A DNA stretch of 64,000 bases, taken from Pontibacter sp. E15-1. Its GTDB lineage: Bacteria > Bacteroidota > Bacteroidia > Cytophagales > Hymenobacteraceae. Where the stretch lies: NCBI RefSeq assembly GCF_022601975.1, contig NZ_JAKVIR010000031.1:1-64000 (forward strand), given 5' to 3'. The notes beneath the pieces were generated by a model that saw only the letters and a list, made by a program, of their open reading frames with translations, had not been told where the DNA came from and did not search any database. Below are positions 1 to 64,000 of this stretch, one piece after another (the stretch's first letter is position 1; each line of letters starts with the position of its first letter). The position numbers and the translations under genes were made by a program.

Positions 1-172
1 CCCTGAAAACCATAAGTTTTACACCTCAACATGTTGAAAAATAAGGATTTATATCGTTTTTAAGGAGCGACTAATTAGTATATCGGGGGCGCAATTGCAA
101 CAGCTTATACCTGTCTTTTGAGTACGTTTCCTAATTTTAAGCACCACCGCACACTTTAAAAGCGGCTCCTCT

Positions 173-225
173 CCCCTGAAATGACAAATGCCACCCTGTT
201 GCGGCGGCATTTGTCATTTCAGGGG
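173..225 (-). terminator. Long hairpin terminator for the 236-1351 gene
   Basis: Perfect 20-bp inverted repeat (173-192 and 206-225) with a 13-nt loop, ending 11 bp past the stop codon of the minus-strand gene. The position is that of an intrinsic terminator, although no strong U-tract follows the stem. Confidence 0.6.
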
Positions 226-235
226 CAGGTGTGCC

Positions 236-1351
236 TCAGGAGAACTTGCGCTCGATCAGGCGGAGAAGCTTGTTCACGTGCTCCTGCTTTTTGCTCCAGT
301 CATACTTGTTGGCCAGGGTCTGCGTCACGTGGCGCTTGGCCGATTCGGCGTCTGTGTACTCGTCCAGTTCCTTCACGGTATGGTAGTAGGTCATGTTGTC
401 GCCGTCAAAGAGCTCGTTGATGAAGCTGAAGCGCTGGTTGATGGAGATCGAGTTTTTCAGCGACTCGATCTTGAGGTTGCTGTGCGAGTCGGCTAGCGAG
501 GCAGACGGGGCCTTCCGGAAATTGTCGTTCAGGGTTGGGCGCACGTTGGCAGGCGTTTCGTCCTCGTTGTCCTCCTCGTCGCGCCGGTAAATGGGCCGGG
601 CGGCCACGGCGACAGGGGCCGAGGCCTCACGCTGCGCGGTATGGATCGGCGAGACAACCTCGCGCTCCCGGAAAGGGGCGGCTGGCGTGGGGGCAGGTAT
701 GGGAGTGGCCACCACAGCCGGGGCGGGCTGGCCCGTAATGATCTCCTGCTCCGAAATAGGCAGCAGCGCGTTAAACTTCTGCACCAGGTCTGCCAGCGGC
801 GCGCGCTTGCCCTGGTTGGCGTTCATATACAGCTTAAAGCGGCTCAGGATATACTCCCGGTCGCGGCTGCTGGCCGAGAGGGTGTCTACGAAGCCCGCGA
901 AGAGCGGCTTGTCGATGTCGATGTACTTCAGGTTTTCCTGCAGCTTGGGCAGCGCAATCTCCTCCTGGATGCGCAGAAACTTCTCCTCAAACGTGGTGAT
1001 GGGGGCGATCACGACCAGGAAGGCGTCGTAAATGGCCTTTTGCAGCAGCGGTTCAAAGGCGTTGCGCTTCATCAGGATCTTGCGCGAGAGCACGTTCATG
1101 AAATTCAGCAGCGCCTCCTTCACCTCCTCATGCTCATAATCGAAGTATGGGCTGCGGAGGGTGGCCATTTCCTGGTGCCATTTCAGCAGCAACTCTTTTA
1201 TCACGAACAGGTTTACCTGCCGGATAGGGGTAAAATTCAGGAGCTGAGGGCCATTCAGGGTGTCGTAGGTGGCAAAGTGGCGGTCGCAAAGCAGATTTGC
1301 CAGCTGTTTGCTGTAACGCTCTATGTGTAATTGATTATATTTGTCGTCCAT
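236..1351 (-). CDS. Conserved hypothetical protein, Bacteroidetes type
   Basis: 371 aa, no signal peptide and no membrane segment, so probably cytoplasmic. It has three parts. The N-terminal ~200 residues are helix-rich and charged. The middle (about 205-290) is a Pro/Ala-rich, then acidic linker that looks disordered. The C-terminal ~75 residues are compact and contain INQRFSFINELFDGD and end in LLRLIERKF. I recall this C-terminal block as common in uncharacterised Bacteroidetes proteins, but I know no function for it. It is divergent from the ferredoxin gene with only 34 bp between the start codons. No catalytic motif is visible. Confidence 0.8.
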   Translation of the reverse strand: MDDKYNQLHIERYSKQLANLLCDRHFATYDTLNGPQLLNFTPIRQVNLFVIKELLLKWHQEMATLRSPYFDYEHEEVKEALLNFMNVLSRKILMKRNAFEPLLQKAIYDAFLVVIAPITTFEEKFLRIQEEIALPKLQENLKYIDIDKPLFAGFVDTLSASSRDREYILSRFKLYMNANQGKRAPLADLVQKFNALLPISEQEIITGQPAPAVVATPIPAPTPAAPFREREVVSPIHTAQREASAPVAVAARPIYRRDEEDNEDETPANVRPTLNDNFRKAPSASLADSHSNLKIESLKNSISINQRFSFINELFDGDNMTYYHTVKELDEYTDAESAKRHVTQTLANKYDWSKKQEHVNKLLRLIERKFS

Positions 1352-1385
1352 GGGGGTATGCTTTCTCCTGTAAAGTTATAAAATT

Positions 1386-1709
1386 ATGCCGAAGTTGACG
1401 GTGCAAAACCTCGCGCAGCTTCAAGTAAAAATTGAGCCGGGGCAAACGCTGCTGCAGGCCCTGCAAGCGCAGGGCACCGACTGGATGCATGCCTGCGGGG
1501 GAAAGGGGCGCTGCACCACCTGCCGCATCATTGTGCTGCAGGGGATAGAGCACTTCGGGCCGCTGACCGTGGCTGAAACCCGCTACCGCGAGAAGGGCCG
1601 CCTGAAAGAGAACGAACGACTTGCCTGCCAGTGTACATTGGCCCACGGCGACGCCTCCGGAAAAGTGCCCGAGCAGACAAAATTGCCGCACCTGAACTAT
1701 AGTAGTTAG
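1386..1709 (+). CDS. 2Fe-2S ferredoxin
   Basis: 107 aa soluble electron carrier of the plant/adrenodoxin-type 2Fe-2S fold. The likely cluster ligands are C37, C43, C46 and C81 (C-x5-C-x2-C, then C about 34 residues later, in LACQC). The glycine-rich loop ACGGKGRCTTC is typical of the family. There is no fused reductase domain, so it must work with a separate partner that is not evident here. It starts 34 bp from the divergent gene at 1351. The sequence does not identify the redox partner. Confidence 0.9.
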   Translation: MPKLTVQNLAQLQVKIEPGQTLLQALQAQGTDWMHACGGKGRCTTCRIIVLQGIEHFGPLTVAETRYREKGRLKENERLACQCTLAHGDASGKVPEQTKLPHLNYSS

Positions 1710-1851
1710 AAAGTTATAGTAGTTAGAAAGTTAGAGAGTTAAAAGGTTAGAGAGTTGAGACGTTTATCAGTTTAACAATTTAGCCATTTAACAATTAAAC
1801 CATCGAACCATTAAACCATTCAACATACAGCCATCAAACCAGTTAACCATT
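1699..1851 (+). repeat. Degenerate low-complexity intergenic repeat
   Basis: The gap between ferredoxin and tdk starts with a tandem direct repeat of about 17 bp (TATAGTAGTTAGAAAGT, twice from 1699). It is followed by imperfect copies of a roughly 8-10 bp unit resembling TTAACCATT / TTAAACCATT to about 1851. A shorter stretch of the same kind (CCATTCAGCCATTCAGCCAT) occurs near 4970-4992 upstream of recO. Confidence 0.6.
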
Positions 1852-1876
1852 ACGCTCACCAGCATATCGCCAAAAA

Positions 1877-2470
1877 ATGTTTATTGAACCACGCGTAGGC
1901 AACGAGAACCACGCTACCAGAAGAGGATGGATTGAGGTGATCTGCGGGTCGATGTTTTCGGGCAAGACCGAAGAGCTCATTCGCAGGCTGAACCGGGCGA
2001 AAATCGCGAAGCAGAAGATAGAGATCTTTAAGCCCACCGTAGACAAGCGCTACCACGACGAGGATGTGGTGTCGCACAACGCCAACGCCATCCGCTCCAC
2101 GCCCATCGACTTTGCCCAGGACATGCTGCTGCTGGGCGGCAGCTGCGATGTGGTAGGGGTAGACGAGGCGCAGTTTTTTGACGATGGCCTGGCCGAGGTA
2201 TGCGTAAAGCTGGCCAACAGCGGCGTGCGCGTGATTGCCGCCGGCCTGGACATGGACTATATGGGCAAGCCCTTCGGGCCGATGCCAGCGCTGATGGCCG
2301 TGGCTGAGTACGTAACCAAGGTGCATGCCGTGTGCGTGCAGTGCGGCGACATTGCCACGTACTCCTACCGCAGCGCTGCCTCTGAGCAACAGGTGCTTTT
2401 AGGGGAGACCGACTCGTACGAGGCCCGCTGCCGCCACTGCTTTGTGGAGGGTATGAAAATCAAGAAATAG
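1877..2470 (+). CDS. tdk: Thymidine kinase (type II)
   Basis: 197 aa. Phosphorylates thymidine to dTMP with ATP in the pyrimidine salvage pathway. The P-loop is at 24-31 (GSMFSGKT). The catalytic/Walker B segment DEAQFF is at 96-101, with E97 the expected base. Four zinc-site cysteines (C153, C156, C185, C188) form the usual lasso-domain structural site. Length matches bacterial type II enzymes. It lies in a plus-strand run with porZ and recO but has its own hairpin just after the stop, so co-transcription is not certain. Confidence 0.96.
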
Positions 2471-2505
2471 GCACTGCCACGTACACGCGTCACGCGGCAG
2501 TGCCT
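2469..2505 (+). terminator. Hairpin at the end of tdk
   Basis: 10-bp perfect arms (2469-2478 and 2496-2505) overlapping the tdk stop codon. No U-tract follows, so it may be only a weak terminator or an RNA-end stabiliser. Confidence 0.4.
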
Positions 2506-2521
2506 GCAAATAGTAAGTCCC

Positions 2522-4861
2522 ATGGAAGCTTCTGCTACAGCGCACAAAAATATTGACTTTGCCTACCGCTGCCTGGTAGCGGTGCTGGCTCTGCTGTTGC
2601 TCAGCGGGCAAGGGTATGGGCAAAGCAGCACGCCGCTTGGCAGCTGGCAGGTGCATGTGCCTTACCAGCAGGCAAGGGCCGTGGCCGACGCTGGCGACAG
2701 GGTATACGTGGCGGCCCCCAACGGCCTCTTTTACTACGACAAAGAGTTTAACACGACAAAAACAGTATCGAAGGTAGACGGGCTGCGGGAACAGCGGATC
2801 AGCACGATTGGCTACGATGCGGCCACGAGCACGCTGGTGATCGCTTACGCCAACACGCAAGTGGACCTGCTGCGCGGCAACACCCTCTACAACATCCCCG
2901 ACATTTTCCGGAAAACCATCTCCGGCGAAAAGAAAATCAACCGCATAACCATCGCCGACAAGCTGGCCTACCTTTCCACCTCTTTCGGGGTAGTGGTGCT
3001 GGACCTGCAGCGGCTTGAAATAAAAAACACCTACAGCAACCTTGGCCCTACCGGGGAGGTGGTGAGCGTGCAGGCCGCCGCCATCCTCCGCGACAGCATT
3101 TACGTCTCCACCGACATTGGGCTGCTGGCGGCGCGGCGCGCGGGTGCTAACCTTCAGGATTTTCATAACTGGTCCGGGATGGGCGGCGGCTTGCCGACCC
3201 CAAATGCCGCTTCCTCTCTGGCTGCTTTCAACGGGCAGCTGTATGCCGGCACCTCCGGAAACGGGGTATACGCGCTGCATGCCGGAAGCTGGCAGCAGAT
3301 AGCCGTGGGCGGCAACACGGCTATCCGGAGCCTGACTGCCGCAAACGGCTACCTGGCCATTGCAACACCCGACGGCATTACCCTGCTCCATACCTCCCGG
3401 AAAATAACCGCGCTGGCACATGCCCTGCTGGCCCAGCCGCAGGAGGCTGTGGTAGGGAGCGAGGGCAGGCTATGGGTGGCAGACGGAGCAAACGGGCTGG
3501 TGCAACTCGCTACCGATGGCACGGGGGCGACGGCATTTGCCCCCAACGGGCCGTATTCCACCAATAGCTTCAGGCTGTATACCCACGGCGGCAAAGCCTA
3601 CGTGCTGAGTGGGGGCTACAACGAAAGCTACCTGGATGCGAGCATCCACGAGGGTTTTTATGTGTATGAGGAAGGCAGGTGGGTAAACTATAACCAGTTT
3701 CTATACCCTGACCCGCAGGCTTACGTACCTGCCCGCGACCTTGTGGCAGCGGCATATAACCCCGTTACCGACAAAATGTACTTCGCGAGTTATGGCAACG
3801 GACTGCTGGAGTGGGGCGGACTAGGAAACGCCGTGCTGCACAACAACGGCAACAGCACGCTGGTCAGCTCCCTGACACCGGAAGACCGGAACTATGTGCG
3901 CGTGACGGATGTGGCCGTGGATGCGGAGGGAAGCGTGTGGGCCGTAAACCGGAACCAGCTCGCGAACATGCCGGGCTTGCACCGGCTGCAGCCCGACGGC
4001 ACCTGGAGCGCTTTTGTGCTGCCTGGCGTGGCCGACGGCAGCAACCTCGACAAGCTCCTGATTGACGACTATGGCCGGAAGTGGCTGTCCATCTCCCGCC
4101 GCCGCAACACCAAAAGCGGGCTGGTGGTGTTTGACGACACACGCAACCTCGTGCGCTCCCTCTCGGTGGGGGATGGGAACGGGGGGCTTCCGGACGGGGC
4201 TGTGTACAGTATGGCCAAGGACCTGAACGGGGATGTATGGGTGGGCACGGCCAACGGCGCGGGCGTATACTACACAACCGAGTTCGTGTTTGAGTCGCAG
4301 CCTTATGACGCGCACTTGCCGATCATCAGCGGGCGGCCCCTGCTGAACGGGCAGACCGTGCGGGCGATCGCTGTGGACGGGGCAAACCGCAAATGGATGG
4401 GCACCGACAATGGCCTGTGGCTCTTCAGCCCGGATGGCGACGAACTGTTGCGGCACTATACGGCCCAAAACAGCCCGCTGCCTTCTGACAAAGTGCTTTC
4501 GGTGGCGGTGGAACATCAGACGGGGGTGGTGTTTGTGGCCACCGAAGGCGGCATTGCCTCCTACCGGGCAGGTGCCACCATCACGGAGGGGAAACCCGAA
4601 TGCGCCACCGTGTTCCCAAACCCTGTACGCCGTGACTATACTGGCCTGATAGGCGTTTCGGGCTTGCCCAACAATGCGCACGTGCGCATCACCGACATCT
4701 CGGGCACACTGGTATACAAAACCAGGGCCACTGGCGGCACGCTCTCCTGGGATGCCCGCGACTACAACGGCAAACGCGTGAAGGCCGGGGTATACCTGGT
4801 GATGAGCGCCGACGAAACGGGCGGCCAAACCTGCATCAGCAAAATCGCCGTACTGGAGTAG
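2522..4861 (+). CDS. porZ: PorZ-like two-propeller protein of the type IX secretion system
   Basis: 779 aa. Hydrophobic signal segment at about 18-33 with cleavage near GYGQSS. The body is a run of beta-propeller blades of the two-component-regulator propeller type (repeats such as DAEGSVWAVNRN, DLNGDVWVGTANG, DGANRKWMGTDNGLW). The C-terminal ~80 residues form a T9SS type A-like sorting domain (VFPNPVRRD ... GVYLVMSADETG). This order, two propellers then a CTD, and the length match PorZ of Porphyromonas gingivalis, a cell-surface partner of the PorU sortase. Location next to recO also fits what I recall for this family. A generic propeller sensor is the alternative. Confidence 0.8.
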   Translation: MEASATAHKNIDFAYRCLVAVLALLLLSGQGYGQSSTPLGSWQVHVPYQQARAVADAGDRVYVAAPNGLFYYDKEFNTTKTVSKVDGLREQRISTIGYDAATSTLVIAYANTQVDLLRGNTLYNIPDIFRKTISGEKKINRITIADKLAYLSTSFGVVVLDLQRLEIKNTYSNLGPTGEVVSVQAAAILRDSIYVSTDIGLLAARRAGANLQDFHNWSGMGGGLPTPNAASSLAAFNGQLYAGTSGNGVYALHAGSWQQIAVGGNTAIRSLTAANGYLAIATPDGITLLHTSRKITALAHALLAQPQEAVVGSEGRLWVADGANGLVQLATDGTGATAFAPNGPYSTNSFRLYTHGGKAYVLSGGYNESYLDASIHEGFYVYEEGRWVNYNQFLYPDPQAYVPARDLVAAAYNPVTDKMYFASYGNGLLEWGGLGNAVLHNNGNSTLVSSLTPEDRNYVRVTDVAVDAEGSVWAVNRNQLANMPGLHRLQPDGTWSAFVLPGVADGSNLDKLLIDDYGRKWLSISRRRNTKSGLVVFDDTRNLVRSLSVGDGNGGLPDGAVYSMAKDLNGDVWVGTANGAGVYYTTEFVFESQPYDAHLPIISGRPLLNGQTVRAIAVDGANRKWMGTDNGLWLFSPDGDELLRHYTAQNSPLPSDKVLSVAVEHQTGVVFVATEGGIASYRAGATITEGKPECATVFPNPVRRDYTGLIGVSGLPNNAHVRITDISGTLVYKTRATGGTLSWDARDYNGKRVKAGVYLVMSADETGGQTCISKIAVLE

Positions 4862-5033
4862 AGTAGTAAAATTGTTGATTGCTTGTTGTTAATTGTTTTG
4901 TCTGCTAAGGTTCAGCGTATCCAGTTTATACTTATATATAGCTGTTTAGGCTCTTGCGAGTTAACCATGTTGCCATTCAGCCATTCAGCCATCTAACTGT
5001 TTTCAGCACGTCTGTTTTGCGAAAGCCCTGAAT

Positions 5034-5747
5034 ATGCTAGTTAAAACACGAGGTATCGTACTCAACCACATCAAGTACCGCGAAACGTCTGTGATTGCGC
5101 GGGTGTATACCGAGGCGCTGGGTGTGCAGTCGTACATCGTGAACGGCGTGCGCAAGAAGGGACCGGGCTCGCGGGTGGCGCTGTTCCAGCCGTTCACGCT
5201 GCTGGAGATGGTGGTGTATACCTCGCCCAGAGGCGGCCTGACGCGCATCTCCGAGTTCAAGGTCACCCAGCCTTTCTTTTCCATACCGTTCGATATCCGG
5301 AAGAGCAGCATCCTGTTGTTTCTGTCCGAGATGGTATCGCGCACGGTAAAGGAGGAGGAGGAGAACCCGGTGCTGTTTCATTTCCTCTACAACGCCATTA
5401 TCTTCTTTGATGCGCAGGAGCGGGACTTTGAGAACTTCCACCTGGTGTTTCTGCTGCAGCTCAGCTACCACCTGGGCTTCGGGCCGGGGTCGGGGGCGGA
5501 GATTGTAGAGCAGGTGGCCTTCTCGGCTAACGCGCAGTCGGCCACATCGGCCCCCACGGTGCTGGCCATGCAGGCGCACGAGCGGTACTTCGACCTGCTG
5601 CTGGGGGAGAGTGCGCCCGGTCTGATCCCGAACGGCCGCGTGCGGCGCGAGCTGCTCGACATCCTCATCCGCTACTACCAGCTGCATGTAGACAAACTGG
5701 GCGAGGTTAAGTCGCTGGCCATCCTGTCGGAGGTGCTGGCGGAATAG
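5034..5747 (+). CDS. recO: DNA repair protein RecO
   Basis: 237 aa. RecO loads RecA at gaps together with RecR and anneals single strands. The N-terminal OB-fold is recognisable from MLVKTRGIVLNHIKYRETS and the following strand pattern. The remainder is the helical RecO C domain. The zinc-finger cysteines seen in some RecO proteins are absent, as in many Bacteroidetes. The gene ends before a strong hairpin, which separates it from the convergent FKBP genes. Confidence 0.93.
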   Translation: MLVKTRGIVLNHIKYRETSVIARVYTEALGVQSYIVNGVRKKGPGSRVALFQPFTLLEMVVYTSPRGGLTRISEFKVTQPFFSIPFDIRKSSILLFLSEMVSRTVKEEEENPVLFHFLYNAIIFFDAQERDFENFHLVFLLQLSYHLGFGPGSGAEIVEQVAFSANAQSATSAPTVLAMQAHERYFDLLLGESAPGLIPNGRVRRELLDILIRYYQLHVDKLGEVKSLAILSEVLAE

Positions 5748-5765
5748 GGAGCCGGGAGAGGGTAT

Positions 5766-5811
5766 AAACCGGAAGGGGCTAGCACGTGTTTGTGCTGGCC
5801 CCTTCCGGTTT
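5766..5811. terminator. Bidirectional terminator between recO and FKBP gene
   Basis: 20-bp arms (5766-5785 and 5792-5811) with one G-U pair and a 6-nt loop, in the gap between two convergent genes. Confidence 0.75.
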
Positions 5812-5831
5812 ATTTCAGATTATCGTGATGG

Positions 5832-6359
5832 CTATTGAATGCTTATAATCTCAATGTCGAAAATAAGCACTGTGTTAGGAGGGATGCTATAACTTCCCCT
5901 AGTGCCATAAGCTAAGTGTGAAGGAATGTACAGGCGGGCCTTCTCACCTACATGCATCAGTTTCACGCCTTCGTCCCAGCCCGAAATCACTTTGTTTGCG
6001 CCAATGGGCCTAATCACGAAAGTCTCGTTTCTGTCAACGCTCGAGTCAAATTTAGTACCATCCAACAGTATTCCGGTATAATGCACCTCCACGTTGTCCC
6101 CGGATTCAACTTTGGCACCAGTACCCGGCTCCACAAGCTGATAGTATAGCCCGGAGTTCGTCTTAGTCACGGTACTCATGTCCACGTTGTTTTTCTGCAG
6201 GTATTCCTGAATCTGCTTGTCGTCCTTCTCGCGCTGTTTTACAGGGTCGAAGGGTTCGTACTCTTTTGCGCAGGAAGCAAGTACTCCGAATGTTACAAAG
6301 AGCAGAAGCGCCTGTAGCAGGCGGCTTCTGTTTTTTGCAGTGAACATGATATACTTCAT
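5832..6359 (-). CDS. FKBP-type peptidyl-prolyl isomerase, lipoprotein
   Basis: 175 aa from the ATG at 6359. An in-frame start at 6488 would overlap the upstream gene and place a non-signal sequence before the lipobox, so 6359 is chosen. Signal peptide with lipobox VLASC (C30) predicts a lipoprotein. A helical linker is followed by one complete FKBP domain (about 68-175) with VHYTGILLDGTKFDSS, VISGWDEGVKLMHVGE and the LAYG segment. It should catalyse proline cis-trans isomerisation during envelope protein folding. It is 22 bp downstream of a related FKBP gene and probably co-transcribed. GldI of gliding bacteria is a comparable protein, but assignment to gliding is only inference. Confidence 0.9.
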   Translation of the reverse strand: MKYIMFTAKNRSRLLQALLLFVTFGVLASCAKEYEPFDPVKQREKDDKQIQEYLQKNNVDMSTVTKTNSGLYYQLVEPGTGAKVESGDNVEVHYTGILLDGTKFDSSVDRNETFVIRPIGANKVISGWDEGVKLMHVGEKARLYIPSHLAYGTRGSYSIPPNTVLIFDIEIISIQ

Positions 6360-6381
6360 GTTTGGTTGGTTTAAATGGTGA

Positions 6382-7344
6382 TTATTGTTTCTGTACATCC
6401 ACCAGCTCCACATCGAAGCGGAGGATAGAGTTGGCTGGCATATCCGGACCGCGGTCCTGCTCGCCGTACGCCAGGGGCGAAGGCACAAGCAGGGTGGCCT
6501 GGCTGCCTTTGTTCAGCTTCTGGATGGCCTCATCCCAGCCTTTGATCACACGGCCCTGGCCCAGCACAAACTGGAAGGGGTCGCCGTTGCCCATTGGGTT
6601 AGAGCGGGAGTTCTCCACTTCCTTGCCATCCAGGAAAGACAGCTTGTAGTGTACCGAAACCTGGTCACCGGCGTTGGCCTGTGGCCCTTTGCCCGGCTGG
6701 TTGATCACGTAGTATACCCCAGACTCCGTCTTCTGCACGTTCTGCAGGTTGTTGGTCTTGATGTACTCCTGAATCTTCTCGTCGTCGATCTTGATCTGCT
6801 TCTCCGCGTGCACCTGCGCTTCTTTCATCTGCTCCTCCATCATCTTCTGCTGGTCGGCCATGGCCTGCTCTCTCGACTGCACCTTCTCGGCTTTGATAAA
6901 GAACGTCAGCTGCGAGCCTGGCTTGATGAACGGAGGCATCGGCTGGGCAAAGGTCTTGGCAAAAAGCGAGTCGGCGTTCACCTTGAACACGCCGCTGTCT
7001 CCGGGAGACAGCATCATCAGGGCCTGCTCCAGGCTTCCTTTAAAGGAAGGCTCCATCACCGGGATCATCACGGGCTGGGTTTGTGTGCGCGAGTCGAACA
7101 GCACAGAGTCCTCCGCGTTCTGATACGACATCTGCATCGTCACTACCTGGCCTATCTTGGCACCGGTGGAGTCGTCGGCGGCAATCTCACCCTTGTTCTT
7201 GTAGGTGCCGTCATCTGACTTCTCATATACTTTATAGGTCAGGCCGTCAGCCGTCGTATAAAATTGGTCATTGTTTTTGTCGCATCCTTGCAACAACAGC
7301 GCGCCAGCTAGTACCGGCATCAAAAATTTAGTTTTAGATAGCAT
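6382..7344 (-). CDS. Two-domain FKBP-type peptidyl-prolyl isomerase, lipoprotein
   Basis: 320 aa. Lipobox at LLLQGC (C21). Residues about 30-155 form a divergent FKBP-like domain (TYKVYEKSDDG ... MLSPGDSGVFKV). A charged Gln/Lys-rich helix (about 155-190) follows, then a standard FKBP domain (about 205-318) with VHYKLSFLDGKEVENS, VIKGWDEAIQKLNKGS and SPLAYGEQDRG. The C-terminal half resembles the next gene downstream, including the linker IQEYIKTNN, so the two look like a tandem duplication. Role: periplasmic or surface folding factor. The N-terminal domain may bind substrate rather than catalyse. Confidence 0.9.
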   Translation of the reverse strand: MLSKTKFLMPVLAGALLLQGCDKNNDQFYTTADGLTYKVYEKSDDGTYKNKGEIAADDSTGAKIGQVVTMQMSYQNAEDSVLFDSRTQTQPVMIPVMEPSFKGSLEQALMMLSPGDSGVFKVNADSLFAKTFAQPMPPFIKPGSQLTFFIKAEKVQSREQAMADQQKMMEEQMKEAQVHAEKQIKIDDEKIQEYIKTNNLQNVQKTESGVYYVINQPGKGPQANAGDQVSVHYKLSFLDGKEVENSRSNPMGNGDPFQFVLGQGRVIKGWDEAIQKLNKGSQATLLVPSPLAYGEQDRGPDMPANSILRFDVELVDVQKQ

Positions 7345-7365
7345 TGATATAAGTTGAGATAGATA

Positions 7366-8397
7366 TTACTTGGTTGAAGATGAGGCAGCCTGCTGCAACT
7401 GGTCTTTGTAAAGCGGCAACAGGCTCTCGAATTTTTGCACCGTGGCTGCCAGCGGCTCCATCGAGATGCCGCCAGCGGCGTTTTTGTGGCCGCCGCCGTT
7501 AAAGTGCGCCCGCGCAAACTCATTGGCAGAAAAATCGCCCACCGAGCGGAACGACATTTTCACGGCCTGCGTCCGGTCAATGATCAGGGCCGCAAAAACG
7601 ATGCCTTCAATGGAGAGCGCATAGTTCACTAGCCCCTCGGTGTCGCCCGTCTTGGAGTTGTAGGTCTTCAGTTCCTCTGCCGTGATGGGAATGTAGGCGG
7701 TCTTGTACTCGGGCAGCACCACCAGCTTCTCCTTCAGGGCATACCCCAGAAAGCGCAGGCGCAGCTCCGTCGAGCTATCATAGATCAGGCGGTGGATGTC
7801 CGAGGTTTTCACCCCGATCTGCAGCAGGTCTGCGATGATCAGGTGCACGTTTTGGGTCGTGTTAGGGTGCCGGAAAGAACCCGTGTCCGTCATGATGCCG
7901 GCATACAGGCACTCGCCGATGCTGGTGTCGATCAGGTCGGCGTCGCCCATGGCCTTGATCAGGTCATACACGATCTCGGCGGTGGCCGCCGCGCTGGTGT
8001 TGGCGTAATCCAGGTCCGCGAAGTCCTCGGGCTGCAGGTGGTGGTCTATCAGCACCTTGGTGCCCGGGGCGTGCCGGATGTACTCGCCCATCTCGTTGAT
8101 GCGGGAAAGCGTGTTGAAGTCGAGGCAAAAGATCACCTGCGACTCAGCGATAATGCGCTGCACCAGGGCGTCCTTTTTCTCGGTGTATACCACCACGTCG
8201 TTGTTGCCTTCCATCCAGTTCAGGAAGTCAGGGTAATCGGAAGGCGTGATCACCGTTACCCGGTGGCCTTTCTTTTTGAGGTAGCCCGCCAAACCCAGCG
8301 AGGAGCCTAGCGCGTCCGCGTCTGGTTTATGGTGCGTGGTGATCATCACCTCTTTAGGCTCCTGCAAAAGTTCCTTCAGCGCATTGATATTGTGCAT
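7366..8397 (-). CDS. nrnA: DHH-family oligoribonuclease / pAp phosphatase, NrnA-like
   Basis: 343 aa. DHH phosphoesterase domain with HHKPDADALGSS (about 22-33), FCLDFNT and IDHHLQPEDFAD as metal ligands, then a DHHA1 domain ending in FNGGGHKNAAGG. NrnA enzymes degrade short RNA oligonucleotides, pApA and pAp; length and domain pair match. It is 21 bp upstream of the two FKBP genes on the same strand, so these three are likely one operon. A specialised cyclic-di-AMP/pApA role (GdpP/PDE2-like) is possible but no extra sensory domain is present. Confidence 0.9.
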   Translation of the reverse strand: MHNINALKELLQEPKEVMITTHHKPDADALGSSLGLAGYLKKKGHRVTVITPSDYPDFLNWMEGNNDVVVYTEKKDALVQRIIAESQVIFCLDFNTLSRINEMGEYIRHAPGTKVLIDHHLQPEDFADLDYANTSAAATAEIVYDLIKAMGDADLIDTSIGECLYAGIMTDTGSFRHPNTTQNVHLIIADLLQIGVKTSDIHRLIYDSSTELRLRFLGYALKEKLVVLPEYKTAYIPITAEELKTYNSKTGDTEGLVNYALSIEGIVFAALIIDRTQAVKMSFRSVGDFSANEFARAHFNGGGHKNAAGGISMEPLAATVQKFESLLPLYKDQLQQAASSSTK

Positions 8398-8577
8398 ACT
8401 ATCGTTTTAAATCCTCTGATTAATAAGGATATAAGGCGCGAATTTCAGCATAAAATACTTCATAAACAATAAAATGACGCCTTAGCAGTGCCACAGTGCC
8501 GCTAAACAGGGCGCCGGGGAATGGGTATGGGTATAAAAGTATACCGTGAAAGTATGCTGATTTCGCACAAAATGCCC

Positions 8578-8585
8578 TACTTTTG
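8578..8585 (+). promoter_or_regulatory. -7 promoter element of ndk
   Basis: TACTTTTG matches the Bacteroidetes -7 consensus TAnnTTTG, 41 bp upstream of the ndk start codon. No convincing -33 element at the normal spacing. Confidence 0.6.
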
Positions 8586-8626
8586 CAGTCCCAAATTAGA
8601 CGTATAACTTTTAAGATTTAAGAAAG

Positions 8627-9046
8627 ATGGCCGGAAACATCACATTTACCATGATTAAGCCAGACGCGGTGGCAGAAAACCACATTGGCGGCATTACACA
8701 AATGATTGAGCAAGGCGGCTTCCGTGTTGTGGCAATGAAAAAGACAAAGCTGACGCCCGAGCGCGCCGGCAAGTTTTACGAAGTGCACAAAGAGCGCCCT
8801 TTCTACGCCGACCTGGTAAGCTATATGTCTTCCGGCCCTATCGTGGCGATGATTCTGGAGAAAGACAACGCAGTGGAAGACTTCCGCAAGCTGATCGGTG
8901 CCACCAACCCGGCCCAGGCGGAGGAAGGCACCATCCGTAAGAAATACGCCAAGTCTATCGAGGCAAACGCCGTTCACGGCTCTGACTCTGACGAGAACGC
9001 GCAGATCGAAGGCGATTTCTACTTCACTGCCGACGAGCGTTTCTAA
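8627..9046 (+). CDS. ndk: Nucleoside-diphosphate kinase
   Basis: 139 aa. Transfers the gamma phosphate of ATP to NDPs through a phosphohistidine. H117 in NAVHGSDS is the catalytic histidine. The N-terminal FTMIKPDAV and the R/K-rich Kpn-loop region are intact. Length is usual for the family. Monocistronic: its own TAnnTTTG promoter upstream and a strong terminator directly after it. Confidence 0.97.
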
Positions 9047-9078
9047 GCGATCAGGTTTTAGAATCGCACTTATTGATA

Positions 9079-9120
9079 AAAAGCCTCCTGGCCAGTATGG
9101 CCAGGAGGCTTTTGCTTTTT
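9079..9120 (+). terminator. ndk terminator
   Basis: 15-bp perfect arms (9079-9093 and 9099-9113), 5-nt loop, followed by a T-rich tract: a textbook intrinsic terminator. Confidence 0.9.
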
Positions 9121-9140
9121 TATGCCTTTTGCCAAAACAA

Positions 9141-9172
9141 CGGCGGCCAGCACCCTAAGATGCTGGCCGCCG
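9141..9172 (-). terminator. Terminator of the LysM gene
   Basis: 12-bp perfect GC-rich arms (9141-9152 and 9161-9172) with an 8-nt loop. On the minus strand the stem runs into a T-rich stretch, about 20 bp past the LysM stop codon. Confidence 0.7.
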
Positions 9173-9191
9173 CTGTTCTGCCGGAGCGCGA

Positions 9192-9515
9192 CTACTTTCG
9201 CGGAATCACGAAACGCTGGCCCGGATGAATCAGGTCGGCGTTCGGGCCGATCAGTTCTTTGTTTGCCTCATATATGCGCTTCCAGTCGTTTGCGTCGCCG
9301 TAGTGCTGCTTGGCTATTTTAGAGAGCGAGTCGCCGCTTTTCACGGTATAAATGTCCTGGTCGGGCATCGCGGTTGCCGCCTTGTTGGGTTCGCTCTTGT
9401 TCAGAAACGTGTGGTCAGAATTTCCCGGTGTGGTTGCCTTTTGTGTGCTTTTTGGCGCAGCGGCAGGTTTCGCCGGTTCTTCCTTCCCTTTTTTAAAGAA
9501 ATCCATCAGTCCCAT
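9192..9515 (-). CDS. LysM-domain protein
   Basis: 107 aa. The first ~50 residues are a Lys/Ala/Pro-rich low-complexity linker without a clear signal peptide (starts MGLMDFFKKG). The last ~52 residues are one LysM domain (YTVKSGDSLSKIAKQHYG ... HPGQRFVIPRK), which binds peptidoglycan or chitin-like glycans. The overall shape resembles small YgaU/Kbp-like LysM proteins, which can be cytoplasmic or periplasmic. It is divergent from the lipoprotein gene at 9720, with a perfect inverted repeat between them. Confidence 0.85.
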   Translation of the reverse strand: MGLMDFFKKGKEEPAKPAAAPKSTQKATTPGNSDHTFLNKSEPNKAATAMPDQDIYTVKSGDSLSKIAKQHYGDANDWKRIYEANKELIGPNADLIHPGQRFVIPRK

Positions 9516-9618
9516 AGCTCTATGTCGTTTAGTTTAGAAGTCAAATGTTAGGTATACAGCGAGTTACTGTTATTTTAGGTATAACCGCTTAGGTAAGTTA
9601 CGCCAAATGAGGCGGTTA

Positions 9619-9667
9619 GTTGCTTACGGTCTTTGGCAACTGCTAGTTGCCAAAGACCGTAAGCAAC
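9619..9667. repeat. Perfect 23-bp inverted repeat in a divergent gap
   Basis: Arms 9619-9641 and 9645-9667 are exact reverse complements with a 3-nt loop. It lies between two divergent genes (LysM, start 9515; lipoprotein, start 9720), where no terminator is needed. Confidence 0.85.
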
Positions 9668-9719
9668 CTACATGCATTTACAGGCACTTAGCTGATGCAC
9701 CTATATAAACGATAAGACG

Positions 9720-10145
9720 ATGAAAAAAACACAGAGAATGAACCACCTCAAGCATACATTGCATGCCGTGCTGGTGCTGCTTTTTGTGGTAACGCTGGCG
9801 AGTTGCGGCGGCGAAGACAAAGTAGGCACCGAAAACATGATTTCCGGGCCGACCAGCAAAACCTGGGTTGCCGATAAAGAGCTGAACGCCGCAGGCGACA
9901 AGGAGAAGCTGTCGTCGGCTGAGAAAGATCAAACGATGCAGTTTTATGCGGATGGCCGCTTCGCGATGGGCGGTGGCGGGTCGCTGCAAACCGGCACCTG
10001 GACGTTTGACCAAGCCGCCAAACGCATTTCCCTACAGATGGAGGGGAGCGATATGACGGAGAGCTTTGAAGTGACAAAACTTACGGAAGACAAGATTCAC
10101 CTGAAGGCCCCGGACGGCTCTGTGATGCAACTGGAAACGAAGTAG
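9720..10145 (+). CDS. Small lipoprotein, lipocalin-like
   Basis: 141 aa. Signal peptide with lipobox TLASC (C29), so likely membrane-anchored. The mature part is predicted all-beta: SKTWVADKELNAAGD, DQTMQFYADGRFAMGGGGS, GTWTFDQAAKRISLQM, ESFEVTKLTEDKIHLKAPDG. This pattern of short strands resembles the lipocalin-like DUFs of Bacteroidetes (DUF4923/DUF5004 style), but I cannot assign a family firmly. Function unknown. Confidence 0.8.
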   Translation: MKKTQRMNHLKHTLHAVLVLLFVVTLASCGGEDKVGTENMISGPTSKTWVADKELNAAGDKEKLSSAEKDQTMQFYADGRFAMGGGGSLQTGTWTFDQAAKRISLQMEGSDMTESFEVTKLTEDKIHLKAPDGSVMQLETK

Positions 10146-10195
10146 CAACTCTTTTCCCTGCTTGGAGTATAGCAGGGTAAGGTTTCGATTTTTAG

Positions 10196-10235
10196 GCGGC
10201 AGTCTGCGGTAAAGCAGGCTGCCGCTTTATTTTTG
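10196..10235 (+). terminator. Terminator after the small lipoprotein
   Basis: 12-bp arms (10196-10207 and 10214-10225, one G-U) followed by TTTATTTTT. It abuts the stop codon of the convergent MFS gene at 10227. A smaller hairpin (10157-10178) precedes it. Confidence 0.8.
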
Positions 10236-11408
10236 GAGCAGGGGCCGCATGGCCAGCAGTCCCGCCACTGGGCCCACCGCCAGGAACACGAAAACACTGT
10301 GCGGGGCCATAAACGTGAGCAGGTGGCCAAGCAACTGGATGCTGCCAATGGTGATGGCAAAACCGAGCGAGGTAACCACTGTAAGCGCCGTGCCTACCAG
10401 CTGTGGAGGGGCCGTTCTAGCCGTAAGTGCCGAGAATTGCGGCGAGTCGCCGGCCACCACCACGCCCCAGAAGAGCAGAAAAGGCAGCAGTAGGGCAGGC
10501 TCCTGCAGCACCCACACCGACAACACACAGCAAACCCCCGACAGCAGCAGCTGCACAAACGCCACCCGCCCGCTTCCCCAGCGCTGCGACAGGTATCCGC
10601 CCGAAATACAGCCCACGGCACCGGCTGCAATCACATAAAAGCTATACACCGACAGCTGCCCCTGCGAGGTGCCCGGCAGCACATGCGCCAGCACATAAGG
10701 CACAAATGCCCAGAAGGCATATAGCTCCCACATGTGCCCGAAATAGCCAAAGGCGGCGGCCCGTAGCTCTCGCACCCGAAATATTTCCAGGATATTGCCC
10801 ACCCTGAACGTTGCGCCTTTGGCCATGTAGGGTCCGTCGGGCACCAACACATACATCAGCACGCCGCCAAGGGCTGCCAACGCGCTGACTCCCAACAGCA
10901 TGCTTTGCCACGGCAACGAGGCACCCAGGCCGCGCAGCAGGTGCGGGAAGGCAGTGCCCAGCACCAGTGCGCCCACCAGGTAGCCAATGGCTTTTCCCAG
11001 CTTGCCGCTATACCAGCTGGCGGCTATTTTCATACCCACCGGGTAGATGCCCGCCAGCAGAAAGCCCGTGATGCCGCGCAGCACAAGCACACCTGCCACA
11101 CTGGTAGCCGAAAAAAGCACCAGGGCGTTGGCTGCAGCGCCCAGCAGCGCGCACAGCAGAAACAGCAGCCTTGGCGACACACGGTCGGCTAGCGCGAGGA
11201 AGGCGAAGCACAACGTGCCGAGGATGAAGCCCAACTGCACCGCCGACGTAAGCAGCGCAAACGCGCCCTCCTGCAGTTGCAGCGATGCCTGCAGCTCGGG
11301 CAGTACCGCATTGCCCGCAAACCACAGCGAGGTGCCGGCAAACTGCGAAAAAACAATGGTGGGCAGGATACGGGCGGGGGCTGGCGCAAGCGTGGCAGTT
11401 TGTGGCAT
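10227..11408 (-). CDS. MFS transporter
   Basis: 393 aa with about 12 hydrophobic segments, typical of the major facilitator superfamily. The first half carries RVSPRLLFLLCALLG in the loop 2-3 position where the MFS signature sits and RGITGFLLAGIYPVGMK in TM4-5, as in CynX/NimT-like carriers. Substrate cannot be read from the sequence. It is a single gene on the minus strand, about 130 bp away from the alpha/beta hydrolase gene on the same strand. Confidence 0.9.
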   Translation of the reverse strand: MPQTATLAPAPARILPTIVFSQFAGTSLWFAGNAVLPELQASLQLQEGAFALLTSAVQLGFILGTLCFAFLALADRVSPRLLFLLCALLGAAANALVLFSATSVAGVLVLRGITGFLLAGIYPVGMKIAASWYSGKLGKAIGYLVGALVLGTAFPHLLRGLGASLPWQSMLLGVSALAALGGVLMYVLVPDGPYMAKGATFRVGNILEIFRVRELRAAAFGYFGHMWELYAFWAFVPYVLAHVLPGTSQGQLSVYSFYVIAAGAVGCISGGYLSQRWGSGRVAFVQLLLSGVCCVLSVWVLQEPALLLPFLLFWGVVVAGDSPQFSALTARTAPPQLVGTALTVVTSLGFAITIGSIQLLGHLLTFMAPHSVFVFLAVGPVAGLLAMRPLLQK

Positions 11409-11535
11409 GAGGGATTTAGCGGAGTTTAGAGAACTGAAGCATCAGAAAGTGGGAGGGCCGAAACCCAGGAATGGCAAGGGGTATAAATCGTAACAGGCGA
11501 TCTATATGACTTTCATGATTTCTTTTGCGGAATGA

Positions 11536-12309
11536 TTATCCGAAAATAGTTTCTGCATATTTTTCCAGAGCTTTTCGGGTTTCATAGCTACGTTCAAACA
11601 TACCCATGTGGCCGGTTTTGGCAAGAAAGCAAACCATGCTGTTGGCAGGCAGGTGGCATTGCTCCAGTGCTTTGTCAAGCGGCACGGCGGCATCGTCTTT
11701 CCCGAAGATAAAGAGTACAGGATACCTTGATTCCCGCAACACATGGGTGCGGTCCGGGCGGTCGCGCATGGCAGCCAGGGCACCTATGACCGATGCCTTT
11801 GGCGTCAGACGGCCGATTTCCTTCAGCGCGGCTATTTCTGTTTTCAACCGGTCACGGTTTTCGCGGAAGAAGAGCGGCTCCACAAACGGGTTGATGAAGT
11901 TCGCTACGCCATGGCGCTCCACATAGGAAATGGTTTTGTCGCGATTTTCCTTTTTCTCGTCGGTATCGGGCAGGGCCGAGGAATGGAAGAGGCAAAGGCC
12001 CTGTAGCATACCGCCGTACTTTGCGGCAAAAGCCAGGCTCACGTAGCCCCCCATCGAGTGGCCAACCAGAATGCACTTTTTTATACCCAGCTCCTTTAAC
12101 TGGCGCATCACGTCCTCAACCTGACTCTCCATACCTAGGTCGTCGCTGAGGAGGGTGTTGTCGCCGTGGCCGGGCAAGTCCAGTGCCACGGTCCGGAACT
12201 GCTGCTGCAGCGGCTTCATAAACTCGGCCCATACCTGTTTGCTCTCACAGAAGCCGTGCAGGAAAACCAGGGCATCGCCGGAACCGGCATCTATATATGT
12301 TTTCGCCAT
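11536..12309 (-). CDS. Alpha/beta hydrolase
   Basis: 257 aa, no signal peptide. Oxyanion-hole motif FLHGFCESKQVW near 17-28. Nucleophile elbow GHSMGGYVSLAFA (Ser about residue 103). The acid and histidine are probably in FGKDDAAVPL and KTGHMGMFE. Length and motifs fit MhpC/BioH-type esterases or hydrolases. The substrate is unknown and the neighbours give no hint. The name bioH would be over-reading. Confidence 0.9.
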   Translation of the reverse strand: MAKTYIDAGSGDALVFLHGFCESKQVWAEFMKPLQQQFRTVALDLPGHGDNTLLSDDLGMESQVEDVMRQLKELGIKKCILVGHSMGGYVSLAFAAKYGGMLQGLCLFHSSALPDTDEKKENRDKTISYVERHGVANFINPFVEPLFFRENRDRLKTEIAALKEIGRLTPKASVIGALAAMRDRPDRTHVLRESRYPVLFIFGKDDAAVPLDKALEQCHLPANSMVCFLAKTGHMGMFERSYETRKALEKYAETIFG

Positions 12310-12315
12310 TTCGTC

Positions 12316-12450
12316 TGAGTCAGGATGTATAGGGTTTTAGGATAATCAGTATAAAGTAACAAATCTAATTATACCTTATCATACCTTCCGCTGTTGCTGT
12401 CTGCCCAAAAGTAATCCCACCAATCCTAAAATCCAGTACATCCTGACTCA
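12316..12450. repeat. Imperfect inverted repeat, possible small mobile repeat
   Basis: 28-bp arms (12316-12343 and 12423-12450), identical at 25 of 28 positions as reverse complements, separated by 79 bp. They contain the words GAGTCAGGATGTA and TTTTAGGAT. No coding sequence inside. Confidence 0.7.
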
Positions 12451-12456
12451 TACAAC

Positions 12457-12500
12457 AAAAAAAGCCTCACACGTTTCGGAACGCAGTGAGGCTTTTTCTT
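12457..12500 (-). terminator. dxs terminator
   Basis: Stem GCCTCAC/GTGAGGC extended by A/T pairs on both sides. On the minus strand the stem is followed by a run of seven T, about 20 bp after the dxs stop codon. Confidence 0.85.
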
Positions 12501-12518
12501 TCAGGTTTATGACCAACT

Positions 12519-14435
12519 CTATACCTTCACCGGCACACCCAGCAGTTCGCGTACCGTGTTTTCGATGTCGGATGGGGCAAAGCCGGCTTCTTTGTGCAGC
12601 TCCAGCTGAGAGCCGTGCTCAAAAATCGTGTCGGGTATACCCAGGCGCTTAACCTGCGCAGTATAGCCGTTGTCTACCATAAACTCGAGCACGGCACTTC
12701 CGAAACCGCCCTGCAGGCAGCCGTCTTCCACCGTGATCACTTTGTTGTATTTGCTGAAGACATGGTGCAAGAGTTCCGCGTCGAGCGGCTTGGCAAAGCG
12801 CATGTCGTAGTGGCCTGGGGTTATGCCGTCATAGCGCAGCTTCTTGCACACATCCACGGCATAATTGCCGATATGGCCGAAGGTTAAAATAGCGACTTCC
12901 TCGCCTTCCTGCACGGTGCGGCCTTTGCCTATCTCAATCGCCTCCAGCGGGGTGCGCCAGTTCGGCATCACGCCCTCACCGCGCGGGTAGCGGATGGTAA
13001 AGGGGCCTGCGCCATCCTGTGTGGCGGTATACATGAGGTTGCGCAGTTCCTGCTCGTTCATCGGGGCCGACACCACCATGTTCGGGATGCAGCGCATGTA
13101 GGCAATGTCGTAGGCGCCGTGGTGTGTGGGGCCGTCGGCACCGGCAAACCCGGCACGGTCGAGGCAGAAAACCACGGGTAGGTTCTGGAGGCACACATCG
13201 TGCACCACCTGATCGTAGCCGCGTTGCATAAAAGTGCTGTAGATGTTACAGAACGGAATCAGGCCCTGCGTGGCGAGGCCGGCAGAGAAGGTAACCGCAT
13301 GCTGCTCGGCAATGCCCACGTCAAAGGCACGGTCGGGCATGGCTTTCATCATGATATTGAGCGAGCAGCCGGACGGCATGGCGGGCGTTACGCCCATGAT
13401 CTTTGGATTCTGCTCGGCCAGCTCCACAATGGTATGGCCAAACACATCCTGGTACTTGGGCGGCTGCGGCTGGTCATAATGCTTCTTATAAATCTCGCCG
13501 GTAATCTTATCGAACAAACCCGGCGCGTGCCACTTGGTCTGGTCTTTTTCGGCGAGGTCGAAGCCTTTGCCCTTGGTGGTGAGGCAATGCAATATTTTTG
13601 GGCCGGGGATATGCTTGAGGTCTTCCATCACCGACACCAGGTGGTCGATGTCGTGGCCGTCTATCGGGCCGAAGTAGCGGAAATTGAGGCCTTCGAAGAG
13701 GTTGCTCTGCTTCAAGATAGCCGCCTTCACACCGCTCTCGATCTTGGAAACGATCTGGCGCGCGTCGGGGCCAAACTTGCTGATCTTGCCCAGGATCTTC
13801 CATACCTCGTCGCGCATCTTGTTGTAGGTGCGGGAGGTGGTGATGTCGGTGAGGTATTCTTTCAGCGCGCCCACGTTCGGGTCGATGCTCATGCAATTGT
13901 CGTTGAGCACCACCAGCAGGTTGGCATTTGCCACGCCGCCATGGTTCAGGGCCTCAAAGGCCATTCCGCCCGTCATGGCACCGTCGCCGATCACGGCAAT
14001 GTGCTGGCGCTTCCCCTCGCCTTTGTACTTAGAGGCAACAGCCATACCCAGTGCCGCCGAGATGGAGGTGCTGGAGTGGCCCACGCCAAAGGTATCGTAC
14101 TCGCTTTCTTTTCTTTTCGGGAACCCGGAGATGCCGCCGTACTTGCGGTTGGTATGGAAAATGTCGCGGCGGCCAGTCAGGATCTTGTGCCCGTAAGCCT
14201 GGTGCCCCACATCCCATACCAGTTGGTCGTAAGGGGTGTTAAAGACATAGTGCAACGCAGTCGTCAGTTCCACCACGCCAAGGCTGGCACCGAAGTGGCC
14301 ACCGTGTATCGAAACGACATCGATGATATACTGCCTCAGTTCCTGGCATACCTGCAACAGTTGGGCCTCCTTCAGCTTCCGAAGGTCGGCAGGTGTGTTG
14401 ATAGAGGCCAGTAGCTCTCCGGGTTGAATAATCAT
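12519..14435 (-). CDS. dxs: 1-deoxy-D-xylulose-5-phosphate synthase
   Basis: 638 aa. Condenses pyruvate and glyceraldehyde-3-phosphate to DXP, the first step of the MEP isoprenoid pathway; TPP and Mg dependent. The N-terminal TPP-binding part has GDGAMTGGMAFEALNHGG and the HHS-type segment HSSTSISAALGMA. The transketolase-like pyrimidine domain has AEQHAVTFSAGLA, and the C-terminal domain starts near GKGRTVQEGEEVAILTFG. Full family length. Single gene with its own terminator. MEP-pathway partners are not in the window. Confidence 0.97.
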   Translation of the reverse strand: MIIQPGELLASINTPADLRKLKEAQLLQVCQELRQYIIDVVSIHGGHFGASLGVVELTTALHYVFNTPYDQLVWDVGHQAYGHKILTGRRDIFHTNRKYGGISGFPKRKESEYDTFGVGHSSTSISAALGMAVASKYKGEGKRQHIAVIGDGAMTGGMAFEALNHGGVANANLLVVLNDNCMSIDPNVGALKEYLTDITTSRTYNKMRDEVWKILGKISKFGPDARQIVSKIESGVKAAILKQSNLFEGLNFRYFGPIDGHDIDHLVSVMEDLKHIPGPKILHCLTTKGKGFDLAEKDQTKWHAPGLFDKITGEIYKKHYDQPQPPKYQDVFGHTIVELAEQNPKIMGVTPAMPSGCSLNIMMKAMPDRAFDVGIAEQHAVTFSAGLATQGLIPFCNIYSTFMQRGYDQVVHDVCLQNLPVVFCLDRAGFAGADGPTHHGAYDIAYMRCIPNMVVSAPMNEQELRNLMYTATQDGAGPFTIRYPRGEGVMPNWRTPLEAIEIGKGRTVQEGEEVAILTFGHIGNYAVDVCKKLRYDGITPGHYDMRFAKPLDAELLHHVFSKYNKVITVEDGCLQGGFGSAVLEFMVDNGYTAQVKRLGIPDTIFEHGSQLELHKEAGFAPSDIENTVRELLGVPVKV

Positions 14436-14845
14436 AGAATTGTCTTTTATAGACCTCTAACAAAATAACTTAGCGAAAGTTCGGCAGGGCCGGGGGCCTG
14501 CACGCGCAGCTAACGGGTAAAGTTAATAAATTAAAATAACACCAGCCGTCTTCCGGGTCGTTCTGTTGCATACGGAGCCGCAGTAGAAAAGTCAGGCCTT
14601 ATATATGGGTACTGTTATATATAATTTAGCGTACTTGCCAGGAGGCGCTCGACGCGAAGTTGCTGTCTGTGAATTGCACTGAATGCGGCTGGCCATACAG
14701 GTTTTGGGGCGAAGTGCCTGTACATAAGGAGGGTATGGCGGGGTGCTGCCTGGCCTGGCCCATTTGCGGCAAAGGTTCTGAACCATGCCTGTCCTGCTTT
14801 TGGTTGTACCAGCAAGCGACATAGCAGGCATGTGCCGAAAATCCT
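14436..14845. other. Intergenic region between dxs and scpA
   Basis: About 460 bp between divergent genes (to 14896). I see no convincing coding sequence: the short minus-strand frame at 14592-14831 has no recognisable protein features. It should hold the dxs promoter and the scpA promoter. Confidence 0.6.
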
Positions 14846-14853
14846 TAATTTTG
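14846..14853 (+). promoter_or_regulatory. -7 promoter element of scpA
   Basis: TAATTTTG fits TAnnTTTG, 43 bp before the GTG start of scpA. No clear -33 box at 19-21 bp. Confidence 0.5.
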
Positions 14854-14896
14854 TAGAACGCGCTGTGGCAGGCGCCTCATTTATAATGCTTAAAAG

Positions 14897-15670
14897 GTGA
14901 GTTTCGAGATTAAATTACCGTTGTTTGAAGGCCCCTTCGATTTGCTGCTCTTCTTTATCGAGCGCGACGAACTGGATATACATGATATTCCGATCTTCCA
15001 GATCACGAATGAGTTTCTGGGATATTTGCAACAACTGGAACAGCTTAACATAGAGGTGGCCAGTGATTTTATACTGGTGGCCGCCACGCTGATGCGCATC
15101 AAGGCCAAAATGCTGCTTCCGCGCGCCGACAAGGACGAGGAGGGCAACGAGATTGACCCGCGCGAGGAACTGGTGCAGCACCTGCTGGAGTATAAAAAGT
15201 ACAAGAGCGCCATTCCCGAACTCCTCCAGATGGAGGAGCAGCGCATGGCGCAGGAGAGCCGGGGCAACCTGCACGAGGAGCTGGAGCAGGTGGCCAAGGC
15301 AAACCACTTCGAGTACGAGTTGCAGGACCTGAGCCTGTATAAGCTGATGCGCGTGTTTGAGAAGGTGATGGTGCGCTACGACGAGGAGCAGAGCAAACCG
15401 AAGCACACCGTAATCTCGTACCCATACACCATCGAGGAGCAGCGCGACCTGATCCTGCGCATGGTGACGGAGCGCAGCCAGCTGGCCTTCTCGCAGCTGA
15501 TGGAGGCCTATCCCGAAAAGATTGGGATGATCTTTAACTTCCTGGCCATCCTCGACATGCTGCAGCTCAACCTGATCGGGGTGGAGGTGGGCGACGGCTT
15601 CAACGATTTCATCATTAAGGTGGCCGAGGGGCAGGCTACCCAGGTCACGCAGCTGCTGGTGGCGGAGTAG
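14897..15670 (+). CDS. scpA: Segregation and condensation protein A (kleisin)
   Basis: 257 aa. ScpA bridges SMC heads with ScpB in the chromosome-condensation complex. The N-terminal LPLFEGPFDLLLFFIERDELDI is the family hallmark, followed by the acidic middle region and a C-terminal winged helix. A GTG start is used: no ATG lies in frame before the conserved N-terminus. scpB is not adjacent. Confidence 0.95.
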   Translation: MSFEIKLPLFEGPFDLLLFFIERDELDIHDIPIFQITNEFLGYLQQLEQLNIEVASDFILVAATLMRIKAKMLLPRADKDEEGNEIDPREELVQHLLEYKKYKSAIPELLQMEEQRMAQESRGNLHEELEQVAKANHFEYELQDLSLYKLMRVFEKVMVRYDEEQSKPKHTVISYPYTIEEQRDLILRMVTERSQLAFSQLMEAYPEKIGMIFNFLAILDMLQLNLIGVEVGDGFNDFIIKVAEGQATQVTQLLVAE

Positions 15671-15792
15671 CTGCTCCTGCAGTATAAAGTGCCTGCCTGT
15701 GCCAACAGTTTGGCCTGATAATAGTTAAAAGCTTCATATGCCTGGTCGGAGCATCGCACGGCACGGCAGGCAGTAAAAGCCATTACACCCAC

Positions 15793-16854
15793 ATGGATCA
15801 GAACAAGAAGACAATTCTCAAGAGCTTTAGCCCGGTAAAAATACTGATACCGGTGCTGTTGGGGCTGGCGGCTACGGTGTGGCTTTTTATACGCGATGAC
15901 AAAGTGAGCGAGCTAAAGGGCATTGCCCACGCCAACGTGTGGTGGCTGCTGGCGGCCGTGGTGGTGCTGGTGGTGCGCGACGCCGGCTATATGTACCGCA
16001 TCCGCAGCCTCACCGACAAGTTCCTGACCTGGCGCAACAGCGTAGACGTGATCATGCTCTGGGAGTTCGCCTCGGCCATTACGCCCTCTGTGGTGGGCGG
16101 CACCACCATCGCCACCATCATCCTCAACAAGGAGGGTATCCCGCTGGGCAAGTCGCTGGCTTACGTCATGCTCACGGCGGTGCTCGACAACATGTTTTTC
16201 ATTGTGGCGGCCCCCATTGCCCTGCTGCTCACGCAGGGGCAGGTGTTCCCCACCTTCAACCTCGACCCTTCTGACGTGGGTAAGCTGCAGTCGGCGTTTT
16301 ACGTTAGCTACAGCCTGATTGCCGTGTATACCTTTGCTATGATCTATGCGCTGTTCGTGAAGCCGAGGGCCTTTAAGTGGTTGCTGCTGAAAGTGACCTC
16401 TATCCGTTTTTTGCGCAAGTGGCGCGTCAACGCGTTTCAGCACGGCAACGAGATCATGTGGGCATCGGAGCAGCTGAAGGGCAAAGGGTTCAACTACTGG
16501 GCTCGCGCCATCATCTCCACCATCTTTGTGTGGAGCGCCCGCTATTTCCTGCTCAACTGCCTCATCGCGGCCTTCGTGGACGTGAGCCTGGGCGAGCACA
16601 TGCTCATCTTTTCCCGCAACCTCATCTTCTGGATCGTGATGCTGATCGCCATCACGCCGGGCGGCGCGGGCATCGTGGAAATGGCCTTTCCGAGTTTCTT
16701 CGGCCTGTTTCTGGGCAGCTTTGCCAGCATCGTGGTGGTGCTGTACCGCCTGATCACCTATTACCCATACCTCGTCCTGGGCTCGGTCTTCCTGCCCAAA
16801 TGGATTGCCAAGGTGTTTGGCCGCTTCCCGCACAAAAATGAGGTGCGGGTATAA
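15793..16854 (+). CDS. Flippase-like integral membrane protein (LPG synthase TM-region family)
   Basis: 353 aa with about 8 hydrophobic segments. It matches the lysylphosphatidylglycerol-synthase transmembrane/UPF0104 (YbhN-like) family: WWLLAAVVVLVVRDAGYMYR, WEFASAITPSVVGGTT and ITPGGAGIVEMAF are characteristic. It lacks the C-terminal aminoacyl-transferase domain of MprF, so lipid transport or flipping rather than lipid aminoacylation is more likely. Substrate unknown. It follows scpA by 122 bp on the same strand. Confidence 0.88.
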   Translation: MDQNKKTILKSFSPVKILIPVLLGLAATVWLFIRDDKVSELKGIAHANVWWLLAAVVVLVVRDAGYMYRIRSLTDKFLTWRNSVDVIMLWEFASAITPSVVGGTTIATIILNKEGIPLGKSLAYVMLTAVLDNMFFIVAAPIALLLTQGQVFPTFNLDPSDVGKLQSAFYVSYSLIAVYTFAMIYALFVKPRAFKWLLLKVTSIRFLRKWRVNAFQHGNEIMWASEQLKGKGFNYWARAIISTIFVWSARYFLLNCLIAAFVDVSLGEHMLIFSRNLIFWIVMLIAITPGGAGIVEMAFPSFFGLFLGSFASIVVVLYRLITYYPYLVLGSVFLPKWIAKVFGRFPHKNEVRV

Positions 16855-16992
16855 AGGACACAAGTATCACGACATAAGACACAAGACTTTTTTAGATTTA
16901 AAGTGTTATGGTTTAGGTATTTGTGGTGTGGTTGAGGCTGGAAAAAGATGTAGTAAAGAAATTTTATCCTATCAGTAACAAGCAACAGTTTA

Positions 16993-17511
16993 ATGAATAG
17001 ATATATAGTGCCCCTCCTGGTGCTGCTGGCCCTGGCTAGTGGTTGCTCCGACAGCGATGACAAGTTTAACGAGAAATTGATGGCTGCCGTAACCGAGGGA
17101 GAGGTGGGGCCGCAAGGCTTTAAAACCATACAGCTGGCCGACCTGACAGACTTTGACTGGGAAACCATGTATTACTTTCAGCCCAACGAGGATTACAAAG
17201 CGATAAGCCATGCCATTGGCTTTAAGTGGACGGGCGACCCTGTGAAGCATGGATATCGGCGGTTGCTGTTCGTGAAGGGCGAGCAGGTGGTGTCGTATAC
17301 AGATTACGATTACGAGGAGCTGCCGCTGTTTGTCTATGGCTGCCAGGATGACAAATGGGTATACCCCAAAGGCCGCGCAGAGTTCGCCAGCTTTAAGTAT
17401 TGCAGCGGCACCGACAGCAGTGCGGTGTATGCCTTTATACCGGTGCGCTGCATCGGCAATATCCAGGAACTGATGGAGAACACTTGCCCCGAGGGAACTG
17501 AGGCAGAGTAA
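16993..17511 (+). CDS. Hypothetical lipoprotein
   Basis: 172 aa. Short signal peptide with lipobox ALASGC (C18). The mature protein is mixed alpha/beta with many aromatic residues and three later cysteines (in FVYGCQDDKW, FKYCSGTDSS and EHTCPEG-like context near the end). No family recognised. It has no obvious operon partner. The next 260 bp downstream hold a paired palindrome. Confidence 0.75.
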   Translation: MNRYIVPLLVLLALASGCSDSDDKFNEKLMAAVTEGEVGPQGFKTIQLADLTDFDWETMYYFQPNEDYKAISHAIGFKWTGDPVKHGYRRLLFVKGEQVVSYTDYDYEELPLFVYGCQDDKWVYPKGRAEFASFKYCSGTDSSAVYAFIPVRCIGNIQELMENTCPEGTEAE

Positions 17512-17560
17512 GTAGGATTGAGTACGTCGTGGGCTGCATGCCTTACATGCGTATACCCTT

Positions 17561-17715
17561 GTAGGGACAGGTCGCGACCTGTCCAATCGTTCCCGATCAA
17601 ACCATTCCTATTAAATTTCTCAGCATCAGGATTTTTGAATGGGACAGAATGTACGCCCCAGCACTATTCCTTTAGCTAAAGGCAAATGCGCGGACAGGTC
17701 ACGACCTGTCCCTAC
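17561..17715. repeat. REPIN-like pair of inverted palindromes
   Basis: Two 20-bp palindromes, GGACAGGTCGCGACCTGTCC (17565-17584) and the near-copy with CACG at its centre (17692-17711). Each carries a GTAGG extension on its outer side, so the two copies are in inverted orientation about 107 bp apart. This is the layout of a REPIN, a non-autonomous REP pair. No RAYT transposase is in the window. Confidence 0.75.
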
Positions 17716-17777
17716 GAAGTTATGGACTGAACCTCGGCTCTATGTGTGCCTCTTGTAAGCGCTCGGAAGTAAGAACT

Positions 17778-18814
<1,037 letters not shown>

Positions 18815-18909
18815 ATATACTGCAGATAAAATGCAGTCCAATATAGTGAATAGTTGTTTTATACTTTTATTGCTACTTCGAATTCTTAAACAAGAATAAT
18901 CCACCATAT

Positions 18910-18939
18910 AAAAAAGGGAGCCATACAGCTCCCTTTTTT
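18910..18939 (-). terminator. asd terminator
   Basis: 12-bp perfect arms (18910-18921 and 18928-18939) with A and T runs at the two ends. It lies 35 bp after the asd stop and insulates asd from mrr downstream. Confidence 0.9.
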
Positions 18940-18973
18940 ATTACATATAACTCTAACGTCCTGTGTCTAAAAC

Positions 18974-19963
18974 CTATACCAGCTCGTGCTTAATCAGGTA
19001 CTCGGCAATTTGCACGGCGTTGGTGGCAGCGCCCTTGCGCAGGTTGTCTGCCACGATCCACATGTTGACGGTGCGTGGCTGGGTTTCGTCGAGGCGTACG
19101 CGGCCAACCAACACCTCGTCTTTGCCGTGGGCGTCCTTTGGCATCGGGTACTGCAGGTTTTTCACGTCGTCTACCACAACCACACCCTCGGTTTCCTTCA
19201 GGATGCTGTATACCTGATCCAGTGTGAAATCCTTCTCAAACTCCACGTTCACCGATTCCGAGTGGCCACCCATCACCGGGATGCGCACCGCAGTGGCCGT
19301 CACCTGGATCGAGTCGTCGCCCATGATCTTCTTGGTCTCAAGGATCATTTTCATCTCCTCTTTGGTATAGCCATTGTCCTGGAACACGTCGATGTGCGGC
19401 AGCACGTTCAGGTCGATAGGGTATGGATAGGCCATATCGCCTTTCTTGCCTGCGCGCTCGTTCATCAACTGGTCTACAGCAGCCTTGCCCGTGCCGGTTA
19501 CCGACTGGTAGGTGCTCACTACCACGCGCTTCATCTGCAGCTCTTTGTGCAGGTTATTCAGCGCCACCACCATCTGGATGGTCGAGCAGTTCGGGTTGGC
19601 AATTATTTTGTCTTCTTTTGTAAGCTCGTCGGCGTTGATCTCAGGCACCACCAGTTTCTTGGAAGGGTCCATGCGCCAGGCCGAGGAATTGTCTACTACT
19701 GTGATGCCTGCCTCGGCAAATTTCGGGGCCCACTCCGTGGACGTGCCGCCACCCGCCGAGAAAATAGCAATCTGTGGGGCAGCCGCAATCGCATCCTGCA
19801 TCCCGATAACCTTTATCTGTTTCCCCTTAAACTCCATCTGTTTTCCAACAGACCTCTCTGAAGCAACCAACAACAACTCGTCTACCGGAAAATTCCGTTC
19901 TTCCAGCACTTTCAAAATTTCGCCGCCAACCAATCCTGTGGCGCCTACAACTGCTACTTTCAT
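18974..19963 (-). CDS. asd: Aspartate-semialdehyde dehydrogenase
   Basis: 329 aa from the ATG at 19963 (MKVAVVGATGLVGGEIL); a longer frame to 20056 adds 31 residues that precede the Rossmann fold and look like leader sequence. Reduces aspartyl-4-phosphate to the semialdehyde with NADPH, feeding lysine/DAP, threonine and methionine synthesis. NAD(P)-binding GATGLVG at 8-14. Catalytic cysteine C126 in NPNCSTIQ. Substrate-binding RIPVMGGHSESV further on. Length is that of the usual Gram-positive/Bacteroidetes subtype. Confidence 0.96.
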   Translation of the reverse strand: MKVAVVGATGLVGGEILKVLEERNFPVDELLLVASERSVGKQMEFKGKQIKVIGMQDAIAAAPQIAIFSAGGGTSTEWAPKFAEAGITVVDNSSAWRMDPSKKLVVPEINADELTKEDKIIANPNCSTIQMVVALNNLHKELQMKRVVVSTYQSVTGTGKAAVDQLMNERAGKKGDMAYPYPIDLNVLPHIDVFQDNGYTKEEMKMILETKKIMGDDSIQVTATAVRIPVMGGHSESVNVEFEKDFTLDQVYSILKETEGVVVVDDVKNLQYPMPKDAHGKDEVLVGRVRLDETQPRTVNMWIVADNLRKGAATNAVQIAEYLIKHELV

Positions 19964-20287
19964 TGTTTTAAGGTGATAAAAGGTTAATTTGTTACTACTA
20001 ATCAGATGCGCGCAAGGGCCAGAAACAGGGCGTCTGCTGCTGACTGTGTTTTTCACGCGAGCGCAAATTAAGAAGTTTTTAATTTAAATCCGCTTTTCAT
20101 GCAAACTTTGCAATGTATAAATCCAACATTTTCTGTAATTTGATTTGGCAGGGAAGGGAACGCGCAAGTGAGCGAAGTGCCGCTGGCAGCGTGTAAGGAG
20201 AGTGCAGGTAGCCGGAAGCGGCCAGTTTTGCCAAAAGCGGGTTGCCGCCGAAGCATACATCGGAAAAATCGTTTAATATACCCTCGA

Positions 20288-21373
20288 ATGAAGATTCAAC
20301 TCTGCTTACTGCTTGTGCTCCTGAGCACCGTGTCGGTGTGGGCGCAGCAGAAAAAGGCCGTGAAAAAGCCACAAGACCAGACCTATGCCGAAAAGCTTGG
20401 CTGGCGCAAAGGAGACCGTGTCGTGATTCTGCACATAGACGACGCCGGAATGTCCTACGATTCCAACCAGGGCACCATCCGGGCGCTGGAAGAAGGCGTG
20501 GCCAATTCGGTGAGCGTGATGATGCCCTGCCCCTGGGTGCCCGGCTTTGTGCGCTACCTGCAGGCCCACCCAACCGTAGACGCCGGACTACACCTGACCC
20601 TGACCGCTGAGTGGCGCGATTACCGCTGGGGAGCCGTTGCCGGGAACCCGGCGGTGCCCGGCTTGATAGATCCGCAGGGAGCGCTTTGGCCGGAAGTGCA
20701 GCAAGTGGTGGCCCATGGCTCCCCGGACGAGGTGGAAAAAGAGATCCGGGCGCAGCTGCAACGGGCCCGCGCGATGGGCCTCAACCCCACGCACCTCGAC
20801 TCGCACATGGGCACTCTGTTTGCCACCCCGGAGTTTCTGGAGCGCTATATCAAAGTTGGGGTAGAGGAAAGGATTCCGGTGATGTTTCCGGGCGGCCACA
20901 ACAGCTTCCTGACGGCGCAGTACCAAGAGGAACTGAAGCAGCAGCTCATCAGCGAAGGGCGGTATACCGAAGGTCAGGCCCTGCCCATACCCCCCATCCT
21001 GGCGCAGACACACACGGTAGGCCAAACCATTTGGCAGGCGGGCTTGCCTGTGCTCGACGACCTCCACAACATGTCGTATGGCTGGCACCTGCCCGAGGGG
21101 GTGCCCGCCACTGCCGGGAACCTGCAGAAAATGAAGACGGCGCGCTACGTGGATGCCCTGCAGCAGATGAAGCCCGGCGTAACCATGGTAATCATGCACT
21201 GCACAGACCCTACGGAGGTGTTCGCCGAGATATCGGATTCCGGGCCCACGCGGCACGGCGACCTGCTGGCAATGCTGGACCCCGCCCTGCGCGAAGTCAT
21301 CCGGAAAGAAAAAATCATCCTAACCACCTGGCGCGAGCTGAAAGCGCGAAGGGATAAAGTGGGGCAGCAGTAA
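20288..21373 (+). CDS. YdjC/ChbG-family carbohydrate deacetylase, secreted
   Basis: 361 aa from the ATG at 20288. An upstream in-frame ATG at 20168 would put 40 residues before a clear signal peptide (KIQLCLLLVLLSTVSVWAQ). YdjC-like metal sites are visible: ILHIDDAGMSYDSNQ (the double Asp), the GLHLTLTAEW histidine and the HLDSHMGT motif. Enzymes of this fold remove N-acetyl groups from oligosaccharides such as chitobiose. A secreted form suggests periplasmic or surface action. No glycan operon is adjacent, so the substrate is unknown. Confidence 0.9.
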   Translation: MKIQLCLLLVLLSTVSVWAQQKKAVKKPQDQTYAEKLGWRKGDRVVILHIDDAGMSYDSNQGTIRALEEGVANSVSVMMPCPWVPGFVRYLQAHPTVDAGLHLTLTAEWRDYRWGAVAGNPAVPGLIDPQGALWPEVQQVVAHGSPDEVEKEIRAQLQRARAMGLNPTHLDSHMGTLFATPEFLERYIKVGVEERIPVMFPGGHNSFLTAQYQEELKQQLISEGRYTEGQALPIPPILAQTHTVGQTIWQAGLPVLDDLHNMSYGWHLPEGVPATAGNLQKMKTARYVDALQQMKPGVTMVIMHCTDPTEVFAEISDSGPTRHGDLLAMLDPALREVIRKEKIILTTWRELKARRDKVGQQ

Positions 21374-21374
21374 A

Positions 21375-21455
21375 ACTCCCCTCCTTGGACAAGCGAGAAT
21401 GGGAATTCAAAGCTTGCGAGCGTAGCTCTGAGGGGCAGGGGTGGTTTGACCCGTT
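21375..21455. repeat. C-rich / G-rich intergenic block
   Basis: Just after the deacetylase stop a C-rich run (CTCCCCTCC) is followed about 55 bp later by a G-rich run (GAGGGGCAGGGGTGG). They are partly complementary and resemble dispersed Bacteroidetes intergenic repeats, from memory only. Confidence 0.35.
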
Positions 21456-21543
21456 ACTGCATCAGGTTAACAGTCCGAAAAGCAGTGCCAAATCATTAAA
21501 AGTGTCACGCCCAGTATAATTCCATCATCCGCACTCCATACCT

Positions 21544-24117
21544 ATGAAACAAGCTATACTTGCACTGCTCCTGCTGTGCCCTTTCGCCGTAGTGGCACAA
21601 CTGCAGGACAACTTCTCAGACGGTGACTTCACGCAGAACCCTGCCTGGGCAGGAGATGCCGAGCGCTTTGTCGTCAATCCGCAAGGGCAGCTGCAGAGCA
21701 ACGGCCCCGCAGCAACGGGCACCACGCTGCAGCTGGTTACCGCTTCGGAGGCGGTGGCGGGCACGGTATGGGAGTTCTGGGCGAATCTGAAACTGGCCAC
21801 TTCCTCCGCCAACTACGCCGATGTATACCTCATCGCAGACGCGGCGGACCTGAACAGTGCCGCCGGTTATTTCGTGCGCCTGGGTGGCACACCCGATGAG
21901 GTGAGCCTGTTCCGGAAAGACAGCGGCAAGGCCCCGGTATACGTTATCAACGGCGAGGACAAAACGCTGGGCGGCACCGACAATGTGGTGCGCGTGCGCG
22001 TCAGCAGGAGTGTGGAGGAGGTATGGCACCTGGAAATCGACCTGTCGGGTACCGGCCAGCAGTACGTGAGCCAGGGCACCGCCACCGACGGAATGTATAC
22101 ACGCTCCCTCTATTTTGGCGTGGTGCTGCACTACTCTTCTGCCAACAGCCAGAAGTTCTTCTTCGACGATTTCACGGTGACGGATGCATACCCCCCAGCG
22201 GTGGCAGCGCTGCAAACCACCGCACCAGATGAGCTGTCGGTGGCCTTTACCGAGCCGCTCGCCCCTCTGCAAGCCGAAAATGTAGCGAACTATACCCTCA
22301 ACGGGAGCCAGAAGCCTGTCATCGCAGAATTGACGGAGGCAGGCACCGTGCGGCTCGTTTTCAGCCAGCCGTTTAAATCAGGTGAGAACACGTTGCGCGT
22401 GGCAAATCTGGCTGACCTGTATGGGAACACGCTGCCTGCGCCCCTCGATGTGCCTTTTGCGTTTGTGCTGCCTGCCGTGTTGCCGGGGTATAATCAGTTG
22501 CTCATCACGGAGATTATGGCCGACGAAACACCTGTGGTGGGGCTACCGGCGCAGGAGTACATCGAGTTGTATAACCCTACCGCGCAGGTGCTGTCGCTCA
22601 AAGGCATCCGGTATTCCGATGCCACCTCCACCACTATTTTTCCGGATGTTCAGTTATTGCCGCAGGAGTATGTCGTGGTGGTGCCGAATGCGCAGGTGGA
22701 GAACTTCCGAGGGTATGGCCAGGTGATCGGCATCAGCAACTTTCCGAGCCTGAACAACAGCGGCGAACTGCTGCAACTGCACCAGCCCAACGGCCGCCTC
22801 ATCTATGCGGTACAGTACTCCGATGCCTGGTATAAAGACCCCGGCAAGCGCGAGGGCGGCTGGAGCCTGGAGATGATTGACGTCACGAATCCCTGCGGTG
22901 GCATTGGCAACTGGACAGCCGCTGCAGCCCCACGCGGCGGGACGCCTGCCCAGCCAAACTCCGTAGCGGCCGCCAACCCCGACCACATGCCACCGGCGCT
23001 GGAAAGCGTGGCTGCGATTTCGGCAGACAAACTGCAACTGCGTTTCAATGAGCGCCTCGACAGCGTACAGGCGGCACAGGCAAGCGCTTATACCCTCAAT
23101 CCCACTATCGGAATTGCGGGGGTGGAGGTGCAGGGGCCACTGTTCTCAGAGGTTATCCTGACCTTGGCAGAGCCTCTGCAGGAGCGGCAGCTGTATACCC
23201 TCACGGCAACCGGCCTCACAGACTGCTCGGGCAATCTGAGCGCTTCGCAGCACATCACTTTTGCGTTGCCCTCAGCCCCATTGCCCGGCGATGTCGTCAT
23301 CAACGAAGTGCTCTTTAATCCGCGCCCCGGCGGGGCCGACTTCGTAGAACTGGTGAACCGCAGCGACAAGTACCTCGACCTGAAAAACTGGCAACTGGCC
23401 AATACCAGCGGCGACAGCATCAGCAATCGAAAAACCATTACGGCCACCAACTATGTGCTGGAGCCCGGGCAATACGTCGTCCTCACCACAAACCCCGAAA
23501 ACATCAGGATGAACTACCCGGCTGCCAGCGGGCAAAATTTTCTGGGAATGAGTAGCCTGCCCACCTACCCCGATGCCGCCGGAACGGTGGTTGTGCTGCA
23601 GGCCGATGGCCACACCGCCGACCGGTTCGCTTACAGCGAGAGAATGCATTTTGCATTGCTGGATGATAAGAATGGCGTGTCGCTGGAGCGGCTGCGGCTG
23701 GATGGCCCAACGCAGGCAGACAATTTTCACTCGGCGGCCACCACTGTTTTCGCCACGCCGGGGTATAAAAACTCGCAGTCGCAGGGGGAGGTGGCACTGG
23801 AGCAAATTTTTAAGATCGCGCCGCTGGTGTTTTCCCCGGACGGTGACGGCTACGAGGACTTCACCACCCTCAATTACAGCACCAGCCAGGCTGGCTTTGT
23901 CGCCACCATCACCGTGTTCGACGCACAGGGCCGCGAGATCAGGAAGCTTGCCCGGAACGAACTGCTGGCCGCAAACGGCTTCTTTCAGTGGGATGGTCTG
24001 CGGCAGGACGGCACCAAAGCCAGCATCGGCTATTACCTGTTTTACATCGAGCTATTTGACCTGAGCGGGCAGAAGCGGGAGTATAAGAAGAAGGTAGTGG
24101 TTGGGGGGAGGTTATAG
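21544..24117 (+). CDS. Large secreted lamin-tail-domain protein
   Basis: 857 aa. Signal peptide (MKQAILALLLLCPFAVVAQ). The order of parts: a laminin-G/jelly-roll-like region (~20-210); an Ig-like bacterial SbsA-type segment (~220-310); a first lamin-tail domain (LLITEIMADETP ... EYIELYNPTAQ, ~320-405); another Ig-like segment (~490-580); a second lamin-tail domain (DVVINEVLFNPRPGGADFVELVN, ~585-690); and a FlgD-like Ig C-terminus (VFSPDGDGYEDFTTL, VTVFDAQGREIRKL-type, ~765-857). Such proteins are exported and surface-associated; the C-terminal fold is of the type that can serve T9SS export. Possible adhesin or matrix protein. No catalytic motif seen. Confidence 0.85.
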   Translation: MKQAILALLLLCPFAVVAQLQDNFSDGDFTQNPAWAGDAERFVVNPQGQLQSNGPAATGTTLQLVTASEAVAGTVWEFWANLKLATSSANYADVYLIADAADLNSAAGYFVRLGGTPDEVSLFRKDSGKAPVYVINGEDKTLGGTDNVVRVRVSRSVEEVWHLEIDLSGTGQQYVSQGTATDGMYTRSLYFGVVLHYSSANSQKFFFDDFTVTDAYPPAVAALQTTAPDELSVAFTEPLAPLQAENVANYTLNGSQKPVIAELTEAGTVRLVFSQPFKSGENTLRVANLADLYGNTLPAPLDVPFAFVLPAVLPGYNQLLITEIMADETPVVGLPAQEYIELYNPTAQVLSLKGIRYSDATSTTIFPDVQLLPQEYVVVVPNAQVENFRGYGQVIGISNFPSLNNSGELLQLHQPNGRLIYAVQYSDAWYKDPGKREGGWSLEMIDVTNPCGGIGNWTAAAAPRGGTPAQPNSVAAANPDHMPPALESVAAISADKLQLRFNERLDSVQAAQASAYTLNPTIGIAGVEVQGPLFSEVILTLAEPLQERQLYTLTATGLTDCSGNLSASQHITFALPSAPLPGDVVINEVLFNPRPGGADFVELVNRSDKYLDLKNWQLANTSGDSISNRKTITATNYVLEPGQYVVLTTNPENIRMNYPAASGQNFLGMSSLPTYPDAAGTVVVLQADGHTADRFAYSERMHFALLDDKNGVSLERLRLDGPTQADNFHSAATTVFATPGYKNSQSQGEVALEQIFKIAPLVFSPDGDGYEDFTTLNYSTSQAGFVATITVFDAQGREIRKLARNELLAANGFFQWDGLRQDGTKASIGYYLFYIELFDLSGQKREYKKKVVVGGRL

Positions 24118-24288
24118 GTGCTTGCTCAAAAAAAGCAACTTATACCTATACCCATTGATTAGGATGCATCACACTCAATTTATAGACAAGGGGGATTCCG
24201 CTCATGCTAGTGAAAATCAACCATTATCACGCGATTAGTACGCATGCGTACGGCTCTTTCGGACTTCCCAGTCTGAAAGCCACCTGCA

Positions 24289-24502
24289 GGGGATTTCCTA
24301 ATCCCCGTGGTTCTGCTAACGCGGATTAGGAAATCCGCTTCAGGAAAAGTTTCGGATTAAGAAATCCGAAACAGCGGTTAGGCTCCATCAAAAGACAGCG
24401 ATGAGATATTCAACTTCGCTCGTTATTCAGACAGTATGGGCCTTTGGCCCAGTCGAGTCACAGACTCGACATTATTTTTAGACACCCCGAAAGCTTTCGG
24501 GG
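24289..24502. repeat. Cluster of six short hairpins between two convergent genes
   Basis: Three hairpins share a GGATT/AATCC stem with 4-nt loops (24289-24306, 24321-24338, 24350-24371); the first two are reverse-complement copies. Then come GGGCC-TTT-GGCCC (24438-24450), GTCGAGTC-ACA-GACTCGAC (24452-24470) and the palindrome CCCCGAAAGCTTTCGGGG (24485-24502). The whole 24118-24578 gap contains no believable gene. Confidence 0.8.
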
Positions 24503-24578
24503 CGCCATAAAAGAGAATGAGATGGCCTTGCTCTTGGCAGAGGCAGGAGGCGGGTGCAAAAAGAGCAGCAACTTACAA

Positions 24579-26012
24579 CTACATCATAACCCCTGCTGCC
24601 CAGTACAGGTAAGTCTTGGCTTTGGCGTATTTGGTGCGGAGGGTATAGAGTTTCGCCTGTGCCTCCAGCAGCTTCATTTCGCGGGAGTTTACCAGGAAAA
24701 GGGAGCTTTCCCCGTTCTGGAAGCGGATCACCTCGCCGTTGCGCAGGGTGGTGGCATTGTTTACCATTTGCTGCTGCAACCTGATCTGTTCTTCCAGCGC
24801 CAGCCACTCGTTATAGGCAGCCAGCAGGTTGTTCTCTATTTCGCGGGTGGTTTGGGTAAGCTCCAGGCTGTTTGCCTGCTGTTTGGCCTTGGTCAGTTGC
24901 AGTTTGCCGCGTTCCTCACGCAGGAAAAGGGGCAGGCTGAAGCTAAGGCCCAGCTTATAGTTTTCGCCCATAAACTGCCGGTCCAGTGCTTCGGGCTCCA
25001 GGTAAAAGTCTTTCTGCAGCAGGTTATACTCCGCATTCAGCTTGGGCTTGAGTTTATCGGCGGCAAACTGCCGCTCTATCTGGAGTTGTTCTCCCTTCAG
25101 GCTCAGTTTGCGCAGGTCCGGGTGGTTGGTGCGGGCTTCGTCCAGCAGCTGCCGGAGCGAGTCGAGGGGCAACGGCGACAACTCGCTTCCTGTCAGGGCC
25201 GGGATGGTGCTTTCCTGCAACTCCAACGGTACCTCATTGGCGGCCCACAGGTGCGTGGCCACCATCAGGCGGGCATTGTTGTAGCTCATGGCCGCATCCT
25301 GCAACAGCACCTGCCGTGATTGCATCTCAGTCAGGGCCTCCACAGTGTCAATGGCAGCCAGGTCACCTTCTTCCACCCGGGCACGCACCGACGCCAGCCG
25401 GAACCGCGCCAACTCCACCGATTCCTCATACAATTGCACCTGGCGGTAGTATAGCAGCCAGTCCCAGTAGTCTTTTGTCGCCTGCAGCAGCAATTTGTTG
25501 ATGAGCTTTACCTTCTCAGCCTCGGCAATGTCCTGGGTCAGGCGTGCTTGCCGGATAATGGCGCGTCGTTCATCAATAAACAGGCCTTGCCCCAGGGGCA
25601 CGGAAATGCCCACAGAGCTTAAGCCATTGGAAGGCGTGCTGTTTTCCGGGTTTAGCAGGGCGCCACTGTTTTTCTCATACCCCGCTTTTAGCTCCGGGCC
25701 AAACCAAAGAGGCACCCGCAGTGTGTTGTTCCAGAGATTGTAATACTCTTTGCCGCCAAACTCCTTTCGGTATACCTTGCTGGCGATAACAGGGTCCAGG
25801 GCACCGCGGGCAATGCGCAGTTCCTGCCGGGCCTGCTCTGTAAGCAGTGCCGCCTGCGAGGCCACGGGGTGGTATTGCAGAATGAGTTGGTGGAAATCGG
25901 GCAAGGCGAGCACCTGCACCGAGTCCTGGGCCTGGGCTATTGCGCCAGACATACCCAGGGTCAGCAGCAGGGCAAGCACCACCTGCAATCGTATTTGATT
26001 TATGATGCGCAT
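24579..26012 (-). CDS. TolC-family outer-membrane efflux protein
   Basis: 477 aa. Signal peptide (LQVVLALLLTLGMSGAIAQAQ). The remainder is long amphipathic coiled-coil helices in two repeats (around 85-270 and 300-460) with few cysteines, as in TolC outer-membrane channels. It supplies the exit duct of the exporter. Last gene of tetR-abc-hlyD-tolC: it begins 8 bp after the hlyD stop. Confidence 0.9.
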   Translation of the reverse strand: MRIINQIRLQVVLALLLTLGMSGAIAQAQDSVQVLALPDFHQLILQYHPVASQAALLTEQARQELRIARGALDPVIASKVYRKEFGGKEYYNLWNNTLRVPLWFGPELKAGYEKNSGALLNPENSTPSNGLSSVGISVPLGQGLFIDERRAIIRQARLTQDIAEAEKVKLINKLLLQATKDYWDWLLYYRQVQLYEESVELARFRLASVRARVEEGDLAAIDTVEALTEMQSRQVLLQDAAMSYNNARLMVATHLWAANEVPLELQESTIPALTGSELSPLPLDSLRQLLDEARTNHPDLRKLSLKGEQLQIERQFAADKLKPKLNAEYNLLQKDFYLEPEALDRQFMGENYKLGLSFSLPLFLREERGKLQLTKAKQQANSLELTQTTREIENNLLAAYNEWLALEEQIRLQQQMVNNATTLRNGEVIRFQNGESSLFLVNSREMKLLEAQAKLYTLRTKYAKAKTYLYWAAGVMM

Positions 26013-26020
26013 GCGGCAAA

Positions 26021-27400
26021 TTATTCCGTTTCTGAATCTGAGTACGTGGCCTGTCCTGCCGTTTTTTCCTCTTTTTTGCCCGTTGATTTTCCGTTGGTAT
26101 AGTCAGGCGGGAAACCGTTGAGCTGGCGCCAGATCTCATACCAGATCGGCACGGTGTTCAGCATGGCCCAGCCGTACACCCCCGAGCCAACCCGCAACGC
26201 CTCGGGCCAGGGGGCAGCGTCAGGGTCGGGCACCACCAGCATGCGGTATTTGCCGTCGGTGCCGGAGTTGTCAATTACGGCTACCTTGCCGCCAAACGTG
26301 CCGAAGCTAGCCCCCGGCCACCCCGAGAACACCAGCGTAGGCCATCCCTCGAACTGCAATCGTACCGGGTCGCCTTGCTTGATCAGGGGCAGATCCAGGG
26401 CGTTAATGTATAGCTCTGCGGCCAGGTCCGGGTTCTCGGGCATGATGGTGGCCAGTGCCTCGCCTTCTTTTATCGTTTCGCCTATACCTGCTTTCAGCGT
26501 CTTGACCAGGTAGCCGTCCTGTGGTGCCAGAATCTGGTAATACTGGCTCCGGACCTGCGTGCTGCTGTACTCGTTCTGGAGCTTGGCCACATCGGCCTGC
26601 GTGCCATAAATGTAGGAGCGTGTGGCACTCAGCTCTGCCTCGGCTTTTGCTATTTTGTCGCCGTATTCGGCTTGCAGCGAGTTGAGTTCGGTTCGCGCGT
26701 TCTGAAGCTCTGCCTGCGCGGCCTCGTATTTATTGATGATGGACACCAGCTTTGCCTGCGCCTCCTGTAGCTTCAGCCGGCGCTGCTCCAACTCTGTCAG
26801 CGACTTCAGGCCCTGGTCGTAAAGGCTTTCCTGGCGCTTAAACTGCGACTCCGCAATGGCCAGTTCCATGCGCTGGGCAACCACATCCATGCTGTCGCTC
26901 TGCAGTTTCAGGCGCGACTGCTCTACTTTGTTCCGGCCCTTCTGCAGGCTGAATACCAGGCCTTCGCGGAGTGCCTTTATTTGTGCCTGCATGGCCTTTT
27001 CTTTGGCTTCTGTAGCCTCCACAGCCCCCTTTTTCGCATCCACCTGCTCGCCCAGCCGCGTCAGCAGGTTCGGGTCCATATACTTCTCTTTGATCTCGGT
27101 AATACTGGCAATGGTGTCGCCTTGTCGCACAAAGGTGCCTTCCATCACATGCCACTTCGCTATCCGGCCGGCAATGGTGCTCTCTATTGTCTGGGGCCGG
27201 TCCTGGGGCGTGAGCGCTGTCAGGATGCCCAGCGACCGGATATTCTGTGTCCAGGGGAGGAACAGGGAAAGAAACAGGAGCAGGAAGATGCCCCCGATCC
27301 AGTAGGCAAGGGCGCGCCCTAAATGCGGGGTCTGCACCTCCGACATCACATCGAGGTGTGTTTGGCCCGTTTGCCCGGATATGGTAGGTTTTATAGCCAT
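26021..27400 (-). CDS. HlyD-family periplasmic adaptor
   Basis: 459 aa. One N-terminal membrane anchor (about 33-50: YWIGGIFLLLFLSLFLPW). The biotinyl-lipoyl half-motif IAGRIAKWHVMEGTFVRQGD follows at about 90. A long coiled-coil hairpin covers ~130-285, and the second lipoyl half is at LAPQDGYLVKTLKAGIGETI. C-terminal beta-barrel domain. This protein should link the ABC membrane protein to the TolC channel. Co-transcribed: it starts 3 bp after the ABC gene stop. Confidence 0.92.
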   Translation of the reverse strand: MAIKPTISGQTGQTHLDVMSEVQTPHLGRALAYWIGGIFLLLFLSLFLPWTQNIRSLGILTALTPQDRPQTIESTIAGRIAKWHVMEGTFVRQGDTIASITEIKEKYMDPNLLTRLGEQVDAKKGAVEATEAKEKAMQAQIKALREGLVFSLQKGRNKVEQSRLKLQSDSMDVVAQRMELAIAESQFKRQESLYDQGLKSLTELEQRRLKLQEAQAKLVSIINKYEAAQAELQNARTELNSLQAEYGDKIAKAEAELSATRSYIYGTQADVAKLQNEYSSTQVRSQYYQILAPQDGYLVKTLKAGIGETIKEGEALATIMPENPDLAAELYINALDLPLIKQGDPVRLQFEGWPTLVFSGWPGASFGTFGGKVAVIDNSGTDGKYRMLVVPDPDAAPWPEALRVGSGVYGWAMLNTVPIWYEIWRQLNGFPPDYTNGKSTGKKEEKTAGQATYSDSETE

Positions 27401-27403
27401 AGG

Positions 27404-29143
27404 TCAGGCGGTAACATCCGTTAAGTCGTGTAAAATATCAAGTTGCTTGATCTCGTCGTAGCTGCCGTAGGCAACCATGTGGCCATCCTGGAGCAGGAGG
27501 GTTTTATGGCACAGCTGCATCACATCGCGGTCGTTAGACACAATGATCATGGTCCAGTCGAACTGTGGGCTGGTGAGCATCTGCAGAAAGTCCATCTTGT
27601 CTTTTTGGGCCATGCCTGCCCAGTAGTTGTCTATGATCAGGAGCTTGGGGCGTTGCACCAGGCTGCGGGCCATCACGATCTTCCGGGCCACACTGCCCGG
27701 CAGGCGCATGCTGCCGCCGGTCAGGTAAGCATGCAGGCCGTCGGGCAGGGTGTCCACAAACTTCCCGAGGCCGGTCAGCTCAATCGCCCACAGGATGTCT
27801 TTCATCTGCAGGTCGCGGCCCAGGGTGATGTTCTCCAGCAGCGTGCCGTCAAACACCTGCTCTTTCGAGATATTGTCCCCGGTCAGGCTGCGGAGGTTGC
27901 CTTTGTGCAGGTCGTGCAGCGAAATGCCGTTGAAGGACAGGCCGCCCTCATACGAGGGGAACAAGCCAAGCAGAATACTGATGAAGGTGCTTTTGCCGGA
28001 GCTGTTGAAGCCCGCCAGGCACATGTGCTCCGACGGCTGCAGCGTGAAGTTGAGGCCACTGAGGGCGACCTTCTTCGTGTCGCGGAAATGGTAGCTCAGG
28101 TTTCGGGCCTGAATGCTCAGGCCGCCTTCCATCGGCAGGTCGTCTAGTTTAATGCCCTTCGCCTCCTCTGTCGGGAGGTCTGTTACCTCGCCAATCTTGT
28201 CAAGGCTCGTCATGACGTCATATATCGCATCCAGCTTGATAATGATCTTCTCTACCGCTGTCATGATCAGGATGATGATGATCTCGGAGGCAACAAACTG
28301 CCCGATGTTGATCTCGCCCTGCACCACCAGCACACAGCCCAGCACCAGCAAGCCGCCGGTGATAAAGGTCTTGAAGCCCACAAAGCTGAAGTACTGCGTC
28401 ATCAGAACCTTAAAGTGCTCCCGGCGCACATCCAGGTAGCTTTTTACATAGAAGTTGGTGCGCTCCATGGGCAGGTCGGTATGGCCAACGAGTTTAAACG
28501 TGCTCAGCGAGCGGGCCATCTCCTGTAGCCAGGCCACCAGTTTATACTTGTATTTCGATTCCTGGATGCTGGTTTCGATGCCCTTTTTGGCGGTGGCCCA
28601 GATGATAAGCGTGAGTACCAGCATCAGGAAAAGGCCAAAAAAGATAAAGTAGGGGTGGTAAAACGAAAGCAGGATAAGCCCGAACACGATCTGGATCACG
28701 GCCGTCGAGAAGTCCACCAGAATCTTCGCGACCCCTTTCTGCAGCACCACCACGTCAAAAAAGCGGTTCATCAGTTCCGGGGGGTAGTACTTCAGCAAGG
28801 CCTCAGACTGGAAGCGCGGCACGCGGTAGGCAAACTCAGAGGCGGTGCGCGCAAAAATGCGCTGCTGGATAAACTCGACCAGCCATAGCTGCATCACCTG
28901 CAAGCCCCCCACGATCAGGAGGGCCAGCACGATCAGGCTTATCAGCACCACGATAGACACCGTGATCTGCCCACTCGACACAAAGCCGATGATACTCTGT
29001 ATGCCCAAAGGCAGTATCAAGCTGATGAGACCGGCAGCAATGGCATACACATACATGTACATGATCTCCCGCCGCTCGATAGCGAGCAGCTGCAGGAAAC
29101 GCTGCATCGGTGTGAATTTCTTTTCTGTGTTCAGGTTATCCAT
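27404..29143 (-). CDS. ABC exporter (TM + ATPase half-transporter) with degenerate ATPase site
   Basis: 579 aa. Six-TM ABC type-1 exporter domain (~25-310) followed by an ATPase domain (~340-575). No C39 peptidase domain. Walker A is present (GFNSSGKST at 378-386). The other motifs are abnormal: the signature is LPGSV (481-485) instead of LSGGQ; Walker B is LLIID-N (D505, N506) with the catalytic glutamate replaced by Asn; the H-loop histidine position is Asn in VSND (N537); and the usual Q-loop glutamine is missing in the segment around 422-432. I confirmed the Walker B and H-loop residues from the nucleotides. It may bind ATP but hydrolyse poorly, or pair with another subunit. It forms an operon with tetR, hlyD and tolC. 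Confidence 0.9.
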   Translation of the reverse strand: MDNLNTEKKFTPMQRFLQLLAIERREIMYMYVYAIAAGLISLILPLGIQSIIGFVSSGQITVSIVVLISLIVLALLIVGGLQVMQLWLVEFIQQRIFARTASEFAYRVPRFQSEALLKYYPPELMNRFFDVVVLQKGVAKILVDFSTAVIQIVFGLILLSFYHPYFIFFGLFLMLVLTLIIWATAKKGIETSIQESKYKYKLVAWLQEMARSLSTFKLVGHTDLPMERTNFYVKSYLDVRREHFKVLMTQYFSFVGFKTFITGGLLVLGCVLVVQGEINIGQFVASEIIIILIMTAVEKIIIKLDAIYDVMTSLDKIGEVTDLPTEEAKGIKLDDLPMEGGLSIQARNLSYHFRDTKKVALSGLNFTLQPSEHMCLAGFNSSGKSTFISILLGLFPSYEGGLSFNGISLHDLHKGNLRSLTGDNISKEQVFDGTLLENITLGRDLQMKDILWAIELTGLGKFVDTLPDGLHAYLTGGSMRLPGSVARKIVMARSLVQRPKLLIIDNYWAGMAQKDKMDFLQMLTSPQFDWTMIIVSNDRDVMQLCHKTLLLQDGHMVAYGSYDEIKQLDILHDLTDVTA

Positions 29144-29176
29144 CCGGACAAGTACTTAAATTGTGGCAACCGGTGC

Positions 29177-29851
29177 TTATTTAATAGAAGCAAACACCAT
29201 CTGCTTCAGGAAGTTTACAGTTTCTGTATACTGCTCCGCCGCAACATCGGTCAGGGAGGGCAGGTGCTGGGCAAAAAAGAGCTGCTGGTGTGCCGCCTCC
29301 AGCGTGGTGCTGATGAGCGCATGCGGATACGGGTAGCCGGGGTTGATCTCCAGCACGATCAGGGCCAGGTAATGGCAGAACCGCTTCAGCTCCAGGAAAA
29401 AGCCTTCTTTGTTCTCGGAGTCCACTTCTTTGGTATGGTATACCTTCGACGACTCTGCCACAATCACGCGGTGCAGGATGCGCTCGTCTATGTGCGCCAC
29501 CGAGGGGTCATCGGCCTGTCCGGCGCGCGCCACCACCTCGATGGCACGGTTCAGGCGGTCGGTAGGGCTGGGCAGGTTCTGCAGCTGAAACGTGACGGTA
29601 TAGTGCAGCCAGGCCCAGTACCACGACACCAGGTATACCAGCAGCTTGTGCTTGTTCTCGAAATACCGGTAAACAGACGCCTCCGTGGAGCCGATCTCGG
29701 CGGCTAGCTTCTTGAACGTGAACTGCTCAAAGCCCAGCGCATCGATCAAGCGGATGCTTTCGGCGATGATTTTCCGCCCCAGGGTGGTGCTCTCCGGCTC
29801 CCGCAGGTATGACTTATGGTCGAGGCTGATTTTTACGCTTGCTGATAACAT
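29177..29851 (-). CDS. TetR-family transcriptional regulator
   Basis: 224 aa from the ATG at 29851 (MLSASVKISLD). An upstream in-frame ATG at 29995 adds 48 residues without family resemblance. N-terminal helix-turn-helix at about 22-65: IIAESIRLIDALGFEQFTFKKLAAEIGST then SVYRYFENKHKLL, the classic TetR pattern. The C-terminal ~150 residues are the ligand/dimer domain. It lies 33 bp upstream of the ABC gene on the same strand, so it probably regulates its own exporter operon. Ligand unknown. Confidence 0.92.
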   Translation of the reverse strand: MLSASVKISLDHKSYLREPESTTLGRKIIAESIRLIDALGFEQFTFKKLAAEIGSTEASVYRYFENKHKLLVYLVSWYWAWLHYTVTFQLQNLPSPTDRLNRAIEVVARAGQADDPSVAHIDERILHRVIVAESSKVYHTKEVDSENKEGFFLELKRFCHYLALIVLEINPGYPYPHALISTTLEAAHQQLFFAQHLPSLTDVAAEQYTETVNFLKQMVFASIK

Positions 29852-30200
29852 ATATCGGTGTAAGTGAATATTTGGTCCGCTCAAAGGTTCAGTAGGGTAT
29901 ACCCAGCCATGCCAAAGTCTGGCTCCTGCTTTTGTTATACCCTTAATGCTTTGCAGCACGCGAGGGCTATACCTGGCAAAGTTCGACAAGGACAAAATTA
30001 GAGAGATATATCCACAAATGATAGTAAAGCTATCAAAAAAGATTTTAAAGCTATTATTTTGGGTGGGATTTTTTCTCCTTACCTATACCGGTATAGAGCA
30101 GGCTTCCGGGGCGGGGCACCGACCAGGCCGGTTTCGGAGCGGCTGCAGCTGGCAACAAGTTAGAAAGCAAGCCACCGCTGCAGATGCCAAAAAGATAAGC
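29852..30200. other. Gap between tetR and the DEAD-box gene
   Basis: About 400 bp between divergent genes. It holds a 10-bp palindrome GGGTATACCC at 29895-29904 upstream of tetR and a hydrophobic 69-codon frame at 30018-30227 that I do not accept as a gene. Otherwise I see nothing. Confidence 0.5.
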
Positions 30201-30208
30201 TACCTTTG
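30201..30208 (+). promoter_or_regulatory. -7 promoter element of the DEAD-box helicase gene
   Basis: TACCTTTG matches TAnnTTTG and lies 48 bp upstream of the ATG at 30257. No good -33 box. Confidence 0.6.
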
Positions 30209-30256
30209 CATCCCGCTTTTGCCGTAAGTAAATGCAGAAGCACTATTCGCATTGCC

Positions 30257-31522
<1,266 letters not shown>

Positions 31523-31542
31523 CCGCCATACCTCCTCACACA

Positions 31543-31585
31543 CACAAATGCCTGTGCAGCCGCTACGCCTGCACAGGCATTTGTG
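31543..31585 (+). terminator. Helicase-gene terminator
   Basis: 17-bp perfect arms (31543-31559 and 31569-31585), 9-nt loop, followed by GTTT. It lies 20 bp after the helicase stop. Confidence 0.8.
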
Positions 31586-31838
31586 GTTTATCAGGATGTG
31601 TTCTCTATCCGGTGCCTGACTGGGAGCATAAACATGCCCAGGATTTTTGTGCAATCCTGAATTTCTGTTTTGACATCATATATAGTGTTGATTTACAGGT
31701 TATAACATAGTTTTTATGTATGCATGCCGATGGCCATTCTTGTTTAAGCTGCGTATACTATAGTATAATTAGTGCATTTATTTAAATTTTAACCTGCGCT
31801 GGTCAAAAGCCAGTGCGTAAAGAAGAAGGGAGTGCGTT

Positions 31839-32078
31839 ATGAAACGAAGAGGAAGAAGATCCCTTTCAGATTTATTCTATAACACAGGGGATATGTATGA
31901 AAAAACCGTGGACGAAAGCTTCGGTTTTAGCAGGCAATTTGCCGACACTGTTACAGAAGGCATGCTTGAGGAAGAACGAATCAAAAACAGGAGGCTGAAG
32001 CGAGAGCAGGAAAAAGCCGCACAGAACCAACCCCCACAAAGCGAAGGCGAAGTGCAGGAAAAGCCCGCTGCCGAATAG
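31839..32078 (+). CDS. Small charged hypothetical protein
   Basis: 79 aa, starting MKRRGRRSLSDLFYNTGDMY. Basic N-terminus, then a helical region, an Arg/Lys/Glu-rich helix (EEERIKNRRLKREQEK) and an acidic Pro/Gln-rich tail. It has a Shine-Dalgarno-like AAGAAGGGAG upstream. A terminator follows. No family recognised; no signal or TM. It may be a real small cytoplasmic gene. Confidence 0.6.
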   Translation: MKRRGRRSLSDLFYNTGDMYEKTVDESFGFSRQFADTVTEGMLEEERIKNRRLKREQEKAAQNQPPQSEGEVQEKPAAE

Positions 32079-32177
32079 GCAGTAACTAGCGTTTACAGTA
32101 TCCTTTTCCGTATGCCACCTGAAGCGCATGATCCTGTGACCCAGGGCGCGCCAACAGTATAAAACCCACGTCAACTT

Positions 32178-32210
32178 AAGCCGATCAGGTAACTGGTCGG
32201 CTTTTTATTT
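32178..32210 (+). terminator. Terminator after the small hypothetical gene
   Basis: 11-bp arms (32178-32188 and 32193-32203, one G-U) with a GTAA tetraloop, followed by TTTATTTT. Confidence 0.8.
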
Positions 32211-32292
32211 TGGGACCGCCCTCCGTTGGAAACCTTAGCAGGATACAGGGCAGGCACTTGCGCAATTGCTTTTTTATACCTAATCTTCCTGT

Positions 32293-33240
32293 ATGGATAG
32301 ACTGCTTTTTGCGTTGCTGCTGTGCCTGGTTCCGTTGGCTGCCTTTGTAGCCCCCCAGGACCTGACTGCCAAACTGGTGCTGGACGCCAAAGCCAGGCTC
32401 GGCGAAGGGGCCATCTGGCACCCCACCGAGAAGAAACTATACTGGCTAGATATCCAGGCGGCGATGCTGCACATCTATGACCCAGCCACTAAAAAAGACA
32501 CGCAGCTCCCGACTGGCGAGAGGGCCGGGACTATTGTACCAATCAAGGGAGGCGGGGTATTGCTGGCGATGCAGAACAGCATCCGGATGCTCGACACCAA
32601 GACAGGGAAACTCACGCTCATTTCAAGGCCGCTGAACGATACTTTGGTGCGCTTCAACGACGGCAAGGCAGATCCATCGGGCAGGCTGTGGGTGGGCACC
32701 ATGGCCCACGACATCAAACCCAAGGCCTCTGCACTGTACCGCATGGACAAAGACAAGAGCTTCCATATAATGCTGGACAGCGTCACGATCTCCAACGGCC
32801 TGGTCTGGACGGCGGATAAAAAAACGATGTACTACGTAGACTCGCCTACCTATACCGTGCAGGCCTTCGACTATGACGACGCTACGGGTGGTATAAGCAA
32901 CGGCAGGGTGGTGGTTCGGGTGCCGGCTTCTGAAAATGGCTCTCCCGACGGTATGGTGATCGACACCGAAGGCACGCTCTGGATTGCGCTGTGGGGCGGC
33001 GGCGCTGTGATCCGTTGTGACCCGGCCACCGGAAAAATTATCCAGCGTGTGCGCGTACCCGCCCTGAATGTCACCTCTCTTGCCTTTGGCGGCAAAAACC
33101 TGGCTACCTTATACATCACCACCGTGCGGGAGTGGCAAACGCCGGAGCAGTTGGAGGAGTACCCTCTGAGCGGTGGTATTTTCGCCGTGAAACCGGGTGT
33201 GCGCGGCGTGCCAGCAGAGTTTTACCAGGGGCAACTGTAG
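32293..33240 (+). CDS. SMP-30/gluconolactonase-family protein, exported
   Basis: 315 aa. Short signal peptide (MDRLLFALLLCLVPLAAF). Six-bladed propeller family with LGEGAIWHPTEKKLYWLDI (metal-binding Glu), RFNDGKADPSGRLWVGTM, SNGLVWTADKKTMYYVD (Asn) and SPDGMVIDTEGTLWIALWGG (Asp). These are the divalent-metal ligands of gluconolactonase/regucalcin proteins, which hydrolyse sugar lactones. The signal sequence suggests a periplasmic location. Ends with an unlinked convergent neighbour. Confidence 0.92.
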   Translation: MDRLLFALLLCLVPLAAFVAPQDLTAKLVLDAKARLGEGAIWHPTEKKLYWLDIQAAMLHIYDPATKKDTQLPTGERAGTIVPIKGGGVLLAMQNSIRMLDTKTGKLTLISRPLNDTLVRFNDGKADPSGRLWVGTMAHDIKPKASALYRMDKDKSFHIMLDSVTISNGLVWTADKKTMYYVDSPTYTVQAFDYDDATGGISNGRVVVRVPASENGSPDGMVIDTEGTLWIALWGGGAVIRCDPATGKIIQRVRVPALNVTSLAFGGKNLATLYITTVREWQTPEQLEEYPLSGGIFAVKPGVRGVPAEFYQGQL

Positions 33241-33272
33241 CCGGGAAAGCGGTTAGGGCGAGTTTTTGAAGG

Positions 33273-33746
33273 CTATTTTCTACGGGACTTTATACCCTCC
33301 AGCAGGCGCTCTATCCAGAAAATAAGGAAAAGCGCGACGAGGTTGATGCCAATGAGCTTCTGGCTGGTTTCGGTGCCGAGTTCGAACTGGAAGGAGGAGA
33401 GGGCCACCCGGAACTTGAACGTCCAGGAGCCGGCCATGTCGAGGCCCAGCCCAATGCGAAGCCCTGCCACATACTGAAACCCATAGGCCCCAAAGGCAAA
33501 GTACACCACCTGCAGCACCTGGTTGATAAGCGAGAACACAAGGCCCCGCGCCGGGTTGCGGTACAGCATACGGCCACAGAGGATGGAGAAAACGTACAGC
33601 CCCGCTGCAAACAGCGAGGCACGCAGCACTAGCTGCGTCAGGACAACCTCTCCCCGGAACATTACCCAAAGGGTGAGCACGAGGCCCAGGATGCCGCCGA
33701 TGAACTGGTAAAGGGCGAGTGCCTTCAGAGCATGTTTAAAATTCAT
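33273..33746 (-). CDS. Small four-helix membrane protein, hypothetical
   Basis: 157 aa from the ATG at 33746 (MNFKHALKALALYQFIGG). A start 24 bp further upstream is also in frame but adds a non-hydrophobic leader. Four hydrophobic segments (about 12-32, 40-62, 80-105, 128-148) with a basic C-terminus. It is a common Bacteroidetes membrane protein of unknown function. No family name given. Confidence 0.7.
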   Translation of the reverse strand: MNFKHALKALALYQFIGGILGLVLTLWVMFRGEVVLTQLVLRASLFAAGLYVFSILCGRMLYRNPARGLVFSLINQVLQVVYFAFGAYGFQYVAGLRIGLGLDMAGSWTFKFRVALSSFQFELGTETSQKLIGINLVALFLIFWIERLLEGIKSRRK

Positions 33747-34083
33747 CTTTTGGAAGCTAAATTTATACATGCTCTAAGCTGGTTTTTCAGTTGCTTGTTC
33801 AATTCTGTGCGTTTCTTGCTGTGGCAAAATAAGTGCGCAAAGGTAGCAATTTTAAAGCGGGAACTGGCAGTTGCCTGCACGTGGCATGCCGGTCGCCCGC
33901 TCCGGGTCAAAACCCTTGAGCGCTAGCCAAGCTCCTGATGCGCTGGTGCAACAAGAGCAACCAGGCAGAGATTTTTTTAGGGCGCATTTTTAATTGAAGG
34001 AATATTATCCTAAATTATATGCAATCAATGCAGATAGCCGTGTCGGTGGCTTTCGCTGCAACGTGGCGTTTGCCCCATCCAAT

Positions 34084-34389
34084 ATGCGCCTTACCATACA
34101 AAAGAACAAGCGGCTGGAGGCTGTGCTTTGGTTGGCAGGGCTGGGCGCACTGGCGCTAATGCACCCCGAAGGGCAGCACCTGTTTAGCCTTTGCCCCTTT
34201 AGTTGGGTATGGGCCGAAGGCTGCTGGGGCTGTGGTTTGGGTCACGCCGTGGCGTATCTGTTCCGTGGCCAGTGGCAGGCCTCGTGGCAGGCGCACCCGC
34301 TGGCGCTGCCGGCTATCCTGATTCTGCTGCGGCGTTGCTGGCAACTGCTGACGTGGCGGCTTCCATCTGAAAATCACCTCCTACCCTAA
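34084..34389 (+). CDS. DUF2752 membrane protein
   Basis: 101 aa from the ATG at 34084. Family signature: hydrophobic start, LCPFSWVWAEGCWGCGLGHA (Cys-Pro ... C-x-G-C-G-L, the DUF2752 hallmark) and a final hydrophobic segment. Small integral membrane protein of unknown function. The start at 33994 is unlikely because it precedes the hydrophobic core without similarity. It lies 6 bp upstream of a TM2 protein gene. Confidence 0.85.
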   Translation: MRLTIQKNKRLEAVLWLAGLGALALMHPEGQHLFSLCPFSWVWAEGCWGCGLGHAVAYLFRGQWQASWQAHPLALPAILILLRRCWQLLTWRLPSENHLLP

Positions 34390-34395
34390 AAAACT

Positions 34396-34743
34396 ATGGC
34401 TAATATACTACACCTGATGCCGGAACTGGACCCGGACGAAATGAGCTTTGTGCAAACCCTGGTGGATAAGATGTCTGAGCAAGAGGCGCAGCAGTTCGTA
34501 AATATATACCGTGCGCGCCGAAAAGACCCGCAGATGGTGCTCATCGCTACCTTGGTCGGGTTTATCGGGCTGGCCGGTTTGCAACGCTTTTGGCTGGGCC
34601 AAATCATGATGGGGCTGCTCTACTTTTTTACCGGGGGCCTGTGCCTGGTGGGCACTATCATCGACCTGATCAATTACAAGCGGCTTGCCTTCGAGTACAA
34701 CGTGAAGGAGGCCCAGCAAGTCGTGACGATGCTGCGGTACTAA
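34396..34743 (+). CDS. TM2-domain protein
   Basis: 115 aa. Helical N-terminal 45 residues, then the TM2 domain with two hydrophobic helices and the loop GLAGLQRFWLGQIMMGLL (G-x-x-R-F-W motif of TM2) followed by TGGLCLVGTIIDLINYK. Membrane-associated; function unknown. Overlapping-distance pairing with DUF2752 suggests co-translation. Confidence 0.9.
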   Translation: MANILHLMPELDPDEMSFVQTLVDKMSEQEAQQFVNIYRARRKDPQMVLIATLVGFIGLAGLQRFWLGQIMMGLLYFFTGGLCLVGTIIDLINYKRLAFEYNVKEAQQVVTMLRY

Positions 34744-34786
34744 AATACTGTGGCGCATGTATGCCAATGTCCTGCCCAGTGTTGCC

Positions 34787-36757
34787 TTACTTCCCGTCGA
34801 TCTTTACAAAGCTGGCCCGATACTGCTGGGTGCCATTGCGGAGGATAACCACATAATACCCTGCCGCCAGCTCCGCAACCCTGATCGTGGCCCGAAAGGA
34901 GCCACTGAGCGTGAGGCGCTTCACGAGCTGGCCCGCCGTGTTGTAGATGTCGGCGGCAGTGGGTATAAAGGAGAGCGGGGCCACTTCAAGTTCTGTTGTG
35001 GCCGGGTTAGGGTATAGCACCGTAGGTTGCATGCGGGGCACCTCCAGCATGTTGTTTCGCTGTAGGGTGCGCACGGTTTTCAGGAGCCAGTGCTGCGGGT
35101 CTGCCTCCACGCTCACAACGGTGCCCGCTACCTGCAGCAGGTGCTGTTCCAGCGGCATGTTATGCGGCAGGCGCACCAGCAGGGTATCGGTGGTGGTGCG
35201 GATCAGGTACTCCATTTCCGTTCGGAAGAAGGGTGTGCTGCCGCTTGCGCTTTGGTTGGTCTGCAACAGGAGCCGCTCTTCATGCTGGTTCCAGGCTATA
35301 TCGAAAACAGGATACCCCTCCCCGCTATACCATTGGTCGAAAAAATAGGCTAAGTCCAGGTTGGCCGTCTCCTCAAACACCCGCCGCAAGTCTGCGGTGG
35401 AGGCGGTGCTGCCACTGTATTGCCGTTGGTAGTTTTGCAAGGCCTCAAAAAACAGCGCGTCGTTGTTTACCGCAAATCGCAGCATATGAATCACGGCGGC
35501 CGCTTTTTTGTAGGAGAGCCGGAAATTGAAGATACGGCGCACAGTGGTCGTGTCCGTTACCTTAACGCTGCCATCGGGGCGCAGTTTGGCAACGGCATGG
35601 GCGTTTTCCATCCAGGGGGCAGCCTCTTCGGGGGCATAGCGTTGGAGGGCAAGGTACTCCGCGTATGAGGCAAATCCCTCGTTCAGCCAGATATCCTGCC
35701 AGCTGGCGCAGGTCACGTTGTCACCAAACCACTGGTGGGCCAGCTCATGGGCTGTCAGGGTAAAGAAGAACTCACTTTGCGTGGTCATGGTCTGGTGCTC
35801 CATGCCGCCGCTCATCGGGGCCATACTGTGCCCGTACTTCTCCCGGTGGAAGGGGTATAGCGTGAACAGCTCTGAAAAATGCTCCATGAAGTCTGCCGTC
35901 CGGTCTATCTCTGCCTTGTAAAAGTTTAAGGCTCCTCCTTTATATATGTAGTTGAGGATAGGTATGGGAGCCGCGGCACCCTTCGGGTTGGCTCGGAGCA
36001 GGTACTCCTCATAATCAGACACCGCCACCGACACCAGATAATAGGCAATCGGGTACCGCGACTTCCATTCAAAACGCTTCCGGTTTCTGGGCAGATCCAC
36101 GACGCGCGTGAGCAGGCCATTGGAGCCCACCTTGTTTTCGGCGCTGGTCGTCACAGACACGTGCACGGAATCGGCCTTGTCGGTGAGCACCTGCTTGGTG
36201 GGCCACCACTCGTACGCAGCGTAGGGTTCGCTGAGGCTCCAGGTAACGCTGTTGCCCCAGTCGGGTGCTATGGCCGAGTTGAACCCGTTGCCGATAGCTG
36301 CGCTGGCATCGTTGGGGGCTGTGCCCTTGTAGTATACCACGGCCGTTAACCGGGAGCCTGCCGCAACGGAGGCCGGGAGCTGCACGGTTACCTCGCTTGC
36401 CTGCCGGGTTATGTTGCGCTCCCTTTTGCCGTTTATCAGCACCGAGTCTATGGCAAAGGCAGGGTGCAGCTCAAAGGCGAAGGCGGCAAGGGGGGAGGCC
36501 TTTACGTTGGCTTCCAGGGTCACGTTTCCGGCAATGTACGTGCTAGTGCGCTCCAGTTGCAGGTCCAGCTTGTAGAAAGTTATGTCATAGCGGTCCATCA
36601 GGCGCTGGTGCTCCGGCGAAGCGACCGCCTGCCGCTGTGCTGTATGGAGCCTGCTTGCTGCACAGCCGCGCAACTGCTGTCCCCATGTATGGCTGTGCAC
36701 GACGCAGCAAAGCAGCATCAGCAGTAGGCTTTGTGAACACGAGGGCATTTTGCGCAT
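34787..36757 (-). CDS. Secreted M1-family metallopeptidase with T9SS sorting domain
   Basis: 656 aa. N-terminal signal segment (LLLMLLCCVVHSHTWG). M1 aminopeptidase core: N-terminal beta domain, GGMEHQ exopeptidase motif at 318-323, and zinc site HELAH (337-341) plus E360 in WLNEGFASY. The C-terminal ~75 residues are a T9SS type A sorting domain (YPNPATTELEVAP ... GYYVVILRNGTQQYRASFVK). It should be exported to the cell surface to trim N-terminal residues from peptides. Confidence 0.94.
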   Translation of the reverse strand: MRKMPSCSQSLLLMLLCCVVHSHTWGQQLRGCAASRLHTAQRQAVASPEHQRLMDRYDITFYKLDLQLERTSTYIAGNVTLEANVKASPLAAFAFELHPAFAIDSVLINGKRERNITRQASEVTVQLPASVAAGSRLTAVVYYKGTAPNDASAAIGNGFNSAIAPDWGNSVTWSLSEPYAAYEWWPTKQVLTDKADSVHVSVTTSAENKVGSNGLLTRVVDLPRNRKRFEWKSRYPIAYYLVSVAVSDYEEYLLRANPKGAAAPIPILNYIYKGGALNFYKAEIDRTADFMEHFSELFTLYPFHREKYGHSMAPMSGGMEHQTMTTQSEFFFTLTAHELAHQWFGDNVTCASWQDIWLNEGFASYAEYLALQRYAPEEAAPWMENAHAVAKLRPDGSVKVTDTTTVRRIFNFRLSYKKAAAVIHMLRFAVNNDALFFEALQNYQRQYSGSTASTADLRRVFEETANLDLAYFFDQWYSGEGYPVFDIAWNQHEERLLLQTNQSASGSTPFFRTEMEYLIRTTTDTLLVRLPHNMPLEQHLLQVAGTVVSVEADPQHWLLKTVRTLQRNNMLEVPRMQPTVLYPNPATTELEVAPLSFIPTAADIYNTAGQLVKRLTLSGSFRATIRVAELAAGYYVVILRNGTQQYRASFVKIDGK

Positions 36758-36910
36758 AATAAATCAGTGGGGAGCAGGGTTGTATGCTAGTTTACACTAC
36801 GGAGTTTTTGGCAAAAGCACCCATCCCTCTCTGGCCTTGCGCGCACTTTTCTATTGCTTAGGCCAAGCCGGGACCTATGCTCGGAACAAATCCACACCAA
36901 GCCTGCCGGG

Positions 36911-36941
36911 TTTGTGAAAGTTGCCGAAACCCATACCTTTG
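36911..36941 (+). promoter_or_regulatory. Complete Bacteroidetes-type promoter of the MOSC gene
   Basis: TTTG (36911-36914), exactly 19 bp, then TACCTTTG (36934-36941). This is a full match to the consensus TTTG-N19-TAnnTTTG. The start codon is 28 bp further on. Confidence 0.8.
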
Positions 36942-36969
36942 CGTCGCCCATCACAATACCTACACGCCT

Positions 36970-37791
36970 ATGACACCTGCTTTATACCTATCCGCTATTT
37001 ACATATACCCCATTAAATCGCTGGGCGGGATTCGTCTGGACCAGGCAGTGGTGGAGGAGCGCGGCCTGCAACACGACCGCCGCTGGATGCTGGTAGATGC
37101 AAAAGGCGATTTCCTGACGCAGCGGCAGCATGCACACATGGCCCTGCTGCAAGTGTCGCTGCTGCCGGAAGGGCTTGAGGTGCGCCACAAGCAAGACAAG
37201 GTTGCGCCACTATTCATACCCTTTGCTACAGAAAATGCCTCAGGTGAGGAGCTGCAGGTTAGCATTTGGGATGATACAGTCATGGCTCAGGAAGTCAGCC
37301 CCGCTATCAGTGCCTGGTTTACGGCTGCTCTGGGCATGCCCGCAAGGCTGGTGCGTATGCCGCAGCACACCCGCCGCCCCGTTGACCCCCAGTATGCGAC
37401 CAACGGCGAGGTGGTGAGCTTTGCCGACGGCTATCCGTTTCTGATCATCGGGCAGGCATCTCTGGATGATCTGAACAGCCGCCTGGAGCAGCCCATTCCT
37501 ATGGACCAGTTCCGGCCGAACCTCGTGTTTGTGGGTGGAGAGGCATTCGCAGAGGACATTTGGAGCGACTTCACCATAGGCAGCCTATCATTCCGGGCAG
37601 TCAAGCCCTGCGCCCGATGCGTTCTTATCACCATCAACCAGTCCACAGCCGAGAAAAGCGTGGAGCCACTCCGTACCCTGGCTACCTACCGCCAGCAGCG
37701 GAACAAAATCATGTTTGGGCAGAACCTGCTTTCCCAAAGCACCGGAATCCTTCGAGTTGGGGAGCCAGTGCACGTGCTCTCCAGAGCATGA
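36970..37791 (+). CDS. MOSC-domain protein (MOSC_N plus MOSC)
   Basis: 273 aa from the ATG at 36970; the longer frame from 36877 would include the promoter and is rejected. N-terminal MOSC_N barrel (IYIYPIKSLGGIRLDQAVV), then the MOSC domain with DQFRPNLVFVGGEAF and KPCARCVLITINQ (Cys that can take sulfur or molybdenum-ligand chemistry). Related to YcbX/mARC-type proteins that reduce N-hydroxylated compounds using Moco. No ferredoxin domain is fused; the short soluble ferredoxin at 1386 might be a partner (inference). Confidence 0.9.
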   Translation: MTPALYLSAIYIYPIKSLGGIRLDQAVVEERGLQHDRRWMLVDAKGDFLTQRQHAHMALLQVSLLPEGLEVRHKQDKVAPLFIPFATENASGEELQVSIWDDTVMAQEVSPAISAWFTAALGMPARLVRMPQHTRRPVDPQYATNGEVVSFADGYPFLIIGQASLDDLNSRLEQPIPMDQFRPNLVFVGGEAFAEDIWSDFTIGSLSFRAVKPCARCVLITINQSTAEKSVEPLRTLATYRQQRNKIMFGQNLLSQSTGILRVGEPVHVLSRA

Positions 37792-37799
37792 CATGCTAT

Positions 37800-38312
37800 A
37801 TATTACGCCAAGTGGCATCTTCTATACAACACATGGTGTTTTGCCTTTAAAAAAAATCTTTATCTGTTTTGGGGGCATGCTGCGTGCCTGTTTTGAGCTA
37901 AAAAGTAGGGTATAGAACAGGATACGGGCTGTTAAAAGTTTGCTAAAGTGCTCTTATAAATGTAAAATATACAATTAATTTATAACTAATTATTAAAGAG
38001 AATCTTAACCAATTTTTGTGCTTAATTCTATGAAAAGAGCGCGTCATAAGATATTGGTAAGGCAATAGCCTTAATAGGATTAAATTGGCAATAGTTGTGC
38101 ATGCATACTGGTTTTTTGATAAAAAAACAGTGATTATTTTCTGATTCTTTATTTGTACATCGTTTAAGGTGATACCGTGCTATATATAGGGTAATACCCT
38201 GTACGTAGCATTTATTTTGTATTTTAAATTGTTTATTTGTGACTATTGTTCTAATCGGCTGGTTGTTCTTTAATTCATAAGGGAAATTTTTTACTTTGAA
38301 ATATTATTGGGT
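37800..38312. other. AT-rich leader region of susC
   Basis: A gap of about 580 bp between the MOSC gene and susC. Base composition becomes AT-rich here and stays so through susD. I see no gene and no tRNA. Confidence 0.6.
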
Positions 38313-38320
38313 TATATTTG
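38313..38320 (+). promoter_or_regulatory. -7 promoter element of susC
   Basis: TATATTTG fits TAnnTTTG and is 53 bp upstream of the susC ATG. The nearest TTTG upstream (38295-38298) is only 14 bp away, so no standard -33 box. Confidence 0.45.
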
Positions 38321-38373
38321 GATTAATAACTATCCTAAAACCAACAATTTTTTCTTAACCTTAATTTTCTAAC

Positions 38374-41300
38374 ATGAAGAAGAGTTTACTACTCAGTGTC
38401 TTCTTTGCGTTTTTGCTTGTCGTGCAAGCATGGGCTCAAAGTAGCACTGTATCTGGAAGGGTAACAGACCAAGCAACCAGTCAAGGGTTGCCTGGCGTAT
38501 CTGTGATAGTCAAAGGAACAACGGTAGGCGCAACTACATCTGTAGACGGTTCTTATACTTTAAACGTGCCTGAGAATGGAGCAACTTTGCTGTTCCGCTA
38601 CGTTGGTTATAAAACACAAGAAGTGTCGGTTAACGGTAGAAGTACAGTCAATGTGCAGTTGTTAGAAGATAGTGAGGCGCTATCTGAAGTTGTAGTTGTA
38701 GGTTATTCTACCACAACACAACAATCCTTCACGGGTTCCGCGAAAGTTGTTAGCGGGGAGAAACTTGAAAGCAAAAATGTTTCGAACGTTTCTCAGGCAA
38801 TAGCAGGCGAAGTAGCCGGTGTGCGTGTTATTAATACGAGTGGGCAGCCTGGCACCGAAGCAACGGTGCGTATTCGTGGTATAGGTTCTGTGAACGGTAA
38901 CCGCGCTCCATTGTATGTGGTGGATGGTGTTCCTTTTTCTGGAAGCCTAAACTCCATTAACCCAGCCGATATTGCATCTACTACTATTTTGAAGGATGCT
39001 GCAGCAACGGCTATCTACGGTTCCAGAGGCGCAAATGGTGTAGTTGTGATTACAACAAAGAGTGGTAAAGGAAAGAAGTCATACATCGAGGCAGACGCAA
39101 ACTTCGGTACAAATATGAGCTTGCTCCCGCGTTATAACACAATTAAATCTCCAGAGCAATACATTGGGTTAAGTTGGGAAGGCTTGTATAATAATGCTAA
39201 TGCTAACCCTAAAATTACGCAAGATCCAGAAGAATATGCCAATGAGAGGTTATTTTCCAACTCAGGTGTAAGGCCAGGGTATAACCTATGGAATGTAGCA
39301 AATGGAGGAGAATTAATTGATCCAGTTACCAGAACCGTAAGACCTGGGGTTACTAGGAAGTACGATCCCGAGAACTGGGAAGACTATGGATTTCAGAGTT
39401 CTGGCCGTCAGGAGATGAACGTGAAATTTGGTGGCTCATCTGACAAGACCAGCTATTACTCTTCTTTTGGTTACCTGGAAGATAAAGGGTATATCATTAA
39501 TTCTGGCTTTCAACGCCTTTCAGCACGACTAAACGTTAGCCAGGAAATCAACAAATGGTTAAATGGGGCTTTGAATTTCAATTATTCACGCACAGAGACT
39601 AATAATAACGGCCAAAGCAGTAACTCTGGGAGTATATTCTGGTTTGCAGATAACATTCCATCTATCTATCCATTATTCATGAGAGATGCTGAGGGTCAGT
39701 TGATTACTGATCCTATCTTTGGCGGAAACCAGTATGACTATGGTACCGTGACGGCTCGTGGTTTTGGTGGCTTGACAAATGCAATTGCTGATGCAACCTA
39801 TGATACTAATAGAAACAACCGCAACGAACTAAACGGTAGCGCTAGCTTGAACTTTAACCTTGCAGAGGGGTTGACTTTCGAAAACCGCTTAGGCGCGCAA
39901 TACTATCATAACAAGTTTGTAGATAGAGGAAACAAATACTATGGCGGTTCGGCTTCTCAAAATGGTAGCCTTTTCCATAGAAGAACAGAGTTGTTCAACT
40001 ACAACCTGTTAAATTTGCTGCGTTATGGCAAAACATTTGGAGAACACAATGTGGAGGCATTAGCAGCTCACGAAGCAACCAATTGGAGCCGCAACATCTT
40101 AACAGCATCAGGCTATAGCCTGGTAGATCCACAAATTGAAGACCTGAGCAATGCTGTAGTACAGAATCCATCCAACTCTTATACAGAAGAATACTCGCTC
40201 GAAAGCTACTTTGCACAAGTAAACTACGATTTCAATAAAAAGTATTTCTTGTCAACCACAATTCGAAGAGACGGATCATCAAGATTCAGGAAAGACAAGT
40301 GGGGCACATTCGGATCAGTAGGTGCAGCGTGGTTAGTTTCTAATGAGGACTTCATGAATAACCTGCCAATTTTTAGCTCTTTGAAATTAAAGGCAAGCTA
40401 CGGCTTAATCGGTGATCAGGCAGGGGTTGGTTACTACCCAGGTTATGATTTATATAACGTAGATAACCTGAATGATGCACCTGCCTTTTCTTTTGATGTA
40501 AAGGGTAACCCAGATTTGACTTGGGAAACATCTAAAATGTTCCAGACTGGCGTTGAGTTTGGCCTTGGCAGATACTTGACAGGTGCCATTGATTATTATG
40601 TGAAAAATACAGATGATCTGATCTTTGAAAGAAGAGTTGGACCGTCTATCGGTTATGCGCTAATCCAGGTAAATGATGGTAATCTGAAAAACCGAGGGTT
40701 GGAGTTTGACTTAACTGGCAATGTGTTTGAAGGCAAAGATTACCGTTTAAGCCTTAACGTAAATGGTGAAATATTCAGCAACGAGATCACAAAAATGCCG
40801 ATAGACCCATCAACGGGAAACTCCAAAATCATTGACGTGCAGAATCCCTATGCATGGTCTGAGGGCCACTCGATCTATGATTTCTATGTAAGAGAGTGGG
40901 CTGGTGTTGATCCTCTGGATGGAAGAGGCATGTGGACTGTTCATTATGAAGATGCTAACGGGAACAACGCATTTGACGAAGGTGAAGAAGTAACGAGCTT
41001 AACCGACTTCACGGCGAAGAACCCTGATGTGGATTTGCTCACTGGTACTACTAAAGTCTATTCTCAAGCAACCCAGAAGTATATCGGGAAATCTGCTTTG
41101 CCAGATGTTAGAGGTGCCTTTAACTTGTCGGCCGGATACAAAGGGTTTGACCTGAGTGCTCAGCTTTTATATAGTGTTGGTGGCTATGCATATGATTATA
41201 CATACGCAGGCTTAATGCACAACAGAGTAGCTGGCGGTAACAACTGGCATACAGATATTCTGGACAGATGGCAACAGGAAGGAGATATTACGGATATCCC

Positions 41301-41589
41301 TAGAATTTCTAATGATTACGACAAGAACGTTAGCTCAACTTCTTCCCGCTTCATAACCAAAGCAAATTATTTGGCACTTAATAATGTGCGTCTTAGCTAT
41401 ACACTCCCTACAAGCTATATCAGCAAGTTTGGCATAGGTGGGCTTTCGGTATGGGTGTCAGGTGATAACTTGTGGATCAACACTGCCCGCGACGGATTCA
41501 ACCCCTCTACTTCAGAGGCAGGAAGCTCAGACACATACCGTTATTCTCCCCTGTCTACTGTAACAGCAGGTTTGAGAGTGAAGATTTAA
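38374..41589 (+). CDS. SusC/RagA-type TonB-linked outer-membrane transporter
   Basis: 1071 aa. Signal peptide (KKSLLLSVFFAFLLVVQAWAQ). The N-terminal CNA-B-like domain VSGRVTDQATSQGLPGVSV is typical of SusC proteins. Then a TonB box region (SEVVVVGYSTTTQQSFTGS), plug domain ending PLYVVDGVPFSG ... GSRGANGVVVITTKSG, and a large beta-barrel ending in the aromatic-poor GLRVKI. Imports oligomers with SusD and TonB energy. Immediately followed by susD (18 bp). Substrate unknown; see the downstream peptidase context. Confidence 0.95.
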   Translation: MKKSLLLSVFFAFLLVVQAWAQSSTVSGRVTDQATSQGLPGVSVIVKGTTVGATTSVDGSYTLNVPENGATLLFRYVGYKTQEVSVNGRSTVNVQLLEDSEALSEVVVVGYSTTTQQSFTGSAKVVSGEKLESKNVSNVSQAIAGEVAGVRVINTSGQPGTEATVRIRGIGSVNGNRAPLYVVDGVPFSGSLNSINPADIASTTILKDAAATAIYGSRGANGVVVITTKSGKGKKSYIEADANFGTNMSLLPRYNTIKSPEQYIGLSWEGLYNNANANPKITQDPEEYANERLFSNSGVRPGYNLWNVANGGELIDPVTRTVRPGVTRKYDPENWEDYGFQSSGRQEMNVKFGGSSDKTSYYSSFGYLEDKGYIINSGFQRLSARLNVSQEINKWLNGALNFNYSRTETNNNGQSSNSGSIFWFADNIPSIYPLFMRDAEGQLITDPIFGGNQYDYGTVTARGFGGLTNAIADATYDTNRNNRNELNGSASLNFNLAEGLTFENRLGAQYYHNKFVDRGNKYYGGSASQNGSLFHRRTELFNYNLLNLLRYGKTFGEHNVEALAAHEATNWSRNILTASGYSLVDPQIEDLSNAVVQNPSNSYTEEYSLESYFAQVNYDFNKKYFLSTTIRRDGSSRFRKDKWGTFGSVGAAWLVSNEDFMNNLPIFSSLKLKASYGLIGDQAGVGYYPGYDLYNVDNLNDAPAFSFDVKGNPDLTWETSKMFQTGVEFGLGRYLTGAIDYYVKNTDDLIFERRVGPSIGYALIQVNDGNLKNRGLEFDLTGNVFEGKDYRLSLNVNGEIFSNEITKMPIDPSTGNSKIIDVQNPYAWSEGHSIYDFYVREWAGVDPLDGRGMWTVHYEDANGNNAFDEGEEVTSLTDFTAKNPDVDLLTGTTKVYSQATQKYIGKSALPDVRGAFNLSAGYKGFDLSAQLLYSVGGYAYDYTYAGLMHNRVAGGNNWHTDILDRWQQEGDITDIPRISNDYDKNVSSTSSRFITKANYLALNNVRLSYTLPTSYISKFGIGGLSVWVSGDNLWINTARDGFNPSTSEAGSSDTYRYSPLSTVTAGLRVKI

Positions 41590-41607
41590 TTTAATACAGC
41601 AATCAAT

Positions 41608-43113
41608 ATGAAAAAGAATTTATATATAATAGGAGCAGCTGCCCTTTCACTGTTAGTAAGTAGTTGCGACAAAGATTTCCTTGAGGTAGAGCCTACGGAG
41701 CAGCTGTCGCCTGAGCAAATTGCGGCGGCTGCCGAGAAAGATCCATCTTTGTTAAACGGTAACATCTCTGGTTTATACTCTACCATGTATAACACAGGAA
41801 CAGGTGGAACGGATCTTGACCACGATGATTTTGGGCAGAAAGGCTATGATATCTATAGCGACATGCTCGTTTCGGATATGGTTCTGGGTGGGGTTACTTA
41901 TGGCTGGTATTCTAGAATCGCCAGATTCCAGACTACTGTCGATAATACGGATATCGGCGCGTACAAGCCCTGGCGCTATTATTACCGAATCATATTCGGA
42001 GCAAATACAGTAATTGATGCCTTGGGCGGAACTGACCAGGAGCAAACTGAACCCTTGAGACGTCACATCATGGGGCAGGCAAAGGCGATGCGCGGTTATG
42101 CATATTTCTACTTGGCCCAGTTGTATGCAAAGGGGTATGGCTCTGGCTCAGAGAAAATCCTGCCGATTTATACTGATACGCAGGTTCCAAATCAACCTAA
42201 AAGCACTTCGGAAGAGGTATATGCTTTAATCATTGATGACTTGAGCCAAGCAGTAGATTATTTGGATGATTTTAACCGAACGTCCAAAGACCAAATCGAC
42301 AAAACTGTGGCAAAAGGGTTGCTCTCCTATGCCTTGGCAGCGAGAGGAACTACTGAAGACCTGAGCCGTGTAGTTACCCTAACAGATGACGTGATTACAG
42401 CAGGTGGGTATCGCGTCACAAATGAGCAAGAGTTATATGGTAAAGTGGTAGATGGCGTATTAACGAATCCTGAGTCTGGATTTAACAACGTTGCAACGCC
42501 TAGCTGGATGTGGGGTGTAGACCTTACATTAGCCAATGACCTCGACCTCGTTTCGTGGTGGGGACAAGTTGACACGTATACCTATAGCTATGCTTGGGCA
42601 GGAGATCCAAAAATTATCGACAAAGGGCTATATGATGCAATACGTGAGGATGACTTGAGGAAAAAGCAATTTAGCGCGACTTCTTATCGGCCACTTTATA
42701 AGTTCTTTGACCCAGCTAGAAAAATTGGTGGACAGAGAAATGTGACAACTGACTACGTGTACATGCGTGTGGAGGAAATGATCCTGTTAAATGCTGAGGC
42801 TAAGGCTCGATTGGGCCAAGACGATGCAGCTAAGGAAATGCTAAAGCAGTTGCTGGAGAAAAGGATCACTGACTATAGTTATGTAGACGGGCTTAGCGGA
42901 CAAGCACTCCTGGACGAGATTTACCTTCAGACTCGCATAGAGCTTTGGGGAGAGGGTAAAGCATACTTAGCCATGAAGCGACTCAAAGAGAACGTTGTTC
43001 GAGGTGCAAACCATTTATTTGATGCAGGAAGCTCATTTCCGTACAATGCAGACGAACTTACGTTTCCTATACCTCAGGCAGAAGTGCTCAATAACCCACA
43101 ACTTGATTTATAA
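41608..43113 (+). CDS. SusD/RagB-type lipoprotein
   Basis: 501 aa. Lipobox LLVSSC (C20), giving a surface lipoprotein. SusD fold: KDFLEVEPTEQLSPEQ near the N-terminus, helix pairs such as RRHIMGQAKAMRGYAYFYLAQLYAKGYG (TPR-like), and the C-terminal segment LWGEGKAYLAMKRLKENV / ADELTFPIPQAEVLNNPQL. Acts as lid on the SusC transporter. The susC-susD pair has lower GC than the neighbours. Confidence 0.94.
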   Translation: MKKNLYIIGAAALSLLVSSCDKDFLEVEPTEQLSPEQIAAAAEKDPSLLNGNISGLYSTMYNTGTGGTDLDHDDFGQKGYDIYSDMLVSDMVLGGVTYGWYSRIARFQTTVDNTDIGAYKPWRYYYRIIFGANTVIDALGGTDQEQTEPLRRHIMGQAKAMRGYAYFYLAQLYAKGYGSGSEKILPIYTDTQVPNQPKSTSEEVYALIIDDLSQAVDYLDDFNRTSKDQIDKTVAKGLLSYALAARGTTEDLSRVVTLTDDVITAGGYRVTNEQELYGKVVDGVLTNPESGFNNVATPSWMWGVDLTLANDLDLVSWWGQVDTYTYSYAWAGDPKIIDKGLYDAIREDDLRKKQFSATSYRPLYKFFDPARKIGGQRNVTTDYVYMRVEEMILLNAEAKARLGQDDAAKEMLKQLLEKRITDYSYVDGLSGQALLDEIYLQTRIELWGEGKAYLAMKRLKENVVRGANHLFDAGSSFPYNADELTFPIPQAEVLNNPQLDL

Positions 43114-43172
43114 GAATCAATTAGCAATAGAATAACTTTTGTTGTGCTGAAAAAATATTAAGCATGTTTAAG

Positions 43173-43238
43173 GTAATCTATTCCAATACAAAAGGGGCTG
43201 TTCTTCGGAGCAGCCCCTTTTGTATTGGAATAGATTAC
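43173..43238. terminator. 28-bp perfect hairpin after susD
   Basis: Arms 43173-43200 and 43211-43238 are exact reverse complements; loop is the 10 nt TTCTTCGGAG. The inner stem AGGGGCTG/CAGCCCCT followed by TTTTG is a terminator core, but the arms run 20 bp further than needed. Confidence 0.8.
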
Positions 43239-43272
43239 TATCTTATGTAACATTTAAAGCGATAAAACTCAA

Positions 43273-44949
43273 ATGAAAACCAAAGCCATACTGCTAGGCA
43301 CCATCTGCTTCGTTTCCGGGGCATTCGTGACCAAACTGGCAGACAATAAACTAACGGTGGCCATGCTGCAGGATGCCCAGAAAACCATGGGCCTGCACTT
43401 CTCAGACGCGCAACTCGACTCTACCCTGACCGAGCTGGAAGAGAACCGGGAGAACTATGAGGCAGTGCGCAAGGTGAAGTTGCCAAACAGTGTGCCTCCC
43501 GCGCTGGTGTTCAACCCGATCCCGGTGGGGTATACCTTCGCGCAGCAGAGAACACCCTTTGCGGTGGAAAGGCCGGAAAAAGTGAAAATGCCGAGGCACC
43601 GCGACGAGCTGGCTTTCTACTCTGTTCCGCAGTTGGCCGAGCTGGTGCGCACGCAGCAGATAAGCTCAGAGGAACTGACCAAGTTTTTCCTGGCCCGCCT
43701 GAAGAAGTACGGCCCCACGCTGGAGTGTATAACTACCCTGACCGAGGAACTGGCCATGCAGCAGGCACGGCAGGCAGACAAAGAAATCAAGGCGGGCAAG
43801 TACAAGGGCATACTGCACGGTATACCGTTTGGCGTGAAAGACCTCCTGTCGACCAGAAAGTACAAGACAACCTGGGGCGCGATGCCTTACAAAGACCAGG
43901 TAATTGACGAGGACGCCACCGTGGTGCAGCGCCTGCAGGATGCCGGCGGCGTGCTGGTGGCCAAGACCACCTTAGGTGCGCTGGCCATGGGCGATGTATG
44001 GTATGGCGGCAAAACACGCACGCCCTGGGACATCACCAAAGGCTCCAGCGGGTCTTCGGCCGGGTCGGCGGCGGCAGTGGCAGGCGGTCTGCTGCCTTAC
44101 GCCATCGGCACCGAAACACTGGGCTCCATCGTGTCGCCGTCTACGGCGTGTGGCACCACGGGCCTCCGTCCTACTTTTGGCCGTGTGAGCCGCCACGGGG
44201 CAATGGCCCTGAGCTGGTCGATGGACAAGATCGGGCCGATCGCGCGCTCAGCCGAAGACTGCGCCATTGTGTTCGACGCCATATATGGCCCGGATGGCAA
44301 GGACCAGTCGGTATATGATGCGCCGTTTAACTACAACCCAGGCATCGATGTGAAGAAGCTCCGCGTGGGGTATCTGAAAAACGACTTCGACGGGAAGTAT
44401 GGCTTCAAGCAGAATGACGAGGCCACGTTAGCGACGCTGCGCAAGGCTGGTATAGAGTTGGTGCCACTTGAACTGCCCGACCTCCCGGCCCGCGCCCTCA
44501 CCGTGACCATCTCGGTGGAAGGAGCTGCCGCCTTCGACGACCTGACCCGCAGCGGGCGCGACAGCCTGCTGGTAGCGCAGCACAAGAACGCGTGGCCAAA
44601 CACCTTCAGGGCGGCGCGCTTCGTGCCTGCCGTGGAGTATCTACAGGCGCAGCGCGTGCGCACGCTGCTGGTGCAGCAGATGCAGGAAAAACTAAAGGAT
44701 GTGGATGTGTACCTCAGCCCGTCCTTTGGCAGCAGCAACCTGGTGGTTACCAATCTGACCGGCCATCCCTGCGTGGTGCTGCCAAACGGCTTCCAGGAAA
44801 ACGGCATGCCGACCACAATCACGTTTATGGGCAAACTGTTTGGCGAGGCAGAGCTGCTGAGCTTTGCCAAATTCTACCAAGGCCTGACAGACCATGAGGA
44901 GAAACACCCGGACATGAATTTTGGGAAGAAAAAGAAATCCAAAGTTTAA
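43273..44949 (+). CDS. Exported amidase (amidase-signature family)
   Basis: 558 aa. N-terminal signal/anchor (MKTKAILLGTICFVSGAFV), then a helical ~100-residue lead and the amidase-signature domain. Catalytic Ser-cisSer-Lys set: K189 in PFGVKDLLS, the glycine/serine loop GSSGSSAGSAAA (257-268) with the cis-serine, and S285 in GTETLGSIVSP. Hydrolyses amide bonds of small substrates. Secreted members in Bacteroidetes act outside the cytoplasm; the substrate is not known. It follows susD by about 160 bp across a strong hairpin. Confidence 0.93.
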   Translation: MKTKAILLGTICFVSGAFVTKLADNKLTVAMLQDAQKTMGLHFSDAQLDSTLTELEENRENYEAVRKVKLPNSVPPALVFNPIPVGYTFAQQRTPFAVERPEKVKMPRHRDELAFYSVPQLAELVRTQQISSEELTKFFLARLKKYGPTLECITTLTEELAMQQARQADKEIKAGKYKGILHGIPFGVKDLLSTRKYKTTWGAMPYKDQVIDEDATVVQRLQDAGGVLVAKTTLGALAMGDVWYGGKTRTPWDITKGSSGSSAGSAAAVAGGLLPYAIGTETLGSIVSPSTACGTTGLRPTFGRVSRHGAMALSWSMDKIGPIARSAEDCAIVFDAIYGPDGKDQSVYDAPFNYNPGIDVKKLRVGYLKNDFDGKYGFKQNDEATLATLRKAGIELVPLELPDLPARALTVTISVEGAAAFDDLTRSGRDSLLVAQHKNAWPNTFRAARFVPAVEYLQAQRVRTLLVQQMQEKLKDVDVYLSPSFGSSNLVVTNLTGHPCVVLPNGFQENGMPTTITFMGKLFGEAELLSFAKFYQGLTDHEEKHPDMNFGKKKKSKV

Positions 44950-44953
44950 AATA

Positions 44954-44990
44954 AAAAACAGCCGCCTGCCTCAGGTGGCTGTTTTTGTTT
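44954..44990 (+). terminator. Amidase terminator
   Basis: Arms of about 14 bp (one G-U) around a short loop, from AAAAACAGCC to GGCTGTTTTTG, followed by TTTT, 5 bp after the stop. Confidence 0.85.
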
Positions 44991-45054
44991 TATGCCGGTA
45001 TCCGGTTAATTTTATAGGATCACAAACCTGAGCTAACACTACATACACACTAAC

Positions 45055-47472
45055 ATGCTGTTTAAAATGAGATTCGTGGCCCTGTGGGCCTTTCTATTGC
45101 TGAGTGCCGGAACGGCACAGACGCAGGACAAGAAAATGGAGTTGAGCGTGGAGAAAATCATGCGCGACCCAAAATGGATCGGCACCTCGCCCAGCAACAT
45201 CTTCTGGTCAGAAGACGGCAAGAAGATCTATTTCAGCTGGAACCCGGACGGAAACAAAGCTGACTCGCTCTACAGCGTGTCGGCTGACGGCAAAAACATA
45301 CAGAAGGTGAGCCCGCGGGAGAGGCTACAACTGCCAGCCCCAAACGGACAGTATAACCGCGCCAAAACCAGAAAGGTGTACGAGAAAAACGGAGACATCT
45401 ACCTGTATGATATAAAGGCCGGAAAGCCGCAGCAAATCACCAACACCGTGGAGCGGGAGAGCAGCCCGGCGTTTAGCCACTCCGAGCAGAAAGTGCTCTA
45501 TGTGAAAGACAACAACCTGTATGCCTGGACGATCAACAATGGCCAAACGGTGCAACTGACAGACTTCAGGAAAGGAAGAAAGCCTGCCGACGAAGACAAA
45601 GACCCGCAGCGCGATTGGCTGAAGGCACAGCAGCTGGCCCTGCTGCAAACGGTGCGCGACCGCGAAGCGGAAAAGGAAACACTCGAAAAGCAGCTGAAAC
45701 GCGAATCCCCAGCCCGGCCCAAAGAAATTTACACCGAGGATAAGGCGGTTGCCAGCCAAAGTCTGAGCCCCGACGAGCAGTTTGTCTTCTTCCAGCTGAT
45801 TGCCCGGCCAAAGAACGCGAAAGTGGCGATCGTGCCGAACTACATCACCTCCTCCGGTTATACCGAGGACCTCATGACCCGCACCAAGGTGGGCGACGCC
45901 CAGAATGCCTCCGCCTTTTTCGTCTATGACACAAAGCGCGACACGGCTTTTTCGGTTTCTATGAAGGGAATCGCGGGAATGGACCAGCAGCCGGCATATA
46001 TAGCCGAGCGGGTGGCGAAAAGCGCCTCGGCCAAAGACTCTGCAAGCACGAAAACCAGAAAAGAGGCCATCCGGGCGACGGCGATTTACGGCCCATACTG
46101 GTCTGACAATGGCAGGCAGGCGGTAGTGGTGGCCCGCTCCGAGGACAACAAAGACCGCTGGATACTGAAGCTGGACCCCGCAACCGGTAAACTCTCCCTG
46201 CTGGACCGCCAGCGCGATGAGGCCTGGATCAATGGGCCGGGCATTGGGTATGGCTCCGGGGATATCGGCTGGATGCCCGACAACCAGCGGGTATGGTTTC
46301 AGTCGGAGGAAAGCGGCTACGCGCACCTATATACCGTGGACGTGCGCAGCGGCCAGAAGAAAGCCCTGACCAGCGGCAAGTTCGAGGTGTCGGGAGTGCG
46401 GCTGTCGGACGACAAAAAGAACTGGTATTTCACCGCCAATAAAACGCACCCCGGCGAGCAGCACTTCTACCGCATGCCCCTGGAGGGAGGGGAACTGGTG
46501 CAATTGACCGATATGCCCGGTGCGCAGGAAGTCACGCTGTCGCCCAACGAGAAGGATCTGGCCATACGCTCGTCGGCCAGCAACATGCCCTGGGAGCTGT
46601 ATGTGATGGACAACAAGAAAAACGGGAAACCGAAGCAGGTGACACATTCGCTCACTGCCGAGTTCAAATCCTATGACTGGCGCGAGCCGGAAGTGGTGAC
46701 GTTCAAGGCGCAGGACGGAGCCGAAGTATATGCCCGTGTGTACCGACCTGAGAAACCTGAGCAAAATGGACCCGCTGTGGTGTTCGTGCATGGCGCGGGC
46801 TACCTCCAAAACGCCCACAAATGGTGGAGCAGCTATTTCAGGGAGTACATGTTCCATAACTTCCTGGCCGACCAGGGCTATACCGTGCTCGATATCGACT
46901 ACCGTGGAAGCGCTGGCTACGGCCGCGACGTGCGCACGGGCATCTACCGCTTTATGGGCGGCAAAGACCTGAGCGACCACGTGGACGGCGCTAAGTTTCT
47001 GACGGAAAAGTATAACGTAGACCCGAGCCGCATCGGCATATATGGCGGTTCCTACGGCGGCTTTATCACGCTGATGGCCATGTTCACAGAGCCGGATGTG
47101 TTTGCCGCCGGTGCCGCGCTCCGCTCTGTTACAGACTGGGCGCACTACAACCACGGCTATACCTCCAACATCCTGAACACGCCCTATACCGACAGCACCG
47201 CGTATGCCAAGAGCTCGCCCATCTACTATGCAGAGGGCCTGAAAGGCGCCCTGCTGATCGCGCACGGCATGGTCGATACCAACGTCCACTTTCAGGACGT
47301 GGTGCGCCTGACGCAGCGCCTGATCGAACTAGGCAAAGACAATTGGGAACTGGCGGTATACCCGGTCGAGAGTCACGGCTTCGTAGAACCCGCCAGCTGG
47401 ACGGATGAGTATAAGCGCATCTTTAAGCTTTTTGAGGAGAACCTGAAGAAAAAGAAGGAAGACAAGAGCTAG
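45055..47472 (+). CDS. S9-family prolyl oligopeptidase (dipeptidyl-peptidase-like), secreted
   Basis: 805 aa. Signal peptide (MRFVALWAFLLLSAGTAQTQ). N-terminal propeller (WD40/DPPIV-like; EDGKKIYFSWN, SPNEKDLAIRS) over ~40-500, then an alpha/beta hydrolase domain. Catalytic triad readable as S666 (YGGSYGGF), D741 (GMVDTNV) and H774 (VESHGF). Cleaves peptides, often after Pro. Sits next to the amidase and susCD, all on the plus strand. Confidence 0.94.
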   Translation: MLFKMRFVALWAFLLLSAGTAQTQDKKMELSVEKIMRDPKWIGTSPSNIFWSEDGKKIYFSWNPDGNKADSLYSVSADGKNIQKVSPRERLQLPAPNGQYNRAKTRKVYEKNGDIYLYDIKAGKPQQITNTVERESSPAFSHSEQKVLYVKDNNLYAWTINNGQTVQLTDFRKGRKPADEDKDPQRDWLKAQQLALLQTVRDREAEKETLEKQLKRESPARPKEIYTEDKAVASQSLSPDEQFVFFQLIARPKNAKVAIVPNYITSSGYTEDLMTRTKVGDAQNASAFFVYDTKRDTAFSVSMKGIAGMDQQPAYIAERVAKSASAKDSASTKTRKEAIRATAIYGPYWSDNGRQAVVVARSEDNKDRWILKLDPATGKLSLLDRQRDEAWINGPGIGYGSGDIGWMPDNQRVWFQSEESGYAHLYTVDVRSGQKKALTSGKFEVSGVRLSDDKKNWYFTANKTHPGEQHFYRMPLEGGELVQLTDMPGAQEVTLSPNEKDLAIRSSASNMPWELYVMDNKKNGKPKQVTHSLTAEFKSYDWREPEVVTFKAQDGAEVYARVYRPEKPEQNGPAVVFVHGAGYLQNAHKWWSSYFREYMFHNFLADQGYTVLDIDYRGSAGYGRDVRTGIYRFMGGKDLSDHVDGAKFLTEKYNVDPSRIGIYGGSYGGFITLMAMFTEPDVFAAGAALRSVTDWAHYNHGYTSNILNTPYTDSTAYAKSSPIYYAEGLKGALLIAHGMVDTNVHFQDVVRLTQRLIELGKDNWELAVYPVESHGFVEPASWTDEYKRIFKLFEENLKKKKEDKS

Positions 47473-47493
47473 GCAAACGAAAAGCCGCTCTAC

Positions 47494-47536
47494 AAAAAAA
47501 GCGCAGACCGTCAATCCGTACGGTCTGCGCTTTTTT
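47494..47536 (+). terminator. S9 peptidase terminator
   Basis: Stem GCGCAGACCGT/ACGGTCTGCGC flanked by seven A and six T; can work in both directions for the convergent PAP2 gene. Confidence 0.9.
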
Positions 47537-47609
47537 AATTAAAAGTTATAGGGAAGTCTGTCAGGCGGAGGCCTATGCATCAAATGCCCGGCTTTGCCGC
47601 AGAGAAACC

Positions 47610-48419
47610 CTAAAACGTATAGGTCAGCAACGCGCCACTGTAATCGCGGCCCGAGATAGGCACCAGGCTCATATTTGTTTTATTGGATTTCTTGTGGAGC
47701 TGCGGCACCAGTATACCAGCCGCGGCACCCATCGCATACCCCAGCAAATTGTCGCTCAGGAAGTGCTTGCCTGCGCGGAGCCGGAGATAGCCTACGCCAG
47801 CCGGAACAGCGGCAGCGGCAGCCCATACATAAGGGCGGGCAGCGGAGTTCGGGTTAAAATCGTGGAAAATCTTTGCGGCAAAAAAAGTGGCACTGGCAGC
47901 GGCAGCGGTATGGCCTGCATAAAACGCGTTACGGGCGTTTGCGGTGGTCTTGTCTGAAAGCTCTACCTCAGAGCTATAGGTAAGCGGTCGGTCGCGTGGT
48001 ATAAGGCCGTTGGTCATCGTGAAGAAGGCGCCGGTCACGGCCATAGTTTCCACGTACAGCACAAAAACCTGCCCGGCTTTGCCGCGCGCATTGTCGTTGA
48101 GCAGCATCACCAGCGGGGCTGCAGCAAAGGAACCATAGAACGGGTAATCGCTCGTTTTCTTCGCTGACTCAGAGTGCCAGCCCGCCGAAAACCGGTCGAA
48201 GCGGTTTACATCATTTTTATTCTGCGACAGGGCCTCCAGCTCCGTCATACCATCCTTGTCCTGCATCAGGCTCAACCCATAGGCGCTCAGGCCCATGCCG
48301 GCGGCAATAATGGGGGCGTCTACTTTCAGGCTGGTTTCATAAGGGGAATCGTTGCCCTGGCCAAGCACAGTGCCAGACAGCAGGGTAAATAAAGCAAATA
48401 CAGCTAGTATAGATTTCAT
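47610..48419 (-). CDS. PAP2-family phosphatase
   Basis: 269 aa from the ATG at 48419 (MKSILAVFALFTLLSG), the start that gives a clean signal peptide; an ATG 33 bp upstream is an alternative. PAP2 motifs: the Arg-Pro motif in NGLIPRDRPLTYS, the central FYAGHTAAAAS (an A-G-H variant of the usual P-S-G-H) and the last RLRAGKHFLSDNLLG with the catalytic His. Dephosphorylates membrane lipid phosphates such as undecaprenyl-PP or phosphatidic acid. No operon. Confidence 0.9.
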   Translation of the reverse strand: MKSILAVFALFTLLSGTVLGQGNDSPYETSLKVDAPIIAAGMGLSAYGLSLMQDKDGMTELEALSQNKNDVNRFDRFSAGWHSESAKKTSDYPFYGSFAAAPLVMLLNDNARGKAGQVFVLYVETMAVTGAFFTMTNGLIPRDRPLTYSSEVELSDKTTANARNAFYAGHTAAAASATFFAAKIFHDFNPNSAARPYVWAAAAAVPAGVGYLRLRAGKHFLSDNLLGYAMGAAAGILVPQLHKKSNKTNMSLVPISGRDYSGALLTYTF

Positions 48420-48634
48420 ATATAGGATATGTCGGGTGAAGTTATTTACCATTCAAACGGTACGTAATTTCAAAAGGTTTTCGGCCCTCTGGCGGTAATC
48501 CGGATCGTGTATCGGCCCCGGAACAGTATCGTGCTGGAAGGCAATGAGCTAGGCGTCTGGACTTTTGTCGTCGTGATTGCAGGGCGGGGAGTTTCTCTTT
48601 GTATATGTTTATTTTAAGTATGGCGGAATTATTT

Positions 48635-48642
48635 TAGCTTTG
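48635..48642 (+). promoter_or_regulatory. -7 promoter element of metK
   Basis: TAGCTTTG matches TAnnTTTG, 54 bp upstream of the metK ATG. No -33 box at the expected distance. Confidence 0.55.
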
Positions 48643-48696
48643 TATCCGCTGCCAGTGCGTGCAGCCGGTTTATACTTTGTACCTAAACCCATACTA

Positions 48697-50001
<1,305 letters not shown>

Positions 50002-50155
50002 CCGAAAATCAAGATCATACCATATATAAATCATACAGGACTTTCGCAAAGCTGCCCTTGTTGCGTCTTTTGACCAACAAGTTGTTGGTGAGAACACACA
50101 ACAACGGCAGGCTGAGACTGCTTTCGCTCCGTGTTTCGATTAGATGCAAAAGCCC

Positions 50156-50217
50156 AAATCATATATAAACAGAACGGCCTGCTACATGTAGCAGGCCGTT
50201 CTGTTTATATATGATTT
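50156..50217. terminator. 62-bp perfect palindrome between metK and hpf
   Basis: 31-bp arms (50156-50186 and 50187-50217) with no spacer; ends AAATCATATATAAACAG / CTGTTTATATATGATTT. In a gap between convergent genes it can act as a bidirectional terminator, but the arm length far exceeds need. Confidence 0.8.
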
Positions 50218-50270
50218 CCTAATTCGGAATTCGTAATTCGGAATTACAGTGGAAGCGAAGCTTCCGCTGT

Positions 50271-50570
50271 TCAGTGGGCCATTTGCTTCTGCTTGTGCTT
50301 TTTCAGTTGGCGGCGCATGGCATCCACGGCGGCATCGGTAGCGGCCTCAAACGAAGGGGCGTCTTCCTGCGAGAAAAGCGTAGAGCCCGGCACGAAAAGC
50401 CTGATTTCCACCGTCTTGTTGTCTATGCCGTCTTTATTGTTGTTTTTCAGGAAAATCTCCCCGTTAATTATTCTGTCGTAAAACGTTTCCAATTTATTTG
50501 CCTTCTGCTGAATAAAGGTATTCAGCTGCTCATCAGCCTCGAAGTTAACGGAATGCATTTGTAGCTTCAT
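50271..50570 (-). CDS. hpf: Ribosome hibernation-promoting factor (HPF/RaiA family)
   Basis: 99 aa. Short-form HPF/YfiA: MKLQMHSVNFEADEQLNTFIQQK, DGIDNKTVEIRLFVPGSTL and SFEAATDAAVDAMRRQLKKHK. Binds and silences ribosomes in stationary phase. The operon order rpsU-xerC-hpf (minus strand) is a known Bacteroidetes arrangement; here hpf is last, 24 bp after xerC. Confidence 0.92.
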   Translation of the reverse strand: MKLQMHSVNFEADEQLNTFIQQKANKLETFYDRIINGEIFLKNNNKDGIDNKTVEIRLFVPGSTLFSQEDAPSFEAATDAAVDAMRRQLKKHKQKQMAH

Positions 50571-50594
50571 AATTTTTACGTTTAATGATTTAAC

Positions 50595-51473
50595 TTATGC
50601 TTTTGGATGTGCTTTCTCGAAAATAGATTTAAGCTTTTCGATCGAATTGTGGGTGTACACCTGCGTTGCCGCAAGGCTTGCATGGCCCAGTAGATCCTTG
50701 ATCGCGTTCAGGTCGGCCCCCTTGTTCAGCAAGTGCGTTGCAAAGGAATGGCGCAACACGTGCGGGCTGTTATGTTCGGAGGTTGTGATCAAGCTAATGT
50801 ACTTTTTTACGACGCGATAAACGAACTTCGGATATAGGGGACGAGCCTTATTAGTAACGAGCAAGTTTACCGAATTGTTATCCTCAAAAAAGCGCGCTTT
50901 CTGCTCCTGATAGGCCCCTATACTGCTCAGAAGCGAATCATTGAGGGGAACAATGCGCTCTTTATTGCCCTTGCCGAGCACGCGCACTGTTTTGCCACGG
51001 TGGTCAATATCAGCGTGTTGGACGCCCAGAAGCTCGGCCAGGCGGATACCGGTGCCATACAAAAACTCCAAAATCAGGCGATCTCGCTGGCCCTCAAAGT
51101 TTTCCTCGAAAGTAAAGGTGTCAAGCAAGGCGTTAAAGGGCTCTTCAGCCACAAAAACAGGGAGTTTCTTGGAGGCTTTGGGAGCCTTGATGCGCAGCAT
51201 GGGGTTGACCGCGATACGCTCCTGCGCCAGCAGGAAACGATAGTACGAGCGCAGGCAGGCAATCTTGCGGTTGATGGAGCGCGGCTGGATGTTCTGCTGC
51301 ACCAGCGTCAGGATCCAGGAGCGGATAATGGTATGGTCGGCCTCGGCGGCGTCCGTGATCTCGTAGACATCGCGCAGGTACTGCGCAAACTGGCCCAGAT
51401 CGGTGTGATAGGAGGTAAGGGTGTGCGGGCTATACCGCTTCTCGTATTGGAGGTACTTAAAAAACAAATCCAT
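50595..51473 (-). CDS. xerC: Tyrosine recombinase, XerC-like
   Basis: 292 aa. N-terminal SAM-like helical domain (KYLQYEKRYSPHTLTSYHTDL) and C-terminal catalytic domain with R144 (GTGIRLAELL), H238 and R241 (PHVLRHSF), H264 (LLGHASLA) and Y273 (TQVYTHN). These are the full tyrosine-recombinase set. With its place between rpsU and hpf this is the chromosome-dimer resolution recombinase rather than an element integrase. Confidence 0.93.
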   Translation of the reverse strand: MDLFFKYLQYEKRYSPHTLTSYHTDLGQFAQYLRDVYEITDAAEADHTIIRSWILTLVQQNIQPRSINRKIACLRSYYRFLLAQERIAVNPMLRIKAPKASKKLPVFVAEEPFNALLDTFTFEENFEGQRDRLILEFLYGTGIRLAELLGVQHADIDHRGKTVRVLGKGNKERIVPLNDSLLSSIGAYQEQKARFFEDNNSVNLLVTNKARPLYPKFVYRVVKKYISLITTSEHNSPHVLRHSFATHLLNKGADLNAIKDLLGHASLAATQVYTHNSIEKLKSIFEKAHPKA

Positions 51474-51544
51474 AAATCGGTATGGCCACTGTTGTGGAGC
51501 AGCCTTACCAATTTATGGAAAAATAAAGTATGTTGTTAGAAAGA

Positions 51545-51739
51545 CTAGTAGTTTTGATCAGCAAACATCTGCTGCTTGTATACCGCTCTTTCTTTTTGCT
51601 TTCTCTTTGAAATAGATGGCTTCTCGAAATACGCTCTGGAACGCAGCTCTTTCAAAACGCCGGTTCTCTCGAATTTCTTTTTGAATCTCTTCAATGCACG
51701 GTCTACAGACTCGTTATCCTTTACGTTGATAATAATCAT
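51545..51739 (-). CDS. rpsU: 30S ribosomal protein S21
   Basis: 64 aa. MIIINVKDNESVDRALKRFKKKFER and the basic C-terminal tail are typical. First gene of the rpsU-xerC-hpf operon; a textbook promoter lies just upstream (minus strand). Confidence 0.95.
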   Translation of the reverse strand: MIIINVKDNESVDRALKRFKKKFERTGVLKELRSRAYFEKPSISKRKQKERAVYKQQMFADQNY

Positions 51740-51770
51740 ATTGGTCTCGTTTCTCTTTGAATTAGGGTTG

Positions 51771-51802
51771 CAAATTTAGTCAAGGTTATACTTAAAAATC
51801 AA
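51771..51802 (-). promoter_or_regulatory. Bacteroidetes-type promoter of rpsU
   Basis: On the minus strand, TTG (51800-51802), 21 bp, then TAAATTTG (51771-51778). Spacing and sequence match the vegetative Bacteroidetes consensus; 32 bp upstream of the start codon. Confidence 0.75.
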
Positions 51803-51887
51803 TAGATTGGCTAAATATATTTCTCCCCGACCCTTATTTTTTCTAAAATCCTGCTAAAAGGAGGTTTTATACCTACCTACGCGGCAA

Positions 51888-53027
51888 TTACTTCAGTATC
51901 GCTCTGGCAATAACAAGTTTCTGTATCTCACTTGTTCCCTCCCCGATGGTGCAAAGCTTTGCGTCGCGGTAGTATTTCTCGGCGGGATAGTCTTTCGTGA
52001 AGCCGTAACCGCCGAAAATCTGCACGCCCTCAGTTGCCGCGCGCACCGCCACCTCAGAGGCATAATACTTCGCCATGGCAGACTCCTTGGTCACGTTCAG
52101 GCCCCGGTTCTTCATGTCTGCCGCCTGATAGGTGAGCAGCGATGCCGCCTCAATCTCAGTGGCCATGTCGGCCAGCTTGAAGGAGATGCCCTGGAAGCTG
52201 GAGATTGGCTTGTTAAACTGGTTGCGCTCCTGCGAGTAGGCCAGGGCGGCATCAAACGCACCCTGGGCGATCCCCAGCGAAAGCGCGGCAATGGATATGC
52301 GGCCGCCATCCAGCACTTTCATGGCCTGGATGAAGCCCTCGCCCACGTTGCCCAGCATCTGGCTCTGGTGCACGCGGCAATCCTCAAATATCATCTCTGT
52401 CGTTTCGGAGGCGCGCATGCCCAGCTTGTCTTCCTTGCGGCCGGCGCTAAAACCCGGTGTGCCGCGCTCAACAACAAAGGTGGTCATGCCGTGGGAGTCG
52501 CCTACCTCGCCGGTACGCACGATCACCACCGCCACATTGCCTGATTTGCCATGGGTGATGAAGTTCTTGGCTCCGTTGATTACCCAATGGTCGCCGTCCT
52601 GCACAGCCACCGTGCGCATGTTGCCAGCGTCCGAGCCCGTGTTCGGCTCCGTCAGGCCCCAGGCCCCAATCCACTCGGCGGTGGCCAGTTTCGGGAGGTA
52701 TTTGCCTTTCTGCTCCTCGTTTCCGAATTGTAAGATGTGGCCGGTGCACAGCGAGTTGTGCGCCGCCATCGAAAGGCCAATGGAACCGTCGATCTTTGAT
52801 AACTCAGCAATGGCCGTCACATACTCCAGGTACCCGAAGCCCGAGCCGCCATACTCTGTCGGCACCAGCACGCCCATCAGGCCTAGCTTGCCCAACTCTT
52901 TGAAGACTTCGATCGGGAACTCCTGGCTTTCGTCCCATTCCATCATCTTCGGTTTGATATGCTTTGCACCAAAATCACGGATCATGTCCGCGATCATACG
53001 CTGATTTTCAGTCGTTCTTAATTCCAT
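51888..53027 (-). CDS. Acyl-CoA dehydrogenase
   Basis: 379 aa, the usual length. FAD-dependent alpha,beta-oxidation of an acyl-CoA, passing electrons to ETF. Family motifs: WGLTEPNTGSDAGNMRT (flavin loop), IFGGYGFTKDYPAEKYYRDAK, and CTIGEGTSEIQ with the likely catalytic Glu. Substrate chain length cannot be fixed; resembles short/branched-chain types. A -7 element TAGCTTTG lies at 53097-53104. No beta-oxidation partners adjacent. Confidence 0.94.
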   Translation of the reverse strand: MELRTTENQRMIADMIRDFGAKHIKPKMMEWDESQEFPIEVFKELGKLGLMGVLVPTEYGGSGFGYLEYVTAIAELSKIDGSIGLSMAAHNSLCTGHILQFGNEEQKGKYLPKLATAEWIGAWGLTEPNTGSDAGNMRTVAVQDGDHWVINGAKNFITHGKSGNVAVVIVRTGEVGDSHGMTTFVVERGTPGFSAGRKEDKLGMRASETTEMIFEDCRVHQSQMLGNVGEGFIQAMKVLDGGRISIAALSLGIAQGAFDAALAYSQERNQFNKPISSFQGISFKLADMATEIEAASLLTYQAADMKNRGLNVTKESAMAKYYASEVAVRAATEGVQIFGGYGFTKDYPAEKYYRDAKLCTIGEGTSEIQKLVIARAILK

Positions 53028-53096
53028 TTATTCTTTAGAGTATAGCAGGTGTAGTAGTTATTATTCAGTTTAACGGCATTGTAAATCCGTTGTTTA

Positions 53097-53104
53097 CAAA
53101 GCTA
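53097..53104 (-). promoter_or_regulatory. -7 promoter element of the acyl-CoA dehydrogenase
   Basis: Reverse strand TAGCTTTG fits TAnnTTTG, 70 bp before the start codon. No -33 box found. Confidence 0.45.
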
Positions 53105-53471
53105 TAGAAAAGGCGTGTCATTTTGGATAGATATTGATAAATAATTAACCAGGTGTGTTTTATGGGTGTGATAATTGAGTAATTTTCAATATTTGACCGC
53201 TATTTTAATATTTTATCAAAATTAAGCCGGCATCTTAACACTATGGAATTATATAGGGGGGCTACGCGGTTGTGTATGGAGGCCAAGAGTGTTTTATGCG
53301 CCCGGGAAACCGCCCGGCGCGGATTGCACTACTTATTAGGAAAAGCCTATGTTTTAGCGCGAGGTATGCGTAAATTGGCTTGATTTTGACAGTGATGTTT
53401 AATTGCGTTATTTTGAAGTTTACCTACCCGATAGCAGCTGATGGGTTGCCACAGGTGCCAAAGAGTTGCAG
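53105..53471. other. Divergent intergenic region before the CpsB-like gene
   Basis: About 440 bp in all between divergent genes; AT-rich left half, mixed right half. No gene, tRNA or long repeat seen. Confidence 0.5.
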
Positions 53472-54218
53472 ATGATACAGTTTTTGAAGAACATTTTTGG
53501 AAGCAGCGCCCCCCTCGAGGAATCGTTCAGCGCCCTACGGGTGGACATGCACTCGCATATCCTGCCCGGCATCGACGATGGCGCTGAGAACATCGAGCGC
53601 TCGCTCGAACTGGTGCGGGCCTTGCAGGCGCTGGGCTACCGCAAGCTGATCATGACGCCCCACATCATGAGCGATTTTTACAAGAACACGCCCGAGATTA
53701 TCCGCGGGAAGCTGGCCGAGCTGCAAAAGGCCGTGGCCGTGGCCGGGATAGAGATGGAGCTGGCGTGCGCGGCCGAGTATTACCTGGATGAGGGTTTCCT
53801 GGAGAAGCTGCAGAATAACGAGGAACTGCTGACGTTTGGCGACAAGTACCTGCTGTTCGAAACCTCCTTCCTCAACGAGCCTCTCAACCTGCGGGAAGCC
53901 ATCTTCATGATGCGCTCAAAAGGGTATAAACCCGTGCTGGCGCACCCAGAGCGCTATACCTATTTCTATGGCAAGTTCGACGCGCTTGCGACCCTGCGCG
54001 AGCACGGCGTGCTGTTTCAGCCTAACCTGAACTCACTCACGGGCTATTACTCGCCGGGGGCCAAAGACTTTGCCGAGCGCCTGATAGACGAGGGACTGGT
54101 CGACTTTCTGGGGTCCGACACGCACGGCCTGAAGCATACAGACAGCCTGAGGCGCGTACTCAGCAGCAAGCACCTGAGCAAGGCGTTTGCGCTGCCGCTC
54201 CGCAACAGCCTGCTCTAG
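53472..54218 (+). CDS. CpsB/YwqE-type tyrosine-protein phosphatase (PHP domain)
   Basis: 248 aa from the ATG at 53472 (a TTG six bases earlier is also in frame). PHP-family metal site: DMHSHILPGIDDGAEN at the N-terminus, TPHIMSDFYKN, AHPERYTYF and GSDTHGLKHTD at the end. CpsB/YwqE phosphatases dephosphorylate bacterial tyrosine kinases that control capsule and exopolysaccharide synthesis. The matching kinase/export genes are not in the window. First of a plus-strand run with the SDR gene 38 bp later. Confidence 0.9.
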   Translation: MIQFLKNIFGSSAPLEESFSALRVDMHSHILPGIDDGAENIERSLELVRALQALGYRKLIMTPHIMSDFYKNTPEIIRGKLAELQKAVAVAGIEMELACAAEYYLDEGFLEKLQNNEELLTFGDKYLLFETSFLNEPLNLREAIFMMRSKGYKPVLAHPERYTYFYGKFDALATLREHGVLFQPNLNSLTGYYSPGAKDFAERLIDEGLVDFLGSDTHGLKHTDSLRRVLSSKHLSKAFALPLRNSLL

Positions 54219-54256
54219 CAAATCAAATCTGATCTTAGAAACATACTTCCACACGC

Positions 54257-55240
54257 ATGGTATTTGTAACGGGGGGCAGCGGCCTGATCGGCACGTTCCT
54301 GATTCCGGCGCTGCTGCAGCAGGGGCATCAGGTCAGGGCGCTTTACCGGGGGCAGGTACCGGCTATTCGGGGCGCCGGGCAGGTGCACTGGCAGGAAGGC
54401 GACGTACTGGACCCGACCTTCCTTAGGGAGGCGCTACAGGGCGTGCGCTATGTCTTTCACTGCGCTGGCCTGGTTTCCTATGCCCCGCAGGACGAGGCGG
54501 CCCTGAAGCAAGTGAACATCGAAGGAACCGCAAATATCGTGGACGCATGCCTGGAGCACCCGGAGATCAAGCTTTGCCACGTCAGCTCCATCGCGGCGGT
54601 GGGGCGGCCAAAAGGCACCAGCGTGCTCACGGAGAGCAATAAATGGGATGCGGCCGAGGAGCACTCGGCCTATGCCAGCACGAAGTATTGGGGCGAGCTG
54701 GAGGTATGGCGCGGCGTGGCCGAAGGGCTGAACGCCGTGATCGTGAACCCCTCTATTGTGCTTGGCCCCGCCGATTGGGACCGCAGCAGCACACAGCTCT
54801 TTAAGTATGCCTACAACGAGCACCCTTTTTATACCGGCGGGAGTGCTAACTTTGTGGATGTGCGCGACGTGGTGGCGGCCATGCTGCAACTCACCTTCTC
54901 GGATATATCCGGAGAAAGGTTTATATTGAATGCGGGGCTCCTCAGCTATAAGTCATTTTTTGAGCAGGCGGCCAGCTGTTTCGGCAAAAAGGCGCCGAAC
55001 ACAAAAGTGCCGCCGCTGGTGGCCGAGGTGGTGTGGCGCCTGGAGCACGTGCGGGCCCGCCTTACCGGGGCGCGGCCGCTCATCACGAAACAGACGGCTA
55101 GGGTGGCTGCGAAAAGCCACGCCTTCAGCAGCCAGAAGGTATGCGATGCGCTTGGCTTCTCGTTTAGGCCCGTTGCCGAGTCCATTGCCTGGGTGTGCGG
55201 GCAGCTGCAGCTTCATCTGGCAGCCGGCAGCCGCGACTAA
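54257..55240 (+). CDS. NAD-dependent epimerase/dehydratase-family protein (extended SDR)
   Basis: 327 aa. Rossmann glycine motif TGGSGLIG (5-12); catalytic pair in YASTKYWGE (Y-x3-K) with the preceding Ser in VSSIAAVG. Length and pattern match extended SDR enzymes that act on nucleotide sugars or on dihydroflavonol-like substrates (LHVLGPADWDRSS-type binding region). Exact substrate unknown. Runs in the same direction as the cpsB-like gene. Confidence 0.9.
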   Translation: MVFVTGGSGLIGTFLIPALLQQGHQVRALYRGQVPAIRGAGQVHWQEGDVLDPTFLREALQGVRYVFHCAGLVSYAPQDEAALKQVNIEGTANIVDACLEHPEIKLCHVSSIAAVGRPKGTSVLTESNKWDAAEEHSAYASTKYWGELEVWRGVAEGLNAVIVNPSIVLGPADWDRSSTQLFKYAYNEHPFYTGGSANFVDVRDVVAAMLQLTFSDISGERFILNAGLLSYKSFFEQAASCFGKKAPNTKVPPLVAEVVWRLEHVRARLTGARPLITKQTARVAAKSHAFSSQKVCDALGFSFRPVAESIAWVCGQLQLHLAAGSRD

Positions 55241-55306
55241 ACTATTTGCCCTGTTAAAATGTAATAAAACAAAAGCTGTTTTCACGCAGCTGGATGGATA
55301 TCGGAG

Positions 55307-56707
55307 ATGAAAGAGAACTTTGAAGAACATAGCGAGGAACTGGAACTGATTCAACGCTTCGAGCGCATGCTCGGCAGCAACGAGACAGTGTTCTTCGACC
55401 TGACGGATTTTGAGTACATAATTGATCACTACACCGCTAATTTTGAATATACCAAGGCGCTGGCGGCCTGCGACTCTGCCCTCGCCCAATACCCTTTCTC
55501 CACCGAGATGCAGATCGACAAGGCGCAGCTGCTGGCCATGGCCGGCAATTTCGAGGATGCGCTCACCCTCATCAACCAGGTGGCAGAGGTAGACCCCGAG
55601 AACGCAGACGTGCAGCTGACGCGCGGCATCATCTTTACACAGCGCAGCGAGTTCCGCGAGGCCATCGACCATTTTAAGAAGGCCCTGGCCTACGCCTCCG
55701 ACGACCGCGACGACATTTACTTCAACATCGGGCTTGCTTACCAGACCTGGGGCAAGTTCAGCTCGGCGGTGAAGTACTACAAAAAGTGCATCGAGCTGAA
55801 TATGGAGAACGAGGCGGCCATGCAGGAGATTCTGTATTGCCTGGAGGTGACCAACACTATCAGCGAAAACACGGCGTTTTTCCAGAAGTTCGTCGACAAT
55901 GAGCCCTACTCCTCAGTCGCCTGGTTCAACCTGGGCAACATGTACAACAAGATGGGGGCCTACGAGAAAGCCATCGCCGCCTACGACTACGCCACCATCA
56001 TCGATCCCAAGTTTATCACTGCCTACAACAACATGGCCAACGCGCTGGTGTTTGTGGGCGATTACCTGAAGGCCATTGAGGCGTTTGGCTTTATGGTAGA
56101 GCACAGCGGCCCCTCGGCCGAGGCCTACTGCAACATCGGGGAGTGTTACGAGAAGCTGAAGCAGTGGGACCTGTCGCGGCGCTATTACCAGAAGTCCGTG
56201 GACCTGGAGCCCGAGATGGACGAGGCCTGGTTTGGGATCGGTATGATCCTGGACGCGCAGGGCAAGTGGTATGAGGCCGTGCACTTCTTCAAGAAGGCGG
56301 TGGACCTGTACGACGACAGCGCTGACTACTGGGTGGCGCTGGCCTCGGCGGAGTACCAGGTGGGGCATGTGGTGTCGGCGCTGGAGAGCTATATGCGCGC
56401 CGCCGACATCCGGCCCGACGACAAGGACATCTACCTGAACTGGTCCATCATCCTGTTCGAGCAGGGCAATTTCGAGGAAGCCACCGACATTATTCTGAAT
56501 GCCATCGAGATTCAGCCCAAGGAGGCTGAGCTGTATTACAGGGCCTGCGCCTACATGCTTTCGGCAGGAAAATACCGCGAAGCTTACAATTATCTGGAAA
56601 ATGCGTTAGTTTTGGACTTTGATAAGCACAAGCTGCTCTTCGAGTTCTTCCCCGAACTGGAGTCGCAGCGTGCCCTGTCCCGATTGATTGATCAGTATCG
56701 CAAATAA
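55307..56707 (+). CDS. Tetratricopeptide-repeat protein
   Basis: 466 aa, no signal peptide or TM segment. About ten TPR units are visible from ~55 to ~440 (for example EAIDHFKKALAYASDDRD, SAVKYYKKCIELNMEN, KAIAAYDYATIIDPKF, RRYYQKSVDLEPEMDEA). Acidic N-terminus. TPR arrays bind proteins. Cytosolic assembly or scaffold role inferred only. The next gene starts 6 bp after its stop, so the two are likely co-translated. Confidence 0.92.
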   Translation: MKENFEEHSEELELIQRFERMLGSNETVFFDLTDFEYIIDHYTANFEYTKALAACDSALAQYPFSTEMQIDKAQLLAMAGNFEDALTLINQVAEVDPENADVQLTRGIIFTQRSEFREAIDHFKKALAYASDDRDDIYFNIGLAYQTWGKFSSAVKYYKKCIELNMENEAAMQEILYCLEVTNTISENTAFFQKFVDNEPYSSVAWFNLGNMYNKMGAYEKAIAAYDYATIIDPKFITAYNNMANALVFVGDYLKAIEAFGFMVEHSGPSAEAYCNIGECYEKLKQWDLSRRYYQKSVDLEPEMDEAWFGIGMILDAQGKWYEAVHFFKKAVDLYDDSADYWVALASAEYQVGHVVSALESYMRAADIRPDDKDIYLNWSIILFEQGNFEEATDIILNAIEIQPKEAELYYRACAYMLSAGKYREAYNYLENALVLDFDKHKLLFEFFPELESQRALSRLIDQYRK

Positions 56708-56713
56708 AAATAA

Positions 56714-57496
56714 ATGAATTATTCGCTTAATAGTATTCCCGAGCGTGCGCTGAAGCCACGTGAGCGCGGTTACACCATGGCCATGGACAAGGGCCTGAGC
56801 ATACGTGAGGTAGAAGATTTTATAGAGGTTGCCGGAGAGTACACGGACATTGTGAAACTAGGCTGGGCCACTTCCTATGTGGTGCCGAACCTGCAGAAGA
56901 AGCTGGATGTATACCGGGCCGCGGGCATACCGGTGTATTTTGGGGGCACGCTTTTCGAGGCCTTCATCGTGCGCAACCAGTTTGAGGACTACCGCCGCCT
57001 GCTCGACAAGTACCAGATGACCTATGCCGAGGTATCGGACGGCTCTCTGGAGATGGAGCATGAGGTGAAGTGCAACTACATCAGAAACCTGTCGGAGCAG
57101 GTAACCGTGCTGTCGGAGGTGGGCTCCAAGGACGACACCAAGATCATCCCGCCATACATGTGGATCAGGCTGATGCAGGCCGAGCTGGACGCCGGTGCCT
57201 GGAAGGTGATCGGGGAGGCCCGCGAGGGCGGCAACGTGGGCTTGTTCCGGGCAACCGGCGAGGTGCGGAGCGGCTTGGTGGAGGAAATCCTGACCAAGAT
57301 CCCGTTTGAGAAGATCCTGTGGGAGGCCCCGCAGAAATCGCAGCAGGTATGGTTTATCAAGCTGCTGGGTGCCAACGTGAACCTGGGCAACATCGCCCCA
57401 AGCGAGGTGATTCCGCTGGAGACGATCCGCCTGGGCCTGCGCGGCGATACCTTCAGCCACTTCCTGGATATGGAAAACTCCAACCTGAAAGGATAA
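56714..57496 (+). CDS. Phosphosulfolactate synthase (ComA family)
   Basis: 260 aa. Family features: ERGYTMAMDKGLSIREVEDF, DIVKLGWATS, PVYFGGTLFEAF, EVSDGSLEMEH, IGEAREGGNVGLFRATGEV and NLGNIAPSEVIPLETIRLGLRGD. ComA adds sulfite to PEP to form phosphosulfolactate, known from coenzyme M synthesis in methanogens; bacterial members are usually of unknown purpose, with sulfonate metabolism suspected. It overlaps no partner gene. A terminator hairpin follows. Confidence 0.92.
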   Translation: MNYSLNSIPERALKPRERGYTMAMDKGLSIREVEDFIEVAGEYTDIVKLGWATSYVVPNLQKKLDVYRAAGIPVYFGGTLFEAFIVRNQFEDYRRLLDKYQMTYAEVSDGSLEMEHEVKCNYIRNLSEQVTVLSEVGSKDDTKIIPPYMWIRLMQAELDAGAWKVIGEAREGGNVGLFRATGEVRSGLVEEILTKIPFEKILWEAPQKSQQVWFIKLLGANVNLGNIAPSEVIPLETIRLGLRGDTFSHFLDMENSNLKG

Positions 57497-57515
57497 ACTA
57501 TACATACAAAGTGAT

Positions 57516-57552
57516 AAATTGCCCGTCGGTATGGCCGCACGGGCAATTTTGC
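57516..57552 (+). terminator. Terminator after phosphosulfolactate synthase
   Basis: 11-bp perfect arms (57516-57526 and 57539-57549) with a 12-nt loop, 20 bp after the stop, then TGCGTTT. Confidence 0.75.
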
Positions 57553-57586
57553 GTTTAGCCGCCATCCCCTTGCGTTTATCAGACTT

Positions 57587-58531
57587 ATGCAACGAAGATC
57601 ATTAAAAGAGTACCTCCTGCTGTTCTCAAAGGGAGCGGGTATGGGCGCGGCCGATGTGGTGCCGGGCGTGTCGGGTGGCACCATCGCCTTCATCACGGGC
57701 ATTTACGAGGAGCTGCTGGGCTCCATCCGCTCGGTTAACGGCGAGGCGGTGAAGCTGCTGCTGCGCTTCCGGCTGGCCGATTTCTGGCGGCACATCAACG
57801 GCTCGTTCCTGGTGGTGCTGCTGTCCGGCATTCTGTTCTCCATCGTGTCGCTCTCCCGGATTATTTTATACCTGCTGGAGAACTACCCCGAGATGCTGTG
57901 GTCCTTTTTCTTCGGGCTGATCGTGGCCTCGGCCGTGGTGGTGGGCAAAAAGATCACCCGGTGGTCGGGCGGGGTCATCCTGTTTGGCCTGCTCGGGGCC
58001 GCCGTCGCCTATTACGTCACGGTGGCTACGCCCACCCAAACCCCCGAAGCCTACTGGTTCATCTTCCTGTCGGGGGCTATTGCCATCTGCGCCATGATCC
58101 TGCCGGGCATTTCGGGGAGTTTCCTGCTGGTGCTGCTGGCCAAGTATGAGTTTATACTGGGAGCCGTGAAGGAGTTCCGGGTGAGCGTGGTGGCGGTGTT
58201 CGGCCTGGGCTGCGTGGTGGGTATCCTCACGTTCTCGCATGTGCTCAACTGGGCGCTCAAGAATTACCACAACGCCACCGTGGCGCTGCTCACAGGCTTC
58301 ATGGTCGGCTCGCTGAACAAGGTATGGCCCTGGAAGCAAACCCTGGAAACCTATACCGACCGCCACGGCGAGGTGAAGCCGCTGGTGCAGGACAACGTGC
58401 TGCCGGGCGCGTACGAAAGTCTGACAGGGCATGAGTCATACCTGATGTATGGCATTTTGCTGGCTATCCTCGGCTTCGCGCTCGTGTACCTGGTAGACCA
58501 CTTTACAGACGATAACACTCAAAAGGTTTAA
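57587..58531 (+). CDS. DUF368 membrane protein (undecaprenyl-phosphate translocase family)
   Basis: 314 aa with about 8-9 TM segments. Conserved starts: SKGAGMGAADVVPGVSGGTIAFITG and the second block FLSGAIAICAMILPGISGSFLLVLLA, the two DUF368 signature repeats. Proteins of this family (PopT) recycle undecaprenyl phosphate across the membrane in Vibrio cholerae and Staphylococcus. aroE begins 4 bp after the stop, indicating one operon. Confidence 0.92.
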   Translation: MQRRSLKEYLLLFSKGAGMGAADVVPGVSGGTIAFITGIYEELLGSIRSVNGEAVKLLLRFRLADFWRHINGSFLVVLLSGILFSIVSLSRIILYLLENYPEMLWSFFFGLIVASAVVVGKKITRWSGGVILFGLLGAAVAYYVTVATPTQTPEAYWFIFLSGAIAICAMILPGISGSFLLVLLAKYEFILGAVKEFRVSVVAVFGLGCVVGILTFSHVLNWALKNYHNATVALLTGFMVGSLNKVWPWKQTLETYTDRHGEVKPLVQDNVLPGAYESLTGHESYLMYGILLAILGFALVYLVDHFTDDNTQKV

Positions 58532-58535
58532 CGGC

Positions 58536-59270
58536 ATGCGCAAATTCGGACTTATCGGCAAAAAGCTCGGGCACTCTTTCTCCAAAAAGTACTTCACGGA
58601 GAAGTTCGCACGGGAGGGTATACACGACGCACAGTATGAGCTGTACGAACTGCCGGAGGCGCAGGCGCTGCTGACGCTGTTGCAAGAGGAGCCAGAACTG
58701 GCGGGCCTAAACGTGACCGTGCCGTACAAGGAAGCAGTATTGCCGCTGCTGGACGAGCTGGATGCCGCCGCCGCCAAAATCGGGGCCGTGAACACCATCA
58801 AAATATCCGAAGGAAAAACGAAAGGCTACAACACCGACTATATTGGGTTTAAAGCCTCGCTGGAGGAGTTCTTCCCCCCGCAAGAGCAGATGCAGGCGCT
58901 GGTGCTGGGCACGGGCGGGGCCGCCAAGGCCGTCTGGACTGCCCTGGATGACCTGGACATACCCTTCAGCACCGTGTCGCGCACGCCAACCCCGGGCGGG
59001 TTGAGCTATGCGCAGGTGACCCCGGAACTGCTGCAGACCTACCCGCTGATCATCAACACAACCCCCGTGGGCACGCACCCGCACACTGCGGAGGCGCCTC
59101 CCTTGCCCTACGCGGCACTCACGCCGGGGCATTATCTCTACGACCTGGTATACAACCCCGAGGAAACCCAGTTTATGAAGCACGGGGCGGCGGCCGGGGC
59201 GAAAACCGCCAACGGGCTGGCCATGCTGTACCGGCAGGCCGACGCCGCCTGGGACATCTGGAACAGGTAA
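58536..59270 (+). CDS. aroE: Shikimate dehydrogenase
   Basis: 244 aa, a little short for the family. Shikimate pathway step: dehydroshikimate + NADPH to shikimate. Motifs: FGLIGKKLGHSFSKKYF (substrate Ser), NVTVPYKEAVLPL (Lys/Asp), NTDYIGF, and the NADP-binding LGTGGAAKAVW. C-terminal GAKTANGLAMLYRQA matches AroE. Directly downstream of the DUF368 gene. Confidence 0.95.
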   Translation: MRKFGLIGKKLGHSFSKKYFTEKFAREGIHDAQYELYELPEAQALLTLLQEEPELAGLNVTVPYKEAVLPLLDELDAAAAKIGAVNTIKISEGKTKGYNTDYIGFKASLEEFFPPQEQMQALVLGTGGAAKAVWTALDDLDIPFSTVSRTPTPGGLSYAQVTPELLQTYPLIINTTPVGTHPHTAEAPPLPYAALTPGHYLYDLVYNPEETQFMKHGAAAGAKTANGLAMLYRQADAAWDIWNR

Positions 59271-59449
59271 CGCGCAGGTTGGTTCTCGGTAGCAGCTACT
59301 GGCGCTAGGCCTCCCGAAGGCCGGACCGGGTTATATATCGCGCAGGGTAACTGGCTTAAAGTTATGCATATACTGTAGCATAAAATTGATTTAGTGCAAG
59401 TACTGCCTGGGGTGCCTTCGTAAAAAGCACGACACCAGATGCCCAGACG

Positions 59450-59851
59450 ATGACACACCTCAATGCCCTGAAGCAGAAATCACACGCGTTCCATACCGAA
59501 GTATATGCCTTGTACCTTGCCTACCGCGACAACCGCATAGCCTGGTACGTGCGGGCGCTCCTGGCCTTCGGCATAGGGTATGCGCTGAGCCCGGTTGATC
59601 TGGTGCCGGACCTGACAGCAGTGTTCGGGTACCTGGATGACGTGGTGCTGGTGGCCGTTAGTGTAAGCCTCTCGTATCGCTTGCTTGCCAGAGGCGTGCG
59701 GCAGGAGGCGCGCCTGCAGGCCCACGAGGAAATGAGCGCCGTGACCGCGACATCGGCCGTAGCCCTTAAAGTGCTGAGCTTTGCCTGGCTGCTCCTGCTA
59801 ACGCTGGTATTCGTTTTTAGCTATAAACTGCGCTATCTGCAAATGGCCTGA
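59450..59851 (+). CDS. DUF1232 / YkvA-family small membrane protein
   Basis: 133 aa. DUF1232 signature ALSPVDLVPDLTAVFGYLDDVVLV near the middle (the S-P-x-D-L-x-P-D pattern), one hydrophobic stretch and a C-terminal membrane segment (SFAWLLLLTLVFVFSYKL). Function unknown. Standalone gene with terminator. Confidence 0.88.
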   Translation: MTHLNALKQKSHAFHTEVYALYLAYRDNRIAWYVRALLAFGIGYALSPVDLVPDLTAVFGYLDDVVLVAVSVSLSYRLLARGVRQEARLQAHEEMSAVTATSAVALKVLSFAWLLLLTLVFVFSYKLRYLQMA

Positions 59852-59878
59852 TTTGTTGCCTATACATCATTTCTTAGT

Positions 59879-59919
59879 AAAAAGCGAAGCCCCCGGCAGA
59901 ACCGGGGGCTTCGCTTTTT
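59879..59919 (+). terminator. DUF1232 gene terminator
   Basis: 18-bp perfect arms (59879-59896 and 59902-59919) with a 5-nt loop and T-run. Confidence 0.9.
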
Positions 59920-60031
59920 ATGTGTATATTGATTGCACCATGTAGGCATGAAATATATTTTCAGGCCGATGCAACCAATGCGTCGGCATCAGACTCATGA
60001 GAGTGTGTAGGGCAAACTAAACAGGCAGTTT

Positions 60032-60610
60032 TTGAATCTCTTTACAAAACCAAAATCAGAAGAGGACAAGCTCATAGCGGGGTGCATTGCGGGCAAGCGC
60101 GAGATGCAACGGCTCCTGTATGACCAGTTTTCCAAGAAGATGATGCTGGTTTGCCTGCGCTACGCCCCCACCACGTTCGAGGCCGAGGACATCATGCAGG
60201 ATGCCTTTGTGAAGGTGTTTGCCAACATCGGGAAATTTAAGCGGGACTGCCCCCTGGAGTTCTGGGTCCGGAAGATCATGGTGAACACCGCCCTGAAACA
60301 CCTGCGCGGCAAGCAGCTCCTCACGGTGTCGCATGAGGCGGAGGAGGTGAGCAACATAGCCGCCGACGGCTTTAGCCTGACGGGCTACACGCTGGACGAA
60401 CTGCTGCGCATGGTCCAGAGCCTTGCGCCCCGCTACCGGATGGTGTTCAACCTCTACGCCATCGAGGGTTACAACCACAAAGAGATAGGGGAGATGCTGG
60501 ATATCTCAGAAGGCACCTCCAAGTCACAGTATTCACGCGCGAGGGTCATTTTACAGCAGATGATCACCCGCCAGGAAAATAACTACAAAGACCATGTCAT
60601 CAGCAGCTAA
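60032..60610 (+). CDS. ECF-type RNA polymerase sigma factor
   Basis: 192 aa starting at TTG 60032 (TTG-AAT-CTC). Sigma-70 regions 2 (YDQFSKKMMLVCLRYAPTTFEAEDIMQDAFVKVF) and 4 (PRYRMVFNLYAIEGYNHKEIGEML then GTSKSQYSRARVIL) are both present with no extra domain, which is the ECF class. Its 3' end overlaps the next gene by 17 bp, so the pair is translationally coupled; sigma/anti-sigma pairing is expected from this layout. Confidence 0.93.
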   Translation: MNLFTKPKSEEDKLIAGCIAGKREMQRLLYDQFSKKMMLVCLRYAPTTFEAEDIMQDAFVKVFANIGKFKRDCPLEFWVRKIMVNTALKHLRGKQLLTVSHEAEEVSNIAADGFSLTGYTLDELLRMVQSLAPRYRMVFNLYAIEGYNHKEIGEMLDISEGTSKSQYSRARVILQQMITRQENNYKDHVISS

Positions 60611-62255
60611 CCACCAGCGCGGAAAACTCGAGGATGAGTTTAAGAACCGCATGCATGATGCTGAGGCGACTCCGTCTCAGGATCTTTGGGCACGCATCGA
60701 CCATCACCTGACGGTGCAGGAGAGCAGCCAGTACAAAAAACGGATGGTGTTTTACCGCCAGTTAGCCGCCGCCTGCATTGCCCTGCTCGTGTTGGCGGGT
60801 GGTGCGGGAGCCTATTATTTCAGCAGAGCCCCACAGGGAGGGCCGCAACTAGCCACCACGCCTGCACCCCATGCCAATACCCGGAGCAGCAGCGAACGGG
60901 CAGAGGCAACCTTACCCGCGCATACCCCTCCGGTGCATACCCCAGCGGCCATAGCCGCGACACCTGAACAGGCGACCGCCGCCAGTGGCCCGCAGACCCG
61001 CAACCGCACTGCTGCGGGCACGGCAGCGCCAGGCACAGCGGCAGCTACACGGCATGAGGTTGTTGCCCTTGCCCCTGTAGCTTCCGAAACCGTTTCCCCA
61101 TCAAGCCGCTTCCGTATGGATGCCGTGTCGGAGCCTTCCGGCCTGGGCAACACAGCCAGAGCGTCTTTCCAGCGCCACACCTCCATACAGCGAACCATGG
61201 AAGCGCTGGCCGAAAGGGCAGCCTTCAACGCCGGGACATTTTACAGGCAGGCAGGCAGCAGCAGCATTCCGGTAGCCGCACAACGCGCCGATGCCGAATT
61301 CAGGCAGCAAAGCGAGGTGGTGCTGGCCCGTGCCCGGCAGCAGGACGAGGCGCAGCCAGCCGTGGCGTATACTGACGAGGCGCTGGGCGGTATAAAAAAA
61401 TCTAAAAAAGAAAAGCGCGACGAAAAAAGCCGCTGGTCAGTTGGGATGGCGTATGCCCCGAGTTATTTCGAGCAGAACATAGGTGCGCCGAACCAGGCAA
61501 TGGCGATGTCAAGCAGGCAGAGCCTGATGCCGAGTGTCGCCTCGGCCGCAGACATGTCGGCTATGTATATGGACGAGGCGCGGCAGGAGTATGATGCCTC
61601 CACAGACCCCGGCTTCTCGTATGGCGTCGAGGCCAAGACCGGCTTTAAGCTCGGGAAAAAGCTGAAGCTGCTTGCGGGGCTGGGCTTTTTGCAGAACACT
61701 GCGCGATCCAAAGCCAGCTATGTCGTGCAGCCGTCGCAGCGCAATATGCCTTTCGGCATGAACGCATTCAGTGCGCCAGCCACCGTTTTCCTGCCTGCCC
61801 TCAGCGCTGGCCCGGCAACAGACTCTTTGGTGGTGGCCAAACGGCCGACGTATGACGTGGAGTACCGCTATCGCCACCTCACGGTGCCTGTGGGGCTCCA
61901 GTATGAAGGCAATATCGGCAACGATTGGTTCTGGTATGGCGGGGCGGGTGTGGCGGCCAATATCCTGCTGCAATCCAGCATCATCAGCGCTGCCTCGGAT
62001 GTGCAGAGTTTGGAGTATGACCGCAACGAGCCCTCGCCGTTCCGCAAGCTGCAATGGTCGGGCAATATGTCAGCCGGTGTCGGCAAGCGCCTCGCCGGGA
62101 ATATGTCGGTCACGCTGGGGCCGGAGGTCAGGAGCTACTTCACCACGATGCTGGCTGATCCCGGAAGCACGCAGGCCTCACACGGAAAGCCTTATACCGT
62201 CGGGATGAACATGGCCGTGAACTACGAGCTGGGCGGAGGAAAAAGAAGCCGCTAA
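60594..62255 (+). CDS. Membrane-anchored protein with beta-barrel-like C-terminus (putative anti-sigma partner)
   Basis: 553 aa. Residues 1-50 are cytoplasmic and charged (KLEDEFKNRMHDAEATPSQDLWARIDHHL), as in anti-sigma factors that bind an ECF sigma. One TM segment follows at about 57-77 (LAAACIALLVLAGGAGAYYF). The region ~80-290 is a long Ala/Thr/Pro-rich low-complexity stretch. The last ~260 residues have alternating strands (WSVGMAYAPSYF, VEAKTGFKLGKKLKLLAGLGFL, VEYRYRHLTVPVGLQYEGNI, FWYGGAGVAANIL) like an outer-membrane beta-barrel domain. Inner-membrane TM plus barrel is unusual. The start overlaps the sigma gene. Confidence 0.8.
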   Translation: MSSAANHQRGKLEDEFKNRMHDAEATPSQDLWARIDHHLTVQESSQYKKRMVFYRQLAAACIALLVLAGGAGAYYFSRAPQGGPQLATTPAPHANTRSSSERAEATLPAHTPPVHTPAAIAATPEQATAASGPQTRNRTAAGTAAPGTAAATRHEVVALAPVASETVSPSSRFRMDAVSEPSGLGNTARASFQRHTSIQRTMEALAERAAFNAGTFYRQAGSSSIPVAAQRADAEFRQQSEVVLARARQQDEAQPAVAYTDEALGGIKKSKKEKRDEKSRWSVGMAYAPSYFEQNIGAPNQAMAMSSRQSLMPSVASAADMSAMYMDEARQEYDASTDPGFSYGVEAKTGFKLGKKLKLLAGLGFLQNTARSKASYVVQPSQRNMPFGMNAFSAPATVFLPALSAGPATDSLVVAKRPTYDVEYRYRHLTVPVGLQYEGNIGNDWFWYGGAGVAANILLQSSIISAASDVQSLEYDRNEPSPFRKLQWSGNMSAGVGKRLAGNMSVTLGPEVRSYFTTMLADPGSTQASHGKPYTVGMNMAVNYELGGGKRSR

Positions 62256-62451
62256 TTTTTGCATCCCATGCAACCCCGGAAGCGGTTGCCGGGTCATTCA
62301 GGTGCGCGCGCGTTTTGGCGGCAGTTTTGCCACGCCGCTCGCCAGCCTTTTACAAGTGCCGTCTGCCTTTCTACGCTATGAAAACTGCCTTTCTGGCTGT
62401 GGTGCTCTATCGGGTACCCAGCCTGAGGGCTCCAAACGAAACCATCAAACC

Positions 62452-62838
62452 ATGAAAACCTTTTTGTCTGCGGTGCTTGTTTCTCTCTGCCTTTTGGTGC
62501 TGGCCGCAGGCTGCTCAGAGCGGAACGATCCTGCCCCTGCCTGCCTGCAGGCCGAAGTAATAGGGCCAGACAGCTGCCAGCCGGGCTGGCACATCCTAAA
62601 GCTGCAGGACGACGCCACCCTGACCAGCAGCCAGAGCAACAGCTACATTGGGCAGTTGCACGGCGGCTACGTGACGGCCAGCAACCTGCCCCAGGCATAC
62701 CAGCAGCCAGGCAGCCGCCTGAACCTAACCCTTGAGGTAGACGACAGCCCCACCCAGGTGTGCGTGGCGGTGCACATTTTATACCCCCCGGTCCGGGTGA
62801 AGCGTGTATGCCAGGCCGCCGCGGGAGACTCGGATTAG
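62452..62838 (+). CDS. Small lipoprotein
   Basis: 128 aa from the ATG at 62452 (MKTFLSAVLVSLCLLVLAAGCSERND); a start at 62302 would add 50 residues that do not resemble a signal and is rejected. Lipobox LAAGC (C21). The mature part has three further cysteines. No family recognised. Possibly part of the sigma-factor locus. Confidence 0.75.
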   Translation: MKTFLSAVLVSLCLLVLAAGCSERNDPAPACLQAEVIGPDSCQPGWHILKLQDDATLTSSQSNSYIGQLHGGYVTASNLPQAYQQPGSRLNLTLEVDDSPTQVCVAVHILYPPVRVKRVCQAAAGDSD

Positions 62839-62901
62839 CTATACCCTGCATTTTGTTTAGTGATTAGTGTTGTGATTAAAATTGGTTGATTGAAGTAGAA
62901 G

Positions 62902-62926
62902 GCCTGCCATACTGTGGCAGGCTTTT
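62902..62926 (+). terminator. Terminator after the small lipoprotein gene
   Basis: 8-bp perfect arms GCCTGCCA/TGGCAGGC, 5-nt loop, followed by TTTT. Confidence 0.8.
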
Positions 62927-63050
62927 CTGCCTACCAGCGGTGTACTTCCCCCGCCGGCAGGGATTGGCAAAATCCGGGGCCAGCGCATGCGCAAGGGACG
63001 GCAGGCATACAATAATCAGGGCAGAAAGAAGTTTAGTATAGGACAATATC

Positions 63051-63082
63051 TTTCTGATAGCGAAAATATAGTGTTATATTTG
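63051..63082 (+). promoter_or_regulatory. Likely promoter of the DUF4270 gene
   Basis: TTTC (63051-63054), 20 bp, TATATTTG (63075-63082). The -7 box is a full match and the -33 box one base off. Transcription start would be about 165 bp upstream of the ATG. Confidence 0.45.
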
Positions 63083-63255
63083 GGGCTGATTTAAAAATAG
63101 GCTTTTCATACTTCTTTTGCGGAGGTTACAGCATGCGTTTCATCAGTGCGCGCACAGCGGATAGCGAAGTATCGGGTGTCCGTGGTTTCCGGTCCGCCGC
63201 ATTAACCCAATACCAAACCTTAAGGGAGAATCTGTTTACGACAGTATAAAACAAT

Positions 63256-64000
63256 ATGCAATTTTCAAGATTAAAGATGCTTCTGCAAAACAAAGTGACG
63301 CTGTTGCTTTGCTGCTGCTGTGTAACGCTTGCCTCCTGCGAAGACCCCAACGAGCTTGGGCTCGGCCTGGTGGATGACAACATCTCGGGCAAATTCACCG
63401 ACACGCTTACGGTAAACGTATCCACGGTATACCTCGACTCGGTTGTCTCGTCGAACTCAGGCGCTCTGTTGGCCGGGCAGTATACCACGCCGTTCAGCGG
63501 CACGCTGCAGGGCAGCGCCTTTTTTCAGGTTGGCCTGAGCAGTAGCACCTGGACGGTGGCAGAAGACGCCACCGCCGACTCGGTGAAGCTGATCATGCCA
63601 TACACCAAGTATAGCTATGGCGACACGACACAAGCGGTTTCCTTCTCTGTGCAACGCCTGACGGGGACCATTACCCCGCGCAAGCTGTCTCCTTACTTCT
63701 TCAACGAGGCGCCGCTGTCCTATTTCTACGCCGATAACGTCCTTTACAACGCCAGCACAACCGGCGTGGCAGCGGATGAGCTAGCCGCCTTTACCGTCAT
63801 CCCGCGGCCCAATACCAAAGCCGACACGATTGCCGTCTCGCTTTCCGGTGAGTTGGGGCAGGAGTGGCTCAGCCTTAAAAAGGCCGGAGACGCCCGCCTG
63901 ACAAACGCCACAGACTTTCTGACCTACTTCCCTGGCCTGAAACTTACCGGCACCGCTGGCAACGCCATGGTCGGTTTTTCGACGGCGAACTCCAAAGTGA
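63256..64000 (+). CDS. DUF4270 lipoprotein (partial, runs off window)
   Basis: At least 248 codons from ATG 63256, open to the window end. Signal peptide with four Cys before the lipobox LASC (C28). DUF4270 traits: an N-terminal NELGLGLVDDNI, the STVYLDSVVSS block, and FSGTLQGSAFFQVGLS strands. Such proteins are common surface lipoproteins of Bacteroidetes with unknown role. Translated by hand from the nucleotides. Confidence 0.85.
   Translation, partial: MQFSRLKMLLQNKVTLLLCCCCVTLASCEDPNELGLGLVDDNISGKFTDTLTVNVSTVYLDSVVSSNSGALLAGQYTTPFSGTLQGSAFFQVGLSSSTWTVAEDATADSVKLIMPYTKYSYGDTTQAVSFSVQRLTGTITPRKLSPYFFNEAPLSYFYADNVLYNASTTGVAADELAAFTVIPRPNTKADTIAVSLSGELGQEWLSLKKAGDARLTNATDFLTYFPGLKLTGTAGNAMVGFSTANSKV

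Follow-up and report, generated by a model that had tools for sequence, protein, structure and literature searches.

The 64-kb stretch of DNA analysed here (hereafter, the window) encodes a half-transporter from a common exporter family of the ATP-binding cassette (ABC) type. The ATPase of this family appears to be inactive and one clade lacks it, with the remaining machine intact. We give an even chance to the reading that these proteins form ABC tripartite exporters (translocator, HlyD-type adaptor and TolC-type channel) whose translocator is no longer run by its own ATPase and is probably driven by ions. Independence from an ATPase of their own is strongly supported for the relatives that lack the nucleotide-binding domain (NBD), and something other than ATP hydrolysis by the window protein probably drives its pump; the proton motive force as the driver is an inference by analogy. 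The usual assumption is that ATP powers tripartite systems with an ABC exporter at their core. If the wider proposal set out below is true, the family would represent a tripartite pump of ABC type that runs without ATP, and the ABC fold would have given rise to secondary transport a second time, independently of SbmA/BacA. In the open full-text literature (subscription papers were outside the scope of the search), we found no experiment on the exporter family and no description of either the family or an ABC tripartite system without an NBD.

The operon and its degenerate ATPase domain

The half-transporter gene lies in a minus-strand operon with the order TetR, ABC, HlyD and OEP/TolC, separated by gaps of 33, 3 and 8 bases. 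Pfam matches to the four genes bear out the complete tetR-abc-hlyD-tolC operon that had been claimed from the sequence alone:

29177..29851, minus strand: TetR-family regulator, operon gene 1 (Pfam TetR_N, 35.2 bits)
27404..29143, minus strand: half-transporter ABC open reading frame, 579 aa, ATG start, intact frame, transmembrane domain (TMD) plus degenerate NBD
28154..29119, minus strand: TMD, residues 9–330, with elbow helix, six transmembrane (TM) helices and two coupling helices; the family's conserved part
27434..28141, minus strand: degenerate NBD, residues 335–570 (Pfam, motif alignment and AlphaFold2 model)
26021..27400, minus strand: HlyD-type periplasmic adaptor, 459 aa (Pfam HlyD_3, 47.8 bits)
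24579..26012, minus strand: TolC-type outer-membrane channel (OEP), 477 aa (Pfam OEP, 130.6 bits)

The adaptor also scores 77.1 bits against the NCBIfam model type_I_hlyD, under the cut-off of that model. The TetR reading frame extends to 29995, and its start is probably at about residue 49 of the frame, because relatives among the matches listed align from about residue 50. Control by TetR suggests a small toxic or lipid-like substrate, which is a guess; no gene for a substrate was identified.

By descent, the window protein is a type IV ABC exporter close to the peptide and type I secretion exporters. Pfam assigns ABC_membrane to residues 29–296 (50.8 bits, cut-off 28) and ABC_tran to residues 361–506 (47.9 bits, cut-off 25), and the AlphaFold2 model, for which 88 family sequences were used, has a complete type IV ABC exporter fold (pLDDT 89.7). 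The 50 Foldseek matches listed for this model include PCAT1 (8voz_A; TM-score 0.88, 3.1 Å), HlyB (8dck_A; TM-score 0.87), TM287/288 and TAP. Among the best 25 of 143 matched NCBIfam models, none has its cut-off reached by the window protein: the top score is to TIGR03375, type_I_sec_LssB (157.7 bits versus a cut-off of 693.1), and TIGR01842 and TIGR01846 score 126.1 versus 510.15 and 111 versus 725.55 bits, respectively. Many Cytophagales members of the family carry an N-terminal extension of about 150 aa. A peptidase-like domain was considered for it but gained no support: a Pfam match is absent in four of the four scanned proteins that carry it, and a PDB profile search with the extension gave nothing below E = 0.94.

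The sequence-only reading had described an NBD that keeps Walker A and lacks the catalytic residues, and this description holds for the window protein:

27986..28012, minus strand: Walker A GFNSSGKST, residues 378–386, kept (Lys in 180/184 relatives)
27866..27868, minus strand: Ser426 at the position of the Q-loop Gln (Gln in 8/184 relatives and 30/30 canonical exporters)
27689..27703, minus strand: LPGSV, residues 481–485, replacing LSGGQ (LSGGQ-like motif in 0/184 relatives)
27626..27631, minus strand: Asp505-Asn506 at Walker B, with Asn in place of the catalytic Glu (family alignment, canonical control)
27533..27535, minus strand: Asn537 at the position of the H-loop His (Asn in 113/184 and His in 9/184 relatives)

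All four catalytic elements (Q-loop Gln, LSGGQ, Walker B Glu and H-loop His) are missing from the window protein, and the losses, including those of Glu and His, recur when homologs are aligned. No relative among 184 distinct NBD-bearing proteins (reduced from 202 rows) retains at least two of the four elements; 18 have one and 166 have none. An earlier motif set comprised 131 loci, reduced to 122 distinct proteins; L131 and L132 were left out of one row set, and L075, L093 and L286 were left out of A3. As a control we used 30 canonical exporters taken from the same genomes and picked via their Walker A and LSGG motifs. At the same columns, Walker A Lys, Q-loop Gln, Walker B Asp, H-loop His and LSGG are each present in 30/30 of them, and the Walker B Glu position is occupied by Glu in 21 and by Asp in 9, compared to Asp in 117/184 relatives. 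Because the canonical set was chosen by Walker A and LSGG, the control counts for these two motifs are circular; those for the Q-loop, Walker B and H-loop columns are not.

The family is widespread, with relatives in 128 of 150 genomes of the window's taxonomic family (E ≤ 1e-60) and members in 97 of the 395 genomes sampled across the phylum (E ≤ 1e-70). The 61 named loci come from Pontibacter, Hymenobacter, Cyclobacteriaceae, Saprospiraceae, Flavobacteriaceae, Carboxylicivirga and others. The distinct non-canonical subfamily that had been offered as one option is therefore real, with catalytic losses throughout. Its operon is nearly constant: HlyD lies directly downstream at 58/59 NBD-bearing loci, TolC is present at 58/59, and a TetR-like gene is close to 45/59 (58 of the 61 named loci, those of 8 kb or less being omitted, plus the window).

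The sequences show that the hydrolysis machinery of the NBD has been lost across the exporter family and that the window protein supplies no competent ATP site; that it does not hydrolyse ATP is inferred. Nucleotide binding probably still matters in NBD-bearing members, because the Walker A Lys is so widely kept.

Relatives without a nucleotide-binding domain

Matches confined to the TMD occur in 120 of 501 genomes: 32/150 in the window's own family (f1), 50/150 in another family of the same order (f3) and 38/201 in another family of the same class (f4). The named relatives point to Pontibacter and Hymenobacter as genera of f1. They total 123 (f1, 32; f3, 52; f4, 39), excluding G616, which has a split gene, and G822 and G827, where contig ends or a short frame intervene. 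The f1 matches span residues 10–341 at most and lie in open frames of 337–409 codons; the frames of the 52 f3 matches have 334–424 codons. We examined the DNA of 65 of the 123 loci (f1, 32/32; f3, 19/52; f4, 14/39), and the remaining TMD-only calls rest solely on match extent and frame length. Some genomes hold several copies of the family (G664 and G875), and NBD-bearing and NBD-less members occur together in G602 and G570. Breakage, real or apparent, is seen in a few relatives (L318, a split gene, and L131, with a truncated or frame-shifted NBD).

HlyD and then TolC come after the TMD gene, on the same strand, at all 65 examined loci. No fourth same-strand reading frame of at least 110 aa is common to these loci between 6 kb upstream and 9 kb downstream; the other wide clusters of reading frames are antisense to the operon or, by position, overlap TolC. 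Upstream of 11 of the 19 f3 loci there is a divergent TetR gene; none was found at the other examined loci. In the nine NBD-less proteins scanned, no Pfam domain except ABC_membrane exceeds its cut-off. In one scan of six NBD-less proteins it is the sole credible match, and five of the six pass (L319 scores 26.4 versus 28). Three PDB profile matches to an unrelated toxin chain were dismissed as chance (E = 0.21–0.35). The predicted structure of one NBD-less protein (L306, pLDDT 83.7) has an elbow helix, six TM helices and two short coupling helices. Its top match among those listed is TmrAB (6rai_B; VIA Z 26.9, 2.6 Å over 322 residues), and it matches the HlyB TMD with a VIA Z of 26.7. SbmA is not among the 50 VIA matches listed for this model, which is uninformative on its distance.

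In TMD trees, the NBD-less proteins form a single clade (38 rows with support of 100; 16 rows with 100/100) that adjoins NBD-bearing f3 proteins. The larger of these trees was reduced from 203 to 133 rows at 85 per cent identity, and L318 and L333, although labelled TMD-only in it, are not counted as NBD-less. In a tree rooted with 10 of the 30 canonical exporters, the clade is nested within the f3 NBD-bearing proteins (support of 96/88 with five of them and 100/99 with all 13). This tree used random subsets of 16 NBD-less and 34 other NBD-bearing rows, with seven rows excluded (L318, L333 and five on long branches). The outgroup branch is very long, and a tree in which all NBD-bearing rows were grouped is not rejected (approximately unbiased [AU] test; P-value = 0.476). 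A single, nested loss is thus the better-fitting order of events but is not proven. Under either root the absence of the NBD is a loss, because the canonical exporters carry it. NBD-less proteins are down to 45 per cent identical to the first member of alignment A4, and the truncation is therefore not recent.

The NBD is dispensable in this clade for whatever selection maintains. Sequence comparison shows that the TMD, HlyD and TolC genes have stayed together in it under purifying selection (median Ka/Ks of the NBD-less proteins, 0.117; n = 7). That a whole clade lacks the NBD bears on the choice between a second ATPase and another driving force, both of which the sequence-only reading had allowed.

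Constraint on the transmembrane domain and the source of energy

Conservation in the family is inverted, with the TMD rather than the NBD conserved, opposite to ordinary exporters. NBD-bearing members have a mean identity of 51 per cent in the TMD versus 35 per cent in the NBD, with the TMD higher in 2980 of 3000 sampled pairs, whereas canonical exporters average 28 per cent in the TMD and 51 per cent in the NBD, with the TMD higher in 19 of 435 pairs. Among 12 proteins (that of the window and its close relatives), median Ka/Ks is 0.052 for the TMD and 0.089 for the NBD. These values, like the one given above for the NBD-less proteins, are rough, since median Ks is 1.0–1.6 and near saturation, and 2 of 66 TMD pairs and 16 of 66 NBD pairs in this Pontibacter-like set were unusable. 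The low ratios nevertheless imply that even a dead NBD is kept by selection in the window's lineage.

Three features of the TMD bear on how it may be driven (coupling-helix and Glu298 counts use 64 NBD-less sequences, one frame of 293 aa being omitted):

28283..28285, minus strand: Glu287, near-invariant TM6 carboxylate (Glu in 97 per cent and Asp in 2 per cent of 184 NBD-bearing proteins; Glu in 100 per cent of 65 TMD-only proteins)
28250..28252, minus strand: Glu298, near-invariant TM6 carboxylate, followed by Lys299 (Glu in 183/184 NBD-bearing and 57/64 TMD-only proteins, the latter with 6 Asp and 1 Asn)
28475..28513, minus strand: coupling helix 2 region, residues 211–223, the least conserved TMD segment in NBD-less relatives

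Both glutamates are embedded in hydrophobic parts of TM6. At position 287, canonical exporters mainly carry Ala, Ile or Leu, and at 298 their commonest residues are Thr, Asn, Gly and Ala. Fifteen residues are more than 90 per cent conserved in both NBD-bearing and NBD-less proteins and mostly different in canonical exporters (E90, N126, K136, K140, Y162, H163, E195, S196, K199, Y200, R240, H243, E287, K299 and D309). R127, D130 and partly E123, Y236 and K316 are also conserved, but canonical exporters share them or have like residues. The conserved glutamates of the family are E90, E123, E195, E287 and E298, and their equivalence to the glutamate-ladder positions of SbmA is not established. 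Most of the charged residues that are conserved sit in the helix extensions on the cytoplasmic side.

In NBD-less proteins, coupling helix 2 has the lowest per-column identity of any segment (0.29 versus 0.63 overall), whereas in canonical exporters it has the highest (0.41 versus 0.29 overall). NBD-bearing members, too, show less than average conservation of this helix (0.42 versus 0.52 overall), and the relaxation therefore partly preceded loss of the NBD. The length of the stretch between fixed anchors hardly differs (32 or 33 residues in 60 of 64 NBD-less proteins; 31, 35, 37 and 44 in the others), so the argument rests on conservation, not length. Coupling helix 1 is not relaxed (0.57 versus 0.63 overall in NBD-less and 0.35 versus 0.52 in NBD-bearing proteins).

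Joint conservation of the type IV fold and the adaptor leads us to infer that the TMD continues to act as a translocator linked to the HlyD–TolC duct. The TMD dimer would still alternate between inward- and outward-facing states and push substrate into the duct. An ion gradient would power it, and protonation of Glu287, Glu298 and the charged network around them would take the place of ATP hydrolysis. The Walker A-only NBD of NBD-bearing members would be a non-catalytic relic or a regulator that may still bind nucleotide. Ion-gradient energy is inferred because TM6 carries carboxylates where canonical exporters are mostly uncharged, and from the analogy to the NBD-less transporters LmrA-MD and SbmA. 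It is weakened by the mostly cytoplasmic position of the conserved charges, which could serve structure or contact with HlyD. Moreover, ion-driven export needs antiport or a driven duct, neither of which is demonstrated by LmrA-MD symport. The wider proposal of a phylum-wide series from ATP-driven to ion-driven transport within a tripartite complex, running from dead NBDs in most lineages to full NBD loss in one clade (since diverged to about 45 per cent identity across three families) and with the TM6 carboxylates as the new energy-coupling site, is tentative, and we would put it at slightly less than an even bet.

An ATPase acting in trans could instead supply all catalysis to the window protein and its NBD-less relatives, from a canonical half-transporter or a stand-alone ATPase encoded elsewhere. 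In heterodimers with a degenerate site, the good subunit supplies catalysis, and other ABC proteins are plentiful (22 further matches in the window's own genome at E ≤ 0.001); coupling helix 1, moreover, stays unrelaxed in NBD-less members. Yet another NBD lies near only 3 of 58 NBD-bearing named loci (span of 8 kb), and no second one was found elsewhere in the 64-kb window. Similarly, 23 of 32 f1 NBD-less loci have no other ABC gene in the 16.8–19-kb stretch around each, 31 of 33 f3 and f4 NBD-less loci have no canonical-type NBD within about 14 kb, and no fourth gene common to NBD-less loci was found. At nine of the 32 f1 loci, a canonical exporter does lie 6.1–6.9 kb downstream on the same strand, but we rejected it as the partner: it is confined to these loci and looks like shared synteny, because the nine-locus clusters share further neighbours at fixed places. 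Nor was a stand-alone NBD of the family seen elsewhere in the 62 of 120 NBD-less genomes covered by the search (f1, 32/32; f3 and f4, 30/88). Among the matches listed, the window NBD (residues 332–579) is 20–28 per cent identical to its matches in the 32 f1 genomes, nearly all of them long frames of ordinary-exporter type. The NBD of an f3 relative has 59 matches (E ≤ 1e-20) in the 30 f3 and f4 genomes, at 23–31 per cent identity and in frames of 585–1011 aa, one of which is the known NBD-bearing family gene of G602. A very diverged NBD is not excluded, and an unlinked partner half-transporter remains possible. Coupling helix 2, the would-be dock of a partner NBD, is the least constrained TMD segment in the NBD-less clade, which speaks against such a partner without excluding it. 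On balance we regard catalysis in trans as unlikely.

We rate as similarly improbable a scaffold or gate that does not pump, in which the TMD dimer anchors or seals the HlyD–TolC duct, or passes substrate down its gradient, without energy coupling. Such a gate would predict the observed concentration of the conserved charged network of NBD-less members in the cytoplasmic helix bundle, and among the matches listed HlyD is conserved alongside in both classes. There is little reason, however, why a mere anchor should retain two carboxylates and a lysine within a hydrophobic TM6, or a whole type IV translocator fold that superimposes on TmrAB. Much less credible is non-canonical hydrolysis, in which the NBD of NBD-bearing members uses a different catalytic set: its Walker A Lys is nearly invariant, Asp is frequent at the Walker B Glu position and the domain is under purifying selection, but the replacements at the catalytic site differ between members, the NBD evolves faster than the TMD and one clade manages without it. 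Decay or an assembly error in the window copy has next to nothing left in its favour. The broken relatives mentioned above are few, and the family pattern already refutes it for this copy: the recurrence of the losses in 184 distinct relatives means that they are not local decay, and the same state phylum-wide, the intact frame and the low Ka/Ks uphold the earlier judgement that decay was unlikely.

Relation to known transporters

Exporters of the PCAT1, HlyB, PrtD and LssB types resemble the window protein in their TMD–NBD fold and in their HlyD and TolC partners. The window protein meets the features of the ABC exporter superfamily (a six-helix ABC_membrane domain, elbow and coupling helices, and an NBD fold with Walker A), and its operon, which encodes translocator, HlyD-type adaptor and TolC-type channel side by side, has the layout of type I secretion and tripartite exporters. 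Unlike those exporters, its family has lost the catalytic residues, conserves the TMD more than the NBD and includes NBD-less members. Annotating this family as an ATP-driven ABC transporter would therefore mislead. Degenerate catalytic residues in the same fold are also found in TmrAB, TM287/288 and TAP, in which one site stays functional and a partner subunit is present; the loci of the window's family share no second ABC gene.

Tripartite transporters fall into ABC, RND and MFS classes, and in EmrAB-TolC, an MFS system, an inner-membrane pump driven by the proton motive force is joined to an adaptor and TolC (PMC8277102). The inner-membrane part of ion-driven tripartite pumps is of MFS or RND type, whereas in the window's family it is an ABC-exporter TMD.

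Material for studying an ABC TMD as a secondary transporter has so far consisted of LmrA-MD, which is engineered, and the SbmA importers. The family described here offers natural material and a graded series for following the change from a primary to a secondary pump. LmrA-MD, an LmrA without its NBD, carries out ethidium–proton symport, and Glu314 in its TM6 is needed for dependence on the pH gradient (PMC2704374). It resembles the NBD-less relatives in being a homodimeric TMD without an NBD, and a TM6 carboxylate matters in it; equivalence of Glu287 or Glu298 to LmrA Glu314 or to the SbmA glutamates is not established. LmrA-MD is man-made and stands alone, whereas the NBD-less relatives are natural, old, widespread and part of a tripartite operon.

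SbmA consists of a type IV TMD without an NBD, is driven by protons and has a glutamate ladder. The SLiPTs, to which SbmA/BacA belong, are importers that descend from an ancestor of YddA; they no longer have the coupling helices and have acquired TM0 helices (PMC13316013). The NBD-less relatives resemble them as type IV ABC TMDs with conserved glutamates and no NBD. The window protein itself does not meet the absence of the NBD, as it has a degenerate one, and the predicted models of both the window protein and L306 keep two coupling helices, have no extra TM0 helices and belong to operons of exporter type. The exporter family is thus not SLiPT, although it may still work like one.

Variation within the half-transporter family

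Many Cytophagales relatives of the window's ABC half-transporter carry approximately 150 additional amino acids at the N-terminus, ahead of the transmembrane domain (TMD), as exemplified by three loci:

L084:6542-6991, N-terminal extension
L062:6557-7018, N-terminal extension
L239:1045-1509, N-terminal extension

The extension is weakly conserved, and it matched neither Pfam families (four such proteins scanned) nor PDB profiles (none below E 0.94).

In two members, L132:5267-6481 (genome G003) and L093:6914-8614, the Walker A motif of the nucleotide-binding domain (NBD) is destroyed as well; in L132, the start of the longest frame falls within the TMD. The family gene of L318 (G616:C99:41000-55000) occupies two frames, a TMD frame of 498 aa and a separate NBD frame of 236 aa, which are followed by HlyD and TolC. 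The split may be a sequencing error, or the gene may have broken recently, close to where TMD and NBD meet.

Operon partners and neighbors

At its C-terminal end, the HlyD adaptor carries a WYEIWRQLNGFPP-like motif that is strongly conserved, found in the window (26021-27400) and in the aligned HlyD genes of relatives.

Within the window's family, 9 of the 32 NBD-less loci (L169, L171, L175, L179, L183-L185, L189, and L190) have a canonical ABC exporter of 608-636 aa on the same strand, 6.1-6.9 kb downstream. There, TolC is followed by a symporter-like gene (judged by eye), a small gene, and then the exporter.

Genomes with several copies

Two NBD-less operons and one NBD-bearing operon coexist in a single genome, G602 (L315, L316, and L334), and two NBD-less operons in another, G875 (L323 and L324). 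These copies are natural paralogues that allow their functions to be compared.
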